Positions 1-40,164 of a stretch of 40,164 nucleotides of DNA are shown here, in pieces. Under the pieces are notes generated by a model. The model made no database searches, was not told the DNA's origin, and saw nothing but the letters and a program-made list of their open reading frames with translations. The translations under genes and the position numbers were made by a program. Source of the stretch: Lachnospiraceae bacterium (GTDB lineage Bacteria > Bacillota > Clostridia > Lachnospirales > Lachnospiraceae); contig JAGADU010000007.1 in NCBI GenBank assembly GCA_017613435.1, forward strand, positions 1 to 40,164. The letters run 5' to 3'. Numbering within the stretch: position 1 is the first letter of the stretch; each line of letters opens with the position of its first letter.

Positions 1-180
1 AAAGCAATGACGGATAAGGCTTTTGAACTTGGGTTTAAAGAATTACTGTTTACAACGAAACCGGATGTAATGAGCATTGGATATGGCTTATATAAGCGTT
101 TGGGCTACGAGGAGTTATCAGAGGAAAATGGTGTTGCCTCCATGCGGATAGATCTTAGCAAAAGGTTTTCAAAGGAATGA
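1..180 (+). CDS. GNAT-family N-acetyltransferase, C-terminal end (partial)
   Basis: Frame 1 is open from the first base of the window to a TGA at 178-180, giving 59 residues of a protein whose start lies outside. The fragment contains the segment GLYKRLGYEEL, which matches the usual end of the GNAT fold, where a Tyr in helix alpha-4 and the following beta-strand (Y-x-x-x-G-Y/F) close the acetyl-CoA site. GNAT enzymes transfer an acetyl group from acetyl-CoA to an amine; the acceptor cannot be read from this piece. No terminator is visible before the next gene. Confidence 0.7.
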   Translation, partial: KAMTDKAFELGFKELLFTTKPDVMSIGYGLYKRLGYEELSEENGVASMRIDLSKRFSKE

Positions 181-258
181 CTCGATTTCACTCATATGGT
201 ACAGCCAAAACGATGCGCCCAAAATAAGAGCATAGTTTTATTTATACGGAGAAACAAT

Positions 259-846
259 ATGAAAAATACCGGTATAAAATCCAAACGAAGAATTACTTCA
301 ATTATTACAATTATACTAACTGTGATGATGCTTTCAGGATGCATTAACAATACGCGTCAAATCAATGTCGGAGTTCCCAAGGGTGCTGAAACCAATGATT
401 TCCTTATTGCTGTTAACCGGGATTTGGATCCTGATGTTATTAAGTATGATGGTATCAGACCGACTGTTAACAATAAAACTAAAGAAGTTGATTATGATTA
501 TATTTTTATGATTCAGGATACCAAAGGGAATATCGGTGATGAAGTCAGGATTATTTATGATATAGCAAACGATGCTTTTAAAGAACCGGAATTCCGGGCA
601 CAAAAAACATCAATGATTATCGCAACTAAGCATTTTCAACCGGGAGTTACGAACTACGTTGTATCTTTCTCGAACTATGATAAAAACGGTTTGGTTTACG
701 ATCATATTTATTCTGTCTATGCAGGCGGTATTGACCGTATGACAGAAGATTACGATCCTTCATTCGGATATGAAATCAACGATTTGGAATATTGGGATTC
801 TTTTGTGCAGTCAGATGAATTTATTCATTCCGATTATATTGAATAA
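259..846 (+). CDS. putative lipoprotein, unknown function
   Basis: I place the start at the ATG at 259, because a CGGAGA ribosome site lies about 6 bases upstream and the protein then opens with a lipoprotein signal peptide: a basic stretch (KSKRR), a hydrophobic core and a lipobox LSGC with the lipidated Cys at residue 28. An in-frame ATG at 196 would bury this signal. The mature part, about 168 residues, is hydrophilic and rich in Asp, Tyr and Asn, with no repeat or catalytic motif I recognise. It is probably anchored to the outer face of the membrane. Function unknown. Confidence 0.75.
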   Translation: MKNTGIKSKRRITSIITIILTVMMLSGCINNTRQINVGVPKGAETNDFLIAVNRDLDPDVIKYDGIRPTVNNKTKEVDYDYIFMIQDTKGNIGDEVRIIYDIANDAFKEPEFRAQKTSMIIATKHFQPGVTNYVVSFSNYDKNGLVYDHIYSVYAGGIDRMTEDYDPSFGYEINDLEYWDSFVQSDEFIHSDYIE

Positions 847-917
847 TTATTATCGGTATCTTCATGACAGTTTTTAAATCCCGAGAGGGATAATAGATAA
901 TCAGGTGAATGAAAAAC

Positions 918-1688
918 ATGGAAAACAAGAATAAAAAAACAAGAAAGGAAGAACTGAAATCCGCGATTAAGGGAAATATCATCATTGCTGCGGTTTTTCA
1001 GTTGTTTCCGATCGTAGGCATATTTTTTGCTCTCTTCTGTACGGCCGACCGAATCGGGTCGATAGTTTGTCTTGCAATAAGCATTTTGCCTGCAGAAACT
1101 GTTGCGCTTGCCCTTCTTTTGCAAAACCGTAAATTCAAACAACAAATAAAGGAAGAAGAACTGCATCCGACAGTGAACGCGGAGTACGCACCAACATTAT
1201 TTAAAAACGACGGTTATACATACGAAAAAGCCTGCGAATTATATTGCAAACAATTCGAAAAGAAGCCGGGGAAACTTACAAAAGAAGATGAAAATAACAT
1301 ATGGCACTATGCTCTGGATGATTTTGCATATCTTTTTATGTGGGTGATAGAGAACGATTATTATCAGCCTTCAAAAGAATTCGATGAAGATACTGCGAAA
1401 GAAATAAAAGATTTTATATCTTTGATAAAAAAGCGCAAAGAACTTCCGACCACCTATCTTATCAGCAACGATTACTTTGCGGAGGATGAAGTCAAGAAAA
1501 AAGCTCGGAGTTTTGTGGCTGATTATTTTAACGGCTCATATATTGAGGATGTCAAAAAATTCGCTGCAAAGCATCTTGAAAGCGAACTCTACGGTTTCCC
1601 TTTTCGCTTTGAAGATTATGATATTTTCAAAACACGCATAGATGAGGCGTATAAGACTTATACTGACAATAAAACTAAAGAGGAATAA
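918..1688 (+). CDS. hypothetical protein with two N-terminal membrane segments
   Basis: About 256 residues. A charged N-terminus (KNKKTRKEE) is followed by two hydrophobic segments, roughly residues 19-42 and 45-67, then a long hydrophilic, Lys/Glu/Tyr-rich C-terminal domain of about 190 residues. With a basic N-terminus and two membrane spans the C-terminal domain should face the cytoplasm. An ATG at 909 is in frame, but the AGGTG ribosome site at 903-907 touches it, whereas it sits 10 bases before the ATG at 918, so 918 is preferred. The next gene begins two bases after its stop, so the two are probably translated together. I do not recognise the family. Confidence 0.7.
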   Translation: MENKNKKTRKEELKSAIKGNIIIAAVFQLFPIVGIFFALFCTADRIGSIVCLAISILPAETVALALLLQNRKFKQQIKEEELHPTVNAEYAPTLFKNDGYTYEKACELYCKQFEKKPGKLTKEDENNIWHYALDDFAYLFMWVIENDYYQPSKEFDEDTAKEIKDFISLIKKRKELPTTYLISNDYFAEDEVKKKARSFVADYFNGSYIEDVKKFAAKHLESELYGFPFRFEDYDIFKTRIDEAYKTYTDNKTKEE

Positions 1689-1690
1689 AA

Positions 1691-2194
1691 ATGGAACTTT
1701 GGGACGCATATAACGATCGATTCGAGAAAATAGAAAATTTAACTCTTGTTCGCGGGGAAGAAGATTTGATTCCCGATGGTGTCTATCATCTTGTATGCGA
1801 TTTTACCGTCAGACATTCGGACGGTACATATCTTCTTATGCAAAGAGATCCGAGAAAATGTTATCCCCTTATGTGGGAAGCAAGCGGCGGCGGTTCCGCG
1901 CTTCAAAACGAGAGTCCGATGGAGTGTGGCAAGCGCGAATTGTTTGAAGAAACGGGAATCAAATCCGAAAATCTCAAAGAGATGGGAAGAGAAGTGAATC
2001 CCGTTACCCGTTCGGCGTATGTTGATTTTTTCTGCGAAACCGACTGCGATAAAGAAAGCATTGTCTTGCAGGACGGGGAAACCGTTGATTTTAAATGGGT
2101 TACAAAGGAAGAACTCATGAATATGAGCGATGAAGAACTGGTTACAAAACGTATGTTTAAATTCATCGATGAACTGAAGGATATGCTTTCCTAA
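1691..2194 (+). CDS. NUDIX hydrolase
   Basis: 167 residues with a perfect Nudix box at residues 68-90: G68, E74, then REL at 82-84, EE at 86-87, G89 and I90, fitting GX5EX7REUXEEXGU. These glutamates bind the divalent metals that cleave a nucleoside diphosphate linked to another group. The opening (ELWDAYNDRFE) and overall layout resemble the isopentenyl-diphosphate-isomerase-like NUDIX subgroup (YfcD type), whose substrates are mostly unsettled, so substrate is left open. The gene starts two bases after the previous stop and its ribosome site (AAGAGGA) lies inside that gene's end, pointing to translational coupling. Confidence 0.9.
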   Translation: MELWDAYNDRFEKIENLTLVRGEEDLIPDGVYHLVCDFTVRHSDGTYLLMQRDPRKCYPLMWEASGGGSALQNESPMECGKRELFEETGIKSENLKEMGREVNPVTRSAYVDFFCETDCDKESIVLQDGETVDFKWVTKEELMNMSDEELVTKRMFKFIDELKDMLS

Positions 2195-2198
2195 AAAA

Positions 2199-3110
2199 AT
2201 GGCACTTTCGAACAGAACAAAAAAATGGATGGATAAAAAGAATATTACGCTTAAGGGCAAAACAGTTCTTATAACCGGCGCAAACAGCGGTGTCGGTTTA
2301 AAAAGCGCGGAATGCGCGTTGTATCTCGGTGCCGATGTGATAATGGCTTGCAGAAACTTAACAAAAGCCGAAAGTTCCAAAGAGGAACTGCTAAAAGACT
2401 ATCCCGAAGCATCCGTGGAACTGATGAAACTGGATTTATCCGATTTTTCTTCAATTGATGCTTTTGTAAAAGAGATAAAAGACACTAAAAAAGATATAGA
2501 CGTTTTCATAAACAACGCCGGAGTTTTCCATCAAAGCGGAATGACCAAAGACGGTTTTGAAAATGTTATCGGAATCAATTATTTTGCTGTTTATCGCATC
2601 AGCGAGGAAATACTGCCTTATTTGGCAAATCTTTCGCACAAGGTGGTTTACTGCAATACCGTTTCCGTGGTTCATAAGATCGCGCGTATCGATTATAAAG
2701 ATTTTTATTATTCGAAAAAATACGGCCATCTGAATGTTTATTCAAGGTCGAAACTCTGTCTTGCCAAATATTCATACGAATTGTCACAAAAATACGAAAA
2801 TACAAATATCTTCGTTTACATGATTCATCCCGGCATTTCGGTAACTCCGCTTGGAGTAAACGCTTTCGGAAATATCGTAAAGAAAATTGCACCCTATGTC
2901 GGCGGCATATTCAATTCGCCGGAAAAATCCGCACTTCAGACAATATACATCCTTTCAAAAAATCCGCCCGCAGGCTCGCTTGTGGGACCCGGTATTTTCG
3001 GCGTTTGGGGGTTTCCTAAGGAGGGCAGAGTCGGAAAGAGTGTCAAAACCGGAAGGGATGAACTGATTGAATTTACGAAGAACGAATTAAAAAGGAGATG
3101 TCATGATTGA
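2199..3110 (+). CDS. SDR-family oxidoreductase (retinol-dehydrogenase-like)
   Basis: 303 residues with a Rossmann fold of the short-chain dehydrogenase/reductase family. The cofactor motif TGANSGVG is at residues 26-33, NNAG follows in the middle, and the catalytic YxxxK is Y181 and K185 (in VYSRSK). An ACRN segment after the second beta-strand is typical of NADP-preferring RDH/DHRS-type members. At 303 residues it is longer than classical 250-residue SDRs, which also fits that group. The substrate cannot be inferred. It starts four bases after the NUDIX stop and overlaps the next gene by eight bases, so the three form an operon. Confidence 0.88.
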   Translation: MALSNRTKKWMDKKNITLKGKTVLITGANSGVGLKSAECALYLGADVIMACRNLTKAESSKEELLKDYPEASVELMKLDLSDFSSIDAFVKEIKDTKKDIDVFINNAGVFHQSGMTKDGFENVIGINYFAVYRISEEILPYLANLSHKVVYCNTVSVVHKIARIDYKDFYYSKKYGHLNVYSRSKLCLAKYSYELSQKYENTNIFVYMIHPGISVTPLGVNAFGNIVKKIAPYVGGIFNSPEKSALQTIYILSKNPPAGSLVGPGIFGVWGFPKEGRVGKSVKTGRDELIEFTKNELKRRCHD

Positions 3111-3768
3111 TTTGGACGAATACATAAAGAGATTCATTGACGAAGCAAAGAAAGCTTACGGAAAGCGACTTATGTATGTGGGTCTGCAGGGAAGCCGCCT
3201 TCGCGGCGAAGCAACCGAGGACAGCGATATCGACATAATGGTTGTCATTGATGAATTAACGGTCAATGATATGAACCTTTACAGGGAAATTCTTGACAGT
3301 GTCGGAAACAGAGACAAATCGTGCGGCTTTTTATGCGGCAGGGATGAACTTTCCCGCTGGACGTCTCTTGAAGCGTACCAGCTTCTGGAAACAACGAAGG
3401 ATTTATATAACAGTCTTTTTGAACTCTTGCCGAAATTTGACAGACAAGATGAAATCCTGTATGTAAAAACAAGTCTCGGAAACATATATCATGAACTGTG
3501 CCACCGTTACGTACATTCCGACAGAGAAAAGAATGTTATGAAATTCAGGACGACATGCAAATATTTTTTCTTTCTGATTCAAAATCTGCATTATCTTGAA
3601 ACCGGGGATTTTATTAAGACGAAGAGAGAACTTATCGAAGCCGTCGGCGAAGAAGACCAAAAAATACTCAAGATGGCAAAACTCCCTGACGATTTTGATT
3701 TTGACAAAGAATTTAAAACGGCATTTGAATGGTGCCAAAAGGCATTCGCAAGAATCGATTCCGTGTGA
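3103..3768 (+). CDS. nucleotidyltransferase-domain protein
   Basis: 221 residues. The N-terminal domain carries the polymerase-beta-type signature GSRLRGEATEDSDID, with G30-S31 and the metal-binding pair D42/D44. The C-terminal half is alpha-helical. This layout occurs in aminoglycoside nucleotidyltransferases, in the MNT toxin-antitoxin family, and in many proteins with no known substrate. No partner HEPN gene lies next to it, so a toxin-antitoxin role is not supported. The ATG at 3103 overlaps the SDR stop by eight bases and has a good AGGAG site at 3093-3097. Confidence 0.8.
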   Translation: MIDLDEYIKRFIDEAKKAYGKRLMYVGLQGSRLRGEATEDSDIDIMVVIDELTVNDMNLYREILDSVGNRDKSCGFLCGRDELSRWTSLEAYQLLETTKDLYNSLFELLPKFDRQDEILYVKTSLGNIYHELCHRYVHSDREKNVMKFRTTCKYFFFLIQNLHYLETGDFIKTKRELIEAVGEEDQKILKMAKLPDDFDFDKEFKTAFEWCQKAFARIDSV

Positions 3769-3805
3769 CGAAAACCATCAGACATTTTTTATATAATTAT
3801 ATTCA

Positions 3806-3834
3806 TTGATATTATAAAATATAATTGCTAAAAT
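3806..3834 (+). promoter_or_regulatory. sigma-A-type promoter
   Basis: TTGATA at 3806-3811 and TAAAAT at 3829-3834 with a 17-base spacer, about 50 bases before the small membrane protein gene. It lies in a very AT-rich intergenic stretch, so a chance match is possible. Confidence 0.45.
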
Positions 3835-3885
3835 ATTTTTGGTATGTAAATTTTAATATTAAAACATATTGATCGGAGGTCTGTT

Positions 3886-4089
3886 ATGTACGAATTTATC
3901 CCTGCTATTCTCGGTGTAGTTATTTTCATTTTGGGTCTTATTATGTCTATTTTCCCCAAAGGATCTACGAGAGCCGATTTGAGAGAAGATCCCAAAGCCG
4001 TAAACAAAACAAAAACAAGCGGTGTCGTTATGGCTGTTTTGGGTGTAATTCTTCTGGTTCTTGGAATAATCAGAATTATTATGTTTTAG
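3886..4089 (+). CDS. small two-TM membrane protein
   Basis: 67 residues: a hydrophobic segment at about residues 4-23, a short charged loop (KGSTRADLREDPKAVNKTK) and a second hydrophobic segment at about 45-66. A strong GGAGG ribosome site lies about 8 bases before the ATG, which supports a real gene despite the size. Both termini should be on the same side of the membrane. I do not recognise a family, and the neighbours give no functional hint. Confidence 0.75.
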   Translation: MYEFIPAILGVVIFILGLIMSIFPKGSTRADLREDPKAVNKTKTSGVVMAVLGVILLVLGIIRIIMF

Positions 4090-4134
4090 TTAATTGTTTG
4101 TTAAAGGATTTTTTTACAACGAGGGATGACCGGA

Positions 4135-4533
4135 ATGAGAAAATTAAAAAAACTATTATGTGTTTTGACTGTGCTTTTGACAATGACGCAGTTTCTGGCT
4201 TGCGGCAAAAATACGGAAGCTGTTCCCATAACATCCGATTGGAAAGCACAAAGGATTGAACATAAAGGATTTGTTACAGATTTGACCAAAGGGTCGGATG
4301 ATTTAAACGATGACTTAATCCCCATGTTCTTTTCGGACGGAAAGGATTTTACTTTTATTTTAAGCGGAAAAGAACATAAAGGCTATCTGGAACAAAAAGG
4401 CAACGACTATGAACTTCATTGGGACCAAAATCAGAATCCGCGTTCCCCAGAGCTTAGCGAAGCCACAATTGACGGAAGTACTCTGACAATTGACTATGCG
4501 AAAGATTATATATTTGTATTTAAAGCCAAATAA
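4135..4533 (+). CDS. small putative lipoprotein
   Basis: 132 residues from the ATG at 4135. An in-frame ATG at 4126 sits directly on the GAGGGA ribosome site, so the later start is preferred. The N-terminus is a signal peptide (RKLKK, then a hydrophobic core) ending in the lipobox FLAC, with the lipidated Cys at residue 23. The mature domain, about 110 residues, alternates short beta-like stretches (FTFILSGKEHKGYLEQKG, TLTIDYAKDYIFVFKAK), suggesting a small beta-sandwich or lipocalin-like fold. Function unknown. Confidence 0.75.
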   Translation: MRKLKKLLCVLTVLLTMTQFLACGKNTEAVPITSDWKAQRIEHKGFVTDLTKGSDDLNDDLIPMFFSDGKDFTFILSGKEHKGYLEQKGNDYELHWDQNQNPRSPELSEATIDGSTLTIDYAKDYIFVFKAK

Positions 4534-4642
4534 TCGACTTGCGTGAAGTTTTTTCACCCCTTATAAACCTTCTTATGACCGAATTTGGTAAAATAGGACA
4601 TTTGTTTGACACGAAAACCAAATGAAACGTCATGGACTACGG

Positions 4643-4670
4643 TTTGAAAAAAAATATTTTATAGTATGAT
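4643..4670 (+). promoter_or_regulatory. possible promoter of the pilin-like gene
   Basis: TTTGAA at 4643-4648 and TATGAT at 4665-4670 with a 16-base spacer, 58 bases before the ATG at 4728. A weak match in AT-rich DNA, but it is the best candidate in the 194-base gap after the lipoprotein gene. Confidence 0.35.
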
Positions 4671-4727
4671 GAAAACATAGAGAAAGCGACATGAATTTAC
4701 TTACTATAAAGCAAAGGAGGGGTGAAA

Positions 4728-5246
4728 ATGAATAACAAAGGCTTTTCTCTTGTTGAAGTGATTATCGTTGTAGCAATAATGTCCATTCTGGTCGGAGTGG
4801 CGGCACCGTTTCTTATCGGATACTATGAAAAAACCAATGTATCCGCCGATGTACAGTTATGTGATTCGGTTAAAGAAGCGGTTTCCATAGCAATGGTTGA
4901 TCCCGATGTAATTTGTGCGACGGATACAAGCGCGGATCAGATTGCTTACCTTACGGCAGGAAATGTTTACAGTATCGAGGACTTTACTGATATAACGGTT
5001 TTCACCGATACAATATGTGAAATAGTCGGAAAAGATGTCGTAGGTCACGGCGCCAACGATTTGGTTGCAACCAGAGAACTTATGAAGTCGCGTTCCGCAA
5101 AAGATGACGGTATTCTTAAACTTCAGATGAACGGCGGTCAGCTTTATGTTTGGATTGATCAAAGCGATTTGAACGGCAAGAATGCGAATAATACAAGCGC
5201 GGATTATACGACAGTGGCATCTTCGGGTGTTATTTACGCAAATTAA
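4728..5246 (+). CDS. type IV pilin-like / pseudopilin protein
   Basis: 172 residues with a textbook class III (prepilin) signal: short basic leader MNNKG, cleavage before F6, and FSLVE placing the conserved Glu five residues into the mature protein. A hydrophobic helix of about 22 residues follows and would anchor the subunit in the membrane and pack it in a filament. The rest is a globular domain with many beta-prone segments. The start is the ATG at 4728, seven bases after a very strong AAGGAGG; the in-frame GTG at 4722 overlaps that site. No prepilin peptidase, assembly ATPase or platform gene is in the window, so this subunit is an orphan here. Confidence 0.88.
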   Translation: MNNKGFSLVEVIIVVAIMSILVGVAAPFLIGYYEKTNVSADVQLCDSVKEAVSIAMVDPDVICATDTSADQIAYLTAGNVYSIEDFTDITVFTDTICEIVGKDVVGHGANDLVATRELMKSRSAKDDGILKLQMNGGQLYVWIDQSDLNGKNANNTSADYTTVASSGVIYAN

Positions 5247-5257
5247 AAAAATATTTT

Positions 5258-5284
5258 TAAACGGGGCTTCGGCCCCGTTTTTTT
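5258..5284 (+). terminator. intrinsic terminator of the pilin-like gene
   Basis: An 8-base GC-rich stem (AACGGGGC / GCCCCGTT) closed by a TTCG tetraloop and followed by a T tract. It lies 11 bases after the pilin stop and closes a one-gene unit. Confidence 0.92.
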
Positions 5285-5296
5285 ATTGAAAAAAGA

Positions 5297-5340
5297 TTCT
5301 TAATAAATTCTTAAACATTTATCCACTTGTTTCTTAATAA
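5297..5340 (+). promoter_or_regulatory. TTCTTAA direct repeats, candidate response-regulator site
   Basis: The heptamer TTCTTAA occurs at 5297, 5308 and 5331; the first two are exactly 11 bases apart, and the first and third extend to TTCTTAATAA. Direct repeats with an 11-base period are the usual binding pattern of OmpR/PhoB-type regulators. The block lies upstream of and across the -35 region of the two-component operon, so autoregulation is a reasonable inference. Confidence 0.4.
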
Positions 5341-5355
5341 TCATACGGATATTAT
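5327..5355 (+). promoter_or_regulatory. promoter of the two-component operon
   Basis: TTGTTT at 5327-5332 and TATTAT at 5350-5355 with a 17-base spacer, ending 54 bases before the response regulator ATG. It overlaps the third TTCTTAA repeat. Confidence 0.5.
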
Positions 5356-5409
5356 AGTAGATGAACGGAAGACCTGCAGGATTCCTTAAAAATATTTGGG
5401 AGCTTAGAC

Positions 5410-6102
5410 ATGTATAACATTTTGATTTGTGATGATGAGAAAGACATTGTGAATGCACTGAAGATTTATTTATCATCCCCTGATTTAAATTTTTATGAAG
5501 CTGAAAACGGAGCGGAAGCTCTTTCTATCATTCATTCAAACGAAATCCATCTCGTTATACTGGATATCATGATGCCAAAATTAAACGGTATAGAAGCACT
5601 TTCCAAAATAAGAGAATTCAGTAACATTCCGGTAATAATGCTTTCAGCCAAAAGTGAAGATACTGACAAGATTTTAGGCCTGAATATTGGCGCGGATGAT
5701 TACATCACAAAACCTTTTAATCCGATAGAAGTGAATGCGAGAGTAAGATCGGCTTTAAGAAGATACTTCGATTTCGGAGGAAGGATCAAAAGTGAAGACG
5801 TGTATGCTTGCGGTGGCGTTACTCTCGATGACATTGCCAAAACCGTTACTGTAGACAGCGAAGAAGTAACGCTCACCCCCAAAGAATTCGATATATTGAA
5901 ATTATTGATGCGCTCCCCGGGAAAAGTTTTTTCTCCCAAAGAAATATATGAAAAAATCTGGGACGAATCAATGATGGCCGGCTGCGAAAAAACCGTAGCC
6001 GTGCATATCAGACACATACGTGAAAAAATAGAAATAAACCCCAACGAACCCAGATATCTTAAGGTTATTTGGGGGCAGGGGTACAAGATTGAAGGACAAT
6101 AA
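5410..6102 (+). CDS. OmpR/PhoB-family response regulator
   Basis: 230 residues. The N-terminal receiver domain has the acidic pocket D8-D9, the phospho-acceptor D52 (LDIMMP), the switch Ser79 and K101 (TKPF). The C-terminal winged-helix DNA-binding domain (about 130-230) has the family features LTPKEFDILKLLM and the recognition-helix region KTVAVHIRHIREKIE, ending in the wing VIWGQGYKIE. Its cognate kinase follows 11 bases later in the same operon. The stimulus cannot be read from the sequence; direct repeats at the promoter hint that it controls its own operon. Confidence 0.95.
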   Translation: MYNILICDDEKDIVNALKIYLSSPDLNFYEAENGAEALSIIHSNEIHLVILDIMMPKLNGIEALSKIREFSNIPVIMLSAKSEDTDKILGLNIGADDYITKPFNPIEVNARVRSALRRYFDFGGRIKSEDVYACGGVTLDDIAKTVTVDSEEVTLTPKEFDILKLLMRSPGKVFSPKEIYEKIWDESMMAGCEKTVAVHIRHIREKIEINPNEPRYLKVIWGQGYKIEGQ

Positions 6103-6113
6103 AGGCGAGAGAT

Positions 6114-8048
6114 ATGAGTGAAGAGAAGATAATCAATCAACCGGAAAAAGAAGAGAGAATCAAACCCAAAAGAAAATATTTTGCTTCGAATTTATTTGTA
6201 AAACTGTTTTCCGCCATCGGAAGCATGATTACGCTTGCATGCGTGTTTGCGGGAATAATCGCAATCTTTCTGATAGAAGAAAAAGGGATGTATTACAACA
6301 CCATCGAAGAAACGGTAAATATTAACTTTGCAAGTATAGCCGAAAGAAATGCAATGATGGTTTTGAGCTGTCTGGACAATGACCAAAAGGAGCAGGCGGA
6401 TGCTTTTCTTAATGACAGAAATATAGCTGCATTTTTTGTGAATTCATCGGATTCGAAGAGAAATTATACATATTACAGAGAGAATTACAATAAAAGCAAT
6501 CTTCCGAACGAATATGTTTTCAACGGAAAGGAGGGCAATACAAAATGGGAAATATACATCATTCCGGAGTTAAATCATGAGAATGATGCATATAAAAACG
6601 AATTAAGAGAAATCAATCTGGCATACAAATTCCGCTATTGGGCAATAGCGGGGACTGTAATCTGCGGTCTGTTATTCCTGATTTTAATCACCGTATACCT
6701 TTGCGGAATAGGTTATTCCTCACGTACCGGTGAATTGGAAGATAATTATTTGACCAAAATACCCTTTGATGTTTTCACTGTTATCCTTTTGTTTATTGCG
6801 TTTTTTAGTTTCGGAATAGGTTGTTCGGTAGGCGATTATGACGGAGTTATTGCTATTATTTTATGTGGTGCTGCCCTTGTTACTGGTATGGTATGGCTGG
6901 CGAATTTAATACACAGAATTAAACTTGGAAAATTATTTGAAAATACACTTATCGTCAAACTTACGATTTTAATATTTAAGCTTTTGAAACATATTACCCT
7001 TTTCTGGAAGACCCTGATAATCATGACGGTCGTTTCCTTTATCGAATATGCGGTAATATTCATGTTCGGCGTAGCAACGAGAGAAGCAGCGTTCGTATTT
7101 CTGTTTTTCCTTGTGTTCGTTGAAAAAGTTTTCATTTACCCTATAATTCTTTACATCATTGTGATGACAAGACTTCTTTTCAAAGGCGGAAACGAACTTA
7201 GCAAAGGAAATACGGATTATAAGATAAATACATCCATGTTCTTAGGAGAATTTAAACAGCACGGTGAAAATCTCAACAATTTATCCGGTGCGGTTAACAG
7301 GGCCGTCGAGGAGAGGATCAAAAGCGAGAGAATGAAGACCGAACTGATTACGAATGTTTCGCATGATTTAAAAACCCCGCTTACATCGGTAATCAATTAT
7401 TCGGATCTTATCAATACAGAGGCCGCTTCCATGAATGCCCGGGGCGAGGAAGCCGAACACGTAGAGAATATTACGCAATATTCGGAAGTTTTAAACCGAC
7501 AGTCCAACAAGCTTAAAAGACTTTTGGACGATCTTGTCGAAATATCCAAAGCCAGCACCGGAAACATGGAACTGATTATGGAGAATCTCGATGTTACGAC
7601 GATTCTTTCGCAGGCAATAGGCGAATATGAAGAAAGATTTGAAGAAAAGAATCTCGAAGTTATTTTGAAAGCTCCCGAAAACAGTCTGTATATCAAAGCA
7701 GACAGCAGAAAACTTTGGAGAGTCTTTGACAATCTTTTGCAGAATATTTACAAATATTCATACCCCGGAACCAGAGTATTCCTCGAAGCTTTGGAAAAAG
7801 ACAAAAAGGTATACCTGGTTTTCAAGAATACATCAAGCGAACATATAACGTTAACGCCCGAAGAACTGACCGAAAGATTTACCAGAAATGACGAATCAAG
7901 ACATCTTGAAGGAAACGGTCTCGGACTTGCGATCGCAAAGACGATGACCGAAGCGATGGGCGGTGTGTTCGTTCTTGAAATCGACGGAGATTTGTTTAAG
8001 GTAAGCGTATTGTTTGACAAGGAAGAACACATTCAAGCAAATGCATAA
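6114..8048 (+). CDS. membrane sensor histidine kinase
   Basis: 644 residues. About six hydrophobic segments can be seen (near residues 30-52, 172-197, 216-236, 242-262, 293-315 and 325-353), with an extracytoplasmic loop of about 120 residues between the first two as the probable sensor. The kinase core has the H-box SHDLKTPLTS with phospho-acceptor H417, an N-box (LWRVFDNLLQNIYKYS) and a G2 box GNGLGLAIAK. The usual DxGxG G1 box is replaced by FKNTSSEHI followed by PEEL-ERF-R-DESRH, a pattern I know from a Gram-positive kinase subgroup, so it should still be active. It phosphorylates the regulator encoded just upstream. Confidence 0.93.
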   Translation: MSEEKIINQPEKEERIKPKRKYFASNLFVKLFSAIGSMITLACVFAGIIAIFLIEEKGMYYNTIEETVNINFASIAERNAMMVLSCLDNDQKEQADAFLNDRNIAAFFVNSSDSKRNYTYYRENYNKSNLPNEYVFNGKEGNTKWEIYIIPELNHENDAYKNELREINLAYKFRYWAIAGTVICGLLFLILITVYLCGIGYSSRTGELEDNYLTKIPFDVFTVILLFIAFFSFGIGCSVGDYDGVIAIILCGAALVTGMVWLANLIHRIKLGKLFENTLIVKLTILIFKLLKHITLFWKTLIIMTVVSFIEYAVIFMFGVATREAAFVFLFFLVFVEKVFIYPIILYIIVMTRLLFKGGNELSKGNTDYKINTSMFLGEFKQHGENLNNLSGAVNRAVEERIKSERMKTELITNVSHDLKTPLTSVINYSDLINTEAASMNARGEEAEHVENITQYSEVLNRQSNKLKRLLDDLVEISKASTGNMELIMENLDVTTILSQAIGEYEERFEEKNLEVILKAPENSLYIKADSRKLWRVFDNLLQNIYKYSYPGTRVFLEALEKDKKVYLVFKNTSSEHITLTPEELTERFTRNDESRHLEGNGLGLAIAKTMTEAMGGVFVLEIDGDLFKVSVLFDKEEHIQANA

Positions 8049-8119
8049 AATAATTACTTAAAGGAGTGTGATGCCATTTTTTACCTAAAAACCGTTTTAT
8101 ACCAAAAAAATGTTGCGTT

Positions 8120-8152
8120 AAAGGATTGCCCTTTGGGGTAATCCTTTTTGTT
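8120..8152 (+). terminator. terminator of the two-component operon
   Basis: A 12-pair stem, AAAGGATTGCCC against GGGTAATCCTTT with one G-U pair and a TTTG loop, followed by T-rich sequence. It lies about 70 bases after the kinase stop. Confidence 0.85.
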
Positions 8153-8176
8153 TGTATAAGGCTTTTATGCTATAAT
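8148..8176 (+). promoter_or_regulatory. promoter of the DNA glycosylase gene
   Basis: TTGTTT at 8148-8153 and a perfect TATAAT at 8171-8176, 17-base spacer, 31 bases before the ATG at 8208. The -35 overlaps the T tract of the preceding terminator, a compact arrangement. Confidence 0.6.
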
Positions 8177-8207
8177 AATTCGAAATAAGAAAAAACGGAG
8201 ATGAATT

Positions 8208-8879
8208 ATGTCTGTATACAAAAGATTGCTGGAATATAAGGATGATGAATATAAAGAATTTCAAAGCAAACTGATTCCGAATATCTCAAAAGATACGATA
8301 ATCGGTGTCAGAACGCCTGATATGAGAAAGATTGCAAAAGAAGAATTTGCAAAGAAAGAAGGAAGGGAGTTTTTAAACAAGCTTCCCCATGATTATTATG
8401 AGGAAAATCTGATACATTTTTTTATGATTGCTCTTATTAAGGATTTTGACGAATGCCTTAAGGAAACTGAGAAATTCCTTCCCTATGTTGACTGCTGGAG
8501 CGTATGCGACCAGTCTTCGCCCGCGGCTTTCAAAAAGAATCACGACAGGCTCCTGCCCCACATAAAGGAATGGATTGATTCAAATCATGTTTATACTTCG
8601 AGATTCGGAATGAGAATGCTGATGAACGAATTTCTGGGCGATGATTTTAAGCCGGAATATCTTAAATGGGTCGCCGACAAAAAGGGCGATGATTATTATC
8701 TTAAAATGATGATCGCATGGTATTTTGCGACTGCTCTCGCAAAACAATACGATGCTTCGGTTGTTTATTTCGAAAAACGTTATCTCGAGGATTGGACGCA
8801 CAAAAAAGCCATTCAAAAAGCATTGGAAAGTTTTCGCGTTTCGGATGAACACAAAGAGTATTTGAAAACCTTAAGATAG
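8208..8879 (+). CDS. DNA alkylation repair protein, AlkD-like HEAT-repeat glycosylase
   Basis: 223 residues, all helical, matching the AlkD/AlkC-type HEAT-repeat DNA glycosylases that remove alkylated purines without base flipping. The active-site set of AlkD (W109, D113, R148) is matched by W97 and D101 in VDCWSVCDQ and by R136, with the same 4- and 35-residue spacings, so catalytic competence is likely. The single-gene unit has its own promoter. No SOS or Ada-type box was seen. I leave the gene symbol empty because subfamily assignment from sequence alone is not secure. Confidence 0.85.
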   Translation: MSVYKRLLEYKDDEYKEFQSKLIPNISKDTIIGVRTPDMRKIAKEEFAKKEGREFLNKLPHDYYEENLIHFFMIALIKDFDECLKETEKFLPYVDCWSVCDQSSPAAFKKNHDRLLPHIKEWIDSNHVYTSRFGMRMLMNEFLGDDFKPEYLKWVADKKGDDYYLKMMIAWYFATALAKQYDASVVYFEKRYLEDWTHKKAIQKALESFRVSDEHKEYLKTLR

Positions 8880-8915
8880 GTTTTTTGCCGCGGTTTAATC
8901 TTTTTGGTTATTGCT

Positions 8916-8944
8916 TTGAAAAGAGACGCAAAATATGGTAAAAT
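8916..8944 (+). promoter_or_regulatory. promoter of the glycan-export operon
   Basis: TTGAAA at 8916-8921 and TAAAAT at 8939-8944 with a 17-base spacer, 78 bases before the permease ATG. It is the only convincing promoter found ahead of the same-strand run ending at 21419. Confidence 0.5.
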
Positions 8945-9022
8945 AACCATGTATGTGCCAAAAGAATTTGACACTGCAAAAAATACATCGGGATTTACTG
9001 AGACTTAAGTTAAGAGATATAA

Positions 9023-9817
9023 ATGAGCGAATTCAAAAGGAACAAGAATTTAATTTGGGAATTATCCAAGAACGACTTTAAGAAGAGGTATGCCGGAAGC
9101 TCACTCGGAAGAGTATGGGCTTTTGTAATGCCTGTTGTTACGGTTGTTCTTTATTATTTTGTATTCGGATTTATCATGGACGGAGGAAGGGTTCCGGGAA
9201 CCGCATCGACCGAAGCGCCCTATGCAGTTTGGCTTACCGCAGGACTTGTTCCGTGGTTTTTCTTAAACGAAGCTGTTACGACCGGTGCCAATGCCATGCA
9301 CGAATATAATTACCTTGTAAAAAAAGTGGTTTTTAAAGTTGGAATACTTCCTTTCATCAAAACCGTTTCGGCATCTTTTATACATTTATTCTTTGTGTTT
9401 GTTTTGCTGGTAATGTATTTTTCGTTTAGGTACAAACCGAGTTTTCAGATAATACAGCTTTTGTATTATTCTTTCTGCATGTTCATGCTTGTGCTTGCAA
9501 TAACATATATTACGAGTGCGGTGACCGTGTTTTTCAAGGATCTTTTGCAGATTATCAATATTTGTCTGCAGGTCGGAATGTGGGGCACGCCGATTTTATG
9601 GGATTTGGGTATTGCTCCGAAATTTTTGCAGCCGATATTCCGATTTAACCCCGTTTATTATATTATCGAGGGTTACAGAAGTTCCCTTTTTAAAGGAACA
9701 TGGGTGCATGAAAGATGGCTTGATACCCTTGTTTTCTGGGGAATCGTGGCTGTTTTGTTCGGAATCGGAGCATATGTGTTTAAGAAATTAAGACCCCTGT
9801 TTGCGGATGTTTTGTAA
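9023..9817 (+). CDS. ABC-2 type polysaccharide export permease (Wzm/TagG-like)
   Basis: 264 residues with about six membrane spans and the family opening ELSKNDFKKRYAGSSLGRVWAFVMP, which is diagnostic of the Wzm/RfbA/TagG permeases exporting O-antigen, teichoic acid or other lipid-linked glycans. The conserved late segment RFNPVYYIIEGYR is also present. Two copies would form the channel with two copies of the ATPase encoded next. The stop codon TAA shares its last A with the ATG of that ATPase gene, so the two are tightly coupled. In a Gram-positive cell the glycan would be handed to the cell envelope outside the membrane. Confidence 0.93.
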   Translation: MSEFKRNKNLIWELSKNDFKKRYAGSSLGRVWAFVMPVVTVVLYYFVFGFIMDGGRVPGTASTEAPYAVWLTAGLVPWFFLNEAVTTGANAMHEYNYLVKKVVFKVGILPFIKTVSASFIHLFFVFVLLVMYFSFRYKPSFQIIQLLYYSFCMFMLVLAITYITSAVTVFFKDLLQIINICLQVGMWGTPILWDLGIAPKFLQPIFRFNPVYYIIEGYRSSLFKGTWVHERWLDTLVFWGIVAVLFGIGAYVFKKLRPLFADVL

Positions 9818-11076
9818 TGATTATGAATGAGAACGAAAATAAAAATGTGAATAATGAAATATCGATAGACGTAAAGAATGTCACCAAGATTTATTCTTTG
9901 TACAAACGTCCTTCGGACAGGCTCATTGACACTTTTCATCTGATGCCGTGGAAAAAATATCCGAAGAACGAAGCGCTGAAGGATGTATCTTTTACGGTTA
10001 AAAAGGGTGAAACGGTCGGAATTATCGGTACCAACGGATCGGGCAAATCGACGGTATTAAAGATTATTACCGGAGTTTTGACGCCTACCAAAGGGAAAGC
10101 CGTCGTAAACGGACGTATATCCGCGCTTCTTGAACTCGGTGCCGGCTTTAACGCCGAATACACGGGTATCGAGAATGTGTATTTAAATTGTACGATGATG
10201 GGTCTTTCCAAAGAAGAGACCGAGAAAAAACTTCCCGAAATCCTTGATTTTGCGGATATCGGAGAATATGTATATTCACCGGTTAAAACTTATTCGTCGG
10301 GTATGTTTGTGCGTCTTGCGTTTGCCGTGGCAATCAATATCGATCCCGAAATCCTCATTGTCGATGAAGCATTATCCGTCGGAGACGTGTTCTTCCAGGC
10401 GAAATGCTACAGAAAATTCGAGGATTTTAAGCGTCAGGGCAAAACAATTCTTTTTGTATCCCATGATTTGAGCAGCATCGCAAAATATTGCGACAGAGTT
10501 GTTTTGTTAAATAAGGGCGACAAACTCGGAGAAGGATCCCCGAAGGAAATGATAGACCTTTACAAGCAGGTTCTCGTCGGCCAGTACAAAGACGAAAAAA
10601 ACGCCGTCGTAAAGGAAGGCTTAAATACCGACACGCTTGAATACGGCTCGAAAAAAGCCAAGATTCTCGATTGCAAAATATACGACAATAACGGCAGAAA
10701 CAGCAATGCAATCATCAAAGGAACATCTTTTAAGATTGCGATGGAAGCCGAAGTGCTTGAAGATTTGGAAGCTCCGATTTTTGCATTCACTTTCAAAAAC
10801 GTTCAGGGTACCGAAATTACCGGAACCAATACGATGATTGAAAAGAGCATTACCGAGGGCATCAGGGGCGGAAGCAAACTTACGATAGAATTCACGCAGG
10901 ATATGAACCTTCAGGGCGGAGAATACCTGCTCTCGCTCGGACTGACAGGTTTTGAAAAGGGCGAATTCACCGTATATCACAGACTTTACGACTGCATTAA
11001 CGTAACGGTTGTTTCGGATAAGGATTCCGTCGGATATTACGACATGAACTCAAAGGTTGACATAAAATATCATTAA
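9817..11076 (+). CDS. polysaccharide ABC transporter ATPase with C-terminal Wzt-type glycan-binding domain
   Basis: 419 residues. The ATPase domain has Walker A GTNGSGKST at 71-79, an ABC signature SSGMFVRLAFA near residue 163 and Walker B ILIVDEALSVGD. The N-terminal part (SLYKRPSDRLIDTF) is typical of Wzt/TagH. After about residue 270 there is a separate beta-rich domain with the ITGTNT segment and GGEYLLSLGL characteristic of the Wzt carbohydrate-binding domain. In Gram-negative systems that domain recognises the modified non-reducing end of the finished glycan and licenses export. This fits the methyltransferase-kinase gene that follows. It starts on the last base of the permease stop. 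Confidence 0.93.
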   Translation: MIMNENENKNVNNEISIDVKNVTKIYSLYKRPSDRLIDTFHLMPWKKYPKNEALKDVSFTVKKGETVGIIGTNGSGKSTVLKIITGVLTPTKGKAVVNGRISALLELGAGFNAEYTGIENVYLNCTMMGLSKEETEKKLPEILDFADIGEYVYSPVKTYSSGMFVRLAFAVAINIDPEILIVDEALSVGDVFFQAKCYRKFEDFKRQGKTILFVSHDLSSIAKYCDRVVLLNKGDKLGEGSPKEMIDLYKQVLVGQYKDEKNAVVKEGLNTDTLEYGSKKAKILDCKIYDNNGRNSNAIIKGTSFKIAMEAEVLEDLEAPIFAFTFKNVQGTEITGTNTMIEKSITEGIRGGSKLTIEFTQDMNLQGGEYLLSLGLTGFEKGEFTVYHRLYDCINVTVVSDKDSVGYYDMNSKVDIKYH

Positions 11077-11146
11077 TTCGATTTTATTATCTGCCTGAGG
11101 TCAGTACACGACAGGGCGTTTGATAACACGCCAAAGGTTTACATAA

Positions 11147-13132
11147 ATGGACAATATTACGATCGGAAAAGTTAATATTGATTTGAAACATTATTCGGGT
11201 GAGGATTTGTATTCCGAGGGTGAGATTGAGGACAGACTCTTAAAGATTTGCGAAGAAAATCCTCCCGAAGCTTTCAGAAAGATTGTCGAAGATAATGACG
11301 AATGGTCTTATCTTTATCATTTGTCGCTCGAAAGACAGAATATTGTTTCATGGCTTCCGATAAAAAAAGATCATAAGGTTCTTGAAGTCGGAGCGGGCCC
11401 CGGTGCGATAACGGGAGAGTTATGCAAATTATCCGGAAGCGTCGATGCGGTTGATTTATCTTTAAAAAGAAGCAAAACCAATGCCGAAAGAAACAGGGAA
11501 TTCGATAATCTATCGATTAAAGTGGGAAATTTTACCGATATCGAACCCGACCTTGACACCGATTATGACTGGATAATGCTTATCGGCGTTTTTGAATATG
11601 CGGTTTCCTACATAGGTTCGAACAACCCTTACGAAGAATTTCTCAATATATTGAAAAAGCATTTGAAGAACGGCGGAAGAATTGTCATTGCAATCGAAAA
11701 CCGTCTCGGACTTAAATATTTTGCGGGATGCAGGGAAGACCATACCTGTGCTTTTTTTGACGGAATAGAGAATTACAAAATCGGCTCCCATGTCAGAACT
11801 TTTTCGAAAAAGGGTCTTGAAAATATTTTCAAAAAGGTTGACATAACTGACTATCATTTTTATTATCCCTATCCCGATTACAAGCTTCCCAACACGATTT
11901 ATTCGGATAAGAGACTGCCTTTTGCGGGCGAACTGAAAGACAATATAAGAAATTTCGATCAGGACAGACTCCTTCTTTTTGATGAAACCAAAGCTTATGA
12001 TTCTCTTTTGGAAGACGGAATGTTTGCTGATTTTTCAAATTCGTTTCTGACAATCCTCGGCCCCGACGTAAATGTTTTATATACCAAATATTCAACCGAA
12101 AGAGACGACAAATACTGCATAAGAACGAGGATATTCGAAGAAAACGGCATTAAAAAGGTCGAAAAAAGCGCGGTCTGCAAAGCGGGCGCAAATCATATTT
12201 CGGACATCAAAAAAGCCGCCATAAAACTTAAGGAACGTTATGATACTTCCGATTTGAAAATCAATAATATTCTTGATTTCAACGAAGACGAAGGAAGGAT
12301 TGTTTTCGAATATATCGAAGGAAAAACTCTCGAAAATCTTCTGGACGAATGCATTTTATCGGGCAATAAGGATGAATTTATAAGACTTTTCGAAAAATAT
12401 AAAACTTACGTCGAATTCAATACGGATTATCCGATTGTCGACGATGATTTTATTTTCTCTAATATTATCGTTACGGATTCGTCCTGGAATCTTATCGACT
12501 GCGAATGGGTCAGATTCGAAAAGGGCAATCCCGAAGACGTAATTGCCAGAGCAATCAACAATTATCTTCTTCCCGGCAATTTCAGAAACGAAATTAAGGA
12601 ATGGATTGACTGCAATAACGATTTTAACGAGGACGGTTTCATTAAAGACAGAGTTCTTTGTGAAAACAAAGCCTTATCGACGGTAAGACACAACATCGGA
12701 AAGGGCGTTTACGATTTGAAATACATGACGGACCGTATTGCGGCTCTTAATTTCGTATTTCAGATTTATGAAGATTTCGGAGACGGTTTCTCGGAAGAAA
12801 ACTCCTACAAATTGGTTAACATAAAAAAGCACGGCCCCAATATGTTAATAAGCATTCCGATCAAAGATGGAATCAGGAATCTCAGGCTCGATCCCGGAGA
12901 TGTTCCTGTTAGGTTTTATGTAAACCAAATTCTTTTAAACGACGAAGATGTTACAGAAAAACTTATCGGATTAAACAAGAACGGTTGCGTGGATATTCGT
13001 TCATGCGTTCAGAAAAACACGATGTTTATTTTCAAAAAAGGAGACCCGCACATTAAACTTCCCATGAAGGGATTAAACGCAAAAGCGGGAGATGTTTTGA
13101 GAATCGATTGCAGAGCGGAATATATTTATTGA
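11147..13132 (+). CDS. fused SAM methyltransferase-kinase, WbdD-like glycan chain terminator candidate
   Basis: 661 residues in three parts. Residues about 50-250 are a class I SAM methyltransferase with motif I VLEVGAGPG at 78-86 and the acidic AVDLS strand end. Residues about 300-480 look like an APH/protein-kinase fold: a catalytic D434, N439 five residues later, and a second metal-binding D451 (LIDCEW), matching HxDxxxxN...D except that the His is replaced. The last 110 residues are beta-rich (LRLDPGDVPVRFYV, KKGDPHIKLP), like an accessory domain seen in large Gram-positive glycosyltransferases. WbdD of polymannose O-antigens joins methyltransferase and kinase in this order to cap the glycan for Wzt. 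I see no long coiled coil like WbdD's length ruler. Confidence 0.75.
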   Translation: MDNITIGKVNIDLKHYSGEDLYSEGEIEDRLLKICEENPPEAFRKIVEDNDEWSYLYHLSLERQNIVSWLPIKKDHKVLEVGAGPGAITGELCKLSGSVDAVDLSLKRSKTNAERNREFDNLSIKVGNFTDIEPDLDTDYDWIMLIGVFEYAVSYIGSNNPYEEFLNILKKHLKNGGRIVIAIENRLGLKYFAGCREDHTCAFFDGIENYKIGSHVRTFSKKGLENIFKKVDITDYHFYYPYPDYKLPNTIYSDKRLPFAGELKDNIRNFDQDRLLLFDETKAYDSLLEDGMFADFSNSFLTILGPDVNVLYTKYSTERDDKYCIRTRIFEENGIKKVEKSAVCKAGANHISDIKKAAIKLKERYDTSDLKINNILDFNEDEGRIVFEYIEGKTLENLLDECILSGNKDEFIRLFEKYKTYVEFNTDYPIVDDDFIFSNIIVTDSSWNLIDCEWVRFEKGNPEDVIARAINNYLLPGNFRNEIKEWIDCNNDFNEDGFIKDRVLCENKALSTVRHNIGKGVYDLKYMTDRIAALNFVFQIYEDFGDGFSEENSYKLVNIKKHGPNMLISIPIKDGIRNLRLDPGDVPVRFYVNQILLNDEDVTEKLIGLNKNGCVDIRSCVQKNTMFIFKKGDPHIKLPMKGLNAKAGDVLRIDCRAEYIY

Positions 13133-13142
13133 TTTTAAGACT

Positions 13143-14183
13143 ATGGCAGTGATAAGTGTACTTCAGTGCTTATTGTATTTGACAGTAATTCCTGCCTGTT
13201 TGGGAATTGCGTTTACTAAGCATTTTGACGAAAAATACAATACCTTGGGAAACATTCTTACAATCGGCTTTTTTTGCGAAACGGCCGTGTTTGAGATACT
13301 GTTTCTCGTTTTCTATAAATTCGGAAGAAACCTTACCGAGCTGACATGGGTTTCTTCGTTTGTTTTTGCGATTCTTTGCATCGTATCGATTGTTTTTTGC
13401 CGCAAAACTTTCAAAACAATAAAGAAACCGAAATTCGATTTGAGTTTCTTTGTTTTTGTTTTGTTCACGCTTTATATGATTTTTATGCGAAACTACCAGG
13501 GCGTTAACGACGGAGACGACGCGTTTGTTCTGGGCAATGCGCTTACGACGCTTACGACCGGAAGATTTTACAAGATTGATTATTACACCGGCAGAATTAT
13601 ATCGAGCGAATCTTTTACGAGGCATTTTCTTGCTTCGAATTCTATTTTCATAGCATATCTGGCCAAAGTGACATTTGTACATCCCACGATTCTTGCGCAC
13701 AGGATTTTGGGAAGTTTTGTTCTTATACTTCACAACTCGATTATTTATAATATTTCGGGAATTCTTTTTACCGGCAAAAAAGACAAATACAGAGGTCTTT
13801 TTGCTTCGTTCGTGTCCCTTATGACAATATGGGATTTCCATTCGTATTTATGCGATTCGACTTTTATTTTATCAAGAACATGGCAGGGCAAGGCAATGTT
13901 TTGCGCGCTTGCAATTCCTTTTGCGATTTACCTTTTGCTTATGATCGGTGAATGCGAGGGCAAAAAGAAAACATTGTTTGCATTGGGCTTTGTGCTCTCG
14001 GTGGCTTCGGTTTCGATGACTCCCGCAAGTATTTATCTTTTGACCATGCTTTTGACAATAGGCAGTCTTTGCGAAACTTTTGTATTAAAGAAATTCTCGA
14101 TTGTTTTGAAAAATTTGGTATCTGTTTCTCCGATGGCGGTATTTGCGCTTTTGCAGATATTTTTCATCGGTAAGGGAATTTAG
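13143..14183 (+). CDS. DUF6077-like membrane protein, N-terminal part
   Basis: 346 residues, mostly hydrophobic with about eight or nine membrane spans. Segments such as NDGDDAFVLGNALTTLTT, YYTG, HPTILAHRILG and LSRTWQGKAM match, as I recall them, the DUF6077 family of Clostridia, whose members continue with further spans and an extracytoplasmic tail. Here the frame ends in TAG TAA at 14181-14186 just after a span (FALLQIFFIGKGI), and the expected continuation lies in the next frame immediately downstream. This is therefore either one frameshifted gene or a gene split in two. Role unknown; its place in a glycan export cluster suggests envelope polysaccharide work. Confidence 0.7.
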   Translation: MAVISVLQCLLYLTVIPACLGIAFTKHFDEKYNTLGNILTIGFFCETAVFEILFLVFYKFGRNLTELTWVSSFVFAILCIVSIVFCRKTFKTIKKPKFDLSFFVFVLFTLYMIFMRNYQGVNDGDDAFVLGNALTTLTTGRFYKIDYYTGRIISSESFTRHFLASNSIFIAYLAKVTFVHPTILAHRILGSFVLILHNSIIYNISGILFTGKKDKYRGLFASFVSLMTIWDFHSYLCDSTFILSRTWQGKAMFCALAIPFAIYLLLMIGECEGKKKTLFALGFVLSVASVSMTPASIYLLTMLLTIGSLCETFVLKKFSIVLKNLVSVSPMAVFALLQIFFIGKGI

Positions 14184-14199
14184 TAAAAAGGATTTATTT

Positions 14200-14982
14200 A
14201 TGCTTGAACGCGGTTTGAACCCATTCGAAATAATTAAATTATATTCCGGAAATGCCACATTCATGCTGATGTTTGCAATGTCGCTGCTTTATCTTTGGTG
14301 CTTTGAAAAAGACAAGGTCAAAAAATCGGTTTTGGTATTCCCCTCCGTTGTGATGATTGTCCTTTTCGTATTTCCGCTGTTTTCGCATTTGTTTATGAAC
14401 AAACTCGACGAAGAGGGTACTTATTACAGATTTCTTTGGATTGTTCCGACAACCATTGTTTCTTCGTATGCTCTGTTCCATATATTGGACAGGTTCAAAA
14501 ACAAAATCGTTATGATTGCGGCTTTTGTTTTTGTGACCGTATGTATTTTAATAGGCGGAGTTTTCATGTATGATGCACCTGTTTTTTACAAGGCCGAAAA
14601 TGCATATCAGATTCCGTCCTATGTTATAGACATGTGCGATGACATGAGAATAAACGATCGCGAATACGAAGCGGTTTTCCCGGATGAAATACTTCAGTAT
14701 CCGAGACTTTACAGTGCATACATCGTGCTTCCCTACGGATTCGAAATGCTTCAGCACGGCGTGGGAGAGCATGAGGATATTCATAACGAGATGGTAAAAG
14801 ACACGATTGACGTAAAGACGCTTTCCGCTCTTTGCGAAGAAAATGTTGTGCATTATATCGTAATAAACAGCAACAAAAAACTGGACGGCAGATTCGAAGA
14901 TTATCATTACGATTTTGTCGGAGATTACGGTCCGTATAAAATGTATCGAAGCAATACTCTTTATCTTGGCAATTGGAATTAA
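14200..14982 (+). CDS. DUF6077-like membrane protein, C-terminal part
   Basis: 260 residues from the ATG at 14200, which has an AAAAGGA ribosome-like site about 7 bases upstream. The same frame is open back to 14143, overlapping the end of the previous gene. Four membrane spans (about residues 22-39, 46-72, 82-104 and 108-127) are followed by an outside domain of about 130 residues. The segment YYRFLWIVPTTIVSSYA resembles the late core of DUF6077 proteins. Removing one base near GGGAATTT (14175-14181) would join this frame to the preceding one as one protein of roughly 610 residues. Whether two chains or one are made cannot be decided from sequence. Confidence 0.65.
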   Translation: MLERGLNPFEIIKLYSGNATFMLMFAMSLLYLWCFEKDKVKKSVLVFPSVVMIVLFVFPLFSHLFMNKLDEEGTYYRFLWIVPTTIVSSYALFHILDRFKNKIVMIAAFVFVTVCILIGGVFMYDAPVFYKAENAYQIPSYVIDMCDDMRINDREYEAVFPDEILQYPRLYSAYIVLPYGFEMLQHGVGEHEDIHNEMVKDTIDVKTLSALCEENVVHYIVINSNKKLDGRFEDYHYDFVGDYGPYKMYRSNTLYLGNWN

Positions 14983-15005
14983 AATTTTTTAACGAAGGTT
15001 TTATT

Positions 15006-15758
15006 ATGAAAAAAAGACGAATTTCACTGATTATTTCCGTATTTGTAATTTTCCTCTCGCTTCTTACCGGATGCGTGAATAAATACGTTCTGGTCGAAAA
15101 AGAGGAAACACCGAACGGATTAAGCTACAGTTTTAATTACGACAAAGAAGTCGATATCACATACGATAACGAAAAAGGCCTTGAAATAACAACGGATTCG
15201 AATGTGGGCGATGGAAAAGACGCGCTTGACGAAGACGGCAGAGGCGCAAATACCGATACATATGCCGAAGGCAGGGGCGGTAACGAAGACGGTGATGAAG
15301 TACCCGACACGGATATCGATACGGATACCGACGGCAGGGGCGCAAACGACGGTTCGAAGACAAATTCAAATGATTCGGACGATAAATCGGAAAGCATCAG
15401 GGAAGACGGCGAATACACATCCAAGGATGAAGTGGCGCTGTATATTTATACCTACGGAAAACTTCCGTCCAATTATATTACAAAAGACGAAGCCAAAGAT
15501 CTGGGATGGGAAAGTTCGGAAGGAAATCTTAATGTTGTTGCCAAAGGAAAGAGCATCGGGGGCGACAAATTCGGAAACAGGGAGGGAATTCTTCCCAAAG
15601 CCAAAGGAAGACAGTATTACGAATGTGATATAGATTACGTAAAAGGAAAAAGAAACGGCAAAAGAATAGTTTATTCAAACGACGGTCTTATATATTACAC
15701 CGAAGACCATTACAATACTTACGAGCTTTTGTATGATAAGAATTCCGTTTTGGATTAG
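15006..15758 (+). CDS. lipoprotein with C-terminal barnase-type ribonuclease domain
   Basis: 250 residues from the ATG at 15006; an in-frame ATG at 14973 would precede the signal peptide. Residues 1-23 form a lipoprotein signal (KKRR, hydrophobic core, LLTGC; lipidated C23). Residues 65-135 are a very acidic linker with three GRGAN/GRGGN repeats. Residues about 138-243 are a full microbial RNase domain of the barnase type: LPSNYITKDEA, LGW, GKSIGGD, FGNREGILP, YYECDIDY, RIVYSNDGLIYYTEDHYNTY. The barnase catalytic set K27, E73, R87 and H102 corresponds to K160, E206, R220 and H235, all kept. Barnase cleaves RNA after guanosine. The enzyme should face outward, tethered to the membrane. No barstar-like gene is adjacent. 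It lies 23 bases after the DUF6077-like gene. Confidence 0.92.
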   Translation: MKKRRISLIISVFVIFLSLLTGCVNKYVLVEKEETPNGLSYSFNYDKEVDITYDNEKGLEITTDSNVGDGKDALDEDGRGANTDTYAEGRGGNEDGDEVPDTDIDTDTDGRGANDGSKTNSNDSDDKSESIREDGEYTSKDEVALYIYTYGKLPSNYITKDEAKDLGWESSEGNLNVVAKGKSIGGDKFGNREGILPKAKGRQYYECDIDYVKGKRNGKRIVYSNDGLIYYTEDHYNTYELLYDKNSVLD

Positions 15759-15782
15759 CCGGTAAAAATCGGGGGTTAAAAT

Positions 15783-16229
15783 ATGAATATTTTTGTCAAT
15801 CAAAAAAGCATAGGAAAAAACAAGCGTGTCAAAACGATTCCGCTTGAGTATAAAGATGTCCCTGCCAATGTTTATGACCTTATAGAAAATACGGTCAGAA
15901 TCATGGTGGGGGATTTTTATAAAAGGGCAAACATGAAGGAATCCCCTTTAAGCGAAGAACAGATAAGGGATCTTTCGGAAATCGGAAGAGTGTCGTTTGG
16001 AATAATTTATAACGACAAAATGCCGGATGTTAACAAGGCGATAGAAACCGCCGTTCTTGCATATCGCGACGGACTTGTTGAAATATTCGTAAACGATGAA
16101 ATAATCGAGGTCGAATCCAAAGAGGTTACTCCTACAGACGAAGAATTAAAAAACTGCAGGATAAATCTTAAGGAAAACGACACAATAACTTTTATAAGAC
16201 TGACAATGCTTGCGGGAAGAATGTGGTGA
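15783..16229 (+). CDS. conserved hypothetical protein, DUF4132-neighbour
   Basis: 148 residues, no signal peptide or membrane span, so cytoplasmic. It opens with a beta-like MNIFVNQKSIGKNK, has a central motif IGRVSFGIIYNDK-PDV-KAIETAVLAYRDGLVEIFVN, and ends in TFIRLTMLAGRMW. I recall similar small proteins with a GKVGFG core and a FIRLTLLAGRMW tail lying beside DUF4132 proteins in other Firmicutes, but could not check this. It sits 24 bases after the RNase gene and 27 before the giant DUF4132 gene, each with a G-rich ribosome site and no terminator. It does not resemble barstar in length or sequence. Function unknown. Confidence 0.75.
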   Translation: MNIFVNQKSIGKNKRVKTIPLEYKDVPANVYDLIENTVRIMVGDFYKRANMKESPLSEEQIRDLSEIGRVSFGIIYNDKMPDVNKAIETAVLAYRDGLVEIFVNDEIIEVESKEVTPTDEELKNCRINLKENDTITFIRLTMLAGRMW

Positions 16230-16256
16230 TTAACAAAAAAAGTCAAGGGGGCAAAA

Positions 16257-19200
16257 ATGAGCGATTCATATAATCTTTACAAAGAAGCGAATAACAGAAT
16301 AAATAAAGACATAGATGTCAAATTTGCGAAAACATGTCCTGATTTTCGAAGGATTTACAATGAGATTCTCGGAGTTTCGTCGGTTACGGCAAACGGTCTT
16401 GAAAAAAGATACAAAGAAGCCTTAAAGAAAGGTAAGCCATCCGATTTTTTCAAAAATTACGAATCGGATTTGTATGTGATGATAAGACCCGATTTGGTTC
16501 CCGTTTTTTATTATGAAATAGACCGTGTAAGGGAATATCAATATGATGACGGTTATTACCGAAGAAGTTTCAGAAGCAGCGATTATTGCACATATATTAA
16601 ACTGATTAACAAAATATTAAAGCAATTCGTTTATTTTTCATCAATGAAAGTTGATATAAACGATTATGTGTCGAATAATTTGCCGGAAGATTTAAAGGTT
16701 TATAAAACTTATATATACGGAAGAGTGGAAATACCTTTTGTTATTGCCGGTGCTATCGATTCGGGTGACGAGAGAATCAAAAATACCATCGAAGATGTCG
16801 TTATCAATTCGACCGCCGATGTTTCCGTCGAACTGTTTAGGGGAATTTTTGCGTCCAAGGACAAAGAAATGTACGCCCTGATGGAAAAACTTCTTTTGGC
16901 GGCACGCCTGCAGGAAGGCCTCAGACAGTCCGTCTGTGAAAACATGGATTTCGGAACAAGAGAAGCTTTTGAATACATGTTCAAAGTCATAACGGACAAC
17001 GATCTTTTGCGTTTTGCTTCGATTGAACGTGCAATGGACGTATTTACCGGACTTTTGGCAGCCGATGAAAAAGAGTCGGGCCGCATTACCAAAAAACATG
17101 CCGCGTTGATATCAAAATATTTAGAAAACGATTCCGAAATCGAAAAAGCATTTCTCGGAAACGATCATATGGAAATATATCTGGCACTTTGGGCAATAGG
17201 TACAAGAAGCATAGAAGATGCCGTAAACAAAGCCGAAGAACTTATTTGCAAAGAAAATCGCGAACAAAGCCTTACAGGTGCATTTTTCCTTAAACATAAC
17301 TGTAAAAATTCCGCCCGGTTATTGAGAATAATCGAGAAAAAAACCGACAGCCTCGACATCATAGCTCTTTTGATGGGCGGTTTTATGACCAATCCCATCC
17401 CCGCAATGGTTGATGCGGTCCATAAAAAAGACGGAAAATATCGCGAATACGTCACACATCGTGTATTTATCAACCCCACATATTATTTTGCGGATGAAAA
17501 CGAATCAAGGGATGCATATTTTATTCTCAAGAAGATAAAAGAAAAGCTCCCAGAGAAAAAGGTCGAATTCGAAGGCCTTGTATTCCCATGGGGAAAAGAT
17601 ACTCTGACAAAGAACGACTGCATCTCGAAAATGGCTTTTTGCGCAAGTGCGGCACATGATACGGTCTTAACTCTTGAAGTGGCAAAGGACATAACTCTTG
17701 TAGACAAATATGAGAGAGAATCTGCTTTGGCATTGCTTTTAAACGAGCCCGAAAACAGAGAAGAATACGAGATTTTGACAAGGGCGCTTTCCGATGCGGA
17801 AGAGATTACGAGAAGTCGTGCCAACACGATGTTAAAACATGAGCTTTCGCGCGACACTTCAAAACTTGATTCCGATATAAGAGCGACATCGGGTAAGCTT
17901 CCCGCGTTCTGTTATGAGATCATGGAAGAAATGCTAAGATTAAAGAGAGCCGATTTAAGGCAGAATGTTATTTCTTTTTTGATGACGATGGAAGACGAAG
18001 AAAAAGTCGAAACGATAGAGAGACTTTTGTCAGACAAATCGGAAGAGAAAAGAACTGCCGGTCTTGACATTATCTTACAGTTAAAAAAGAACGATTCTCC
18101 CTGTTACGAAAAAGCGGCCGAAAAGACGAAGGTCATTTCTTCTCCCACAACGAAGGAGCAGGTTCTTTTGGATGAAATAAATGCCTCATCGGGGGATGCA
18201 TCTTCTGTTACTGGCGAAATTGCTTTGTTTGATCCCGATGCCGATTATAAGCCCGTTATCGACAGTGTTTATGTAAATGAATGCAACGAAGTGTGGAATC
18301 GCGTATTTCCCAACAAGAAAATCGGCAAAAAAATATTCTCCCCGAAGAATAAGGTCGATGATTACAAGATTTTGCATGAACTCGACAAACTGATAGAAAA
18401 GAATAAAAATCTTGAATACGAAGCATGGGGCGACAAAGTACTTCTTGGTAACGGTATCCGCACTTATTTTGAGGACGGAAAAAGAGTTTATCCTTTTACG
18501 GATCTTTGGGATTCTTTTTTCGACGAATCGATTAAAAGCGATGAAGAACTTGTAAGACTGGCATTTCTCAGCGTAAGGTCGACAAAGGGATATGATGTCG
18601 AAGTCGTTAAGGGCTTTAACGGTTTTTGCGAAAAATATATCAAGGAGTATTTTGATGCGGACAATATCGTAATCAATCCGAAGGATTACATGCATCTGCC
18701 GATAGTTATGTCGGTAATTGATTATTATTGCGAAAAACATGATTTGGCTCTTATAAAATCCATGGTCGGAGCCGCAGTGTTAAATCATGTTGTTTTATCC
18801 GACGATTCGATGATTTTCTCGTTTACGAAAGATGATATCGTAAATACGCAAAGAGACAGAATCACTCAGACGAAATTCCAAAGAACTCCTTTTATGGATC
18901 ACGGATTTGCTTTTTTCATAAATTCCATTAATCATAATTATAAAAATTTCCCGATTAAATATGAATTTATACAAAAGTATGAAGGCGATTATTTAAAGGA
19001 TTCCGATTTGCTAAAAAGCGCACAGAATTACTACACTTATCGGGAAAAAACAAGTTATCCGAGCATAGGAGAGTACGTTTCGGCATGCGCAAACGGAATT
19101 ATTTCCAAAGACTTTTTGTATAAGAGGATTTTCGACGGCAATGAAAAAGAAGCGATTGAACTTCTTTCTTCCGTGATTATTTTCATACGTGAAAGCAAAG

Positions 19201-21419
19201 ATGCCAAATCAACCAGAGTCAAAAGATATTTTTACAGATTAAACAGCTTATTGGCAGGACTTTTGGGAAGAAGAAACGTAAGAGAAAAAATCGATCCCGA
19301 ATCCATTACAAAAGAGGAATCAAAGATTCTTGACATGGCGGAAGAAAGCTATGAGAAAGTAATTTCATACATTGTCGGAGGGGAACTTCGACGAGGCGAT
19401 TCGCCGACCAAATATTCAGGTTATATAACTTCGGTCGGAAGACTTTACGGAATCGACAATTTTGTTGGTATATTAAAGGCCTTCGGAAAAGGAACGTTCA
19501 ACCGATCCAAGTATTTTTACGGAAGCGTCACTTCCAAGGAGGACGTCCTTTCGCATCTTCTCGGCGTTTGCGTTCCCGATGCTAGGGAGGGAGATTTAAA
19601 AGAACAGGCAGCCAAACTTAAAGAGAAGATAAAAGGAACGGATATAAAAGAAAAGAGACTTATTGAGGCTGCGCTTTATTCTCCCGAATGGGTCGATATC
19701 ATCGGAGAGCTTTTGCAGATAGAAGGATTCCGCTCGGGCTGCTATTATTTCATGGCACATATGAATGAGGAATTTGACGATAAGAGAAAGGCAGCCATTG
19801 CAAAATATTCGCCTATTTCCGCAGAAGAATTCAATGCGGGTGCTTTTGACAAGACCTGGTTTGACGAAGTATATGCAATACTCGGCGAAAAGAAATTCGA
19901 TGAGATTTATGATGCAGCAAAATATATATCGGACGGTTCGAAGCATGCGCGTGCAAGAAAATATGCGGATGCCGCAACCGGCAAACTTGATGCGAAAAAG
20001 ACAAGAGAAGAGATAGAAAAGAAGAGAAACAAAGATTTGCTTATGGCTTATGCGATCATTGACGGAAGCGATAAGGAAATCCGCGACAGGTATTCCTATA
20101 TCAGACGGTTTATCAAGGAAAGCAGACAATTCGGCGCGCAAAGAAGGGCGAGCGAAAAACTCGCAGGCGAAACCGCGATTAAGAACATGGCTACATCGCA
20201 GGGTTACCCCGACGAAACAAGATTTGTTCTTAAAATGGAAAATGAAATAGCGTCCGAGCTTGCCTGTTACTTTGACATGCAAAAAGTCGGCGATGTTGAA
20301 ATGTGTCTTGCGGTTGAAGCGGGCAAGGTTTGCATCAAAGTGGTAAAGGGCGGAAAGGAATTAAAATCGATGCCCGCAGCACTAAAGAAAGACGAGCATG
20401 CAGTCGATTTGCAGGAAGCAAAGCAGGCTTTTACCGAACAGTACAGAAGAACAAAAATCATGTTCGAGGAAGCAATGGAGAGCAAGACTTCCTTCAAAAA
20501 AGAAGAGATTGACGCATTAAGAAACAATCCCGTACTTACGGATATGATTGATGCGCTCGTATTTGAATGCGACAACAAATTCGGATTCTTAAAGGATCTT
20601 GATGTCAAAAAGGATGCGGATGTTTATGTCGCTCATTCATATACGATGTTCAAAGCGGGCGTATGGAAAGACATGCAGTCCGCGGTATACGAGAACGGAA
20701 TCGTTCAGCCTTTCAAACAGGTATTCCGTGAACTCTATGTAAAAACGGATGAAGAAATAAACGCATATGATTCGAGACGTTATGCGGGCAATCAGATTCA
20801 GACGAAAAAGACCGTCGGCGCTTTAAAGAGCAGAAGATGGGTTGCCGATATTGAAGAAGGATTGCAAAAGGTTTATTACAAAGAGAATATTATCGCAACG
20901 ATTTATGCTCTTGCGGACTGGTTTTCTCCTTCGGATGTCGAAGCTCCGACGCTCGAGTGGGTTGCGTTCATTGACAGAAAAAAAGGAACTCCTCTTCAGA
21001 TAAAAGAAGTTCCCGACATAATATTCTCGGAAGTAATGCGAGATGTGGATTTGGCCGTAAGCGTAGCTCATGCGGGAGAAGTGGATCCCGAAATGTCGCA
21101 TTCAACCGTTGAAATGCGCCGTGCCATTGCGGAATTTGCATGTAAGAGCTTCAAACTTAAGAATGTTTCCTTTACGGACAGCCATGCGCTTGTTAAAGGA
21201 AGCAGGGCGAATTATACAATTCATCTCGGAAGCGGAATCGTTCACCTTGAAGGCGGTTTGATGATTAATGTTCTTCCGGTTCATTCGCAGAAACGCGGAA
21301 GAATCTTCCTTCCTTTTGTGGATGACGATCCTAAGACCGCGGAGATTATTTCCAAGATTCTTTTGTTTGCCGAAGACGAAAAGATAAAAGATCCGTTTAT
21401 TATTAATCAGATCGTTTAA
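16257..21419 (+). CDS. giant DUF4132-domain protein (1720 aa)
   Basis: 1720 residues, cytoplasmic, no membrane segment. The middle (about 480-640) consists of HEAT-like helical pairs such as EKVETIERLLSDKSEEKRTAGLDIIL. The C-terminal 300 residues carry the DUF4132 landmarks DVYVAHSY, W1463-region, then GIVQPFKQVFRELY, RRYAGNQI, and the end FLPFVDDDPKTAEIISKI and KIKDPFIINQI. The family (which as I recall includes E. coli MolR/YehI relatives) has no settled biochemical function; several members lie in predicted conflict or regulatory loci. No nuclease or NTPase motif was found by eye. It ends 21 bases from the convergent deacetylase gene without a clear terminator. Confidence 0.85.
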   Translation: MSDSYNLYKEANNRINKDIDVKFAKTCPDFRRIYNEILGVSSVTANGLEKRYKEALKKGKPSDFFKNYESDLYVMIRPDLVPVFYYEIDRVREYQYDDGYYRRSFRSSDYCTYIKLINKILKQFVYFSSMKVDINDYVSNNLPEDLKVYKTYIYGRVEIPFVIAGAIDSGDERIKNTIEDVVINSTADVSVELFRGIFASKDKEMYALMEKLLLAARLQEGLRQSVCENMDFGTREAFEYMFKVITDNDLLRFASIERAMDVFTGLLAADEKESGRITKKHAALISKYLENDSEIEKAFLGNDHMEIYLALWAIGTRSIEDAVNKAEELICKENREQSLTGAFFLKHNCKNSARLLRIIEKKTDSLDIIALLMGGFMTNPIPAMVDAVHKKDGKYREYVTHRVFINPTYYFADENESRDAYFILKKIKEKLPEKKVEFEGLVFPWGKDTLTKNDCISKMAFCASAAHDTVLTLEVAKDITLVDKYERESALALLLNEPENREEYEILTRALSDAEEITRSRANTMLKHELSRDTSKLDSDIRATSGKLPAFCYEIMEEMLRLKRADLRQNVISFLMTMEDEEKVETIERLLSDKSEEKRTAGLDIILQLKKNDSPCYEKAAEKTKVISSPTTKEQVLLDEINASSGDASSVTGEIALFDPDADYKPVIDSVYVNECNEVWNRVFPNKKIGKKIFSPKNKVDDYKILHELDKLIEKNKNLEYEAWGDKVLLGNGIRTYFEDGKRVYPFTDLWDSFFDESIKSDEELVRLAFLSVRSTKGYDVEVVKGFNGFCEKYIKEYFDADNIVINPKDYMHLPIVMSVIDYYCEKHDLALIKSMVGAAVLNHVVLSDDSMIFSFTKDDIVNTQRDRITQTKFQRTPFMDHGFAFFINSINHNYKNFPIKYEFIQKYEGDYLKDSDLLKSAQNYYTYREKTSYPSIGEYVSACANGIISKDFLYKRIFDGNEKEAIELLSSVIIFIRESKDAKSTRVKRYFYRLNSLLAGLLGRRNVREKIDPESITKEESKILDMAEESYEKVISYIVGGELRRGDSPTKYSGYITSVGRLYGIDNFVGILKAFGKGTFNRSKYFYGSVTSKEDVLSHLLGVCVPDAREGDLKEQAAKLKEKIKGTDIKEKRLIEAALYSPEWVDIIGELLQIEGFRSGCYYFMAHMNEEFDDKRKAAIAKYSPISAEEFNAGAFDKTWFDEVYAILGEKKFDEIYDAAKYISDGSKHARARKYADAATGKLDAKKTREEIEKKRNKDLLMAYAIIDGSDKEIRDRYSYIRRFIKESRQFGAQRRASEKLAGETAIKNMATSQGYPDETRFVLKMENEIASELACYFDMQKVGDVEMCLAVEAGKVCIKVVKGGKELKSMPAALKKDEHAVDLQEAKQAFTEQYRRTKIMFEEAMESKTSFKKEEIDALRNNPVLTDMIDALVFECDNKFGFLKDLDVKKDADVYVAHSYTMFKAGVWKDMQSAVYENGIVQPFKQVFRELYVKTDEEINAYDSRRYAGNQIQTKKTVGALKSRRWVADIEEGLQKVYYKENIIATIYALADWFSPSDVEAPTLEWVAFIDRKKGTPLQIKEVPDIIFSEVMRDVDLAVSVAHAGEVDPEMSHSTVEMRRAIAEFACKSFKLKNVSFTDSHALVKGSRANYTIHLGSGIVHLEGGLMINVLPVHSQKRGRIFLPFVDDDPKTAEIISKILLFAEDEKIKDPFIINQIV

Positions 21420-21440
21420 ATCTGTTCTGTTCGGACATAA

Positions 21441-22256
21441 TTATAATGTTTTCAACTCGCCCGGTTTAATTGATGAAAAACCGTTGTCCTTTTTGTAAAA
21501 TACTTCGATTAGGGTCGGATTGTAAGCCTTTGTTCCGTCGGCGGTAAATTCAAGCGATCTTGTGGCTTTGATATAATCGCAGATTTCCATATTTGTGGCG
21601 TACCAGATGAAATCTTTGCCGGCAAGCATTGAAACAAGCTTTTCGATACCGCTCCAGTCTCCGGATCTTCCGAATTCGAAACTGTGGCCCCAGATATAAA
21701 GAATCGGAAGCTCGATATAACCCGGGCAGTTAAGGAAGCTTTCCGCAAGTTCCGTTGCTCTGGGATCCGCCTGATGGCATGTGGGATTCCAGTCAAGGAA
21801 ATCCTGCGGAGGGAAAAAGCCGTATGTCGAATCAACGCCTCTCGAATATTTTATTCCGAGGTGAGAGAGTATATTCATTATATGTTCGTTGTGACATCCG
21901 TAAGCGTAAGCGCAACCCGTAACAAGTTTTCCCGTGATTTTTTCGAGAGCTTTTCTGTCTTCGAGAAATTCGTTTACAATCATTGAATCGGTAAGATTGG
22001 CAATGAATTTGTGATGGACTCCGTGTACGGCAATTTCGTGACCTTTGTAAACTTCGTTTAATTCATCGGGCGATACGAAATAATTGTGATCCCCGCTTTG
22101 GTCGTCTTTAATTCCCAAGGTACCGGAATTGATGTTAAAAGTTCCCCTAACGCCGTATTTGTTAAAAATTTCGATAAGTTTTTTGTCGAAATCCTGATTG
22201 TCGTCGAAACTGAAAGTGAGAGCTCCTTTTTTTCCTTCAGGGTAAATAAATTCCAT
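21441..22256 (-). CDS. polysaccharide deacetylase (NodB/CE4 family)
   Basis: 271 residues. The NodB-homology landmarks are motif 1 TFSFDD (D18, D19) and the metal-binding H78-x3-H82 in EIAVHGVHH, with a motif-3-like AYAYGCHN. CE4 enzymes remove N- or O-acetyl groups from glycans such as peptidoglycan, chitin or xylan. There is no signal peptide, so this one is probably cytoplasmic or acts on small substrates; cytoplasmic relatives are common in this subgroup. The ATG at 22256 is preferred over 22268 because GGAG lies six bases before it and overlaps the earlier codon. Confidence 0.88.
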   Translation of the reverse strand: MEFIYPEGKKGALTFSFDDNQDFDKKLIEIFNKYGVRGTFNINSGTLGIKDDQSGDHNYFVSPDELNEVYKGHEIAVHGVHHKFIANLTDSMIVNEFLEDRKALEKITGKLVTGCAYAYGCHNEHIMNILSHLGIKYSRGVDSTYGFFPPQDFLDWNPTCHQADPRATELAESFLNCPGYIELPILYIWGHSFEFGRSGDWSGIEKLVSMLAGKDFIWYATNMEICDYIKATRSLEFTADGTKAYNPTLIEVFYKKDNGFSSIKPGELKTL

Positions 22257-22280
22257 ATTTTTCTCCATATAATCTTATTA

Positions 22281-22302
22281 AAAGCAGGGAATAATCCCTG
22301 CT
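22281..22302 (-). other. perfect inverted repeat at the deacetylase promoter
   Basis: AGCAGGGA and TCCCTGCT separated by about four bases. It may be the terminator of the adhE-kinase operon (followed on the minus strand by TTTTAAT) or an operator, because it lies just downstream of the predicted -10 of the deacetylase gene, across the expected start of transcription. Confidence 0.6.
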
Positions 22303-22305
22303 CTT

Positions 22306-22334
22306 AATATAGCATTTTTTTTCATTGTTTACAA
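22306..22334 (-). promoter_or_regulatory. promoter of the deacetylase gene
   Basis: On the minus strand, TTGTAA (22329-22334) and TATATT (22306-22311) with a 17-base spacer, ending 50 bases before the ATG at 22256. Confidence 0.5.
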
Positions 22335-22335
22335 T

Positions 22336-23085
22336 TTACTCGTAATCAACCACATTGGTCCATGAAAGAAGAAATTCTCTTTCTTCTTCGTTTCCTTTTA
22401 CGGACTGGCTTGCAGCGACAATGGGCAGCCACTTTTGAACATATTGCTTTGCGGTGTCGCTTTTTTTGCAAAAGAGATTTAAATATTTATCCACAATGTC
22501 TTTTTTGTTTTTAAGACAGAATGTGAGATATGTTCTGGCAACGTCTGCAGAAGCGTTTCCGCTTGTAACGTGAGCCCAGTCGATGATATATGCCTTTTTG
22601 TCAGGCGTGATGATTACGTTTGACGGAACGAAATCCCCGTGGCATACCTTATCGTGCTCGGGAAGAGAAGCAAGTCTTGTGTGAAGCTCGTAACGTGTCG
22701 TAGCATCGAGAGTCGTCTCACTTATCTTTCTTTGCATTTTTTCCTTCAACTTGTTAAGGTGCGGAACTTTTTTTGCATGAATCTGCATTTGAAGATCCAC
22801 AAAAAGATTGAGGTATTCGTCGATTTTCTCGGGATGATCGTCCATCATTTTCTGAAGTGTCACTCCTTCGACGTATTCGGTTGCGATTGCCCATTTTCCG
22901 TCGATTTTGCATACTTCGCGTACTCTGGGGATATTAAGTCCGCAATCCTCAACGCGGGCCTGATTGCAGGCTTCGTTAAGAATGTCGGCTTTGGAATATT
23001 CGTTTGAAAATACTTTTATTGCCAAATTTCCGTCGCGATAAACGGTTTTGTTTTTTCTTTCGGCTATAACTTTATCAAGTTTCAT
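22336..23085 (-). CDS. APH-fold phosphotransferase
   Basis: 249 residues from the ATG at 23085, which follows a GGGGAAG ribosome site; the open frame extends further upstream but into the adhE gene. It has the aminoglycoside phosphotransferase/choline kinase fold: K24 in LAIKVF, the catalytic loop CHGDFVPSNVII with D151 and N156, and the metal-binding D169 in IIDW. These enzymes phosphorylate small hydroxylated compounds (antibiotics, choline, sugars) or proteins; the substrate cannot be told. The start is 17 bases after the adhE stop, so both are probably on one transcript. Confidence 0.87.
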   Translation of the reverse strand: MKLDKVIAERKNKTVYRDGNLAIKVFSNEYSKADILNEACNQARVEDCGLNIPRVREVCKIDGKWAIATEYVEGVTLQKMMDDHPEKIDEYLNLFVDLQMQIHAKKVPHLNKLKEKMQRKISETTLDATTRYELHTRLASLPEHDKVCHGDFVPSNVIITPDKKAYIIDWAHVTSGNASADVARTYLTFCLKNKKDIVDKYLNLFCKKSDTAKQYVQKWLPIVAASQSVKGNEEEREFLLSWTNVVDYE

Positions 23086-23102
23086 ATTAACTTCCCCCTT
23101 CC

Positions 23103-25718
23103 CTAAACTTCTTCGTGCTTGCCGTAGTATGCATTCAGATACATCTTTTTGATTTCCTCGATAAGAGGATATCTGGGATTTGCGCCGGTGCACTGATCGT
23201 CGAATGCCTGTGTAGCCATGTCATCGAGTTTTTCGAGGAATTCTTTTTCGTCGATTCCGTATTCCGCAATCGATTTTTTGATGCCGATTTTTTCTTTTAA
23301 ATCATCCAGTGCTTTTATAAGATTCTTAAGCTTTGCTTCATCATCTTTTCCGCCCAGTCCGAGATAATCGGCAACCATTGCGTAACGCTTCAGCGTATGA
23401 GGATGGTCGTATTGCGAGAAAGTACCCATTTTGGTAGGAACTTCGCTTGCGTTAAAAAGAAGAACTTCGTCAAGCATAAGCGCATTTGCGACACCGTGAG
23501 GTATATGATAGAAAGCGCCGAGCTTATGAGCCATCGAATGACATACGCCGAGGAATGCATTTGCGAATGCCATGCCGGCCATTGTTGCCGCATTGGCCAT
23601 TTTTTCTCTTGCTTCGATATCGTTTGGACCGTTATCGTAAGCTCTCGGCAGATATTCGAATATGTTCTTAAGCGACATGAGTGCGATTCCGTCGGTGTAA
23701 TCGGTAGCCATAATCGAAGCGATTGCTTCGAGGTTATGAGATACCGCGTCGATACCGGAAGCGCTTGTTAAGCCCTTGGGGGCACTCATATGAAGGTCTG
23801 CATCCACGATTGCCATATCGGGTAAGAGTTCATAATCCGCAAGAGGGTATTTAACGCCGCTTGTTTCATCCGTTATAACCGCAAAAGGCGTAACTTCCGA
23901 ACCTGTTCCGGCAGATGTGGGAATTGCGACAAAATATGCTTTTTCACCCATTTTGGGGAATTGATAGATTCTCTTTCTGATATCGGCAAAACGCATTGCC
24001 ATATCAAGAAAATCTGCTTCGGGATGCTCATATAAAACCCACATGATTTTTGCCGCATCCATGGCTGAACCGCCGCCGAGCGCAATAATTACGTCAGGCT
24101 TGAATTCGTTCATTAAAAGTGCTCCTTCTTTTGCGCATGCAAGCGTGGGATCGGGAGCGACATTCGAGAATGTCTGATGAATAATACCGAGTTCGTTGAG
24201 TTTGTCCGTAATGGGTTTTGTAAATCCGTTCTCAAAGAGGAACGTATCCGTAACGATGAATGCCTTCTTTTTGCCGTAATAATTCTTTAATTCTTCGAGT
24301 GCGACAGGGAGGCATCCTTTTTTTATGTAAACCTTTTCGGGTGTTCTGAACCAAAGCATGTTCTGTCTCCTTTCGGCTACCGTCTTTATGTTTAAAAGAT
24401 GTTTAACACCGACATTTTCGCTTACGCTGTTGCCGCCCCATGAGCCGCAGCCGAGTGTCAGTGAGGGTGCGAGTTTGAAATTGTACAAATCACCGATTCC
24501 GCCGTGAGAAGAAGGTGTATTGATGAGGATACGGCAGGTTTTCATTCTGCTGTAAAATTCCGCTGTTTTTTCTTTTTCGGTAACCGTATTTATATATAAA
24601 GAAGATGTATGGCCGAAACCGCCGTCCGCGATAAGCCTGTCGGCTTTGTTCAAAGCATCCGCAAAATTCTTTGCCTTATACATGGCAAGAACGGGAGAGA
24701 GCTTTTCATGTGCGAATTCTTCGGAAAGTTCGACGCTTTCGACTTCGCCGATGAGGATTTTCGTCTTTTCGGGAACTTTTACGTTCGCAAGCGAAGCGAT
24801 TTTATATGCGGACTGACCTACGATCTTAGCATTTAAGGCACCGTTAATAAGGATTGTTTTTCTTACCTTTTCGATTTCGTCCTCTTTTAAGAAATAACAT
24901 CCTCTGTCCTTGAATTCTTTTTTTACCTTTGCGTATATTTTGGAGTCTGCGATAACCGACTGTTCGGATGCGCAAATCATTCCGTTATCAAATGTCTTTG
25001 AATGAATTATGGAATTTACGGCCAAAACGATATCTGCACTTTCGTCGATGATCGCGGGTGTATTTCCGGCACCTACGCCGATGGCGGGTTTTCCGCTCGA
25101 ATAAGCGGCCTTAACCATTCCGGGACCGCCTGTTGCAAGGATGATGTCGGATTCACGCATTACAAGGTTTGTCATGTCGAGAGAGGGCATATCTATCCAG
25201 CGTATGATGCCTTCGGGAGCTCCGGCTTTTACGGCTGCTTCGTATATTACTTTAGCGGCAGCAATGGTGGAAAGTTTCGCACGGGGGTGCGGGCTGAAAA
25301 TGATGGCATTCCTTGTTTTCAAAGCGATAAGAGCTTTGAATATGGCGGTGGAAGTGGGGTTTGTGGTGGGAATTACGGCAGCAATCACACCGATGGGTTC
25401 AGCCACCTTTGTGATTCCGTAAGCCTCGTCCTCTTCAATAACACCGCAGGTTATCGTATCCTTATATTTATTGTATATGTATTCTGCCGCATAATGGTTT
25501 TTTATAACTTTGTCTTCCATTATGCCCATGCCTGTTTCCTCTACGGCCATTTTGGCAAGAGGGATTCTTTGCGCGTTTGCGGCCATGGCGGCTTCGAAGA
25601 AAATTCTGTCGACCTGAGACTGAGAATATCCGGCAAAAACTTTCTGAGCTTCTTTCAATTCAATCATGGCCTGCGAGAGTTTTTCGACGCTGTCGATGAT
25701 TCCGTAATCTTTTTCCAT
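23103..25718 (-). CDS. adhE: bifunctional aldehyde-alcohol dehydrogenase
   Basis: 871 residues, the usual AdhE length. The N-terminal half is a CoA-acylating aldehyde dehydrogenase (nucleotide loop near 214-220, GVGAGNTP; catalytic C249 in GMICASEQS). The C-terminal half is an iron-dependent alcohol dehydrogenase (GGGSAMDAAKIM, and metal ligands in the HNLEA and CHSMAHKLGAFYHIPHG segments). Together they reduce acetyl-CoA to acetaldehyde and ethanol, regenerating two NAD+ in fermentation; such proteins assemble into spirosomes. It has a strong GGAGAA ribosome site. A near-perfect palindrome between promoter and start suggests redox control by Rex. Confidence 0.97.
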   Translation of the reverse strand: MEKDYGIIDSVEKLSQAMIELKEAQKVFAGYSQSQVDRIFFEAAMAANAQRIPLAKMAVEETGMGIMEDKVIKNHYAAEYIYNKYKDTITCGVIEEDEAYGITKVAEPIGVIAAVIPTTNPTSTAIFKALIALKTRNAIIFSPHPRAKLSTIAAAKVIYEAAVKAGAPEGIIRWIDMPSLDMTNLVMRESDIILATGGPGMVKAAYSSGKPAIGVGAGNTPAIIDESADIVLAVNSIIHSKTFDNGMICASEQSVIADSKIYAKVKKEFKDRGCYFLKEDEIEKVRKTILINGALNAKIVGQSAYKIASLANVKVPEKTKILIGEVESVELSEEFAHEKLSPVLAMYKAKNFADALNKADRLIADGGFGHTSSLYINTVTEKEKTAEFYSRMKTCRILINTPSSHGGIGDLYNFKLAPSLTLGCGSWGGNSVSENVGVKHLLNIKTVAERRQNMLWFRTPEKVYIKKGCLPVALEELKNYYGKKKAFIVTDTFLFENGFTKPITDKLNELGIIHQTFSNVAPDPTLACAKEGALLMNEFKPDVIIALGGGSAMDAAKIMWVLYEHPEADFLDMAMRFADIRKRIYQFPKMGEKAYFVAIPTSAGTGSEVTPFAVITDETSGVKYPLADYELLPDMAIVDADLHMSAPKGLTSASGIDAVSHNLEAIASIMATDYTDGIALMSLKNIFEYLPRAYDNGPNDIEAREKMANAATMAGMAFANAFLGVCHSMAHKLGAFYHIPHGVANALMLDEVLLFNASEVPTKMGTFSQYDHPHTLKRYAMVADYLGLGGKDDEAKLKNLIKALDDLKEKIGIKKSIAEYGIDEKEFLEKLDDMATQAFDDQCTGANPRYPLIEEIKKMYLNAYYGKHEEV

Positions 25719-25743
25719 AACAATTCTCCTTCCGTTTGTTTTA

Positions 25744-25769
25744 GAGATTGATAAAAAAATAACAATCTC
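25744..25769 (-). promoter_or_regulatory. palindrome upstream of adhE, Rex-operator candidate
   Basis: On the minus strand GAGATTG and CAATCTC are perfect arms of a 26-base palindrome. Its core reads TTGTTA, six Ts, TATCAA, close to the clostridial Rex operator TTGTTAA-N4-TTAACAA with one mismatch. It starts a few bases after the expected transcription start, where a bound repressor would block elongation. An RNA hairpin role is the alternative. Confidence 0.55.
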
Positions 25770-25779
25770 GTTTAAAACA

Positions 25780-25807
25780 AGTATAACATATGTTTTTTAA
25801 AATGCAA
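25780..25807 (-). promoter_or_regulatory. adhE promoter
   Basis: On the minus strand, TTGCAT (25802-25807) and TATACT (25780-25785) with a 16-base spacer, 61 bases before the adhE ATG. Confidence 0.65.
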
Positions 25808-25847
25808 CATAAATTTTTAATTATCGAAAAAGGGTGGGGAAAAACAC

Positions 25848-25876
25848 TTGCATACTTTGATTTGATTTGATATAAT
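25848..25876 (+). promoter_or_regulatory. tRNA-Trp promoter
   Basis: TTGCAT at 25848-25853 and a perfect TATAAT at 25871-25876 with a 17-base spacer, 18 bases before the mature tRNA. With the divergent adhE promoter it accounts for most of the 176 bases between adhE and the tRNA; the whole 25719-26258 stretch has no protein gene. Confidence 0.75.
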
Positions 25877-25894
25877 ACACTTCGTTGACCGCGT

Positions 25895-25965
25895 AGGGGA
25901 ATCATACAGTGGCAGTATCACGGTCTCCAAAACCGTTCACGGGAGTTCGAATCTCTCTTCCCCTG
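25895..25965 (+). tRNA. tRNA-Trp (anticodon CCA)
   Basis: All arms fold: acceptor AGGGGAA with TTCCCCT, D stem ATAC/GTAT, anticodon stem ACGGT/ACCGT with loop CTCCAAA (anticodon CCA at 25927-25929), T arm GGGAG-TTCGAAT-CTCTC, discriminator G. The 3' CCA is not encoded. The D loop is short (AGTGGCA). Confidence 0.95.
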
Positions 25966-25970
25966 TATTG

Positions 25971-26005
25971 AAAAATCTCTCTGAGATATCAGAGAGATTT
26001 TTTTT
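25971..26005 (+). terminator. terminator of tRNA-Trp
   Basis: An 11-base perfect stem (AATCTCTCTGA / TCAGAGAGATT) with a GATA loop and an eight-T run, six bases after the tRNA. Confidence 0.9.
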
Positions 26006-26038
26006 ATGCTTATCGGAATTAACAATAATATATAACAC

Positions 26039-26068
26039 AAAAAGCCTCCCGGGAAAAGGAGGCTTTTT
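26039..26068. terminator. second strong hairpin, possibly bidirectional terminator
   Basis: AAAAAGCCTCC and GGAGGCTTTTT flank an eight-base loop; A and T runs make it usable in both directions. It stands about 35 bases after the tRNA terminator with no gene between them. Confidence 0.75.
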
Positions 26069-26208
26069 GCTGTGTAAAAGGGGAATTCTTTCGGAATGAT
26101 CTGTTTGTAAAATCAATTCGAATTACAATTAAGATTATATTGCCACTAAGGCTATAAATATACAAATATTTTGCTTAAAAATAACAATATATTGCTCAAA
26201 CTGCATTT

Positions 26209-26237
26209 TTGACACTTTTTTTTACTCGTATTATAAT
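26209..26237 (+). promoter_or_regulatory. promoter of the hybrid kinase operon
   Basis: Perfect TTGACA (26209-26214) and TATAAT (26232-26237) with a 17-base spacer, 21 bases before the ATG at 26259, so the leader is very short. Confidence 0.85.
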
Positions 26238-26258
26238 TATCAAAGCGGGGTTATTTAT

Positions 26259-29081
26259 ATGATAAGTTTATTTTCTGTTTTTAATATAATTCAGATAGCG
26301 GGTATAATGTTTACCCTGGTTCTTTGCGTAATTATCGTACGTGAAAAATCCTCAATGCACGACAAATTGCTCGGTTTGGTGGGCATCAGCATACTTTTCG
26401 ATCTTATCGGATATCTTTTTGAAATGAACGCAACCGTTTTGAATGAAGCGCTTGTATGTTCAAAAGTTCAGATGATTTCGATTCTTATGATGACTTCATT
26501 CATGACGATTCTCGTTTTTAAACTCTGCGATTTGAGTTTCGGACTTCCTTTTATAGTTTTCGTTGTTCTCCTCGATGTTATTTTCGGTTTGTACATACTC
26601 GGCGTTGATTTTGATAAAGTCTTTAAAGATATTTATTTCGAAACATCCGGTGTATTTCCTCATCTTGTTATTATTCCCGGAGTCGTCTATACGATTTTCT
26701 GTATTTATATAGTTCTTTTGTATGTGATTCAGATCGTACTTATTATCGGAAGAACGAAAAACAAAGGCAAAAATTTCGGAAAAGAATACCTCTTTTTGCT
26801 TCTTCCTTATATTTTCCCTCTTTTTTCGTTTGTATATCTCATTACTCCGCTTTATCCGAATTATACTTATATTCCGCTTCATGTTTCGCTTGTTATCACA
26901 TTCGGGCTTCAAACACTGGTTATTTTCAGATTCAGACTGTTTGACTCGGTTCTTACCGCAAAAGAAGATATCATAAACGGAATCGAAGACGGATTTATGG
27001 TTATCGATGTTCGCAAAAACTTTCTTTATGCGAACGAAGTTGCCTATTCTCTTGTTCCCGAACTCAAGATTTCAAGCATGGCCGAAAACATGATAAACAA
27101 GCTCTATCGAAATAATAAGAAAGTATTGAATTTCGGCGGAAAAGAGTACCTCGTTTCAGTAAAACCCTTTTACGATAAAAGACTTTTGAAAGGTTACCAT
27201 ATCTGGCTTTACGACAAAACCGAGGAAAACAAATACAGCAAGAGCCTCATTGAACTTAAGGAACAGGCGGAGAGAGCCAATCAGGCGAAGACAGTGTTCC
27301 TTGCGAATATGTCACATGAAATCAGAACTCCCGTAAATGCCATTATGGGATCGACCGAAATGATTTTGAGGGAGAGGGATAAAAGCGAAAAAATCGAAGA
27401 ACTTGCATACAGTATCAAAAACGCTTCCCTCATACTGATATCGATTATTACCGAAATTCTTGACTTCTCGAAAATCGAAGCAGGCAAGATGAATGCTTCC
27501 GAAAACGAATACGAGCCCGGTGTTCTTATTAAAGACATCACGGATTCGGTAAGAGCCAAATTAAAAGAAAAGAATATCGAGCTTTATGTGAATGTAAACG
27601 AAACTCTTCCCAAGGTTTTAAGAGGAGACGAAGTTCATGTACGTCAGGTATTCACTAATATACTGAACAATGCGGTTAAGTATACCCAACAGGGAAGCGT
27701 GACCGTCAATGTGGACTGGAATATGCAAAGCGGTATGGCACTTATTCGTGCATCCATAGAGGATACGGGTGTAGGTATATCCGAGGAAGCGCTGCCTACT
27801 ATCTTTGATTCGTTCCAGCGTGCGGATATGATTAAAAACCGTACTATTGAAGGTACCGGTCTCGGACTTGCGATTACCAAGAGACTCGTTGAGAGCATGG
27901 GCGGTACAATCAATGTAAAAAGTACATACGGCGTGGGAAGCGTGTTCTTTTTCACCATTTTCCAAAACGTCGTGGATTATGCACATACCGGCAAAATTTC
28001 CGATATTGTCATACCCACAAAGGGCGATGATACCAACGAATCGTTTATCGCACCCATGGCCAAAGTGCTTGCGGTTGACGACAATGCCACGAATATCAAG
28101 GTTATTCGGGGTATTCTTTCGATGTATCAGATCAAGGTCGATACGGCTTCAAGCGGTAAAGAATGTCTTGAAAAAGTCACAAAGAACCATTACCATCTGA
28201 TTCTCATGGATCAGATGATGCCGATAATGGACGGTATCGAAACGGCGGAGCAGATAAGAAGACTCCCCCAGAAAGACAAGAGAAACGTACCGATTATAGC
28301 GCTTACGGCCAATGCGATAAGAGGCTCGAGAGAGATGTTCCTCGAAAAAGGATTTCAGGATTATCTTTCGAAGCCCATGAATATCAATCTTTTGGAAAAT
28401 ATTCTCATAAAATATCTTCCCGAGAAATTCATCCACTTTGTTGACAGGGAAGATCCCAATATCAAGGTCGGAAAAAATATCACGATTGCGGGCGTAGATA
28501 CGCAGGCCGGAATCAAGAATTACAATAACAGCGTTTCAAGATACGTTCAGGTGTTAAAATACATATATGATGACGGCGAAGCACAGATCGAACGCATGGA
28601 AAAGATGATTGCCGAAGAAGATTACGAGCAGTATACTTTCGAAACGCATGCGCTTAAAGGTCTTGCTCTCGGCGTCGGAGCAAACGGTCTTGCGGAAAAA
28701 TCCAAGGAACTCGAATTTGCCGTAAGAGAGGGCGATTACGAAAAGGTTAAAAAGGAGGCTCCTTCGCTTATCGAAGAATACAGAATGATTCTTGCCAACA
28801 TCAAATTCGTTTTGGTTGACAACGGGGTCGAAATCGGCAAGGAAATCGAGGTTACCAAAGGCAGTCTTTCTTATGAAGAAGAAAAGAAAGAACTTCTTTC
28901 GCTTAAGGAATCTCTCGAAATGCTTGATATGACGGAGTCGGACAAGAAGATTTCGGAAATGCTCAAAACCGACAGTACACCCGAAAAGAGAGAAAAATAC
29001 AAGAAGATCAGAGCAGCCGTAAAAGAATTCGATTACGACGAAGCGATTATTATCATTGATTCTATTTTAAAAGAGGGGTAG
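26259..29081 (+). CDS. hybrid sensor histidine kinase: 7TM-PAS-like-HisKA-HATPase-REC-HPt
   Basis: 940 residues. About seven membrane helices fill residues 1-225 (HisKA_7TM-like sensor). A PAS-like stretch (about 240-320, DGFMVIDVRKNFLYANEVAYSL) follows. The kinase core has H353 in NMSHEIRTPVNAI, an N-box (QVFTNILNNAVKYT), a G1 box EDTGVGI and a G2 box GTGLGLAITKRL. A receiver domain starts near residue 600 (AVDDN) with phospho-acceptor D651 in LMDQMMPIMDG. The C-terminal HPt domain has H797 in FETHALKGLALGVGA. The phosphorelay should run H353-D651-H797 and on to a separate regulator; none with a DNA-binding domain is adjacent. Confidence 0.95.
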   Translation: MISLFSVFNIIQIAGIMFTLVLCVIIVREKSSMHDKLLGLVGISILFDLIGYLFEMNATVLNEALVCSKVQMISILMMTSFMTILVFKLCDLSFGLPFIVFVVLLDVIFGLYILGVDFDKVFKDIYFETSGVFPHLVIIPGVVYTIFCIYIVLLYVIQIVLIIGRTKNKGKNFGKEYLFLLLPYIFPLFSFVYLITPLYPNYTYIPLHVSLVITFGLQTLVIFRFRLFDSVLTAKEDIINGIEDGFMVIDVRKNFLYANEVAYSLVPELKISSMAENMINKLYRNNKKVLNFGGKEYLVSVKPFYDKRLLKGYHIWLYDKTEENKYSKSLIELKEQAERANQAKTVFLANMSHEIRTPVNAIMGSTEMILRERDKSEKIEELAYSIKNASLILISIITEILDFSKIEAGKMNASENEYEPGVLIKDITDSVRAKLKEKNIELYVNVNETLPKVLRGDEVHVRQVFTNILNNAVKYTQQGSVTVNVDWNMQSGMALIRASIEDTGVGISEEALPTIFDSFQRADMIKNRTIEGTGLGLAITKRLVESMGGTINVKSTYGVGSVFFFTIFQNVVDYAHTGKISDIVIPTKGDDTNESFIAPMAKVLAVDDNATNIKVIRGILSMYQIKVDTASSGKECLEKVTKNHYHLILMDQMMPIMDGIETAEQIRRLPQKDKRNVPIIALTANAIRGSREMFLEKGFQDYLSKPMNINLLENILIKYLPEKFIHFVDREDPNIKVGKNITIAGVDTQAGIKNYNNSVSRYVQVLKYIYDDGEAQIERMEKMIAEEDYEQYTFETHALKGLALGVGANGLAEKSKELEFAVREGDYEKVKKEAPSLIEEYRMILANIKFVLVDNGVEIGKEIEVTKGSLSYEEEKKELLSLKESLEMLDMTESDKKISEMLKTDSTPEKREKYKKIRAAVKEFDYDEAIIIIDSILKEG

Positions 29082-29084
29082 AAA

Positions 29085-29546
29085 ATGGGATTTGAAAACG
29101 AAAAGAAAAGCATAGACGAAATGCTTAAAGAATACAGGGGAGTGGTCGGCGAAATAGCCGAATATCTGCCCTGGCTTGAGAGAAAATCGGGAGAAAATTC
29201 GGTTTCGGTTTATACTCCGGACGGCGCGCAAAATACCATAGCCATTCCTGTTTACGATTCCACGCTTCTCGCGTTTGTAAAAATGCTCGAGAAGACAGGC
29301 AGAATGAACAGAAATTATGAATATGTCTTCAGAAATTACAAAATTTATTCGGTTGAAGACGAGATAAGCCTGATCCACAGAGCCGATTTAAAGGATATGG
29401 ATATGTTATTCGCCATTCTTTCGAAATATGTAATCAAGGGAAGAACCAAAGGAGCGTATTGGAACGAAGCAGTCGAAAACGGAATCTTTTACGAAGTTGT
29501 AAAAAAGATGAAGGAACTTGTGGAATTTTGGACAATGCCCATGTAA
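29085..29546 (+). CDS. small conserved protein cotranscribed with the hybrid kinase
   Basis: 153 residues, cytoplasmic, starting three bases after the kinase stop with GAGGGG just upstream, so translation is coupled. Visible features are a helical N-terminus (SIDEMLKEYRGVVGEIAEYLPWLERK) and a C-terminal YVIKGRTKGAYWNEAVENGIFYEVVKKMKEL, which may be of the DUF6508 type (from memory, unverified). It has no receiver or DNA-binding motif. Being bound so tightly to the kinase it may be an accessory or regulatory partner, but this is inference from position only. Confidence 0.7.
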   Translation: MGFENEKKSIDEMLKEYRGVVGEIAEYLPWLERKSGENSVSVYTPDGAQNTIAIPVYDSTLLAFVKMLEKTGRMNRNYEYVFRNYKIYSVEDEISLIHRADLKDMDMLFAILSKYVIKGRTKGAYWNEAVENGIFYEVVKKMKELVEFWTMPM

Positions 29547-29574
29547 AAAATGACCCGTTAAGGGTCATTTTTTT
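29545..29574. terminator. bidirectional terminator between convergent genes
   Basis: AAAAAATGACCC, a GTTA loop region, then GGGTCATTTTTTT. A and T runs on both sides allow it to stop both the kinase operon and the convergent NYN-domain gene, whose stop codon it overlaps. Confidence 0.88.
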
Positions 29575-30580
29575 ATGATTGTTTCTTTTGTGTTTTTCTG
29601 CCGGCAGAATTGCTTTTCTTTGCTTCTTTGTTTGCGTATTCGGAATTAAGCGTTACGACTCTTCCGAGAGACGTTACCTTAACGCTTGGCAAATCGCTTA
29701 AGAATTTCGAAAATCTCGTATAACCGTAGTTTTCGAAACTGAACGAAGGATGAAGAGCGATAAGCTTTTGATTAAGCTGTCCGGTGTTGCATGAATTCTT
29801 TTCGCATTCTTTTAAAAGTTTTATAATATCGTTTTCAATCGCTTTAAGCGATATTTCCGAATCCTTTAAAATTGCCGTAACGGTGTTTTCGGTAAATTTC
29901 AGTTCGATATTTTTAAAATTCTCAAGGAATTTCGAGAATTTGGTATAGCCGTAGTTTCTTATATCAAAAGCCGTATCGTATTTTGTGATTCTCGAACCGA
30001 GTTCTCCGATATCCATGGCACTTGAATTGATACCGTTTTCCATAATGATTTTGCTGATTAAAGATTCAAGAGCGGGAAGCGGGGTTACGGCATCGGCTGT
30101 GATTTTGTCATCGTCTTTTGATTTTCCTTCTTCATCCGTATCTTCCTCATCGGAGAGAAGATCGATGAAAAAGAATCTCTCGCAGGAAACCCTGAAAGGT
30201 TCGGGAGTTTTCTGCTCGCCCATTCCGATAACGGTCATTCCCGATTCTCTAAGCCTCATTGCAAGCCTTGTAAAATCCGAATCGCTTGTTGCAAGACAGA
30301 AACCGTCTACGCTTCCCGAATACAGGATGTCCATCGCATCGATTATCATTGCGGAATCCGTGGAATTCTTTCCCGTTGTATAATTGTATTGCTGAACGGG
30401 ATTGATTGAATGTGATAAAAGCGCATCCTTCCAGCTTCTGTTGTTTGATTTTGTCAAATCACCGTATAGTCTTTTATAAGTTATCGTTCCGTATTTGGAA
30501 AGTTCCTCGATAATGACTTTAATATATTTCGATGAAATATTGTCTGCATCTATAAGCAGCGCGAATTTTTTTTCTTCCAT
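29573..30580 (-). CDS. NYN-domain putative RNase with two OST-HTH/LOTUS domains
   Basis: 335 residues from the ATG at 30580, which has AGGTG upstream; longer in-frame starts run into the promoter. Residues about 5-145 are an NYN/PIN-like nuclease domain with the acidic residues of LLIDADN, STDSAMIIDAMD and ATSDSDF in place. Two LOTUS/OST-HTH domains follow, each ending in the signature NYGYTKFSKFL (about 230) and NYGYTRFSKFL (about 305), separated by a short linker. LOTUS domains bind RNA (G-rich or structured). The same layout is found in animal MARF1. The protein is probably a cytoplasmic RNA-processing nuclease. The middle (about 155-180) is acidic and low in complexity. Confidence 0.88.
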   Translation of the reverse strand: MEEKKFALLIDADNISSKYIKVIIEELSKYGTITYKRLYGDLTKSNNRSWKDALLSHSINPVQQYNYTTGKNSTDSAMIIDAMDILYSGSVDGFCLATSDSDFTRLAMRLRESGMTVIGMGEQKTPEPFRVSCERFFFIDLLSDEEDTDEEGKSKDDDKITADAVTPLPALESLISKIIMENGINSSAMDIGELGSRITKYDTAFDIRNYGYTKFSKFLENFKNIELKFTENTVTAILKDSEISLKAIENDIIKLLKECEKNSCNTGQLNQKLIALHPSFSFENYGYTRFSKFLSDLPSVKVTSLGRVVTLNSEYANKEAKKSNSAGRKTQKKQS

Positions 30581-30611
30581 AAACACCTCGTACATTTGTT
30601 TTTGCTTTTTT

Positions 30612-30640
30612 ATTATATCAAAAATAAAGCAGATTTCCAA
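30612..30640 (-). promoter_or_regulatory. promoter of the NYN-LOTUS gene
   Basis: On the minus strand, TTGGAA (30635-30640) and TATAAT (30612-30617), 17-base spacer, 31 bases before the ATG at 30580. It overlaps the hairpin that would end the tRNA-Leu(CAG) transcript. Confidence 0.55.
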
Positions 30641-30662
30641 AAAATAATGAAAATCCGCTTCA
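30624..30662 (-). terminator. probable terminator after tRNA-Leu(CAG)
   Basis: On the minus strand AAGCGGATTT pairs with AAATCTGCTT (one mismatch) around a roughly 14-base loop, followed by TATTTTT. It starts a few bases after the tRNA. Confidence 0.5.
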
Positions 30663-30665
30663 AAC

Positions 30666-30748
30666 TGCAGGAAAAGGGATTTGAACCCTCACGAAGTTGC
30701 CTTCACACGGACCTGAACCGTGCGCGTCTGCCGTTCCGCCACTCCTGC
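30666..30748 (-). tRNA. tRNA-Leu (anticodon CAG)
   Basis: Class II tRNA with a long variable arm. Acceptor GCAGGAG/TTCCTGC, anticodon stem CACGG/CCGTG with loop TTCAGGT (anticodon CAG), variable hairpin around GAAGGCAACTTC, T arm AGGG-TTCAAAT-CCCT, discriminator A. The 3' CCA is not encoded. Confidence 0.95.
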
Positions 30749-30760
30749 AAAACCCATAAA

Positions 30761-30789
30761 TTTTTAAAAAACCCTTGAAAATCTTTCAA
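30761..30789 (-). promoter_or_regulatory. possible promoter of tRNA-Leu(CAG) overlapping a terminator
   Basis: On the minus strand TTGAAA (30784-30789) and TAAAAA (30761-30766) with a 17-base spacer, 12 bases before the tRNA. The elements lie inside the terminator of the upstream tRNA, so one of the two readings may be a coincidence. Confidence 0.3.
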
Positions 30790-30795
30790 GGGTTT
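30763..30795 (-). terminator. terminator of tRNA-Leu(AAG)
   Basis: A perfect 12-base stem (AAACCCTTGAAA / TTTCAAGGGTTT) with a 3-base loop and a T run on the minus strand, six bases after the tRNA. Confidence 0.85.
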
Positions 30796-30800
30796 ACCAA

Positions 30801-30884
30801 TGCGGGAAATGGGACTTGAACCCACACGTCGTTGCCAACACTAGATCCTTAGTCTAGCCTGTCTGCCAATTCCAGCATCCCCGC
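30801..30884 (-). tRNA. tRNA-Leu (anticodon AAG)
   Basis: Class II tRNA. Acceptor GCGGGGA/TTCCCGC, anticodon stem CTAGA/TCTAG with loop CTAAGGA giving anticodon AAG, variable arm around TGTTGGCAACGACG, T arm TGGG-TTCAAGT-CCCA, discriminator A, no encoded CCA. A34 outside tRNA-Arg is uncommon in bacteria. Confidence 0.95.
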
Positions 30885-30904
30885 ATGTCTTTAGCGACTT
30901 AAAT

Positions 30905-30933
30905 ATATTATCAAAGACAAATCAAAATGTCAA
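30905..30933 (-). promoter_or_regulatory. promoter of tRNA-Leu(AAG)
   Basis: On the minus strand a perfect TTGACA (30928-30933) and TAATAT (30905-30910) with a 17-base spacer, 20 bases before the tRNA. Between this and dgt (30934-31025) I see only AT-rich DNA without a clear plus-strand promoter. Confidence 0.7.
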
Positions 30934-31025
30934 CAAATAAAATCAGAAAAAATAAATTATAAAAAAGGATTTTGCAATCTTTTTCAGAATAATTATTTTG
31001 GATAGGCTTTTTTGAGGAATGCAAC

Positions 31026-32030
31026 ATGACAATCAGAGAAAGAATCGAAAAAGAAGAAAAAGATGTTTTAAGCCCCTATGCCTGCCTCAGCATGAATTCC
31101 AAAGGCAGAAAAAGGGATGAGGAACCATGCGACATACGACCCGTATTTCAAAGAGACAGGGACAGAATTCTGCATTGCAAATCCTTCAGAAGACTTAAAG
31201 ACAAAACTCAGGTTTTTCTGCTTCCCGAAGGAGATCATTACAGAACAAGACTCACGCATACCCTGGAAGTATCCCAGAATGCGAGAACAATCGCCAAGGC
31301 GTTAAGAATGAACGAAGACCTTGTCGAGGCCATAGCACTCGGACACGATTTGGGACATACGCCTTTCGGCCACTCGGGAGAGAGAGTTTTAAACGAAATC
31401 TGTCCGCACGGTTTCAAACATAACGAACAAAGTGTCAGAACCATCGATATCCTTGAAAAAGACGGTCAGGGACTTAATCTTACATATGAAGTTCTGGACG
31501 GAATTTTAAATCATCAGACATCGTGCATGCCGTCCACGCTCGAAGGCAAAATCGTCAGACTTTCCGACAAAATCGCATATTTCCATCATGATATGGACGA
31601 TGCGATAAGAGCCGGAATTCTTACCGAAGAAGATGTTCCCAAAGAAATAAGAGACGTACTCGGGAATACTACGGGAGAGCGACTCGACAGATTTATTCAC
31701 GACATAGTTACGAATTCTCTCGGAAAGCCCGATATTTTAATGTCTCCGCCCGTAGCACAGGCTATGGTTAAACTCAGGGAATTCATGTATGACTCCGTTT
31801 ACAAGAATCCGGTTGCCAAAAAAGAAGAAGGCAGAGCCAAACTTCTTATAGGCAATCTTTACGATTATTATCTCGTGCATAACGAAGCACTTCCGGAGGA
31901 ACTTCAAAAACTCATTGAAAAAGGCGAGAGCGAGGAAAGAGTCGTATGCGATCACATAGCGGGAATGACCGACAGATTCGCGATTGCAAAATTTGAAGAA
32001 ATATATATACCGAAAGTTTGGTACGGCTGA
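31026..32030 (+). CDS. dGTP triphosphohydrolase-like HD-domain protein
   Basis: 334 residues. The HD phosphohydrolase motif is complete: H78 in RLTHTLEVSQ, H107-D108 in LGHDLGHTPFGHSGE, and a late D in RLSDKIAYFHHDMDDA. These metal-dependent enzymes split (d)NTPs into nucleoside and triphosphate. This is the shorter dgt-like type found upstream of dnaG and rpoD in many Clostridia, here with dnaG nine bases downstream. Position in that macromolecular-synthesis operon suggests a role in dNTP balance, though activity of this subgroup is less well known than E. coli Dgt. Confidence 0.9.
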   Translation: MTIRERIEKEEKDVLSPYACLSMNSKGRKRDEEPCDIRPVFQRDRDRILHCKSFRRLKDKTQVFLLPEGDHYRTRLTHTLEVSQNARTIAKALRMNEDLVEAIALGHDLGHTPFGHSGERVLNEICPHGFKHNEQSVRTIDILEKDGQGLNLTYEVLDGILNHQTSCMPSTLEGKIVRLSDKIAYFHHDMDDAIRAGILTEEDVPKEIRDVLGNTTGERLDRFIHDIVTNSLGKPDILMSPPVAQAMVKLREFMYDSVYKNPVAKKEEGRAKLLIGNLYDYYLVHNEALPEELQKLIEKGESEERVVCDHIAGMTDRFAIAKFEEIYIPKVWYG

Positions 32031-32039
32031 GGTTAAAAG

Positions 32040-33800
32040 ATGTATTATCCGCAGGAATTGATAGATCAGGTTCAACAGAATAACGATATTGTGGATGTAA
32101 TTAACGAATATATTCCTCTGACGAAAAAAGGGGCGAATTATGTTTGCCTTTGTCCTTTCCACCAGGATTCGAATCCGTCGCTTATGGTCAGCAGGCAAAA
32201 GCAGCTTTTCAAATGTTTTGCGTGCGGCGAAGGCGGGAATGTCATAACTTTTCTCCAAAAATACGATTCGAAAACCTTTGTTGAAGCCGTTCAGACTTTA
32301 GCGGAAAGAGCCGGCATCAAACTTCCCGAGAATTATTCCGGGGAATATTCAAAGGAAAATCAGGATAAAAAACAAAGACTCATAGAATGCAATACCGAAG
32401 CCGCCAGATATTTTTACGCACTTTTAAGAAGCAGCGAAGGCAAAAAAGGTTTCGATTATTTCAAAAAAAGAGAATTATCGGACGAGACCATGAAGAAATT
32501 CGGTCTCGGATTTGCGGACATAAACGGAAACCTTGTGGCACATTTAAAGAAGCAGGGCTTTACCGATAAGGAAATTCTTGATTCGGGTCTTGGCACTCAT
32601 GATGAGAGAAACGGATTAAGATCCAAATTCTGGAACAGGGTAATGTTTCCCATAAAGAATCAGGCGGGAAAAGTCATCGGTTTCGGAGGCAGGGTTTTGG
32701 GAGACGGCGAGCCGAAATATTTAAACTCTCCCGAAACGTCGATATTTAACAAGAGCACAAATCTTTATGCTTTCGATCTGGCGAAGGCATCGAGAAGTCA
32801 GTATTTTATATTGTGCGAAGGTTATATGGACGTTATAGCGCTTCATCAGGCCGGATTTAACATGGCTGTTGCATCGCTTGGTACCGCTTTTACACCTGGA
32901 CAGGCGAATATCATAAGAAGATATGCAAAAGACATATATCTTTCTTACGATTCGGACGGACCCGGAGTCAAAGCCGCAATAAGAGCCGCGAAGATATGCC
33001 GCGAATTTAATCTTTCATGCAAAGTAATAAATATGAGTCCTTACAAGGACCCCGACGAATTCATAAAAGCATTGGGGAAAGAAGAATATCAAAAGAGGAT
33101 TGACGAAGCAAAGAACGCTTTTATCTTTGAAATCGGAGTTCTCAGAAAACAATACGATCCTTCGGATCCCGACGAGAATACCAGATATGACATGGAAGTG
33201 GCCGCGCTTTTATCCGAGATGAAGGATGAGGTGGCAAGGACCAATTATATCAAAGCCTGTGCGAAGGAAATGGGAATTACGGAGAGTTCTCTTTCATCCA
33301 TGGTTGCAAAGGAAGCGTCCAAAAACCGAAGATTCGCCCAAACTCCGGTACTCAAAAACGGCATACATGAAAAGAAGGATGATTCCGCGGTAAAGCCTCA
33401 ACAACTTATGTTAACCTATTTGGCTGAATACCCCTCAATATATCCTCAGATAGAAAATATAATCACACCCGAAGATTTTACGGATGCAACGTACAGGGAA
33501 GTGGCTGTCAAATTCTTTGAAGATGTGCGTAACGGCGTTGCTTCTCCGGCCAGAATGGTCAGTATGTTTGAGGATGAGGAGATTCAGAACAAAGTTTCCG
33601 ACATGTTCACAAGCTATTTAAACGGCATCGAAAAAAAAGAAGAAAAAGAGAATGCGTTGGTTGACATAATTTACAGACTTAAGGCAAATGCTCTTGAAGA
33701 AATGAAAAACGGCACCGGAGCCCTTGACCCGGCTGTTTTCATGAAAAAGAAAAAAGAACTGATGGAAATCAGAAGAATAAAAATACAATTACCCGAGTAA
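32040..33800 (+). CDS. dnaG: DNA primase
   Basis: 586 residues, normal length. The N-terminal zinc finger has C38, H41, C59 and C62 (CPFH ... CFAC). The RNA polymerase domain with the TOPRIM fold follows: [11 protein letters not shown] supplies the catalytic Glu and SYDSDGPG the Asp pair. The C-terminal part (about 440-586) is the helical helicase-interaction domain. DnaG makes the RNA primers for DNA replication together with the replicative helicase. It lies 9 bases after the dgt-like gene and 10 before rpoD, the classic macromolecular-synthesis operon arrangement. Confidence 0.97.
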
Positions 33801-33810
33801 GGAGAAAGAA

Positions 33811-35121
33811 ATGGCAAGAAAGAAAAAGAGCGAAGAAATTGTTGAAGAAATCATAGAAACGGAGGAATTGATCGAAGACAGCGAAGAAGAAGCGGCAGAA
33901 CAGAAAGTGAACGAGCTTTTCGAAGAAAGACTCAAATCTCTTTTGAAACTGGCTAAAAAGAAAAAGAATATTCTCGATCCCGACGAAGTTGCCAAGCATT
34001 TTGACGGCGTTTCGATGGGCGAGGACGAATACGACAAACTTCAGGAATTCATGGACGCAAACAATATCGATGTTTTCCGTCCCATGGAAGACGAAGATAT
34101 GATTTCCGATGACGAACTCGGCCTTATGATGGACGAGGCAAGCGTGGTAGAAGCCGAAATCGACATGGATATCGACAAAATCGATTTGTCCGGCGAACTC
34201 GGTATCGATACCGACGATCCCGTAAGAATGTATCTTAAGGAAATCGGTAAAGTTCCTCTTCTTTCCGCAGACGAGGAAATCGAATTTGCGAAGAAGATGG
34301 AAATCGGCGAAGAAGCCAAGAGAAAACTTGCCGAAAAAGGCGACAAGATTTCCGAAAAAGAAAGAAAATCACTCGAAAAGAAAATCAACGAAGGCGAGAA
34401 TTCAAAGAAGAAGCTTTCCGAAGCAAACCTTCGTCTGGTTGTTTCAATCGCAAAAAGATATGTCGGAAGAGGACTTCTTTTCCTCGATCTTATTCAGGAA
34501 GGAAACCTCGGACTTATCAAAGCGGTTGAGAAATTCGATTACAGCAAGGGATATAAATTCTCGACATATGCAACATGGTGGATAAGACAGGCAATTACCA
34601 GAGCCATTGCGGATCAGGCAAGAACCATCAGAATTCCCGTTCATATGGTTGAAACCATCAACAAACTCATCAGAGTCAGCCGTCAGTTGCTTCAGGAATA
34701 CGGTCGCGAACCGACGCCCGAAGAAATTGCGGATTATATGAAGATGGATGTTTCGAGAGTAAGAGAAATATTAAAAATTTCTCAGGAACCCGTTTCGCTC
34801 GAAACTCCCATCGGTGAAGAAGAAGATTCGCATTTGGGCGATTTCATTCCCGACGAAAACGTTCCCATTCCCGTTGAAGCCGCTACGCAGACGCTTCTTA
34901 AAGAGCAGCTTAACGAAGTTCTCGGAACGCTTACGGACAGAGAAGAGAGGGTTTTGCGTTTAAGATTCGGTATGGATGACGGCAAAGCCAGAACGCTCGA
35001 AGAAGTCGGTAAGGAATTCAGCGTAACAAGAGAGCGTATCCGTCAGATCGAAGCAAAAGCTTTAAGAAAACTTCGCCAGCGTTCCCGTTCGGGAAAACTT
35101 CGTGATTATATCGAAGACTAA
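33811..35121 (+). CDS. rpoD: primary sigma factor (sigma-A/RpoD)
   Basis: 436 residues with all sigma-70 regions: 1.2 ([18 protein letters not shown], about 131-148), 2.1-2.4 ([25 protein letters not shown] through [21 protein letters not shown]), 3 ([10 protein letters not shown]) and 4.2 ([19 protein letters not shown]). The first 40 or so residues are strongly acidic and Glu-rich, and the protein is about 60 residues longer than B. subtilis SigA. It directs RNA polymerase to the TTGACA/TATAAT promoters found across this window. GGAG precedes the ATG. Confidence 0.97.
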
Positions 35122-35154
35122 ATTATGTAAACTATTTTTTGAAAGGCAGCCGGA

Positions 35155-35937
35155 ATGAACAAGTATAATTTGTCAAACAGACTTGAAAAAGTGGCAAACT
35201 TGGTTGAACCGGCTGCTTTTCTGGTTGATATAGGGTGCGATCACGGTTTTTTGGCAATCGATCTTATCAGATCCGGAAAAATCAAAAAAGCGTTATGCAC
35301 CGACATTAACGAAGGTCCGCTTAAAAGAGCAAGAGATCATATAAAAGAATACGGTCTTGAGGATGTAATCGATACATGCCTTTCCGACGGACTTTTAACA
35401 CTTGGGGAAGAATATGGCAGATATGCCTTTGACGCATGTACGATATGCGGAATGGGCGGCCTTATGGGCGTAAAAATCATATTCGAAGCGGATGGTTTTT
35501 TCAGAAGAATGAAATGCTTTTACCTCCAGCTTCAGTCCGATATCGAGCTTGTGAGAATCTTTTTGGACAAAAGCGGTTATGAAATATTGTTTGAAGATAT
35601 GGTGCTTGAAGATTCCAAATATTATACGGTAATGAAAGTACGAAACAATATTTCTTCTGCTTCTCAAAATGCATTTTCGCTAGTTGATTACGAGACGCTT
35701 CCCTTTGTTTTAAAAAACATATACGATTCGCTTGATATGAACGAATGCGTAAAATACAAATATCCTTATTATGAAGGAATGGACGCCGAAACATACGAAA
35801 GCTTCCTTAAATTCATGATCGGCAAATATACCGAAATCGAATCGTATCTTCCGACGGATTCCGGAAGAATTCCGATAATCAAAAAAGAATTGGATATAAT
35901 GAATGCCGCTTACGAGAAGTTTAAAAATATCCGATAA
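35155..35937 (+). CDS. trmK: tRNA (adenine-N1)-methyltransferase, TrmK family
   Basis: 260 residues. A class I SAM-dependent methyltransferase with motif I LVDIGCDHGFLAIDLI and a following TDINEGPL acidic end. The opening LSNRLEKVANLV and the ICGMGG motif are characteristic of TrmK (YqfN), which makes m1A22 in tRNA; class II tRNAs (Leu, Ser, Tyr) are typical substrates. The C-terminal third is helical and charged, as in the family. It follows rpoD by 33 bases, the usual gene order in Firmicutes, so it is likely in the same operon. Confidence 0.92.
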   Translation: MNKYNLSNRLEKVANLVEPAAFLVDIGCDHGFLAIDLIRSGKIKKALCTDINEGPLKRARDHIKEYGLEDVIDTCLSDGLLTLGEEYGRYAFDACTICGMGGLMGVKIIFEADGFFRRMKCFYLQLQSDIELVRIFLDKSGYEILFEDMVLEDSKYYTVMKVRNNISSASQNAFSLVDYETLPFVLKNIYDSLDMNECVKYKYPYYEGMDAETYESFLKFMIGKYTEIESYLPTDSGRIPIIKKELDIMNAAYEKFKNIR

Positions 35938-35980
35938 AGCAAAAAACAATGAAAATCCTGAAAGAAAAATAAGATATCGG

Positions 35981-36003
35981 ATAAAAGGAAATCCTTTTTT
36001 GGT
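35981..36003 (+). terminator. weak hairpin with T run between trmK and the Nif3-like gene
   Basis: AAAGG and CCTTT around a short loop, followed by Ts, in the 150-base gap. Too weak to be sure; at best a partial terminator. Confidence 0.3.
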
Positions 36004-36087
36004 GTATTAAAAGCAATCCGGCAGGACGGAAAAACGAAACTTAAAAAAACATGTAAGATATCAAGAAAGAATTGCTTGGAGAAAAAA

Positions 36088-36888
36088 ATGAAAGTCAGAG
36101 AAATTTATGAATGCTTGGACAAAATAGCGCCTTTTTCGTATCAGGAGGAATGGGACAATTCCGGATTGATTCTCGGCGATATGGATGCGGATGTCGAAAA
36201 AATACTTGTGACATTGGATGTTACGGACGAAGTCGTCAAACAGGCCATTCAGGCTAAAGCGGATCTTATTATTTCCCATCATCCGCTTATTTTTTCTCCG
36301 GTATTGAAAATAAATTCCGAAGATTTTATAACTTCGAGAATATTAAAACTTGCAAACGGCAATATCAATTACATTGCCATGCATACTAATATGGACACAA
36401 CCGGGCTTTCCGATGTAGCAAACGAGCTTTTGAAAATTAAAAAAGAAAGAGCGATTGAAGTTAACATAAATCAAGACGATAAACTTATCGGAATAGGAAG
36501 CATAGGCAAATTCTTAAACGACAGCAAGGAAGAGGTTAACATAAGTTTAAGAGAAGCCGTGATAAGAACCAAAGAAGCTTTCGGACAGAATATTGTTAAG
36601 GTGTACGGAGATTTAGACAGAATGATTGAACGTGTGGCCGTTTGTACGGGCGCCGGAAAATCGATGGTTGAAGAATGCATAAGGGAAAAATGCGATTTGC
36701 TTATAACGGGAGACATAACATATCATACCGCGCTTGATGCACACGAAAGAGGACTTGGCATCATAGATGCGTCGCATTACGGAACCGAAGTGATATTCGT
36801 TGATTTGTTAAGGGCTTATTTTGAACTGAATTTCAAAGACATAAAAATAATTCCCACGATTCAAAAAGAAATCGGGGAATTTATGTAA
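36088..36888 (+). CDS. Nif3-like dinuclear metal centre protein
   Basis: 266 residues from the ATG at 36088, six bases after GGAG; an in-frame TTG at 36076 overlaps that site. Features are the opening VREIYECLDKIAPFSYQEEWDNSGLILGD, the metal-binding ISHHPLIF and the late DASHYGTE. These match the Nif3/YqfO family, which binds two metal ions in a toroidal hexamer and has no firmly known reaction (often annotated as GTP cyclohydrolase I type 2-like, probably wrongly). It regularly accompanies trmK and rpoD in Firmicutes. Confidence 0.92.
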   Translation: MKVREIYECLDKIAPFSYQEEWDNSGLILGDMDADVEKILVTLDVTDEVVKQAIQAKADLIISHHPLIFSPVLKINSEDFITSRILKLANGNINYIAMHTNMDTTGLSDVANELLKIKKERAIEVNINQDDKLIGIGSIGKFLNDSKEEVNISLREAVIRTKEAFGQNIVKVYGDLDRMIERVAVCTGAGKSMVEECIREKCDLLITGDITYHTALDAHERGLGIIDASHYGTEVIFVDLLRAYFELNFKDIKIIPTIQKEIGEFM

Positions 36889-36889
36889 A

Positions 36890-37180
36890 CTAATTATTTT
36901 CGTTTGTTTCTTCGTTTTCTTCGCTTTTTGTCTCTTCCGATACGATTAAATCGGGCTTTTTCACACCGTTATCGGGAGAAGCGATATTTTTCTTTCCCGT
37001 GATGAAACTGATCATCCAAAGGAATATCCATAAAACTATGGGAAGGAATACACATCCCACAGCCATTATGGGAAATATTGTTTCTTTTAAAGGAATGGGA
37101 AACACCGCAATGACAAAAGTTGCCGCAATCCAGAGAAATATAAGTGCGATTCCGATTATAGCCAGGATTTTTTTAATCAT
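36890..37180 (-). CDS. small membrane protein, two spans, acidic tail
   Basis: 96 residues from the ATG at 37180, which has AAAGGA upstream; the frame is open further but no ribosome site supports an earlier start. Two hydrophobic segments (about 5-28 and 32-57) are followed by a hydrophilic, Glu-rich tail (SEETKSEENEETNENN) that is low in complexity. Its stop is two bases from the stop of the convergent Nif3-like gene. Function unknown. Confidence 0.7.
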   Translation of the reverse strand: MIKKILAIIGIALIFLWIAATFVIAVFPIPLKETIFPIMAVGCVFLPIVLWIFLWMISFITGKKNIASPDNGVKKPDLIVSEETKSEENEETNENN

Positions 37181-37229
37181 ATTTTTTCCTTTTTCGGTTG
37201 TGCGAAGGTTATCTTGTTTTCTTAATTTA

Positions 37230-37258
37230 AATATAAAATTATAAGAAGGATTAGTCAA
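37230..37258 (-). promoter_or_regulatory. promoter of the small membrane protein gene
   Basis: On the minus strand TTGACT (37253-37258) and TATATT (37230-37235) with a 17-base spacer, 49 bases before the ATG at 37180. Confidence 0.55.
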
Positions 37259-37353
37259 GGACAAAGAAATAACTTTCATTTTATATATAATTGTTTTATA
37301 CTGAATATCGATGCGAAATCGAAATATTTTTTTACAAAGGATGGTAATTATTT

Positions 37354-37857
37354 ATGAAATTGCTTGATGTATGGCGTTCAAAAGCATATGACGAGAGAGC
37401 AGACAGATCACAGCTTCAGCCTATCTGGAATACATATTTTGCTTTGGAGAAAGGCTTTTATCAGAAGCTCCTTCCCGAAAAAGATGTTGTTAAAGGTACG
37501 GTTAAGGAACTCAGCGAAAAATATGATATCGATATTTTTTACATGACCGGTATTCTTGACGGTATCAACGATTCGCTTGTTACTCCCAATCCCATTGAGG
37601 ATATGGAAGAAGATACAATGATTTCCCTTGAATATGACAAGGAACTTTTGTACAAAAACATGGTTGCCGCAGGCGCTGACTGGCTTTACAACCTTGAAGA
37701 GTGGAACGAATATTTCTCGGAAGACGAAAAGAAGGCTCTTTACAAGGAACAGAAAGCTTCTACGACGATTGTTAAAGAAACCAAAGTTTATCCCAACGAT
37801 CCCTGCCCCTGCGGTTCCGGAAAGAAATACAAAAAATGCTGCGGCAAAAACGCTTAA
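37354..37857 (+). CDS. SEC-C zinc-motif protein
   Basis: 167 residues. The last 17 residues form a SEC-C zinc ribbon, [14 protein letters not shown] at 151-164, as at the end of SecA where it binds SecB or ribosomes. The first 140 residues are helical ([33 protein letters not shown]), of a kind I have seen in clostridial SEC-C proteins of unknown role. A link to protein export or ribosome binding is possible but unproven. The next gene starts three bases after its stop. Confidence 0.85.
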
Positions 37858-37860
37858 TTT

Positions 37861-39120
37861 ATGGATAATATAAACATTAACGAACAAAACAATATGCAAC
37901 CGTTTCCGGCAATCGATATTGCTTTAAGGGAAAAAACAGTCAAAAAGCAGAAAAAAGCTTATTTTGCTTCTTTTCTCTGGAAGCTCACTCTGTCCTTGGC
38001 AATAATGTTTGTTGCGGAATTTGTATTGGCCGCCGGCGGAAAAATATTTACGGCTGTTTTGGATGCGCTTTCAAAACGGGGAATGCTTTCCTTTTACATG
38101 ACACTTAAGGATATCGGGGCAGTCGATACCGTTTCGGCGATTTTCCAGTATATTTATCTTCTTGTCGGGGATGCATGCGGTCTTTTGTCTTTGTATTTCC
38201 TTACATTTAAAGACAAGTCATATAAGCCGAACAGAGAAAAACTTAATTTCGGTTGGTGGCTTTTGATAATGATTATATGCTTCGGCATCGGCGGTGTGGG
38301 AGCAATAATCGGTGCGATAGTAGAAGTTTTCATTTGCCTTCCCGCTACGATTACAAAGTTATTGTTATCGTCTTTGTCCGGATCGAATCTGATACAGGAA
38401 ATGCTTTATGCCAATGACAGTTGGGCATATTATTTTTTGGGAGTGCTTACCGTCGGAATACTTGTTCCCGTTTTGGAAGAGTTGATATTCAGAAAAATTC
38501 TGATTGATAAAACTTCCAAATACGGATTCGGAGCGGCCATTATGATTTCCGGCTTTACCTTTGCCGTATTTCACGGAAATTTCATTCAGTTCTTTTATGC
38601 ATTTTCCCTCGGCATCCTTTTTGCATATGTTTACTGCAAAACCGGAAATATATGGAATACGATATTTTTCCATATGGGATATAATATGTATTCCTCGGCT
38701 ATCATTCCGCTTTCTTCAAAAATGCTTCCGGACGGATTTTCCGATTCGGTCTCGGAAATATTGGAAAAAATGTCAAATATCAATACCGAAGACCCGCTTA
38801 TGGCAGAGATAGCGATGAAGCATGCAACCGAAGAATTATGGGCGCTTTTTGATTCGCCGCTTACAATATTCGGTGCGGTTTATTCCGTAGTTACGGTATG
38901 CTTTTATCTGCTTCTTGTATTTATAGGAATTATTTTGGCGCTTTGCTTCATCGGAAAAGCACTGAAGATCAGAAAGGGCATGATGCTCGGTCAAAAAGGA
39001 ACGAAAAGATGCGCGGCGTTTAACTGGGGAGCGATTTTGTTTTACTGCCTCGGTGCGGCGGCTTTCGGATTGTATTATATGGCTCAATACCTGATTATAA
39101 TCCTGGGTGATTTATTATAG
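37861..39120 (+). CDS. CPBP-family intramembrane metalloprotease
   Basis: 419 residues with about eight membrane spans. The CPBP/type II CAAX protease motifs are present: EELIFRKIL with E206 and E207, FTFAVFHGN with the second-motif His, and IFFHMGYNM with the third-motif His. These Glu/His residues bind the catalytic metal within the membrane. Bacterial members act in bacteriocin self-immunity, regulated proteolysis or unknown roles; nothing nearby points to bacteriocins. It is translated with the SEC-C gene three bases upstream. Confidence 0.9.
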   Translation: MDNININEQNNMQPFPAIDIALREKTVKKQKKAYFASFLWKLTLSLAIMFVAEFVLAAGGKIFTAVLDALSKRGMLSFYMTLKDIGAVDTVSAIFQYIYLLVGDACGLLSLYFLTFKDKSYKPNREKLNFGWWLLIMIICFGIGGVGAIIGAIVEVFICLPATITKLLLSSLSGSNLIQEMLYANDSWAYYFLGVLTVGILVPVLEELIFRKILIDKTSKYGFGAAIMISGFTFAVFHGNFIQFFYAFSLGILFAYVYCKTGNIWNTIFFHMGYNMYSSAIIPLSSKMLPDGFSDSVSEILEKMSNINTEDPLMAEIAMKHATEELWALFDSPLTIFGAVYSVVTVCFYLLLVFIGIILALCFIGKALKIRKGMMLGQKGTKRCAAFNWGAILFYCLGAAAFGLYYMAQYLIIILGDLL

Positions 39121-39129
39121 AAAAAAGTG

Positions 39130-39158
39130 TTGACTTTAAGAAAAAAATAAGTTACACT
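39130..39158 (+). promoter_or_regulatory. promoter of the infC operon
   Basis: TTGACT (39130-39135) and TACACT (39153-39158), 17-base spacer, ten bases after the protease gene. Transcription would begin near 39165, giving a leader of about 145 bases. Confidence 0.7.
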
Positions 39159-39164
39159 ATCAAA

Positions 39165-39309
39165 GTGCAAAAACCAAGAAGAGTATCCGCTCTCACCCGA
39201 CGACAATTGCGTTTTCGGCGTTAATATGTAAAAGTAATCAATAAACTTTTTATATTAGAGTGGATATTTTCGTCCACTCTATTTTTTTAAATCTGTCATA
39301 CGGAGGAAT
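39165..39309 (+). ncRNA. infC-rpmI-rplT leader, L20-type attenuator
   Basis: The leader contains a structured, GC-richer block (about 39175-39222, with GAGTATCCGCTCTCACCCGACGAC split into short stems) and then an intrinsic terminator just before infC. This layout matches the L20 leader of Firmicutes, where ribosomal protein L20 stimulates termination to control its own operon. AGAGT at 39180-39184 could also pair with ACTCT in the terminator arm, giving an antiterminator. The family call is from position and layout; a covariance search would decide. Confidence 0.65.
39256..39288 (+). terminator. attenuator hairpin in the infC leader
   Basis: TAGAGTGGA and TCCACTCTA form a 9-base perfect stem with an 8-base loop and a run of Ts, 22 bases before the infC ATG. 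A terminator placed between promoter and gene implies regulated readthrough. Confidence 0.88.
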
Positions 39310-39825
39310 ATGAAGAACAACGACTATATTATTAACGATCAGATAAGAGATTCTGAGGTAAGAGTTATTTCCGAGGAAGGTGAAATGCTCGGTGTTATGC
39401 CCACGGGCGAAGCTATGAGAAGAGCAGACGATGCGGGGCTTGATTTAATCATGATCTCTCCCAACGCCAACCCTCCCGTATGTCGTATAGAAGATTTCGG
39501 AAAATTCAAGTACGAGCAGCTTCGAAAAGAAAAAGAGAACAAAAAGAAACAGAAAGTTACCGAAGTTAAGGAAATCCGTTTTTCTCCCAATATTGATACA
39601 AACGATTTCAATACAAAGAAGAATGCGGCAAGAAAATTCCTTACCAAAGGCGAAAAGGTTAAGGTTACGGTACGTTTCAGAGGAAGAGAAATGGCTCACG
39701 GAATTCCCATGGCCAAAAAACTTCTCGATGATTTTGCAAATGACCTTTCGGATGTTTCAACTCTTGAAAAAGAAGCGAAAGTCGAAGGTCGTTCGATAGC
39801 TATGGTTTTGGCTGAAAAGAAGTAA
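39310..39825 (+). CDS. infC: translation initiation factor IF-3
   Basis: 171 residues, normal length. The N-terminal domain INDQIRDSEVRVISEEGEMLGVM...A..AGLDLIMISPNANPPVCRIEDFGKFKYE is highly conserved, followed by the Lys-rich linker helix (KEKENKKKQKVTEVKEIRFSP split at 75-95) and the C-terminal domain that binds the 30S platform. IF-3 proofreads the start codon and initiator tRNA and keeps subunits apart. The start here is ATG with a GGAGG site, not the rare AUU used for autocontrol in enterobacteria. Confidence 0.98.
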   Translation: MKNNDYIINDQIRDSEVRVISEEGEMLGVMPTGEAMRRADDAGLDLIMISPNANPPVCRIEDFGKFKYEQLRKEKENKKKQKVTEVKEIRFSPNIDTNDFNTKKNAARKFLTKGEKVKVTVRFRGREMAHGIPMAKKLLDDFANDLSDVSTLEKEAKVEGRSIAMVLAEKK

Positions 39826-39862
39826 CAGTTAAAATATATTTTTACTAAGGAGGAACTACACC

Positions 39863-40060
39863 ATGCCTAAAATGAAGACATCCAGAGCAGCTGCAAAGCG
39901 CTTTAAAGTAACCGGAACCGGTAAATTAAAGAGAAACAAGGCTTACAAGAGCCACATCTTAACCAAGAAGTCCACCAAGAGAAAACGTAATCTTCGTCAG
40001 TCCACGATTACGGATGCGACCAATGTTAAGAACATGAAGAAGATATTACCTTACATCTAA
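39863..40060 (+). CDS. rpmI: 50S ribosomal protein L35
   Basis: 65 residues, normal length, very basic, with the family opening [26 protein letters not shown] (split) and the C-terminal MKKILPYI. A strong AAGGAGG ribosome site is upstream. It is part of the large ribosomal subunit and lies between infC and rplT as in nearly all bacteria. Confidence 0.98.
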
Positions 40061-40080
40061 GGAAAGAGAGGAAGTAAACA

Positions 40081-40164
40081 ATGGCAAGAATTAAAGGTGG
40101 CTTAAATGCCAAGAAAAAACATAATAGAGTATTAAAGCTTGCTAAGGGCTACAGAGGAGCAAGA
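40081..40164 (+). CDS. rplT: 50S ribosomal protein L20 (partial, 5' end only)
   Basis: The first 28 codons, beginning MARIKGGLNAKKKHNRVLKLAKGYRG (split), which is the conserved rRNA-binding N-terminus of L20. The gene runs off the window. L20 is needed early in 50S assembly and represses this operon through the leader RNA in Firmicutes. Confidence 0.95.
   Translation, partial: MARIKGGLNAKKKHNRVLKLAKGYRGAR

What the first reader, a model, noticed from the sequence alone, without database searches (positions are those of the whole stretch)
15006..15758. Membrane-tethered barnase without a neighbouring barstar
The C-terminal domain is unmistakably barnase-like and keeps all four catalytic residues (K160, E206, R220, H235), yet it sits behind a lipoprotein signal and a 70-residue acidic linker instead of being freely secreted. 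Classic barnase producers need intracellular barstar to survive; no barstar-like gene of about 90 residues is adjacent. A surface-tethered RNase could degrade extracellular RNA for nutrition, act as a contact-dependent toxin, or be released by proteolysis in the linker.
Basis: partly seen in the sequence, partly recalled or inferred. Interest (0 to 1): 0.75.

Follow-up and report, generated by a model that had tools for sequence, protein, structure and literature searches.

The report
Lipid-anchored barnase; barstar lies elsewhere
The gene encodes a barnase-type RNA-cutting enzyme probably tied to the outside of a gut bacterium, and its protective inhibitor gene is present after all, on another piece of the same genome, so this is a largely ordinary barnase-barstar pair.

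Summary
Window 15006-15758 (+) encodes 250 aa with a lipobox (LLTG-C23), a 113-residue acidic linker and a barnase domain 62 of 100 residues identical to barnase, keeping all ten key positions checked. No barstar is beside it.

The inference drawn from that fails. The genome has a barstar on contig C128 (PF01337, 1.2e-13), with Y29, D35 and D39 kept. In the genus, 15 of 31 genomes have the barnase and 13 a barstar; all 13 have both. In the two barnase-only genomes the contig ends inside glyA, on the barstar side. In 12 genomes the two genes are unlinked, at conserved loci, 125 kb apart in the genome matching isolate G41. Family-wide, 41 of 48 barnases have barstar adjacent, so this lineage differs only in linkage. 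Bacillus barnase and binase are not in an operon with their inhibitor either (PMC5021464, passages). Lipoboxes occur in 15 of 15 genus and 33 of 47 other family barnases.

Most likely it is a surface-anchored scavenging RNase with cytoplasmic barstar as safeguard; activity and location are untested.

The parts
15006..15758 (+). lipoprotein-type barnase gene, 250 aa
   Evidence: PF00545 66.7 bits
15006..15074 (+). signal peptide and lipobox LLTG-C23 (cleavage by lipoprotein signal peptidase before C23 inferred)
   Evidence: sequence; lipobox pattern in 15 of 15 genus members
15075..15413 (+). acidic low-complexity linker, residues 24-136 (34 D/E, 11 K/R); 77-140 residues in the 15 genus members
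15423..15725 (+). barnase domain, residues 140-240, with K160, R192, E206, R216, R220, H235
   Evidence: five of the six are invariant in the 26-sequence alignment, R192 is not

Best explanation
It is a lipid-anchored barnase-type ribonuclease whose inhibitor barstar is encoded in trans. Shown by sequence: lipobox, low-complexity acidic linker, barnase domain with intact catalytic and barstar-contact residues, and a barstar gene at a second conserved locus. Inferred: the protein is exported unfolded by Sec, lipidated at C23 and held on the outer face of the membrane, with the linker carrying the RNase out through the wall; it cuts extracellular RNA, most likely to scavenge phosphate and nucleosides; cytoplasmic barstar neutralises molecules that fold before export or come back in.
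For: Domain and residues. Barstar in the same genome: PF01337 1.2e-13 on C128, 84-aa ORF; a profile of 11 of the 12 unlinked genus copies matches PDB barstars, best 5.8e-09; Y29/D35/D39 kept. Genus: 15 of 31 barnase, 13 of 31 barstar, 0 barstar-only; in the 2 barnase-only genomes (G200, G227) the contig stops inside glyA on the barstar side. Unlinked in 12 of 13 genomes that have both: barstar in the glyA neighbourhood in 12 of 12, barnase beside genes of the window in 11 of 12 (G223's 3.6-kb contig shows none). G220, whose contig length equals FNEU01000001.1 of isolate G41, has both on one contig 125 kb apart. Purifying selection: dN/dS median 0.054 (18 unsaturated of 91 pairs) for the barnase domain, 0.135 (32 of 66 pairs) for barstar. 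Family: 45 of 48 barnase genomes have a barstar, 41 adjacent. Lipobox in 15 of 15 genus and 33 of 47 other family barnases. Nutritional role by analogy: balifase and binase are induced by phosphate starvation (PMC5021464, passages).
Against: No expression, localisation or activity data. The genus co-occurrence is close to one phylogenetic event: 14 of the 15 barnase genomes stand together by glyA identity (90-100% to G000, against 84-87% for the rest and for G216), so it is weak as independent evidence. In the family 10 genomes have barstar without barnase. The barstar profile match covers only positions 3-46 of 96; the C-terminal part is diverged and short. Nearly all pairs that include the window's own gene are saturated at synonymous sites. 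The domain's computed pI is 5.9, whereas balifase is basic (8.91, PMC5021464). None of the neighbouring genes scanned points to phosphate or nucleotide metabolism; upstream is a polysaccharide or teichoic-acid type export pair. Binding of this barstar to this barnase was not modelled.
Confidence: 0.66

Rival explanations
1. A surface-held contact-dependent toxin aimed at neighbouring cells, with barstar as immunity protein.
For: Barnase-barstar is a known polymorphic-toxin/immunity cassette (PMC3482391, passages). In the same bacterial family barnase domains do occur on LXG (G082) and DUF4280 (G172) proteins. Barstar occurs with the barnase in the genus.
Against: Only PF00545 was matched in this protein, no LXG, WXG, RHS or other delivery domain. 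Linkers vary in length while the domain stays close to barnase (62 of 100) with dN/dS about 0.05 in the genus, unlike a diversifying toxin tip. No barstar sits next to it; the 148-aa ORF that follows has no Pfam match, so an unrelated immunity gene there is not excluded. A lipid-anchored Gram-positive protein has no evident route into another cytoplasm (inference).
Confidence: 0.2
2. A barstar-free barnase in which membrane tethering itself gives safety.
For: No barstar within the 40-kb window.
Against: Barstar on C128 in the same bin, in a gene context shared by 12 genomes of the genus, and grouping with them (94/88).
Confidence: 0.04
3. The RNase is mainly released: the linker is cleaved and the domain acts as a free secreted enzyme, the anchor being transient.
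For: The linker is long and low in complexity in all 15 genus members (77-140 residues); 9 of 47 other family barnases have a non-lipobox hydrophobic N-terminal segment instead.
Against: The consensus shows no conserved linker stretch apart from the EDGEYTSK-like stretch at the domain's edge; no search for cleavage motifs was run. The lipobox cysteine is nearly invariant in those 26 proteins.
Confidence: 0.1

Closest known systems
Barnase / binase (RNase N1/T1 family, Pfam PF00545)
   Same: 62 of 100 residues identical, ungapped, all ten catalytic and contact positions checked are kept; inhibitor gene not adjacent, and those Bacillus genes are said not to be in an operon with theirs (PMC5021464, passages)
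   Different: lipoprotein signal and 113-residue acidic linker instead of a freely secreted small basic enzyme; acidic computed pI
Linked barnase-barstar pairs (balifase of B. licheniformis, PMC5021464 passages; most barnases of this bacterial family)
   Same: same two protein families; 33 of 47 other family barnases also have a lipobox
   Different: there the two genes are adjacent (41 of 48 family genomes); here they are unlinked, at conserved loci
Polymorphic toxins with Tox-Barnase domain (LXG or DUF4280 proteins)
   Same: same toxin domain family, found in G082 and G172 of the same bacterial family
   Different: no delivery domain here, no adjacent barstar

Membership tests
Barnase family (PF00545) | profile score over curated cut-off | tested here: met
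   66.7 bits against 24
Barnase family (PF00545) | catalytic residues E73, R83, R87, H102 and K27, R59 (roles recalled) | tested here: met
   E206, R216, R220, H235, K160, R192
Barnase family (PF00545) | barnase fold | tested here: inconclusive
   ungapped 101-residue alignment to solved barnases; structure prediction switched off
Barnase family (PF00545) | guanyl-preferring RNase activity | not testable with these tools
   needs an assay
Barnase-barstar pair | a barstar gene in the same genome | tested here: met
   PF01337 1.2e-13, C128; 84-aa ORF
Barnase-barstar pair | barstar contact residues Y29, D35, D39 (recalled) | tested here: met
   D35 and D39 invariant, Y29 in at least 90% of 11 sequences, all present in this genome's copy
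Barnase-barstar pair | the two proteins bind | not testable with these tools
   no complex modelling available
Gram-positive lipoprotein | signal peptide with lipobox and invariant cysteine | tested here: met
   LLTG-C23; C23 nearly invariant in 26 aligned proteins
Gram-positive lipoprotein | lipidation and membrane location | not testable with these tools
   needs labelling or fractionation
Polymorphic (contact-delivered) toxin | delivery or trafficking domain (LXG, WXG, RHS and the like) | tested here: not met
   only PF00545 matched
Polymorphic (contact-delivered) toxin | adjacent immunity gene | tested here: inconclusive
   no barstar nearby; the 148-aa ORF downstream is unassigned

The most novel reading that the evidence does not exclude
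In this Lachnospiraceae clade the pair has been stably split into two inherited loci: an RNase held on the surface, encoded next to polysaccharide or teichoic-acid type export genes, and a separately controlled cytoplasmic barstar. It might then act as a standing surface weapon or shield, destroying incoming or neighbours' RNA at the envelope, with barstar level setting who survives.
Probability: 0.12. Interest if true: 0.5.

Novelty: new member of a known kind. Interest (0 to 1): 0.18.

Why it matters
It shows that 'no barstar next door' is not evidence for a barstar-free barnase: a whole-genome search and a look at sister genomes turn the apparent orphan into a pair kept at two loci. It also suggests that lipid-anchored barnases are common in this bacterial family, whereas the textbook enzyme is freely secreted; whether the anchored form feeds the cell or harms neighbours is a simple open question.

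Tried and rejected
Rejected: 'no barstar' (one search found one; searches show it in the clade's own gene context and group, beside the only glyA of the bin at E up to 1e-50, so contamination is unlikely). Rejected: filing it as a polymorphic toxin (no delivery domain). Little yield: promoter and terminator scans around the barnase (3 promoter-like sites, shuffles 2.0; 0 terminator-like, shuffles 1.0) and around barstar (8 promoter-like, shuffles 4.6; 2 terminator-like, both on the other strand, shuffles 1.1), so common control could not be judged; NCBIfam gave no name for barnase or barstar; PADLOC no match at E up to 0.01; structure prediction unavailable, so no fold search was made. One alignment with a wrong range (A1) was not used. 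The Fisher values (family 45/3/10/142, genus 13/2/0/16) ignore kinship; the genus one is close to a single clade and I do not lean on it.

Results against a simple picture: in the barnase tree G206, at the same locus as the others, pairs with another genus (97/78), and G216, with an adjacent pair at a different locus, is also outside the genus group of 13 (80/88); its bootstrap had not settled. In G219 barstar stands on the far side of the sulfatase gene. The lipobox count uses a home-made pattern and errs: L198, counted as not lipoprotein, looks like one.

Papers: barnase + barstar + Lachnospiraceae, and barnase + barstar + Bacillus amyloliquefaciens + unlinked, gave none; barnase + lipoprotein + polymorphic toxin gave 5, of which I saw passages of PMC3482391 only; some searches were seen as listings. 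Passages of PMC8837141 and PMC8625414 said nothing on where the barstar gene lies.

Full report
Observation. The ORF is real and where stated: 15006-15758 (+), ATG start, 250 aa. Pfam PF00545 scores 66.7 bits against a cut-off of 24 and phmmer aligns residues 140-240 without gaps to barnase-type chains at about 1e-33. Against a barnase line printed, 62 of 100 residues are identical, and K27, D54, N58, R59, E60, E73, R83, R87, H102 and Y103 are all kept. The N-terminus has a signal peptide with lipobox LLTG-C23, then 113 residues, 75% of them D, E, G, S, N, T, P, Q or K (34 acidic, 11 basic).

Barstar. A search of the whole draft genome (2.1 Mb, 146 contigs, 84% complete) with PF01337 at E up to 10 gives one match, 1.2e-13, over its cut-off, on contig C128. 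It is an 84-aa ORF, 78 aa from the likely ATG. A profile of 11 of the 12 unlinked genus copies finds PDB barstars at 5.8e-09, over positions 4-42. D35 and D39 are invariant in the 11 copies and Y29 nearly so. The C-terminal part is diverged and short. PF00545 has a single match in the genome, the window gene.

Genus. 15 of 31 genomes have PF00545 and 13 of 31 have PF01337; all 13 have both; none has barstar alone. The two barnase-only genomes, G200 and G227 (80% and 86% complete), have glyA fragments that run off the contig end on the side where barstar stands in the others. In 12 genomes (G000 included) the genes are unlinked. Barstar lies in the neighbourhood of glyA, a small secreted-type gene and a sulfatase-domain gene (PF00884) in all 12: between the sulfatase gene and the small gene in 11, with one further ORF in three of these (G210, G211, G205), and on the far side of the sulfatase gene in G219. 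The barnase lies beside homologues of the window's own neighbours (export transporter, methyltransferase, DUF6077, or the adhE-type and following genes) in 11 of 12; G223's contig is too short to show any. In G220 both loci are on one contig, 252 kb and 377 kb from its start; its contig length equals FNEU01000001.1 of Lachnospiraceae bacterium G41, whose title does not call it a MAG. G216 alone has the two adjacent, elsewhere in its genome.

Genomes without the pair (16 of 31). At glyA I fetched 11 of them; 10 had some flank on the barstar side (G225 only part, G224 next to none) and no barstar shows, in line; a distant homologue of the small gene (26-34% identity) remains in 5 (G120, G204, G213, G201, G203). 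At the transporter locus 8 of them and G216 were read and no barnase stands there. By glyA identity to G000, 14 of the 15 barnase genomes are at 90% or more and the rest at 84-87% (3 genomes without a match), so the pair marks one side of the genus.

Evolution. Barstars of the 12 form one group (94/88); barnases of 13 genus genomes form one group (80/88), with G206 and G216 outside. Both genes are under purifying selection in the genus (dN/dS median 0.054 and 0.135; 18 of 91 and 32 of 66 pairs usable).

Family. Of 200 genomes (199 genera), 48 have barnase, 55 barstar, 45 both. In 41 of 48 the two are on the same strand with domain matches within 314 bp; 4 (G000, G007, G072, G193) have both but apart; 3 have no barstar at E up to 0.001, and of these G082 is an LXG protein, G172 a DUF4280 protein and G112 has a stop in frame. 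By a home-made pattern, 33 of the 47 barnases other than G000's have a lipobox, 9 another hydrophobic N-terminal segment, 5 none found. All 15 genus barnases have a lipobox and a 77-140 residue linker. Among 80 named relatives the figures are 51, 23 and 6; 13 of the 80 are the genus genomes again.

Literature. In passages of PMC5021464 the B. [quoted passage not shown] phosphate starvation induces the enzyme. [quoted passage not shown]

Interpretation. The protein is a lipid-anchored barnase with barstar in trans. Anatomy and pairing are well supported by sequence; export, anchoring, RNA degradation outside the cell and nutritional use are inferred. What remains mildly notable is that in a family where the pair is mostly adjacent, one clade keeps it at two conserved loci.

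Noticed in passing
window 15783-21419 (+): Directly after the barnase lie a 148-aa ORF with no Pfam match and a 1720-aa protein with DUF5724, DUF4132 and DUF7737. In 10 of the 11 clade relatives with a readable downstream flank an ORF of 478-491 aa stands there instead (G215 differs; the one scanned has no Pfam match). No PADLOC model matched either window protein at E up to 0.01.
   Followed up: partly
L097:1-3000 (-), genome G216: Barstar runs in one open frame, without a stop, into a GH3-type glycosidase (PF01915, PF00933, PF14310), directly downstream of a lipobox-bearing barnase; a fusion, a GTG start for the second gene, or an assembly artefact.
   Followed up: partly
L105:1793-2161 (-): A 122-aa secreted-type protein with no Pfam match over cut-off stands near barstar and glyA; homologues at 26-34% identity stay near glyA in 5 genomes that lack barstar.
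   Followed up: partly
L091:5847-6605 (+): Most clade relatives have an ORF of about 210-290 aa just upstream of the barnase (alike by eye, not clustered; the one scanned has no Pfam match over cut-off); the window lacks it.
   Followed up: no
L130 (G082) and L131 (G172): Barnase domains on LXG and DUF4280 proteins with no barstar found in those genomes at E up to 0.001; their immunity genes were not sought.
   Followed up: no
window 13143-14982 (+): DUF6077 protein and an overlapping second ORF, also two ORFs in the relatives whose flank covers both, after a Wzm/Wzt or TagGH-like transporter pair and a methyltransferase.
   Followed up: no
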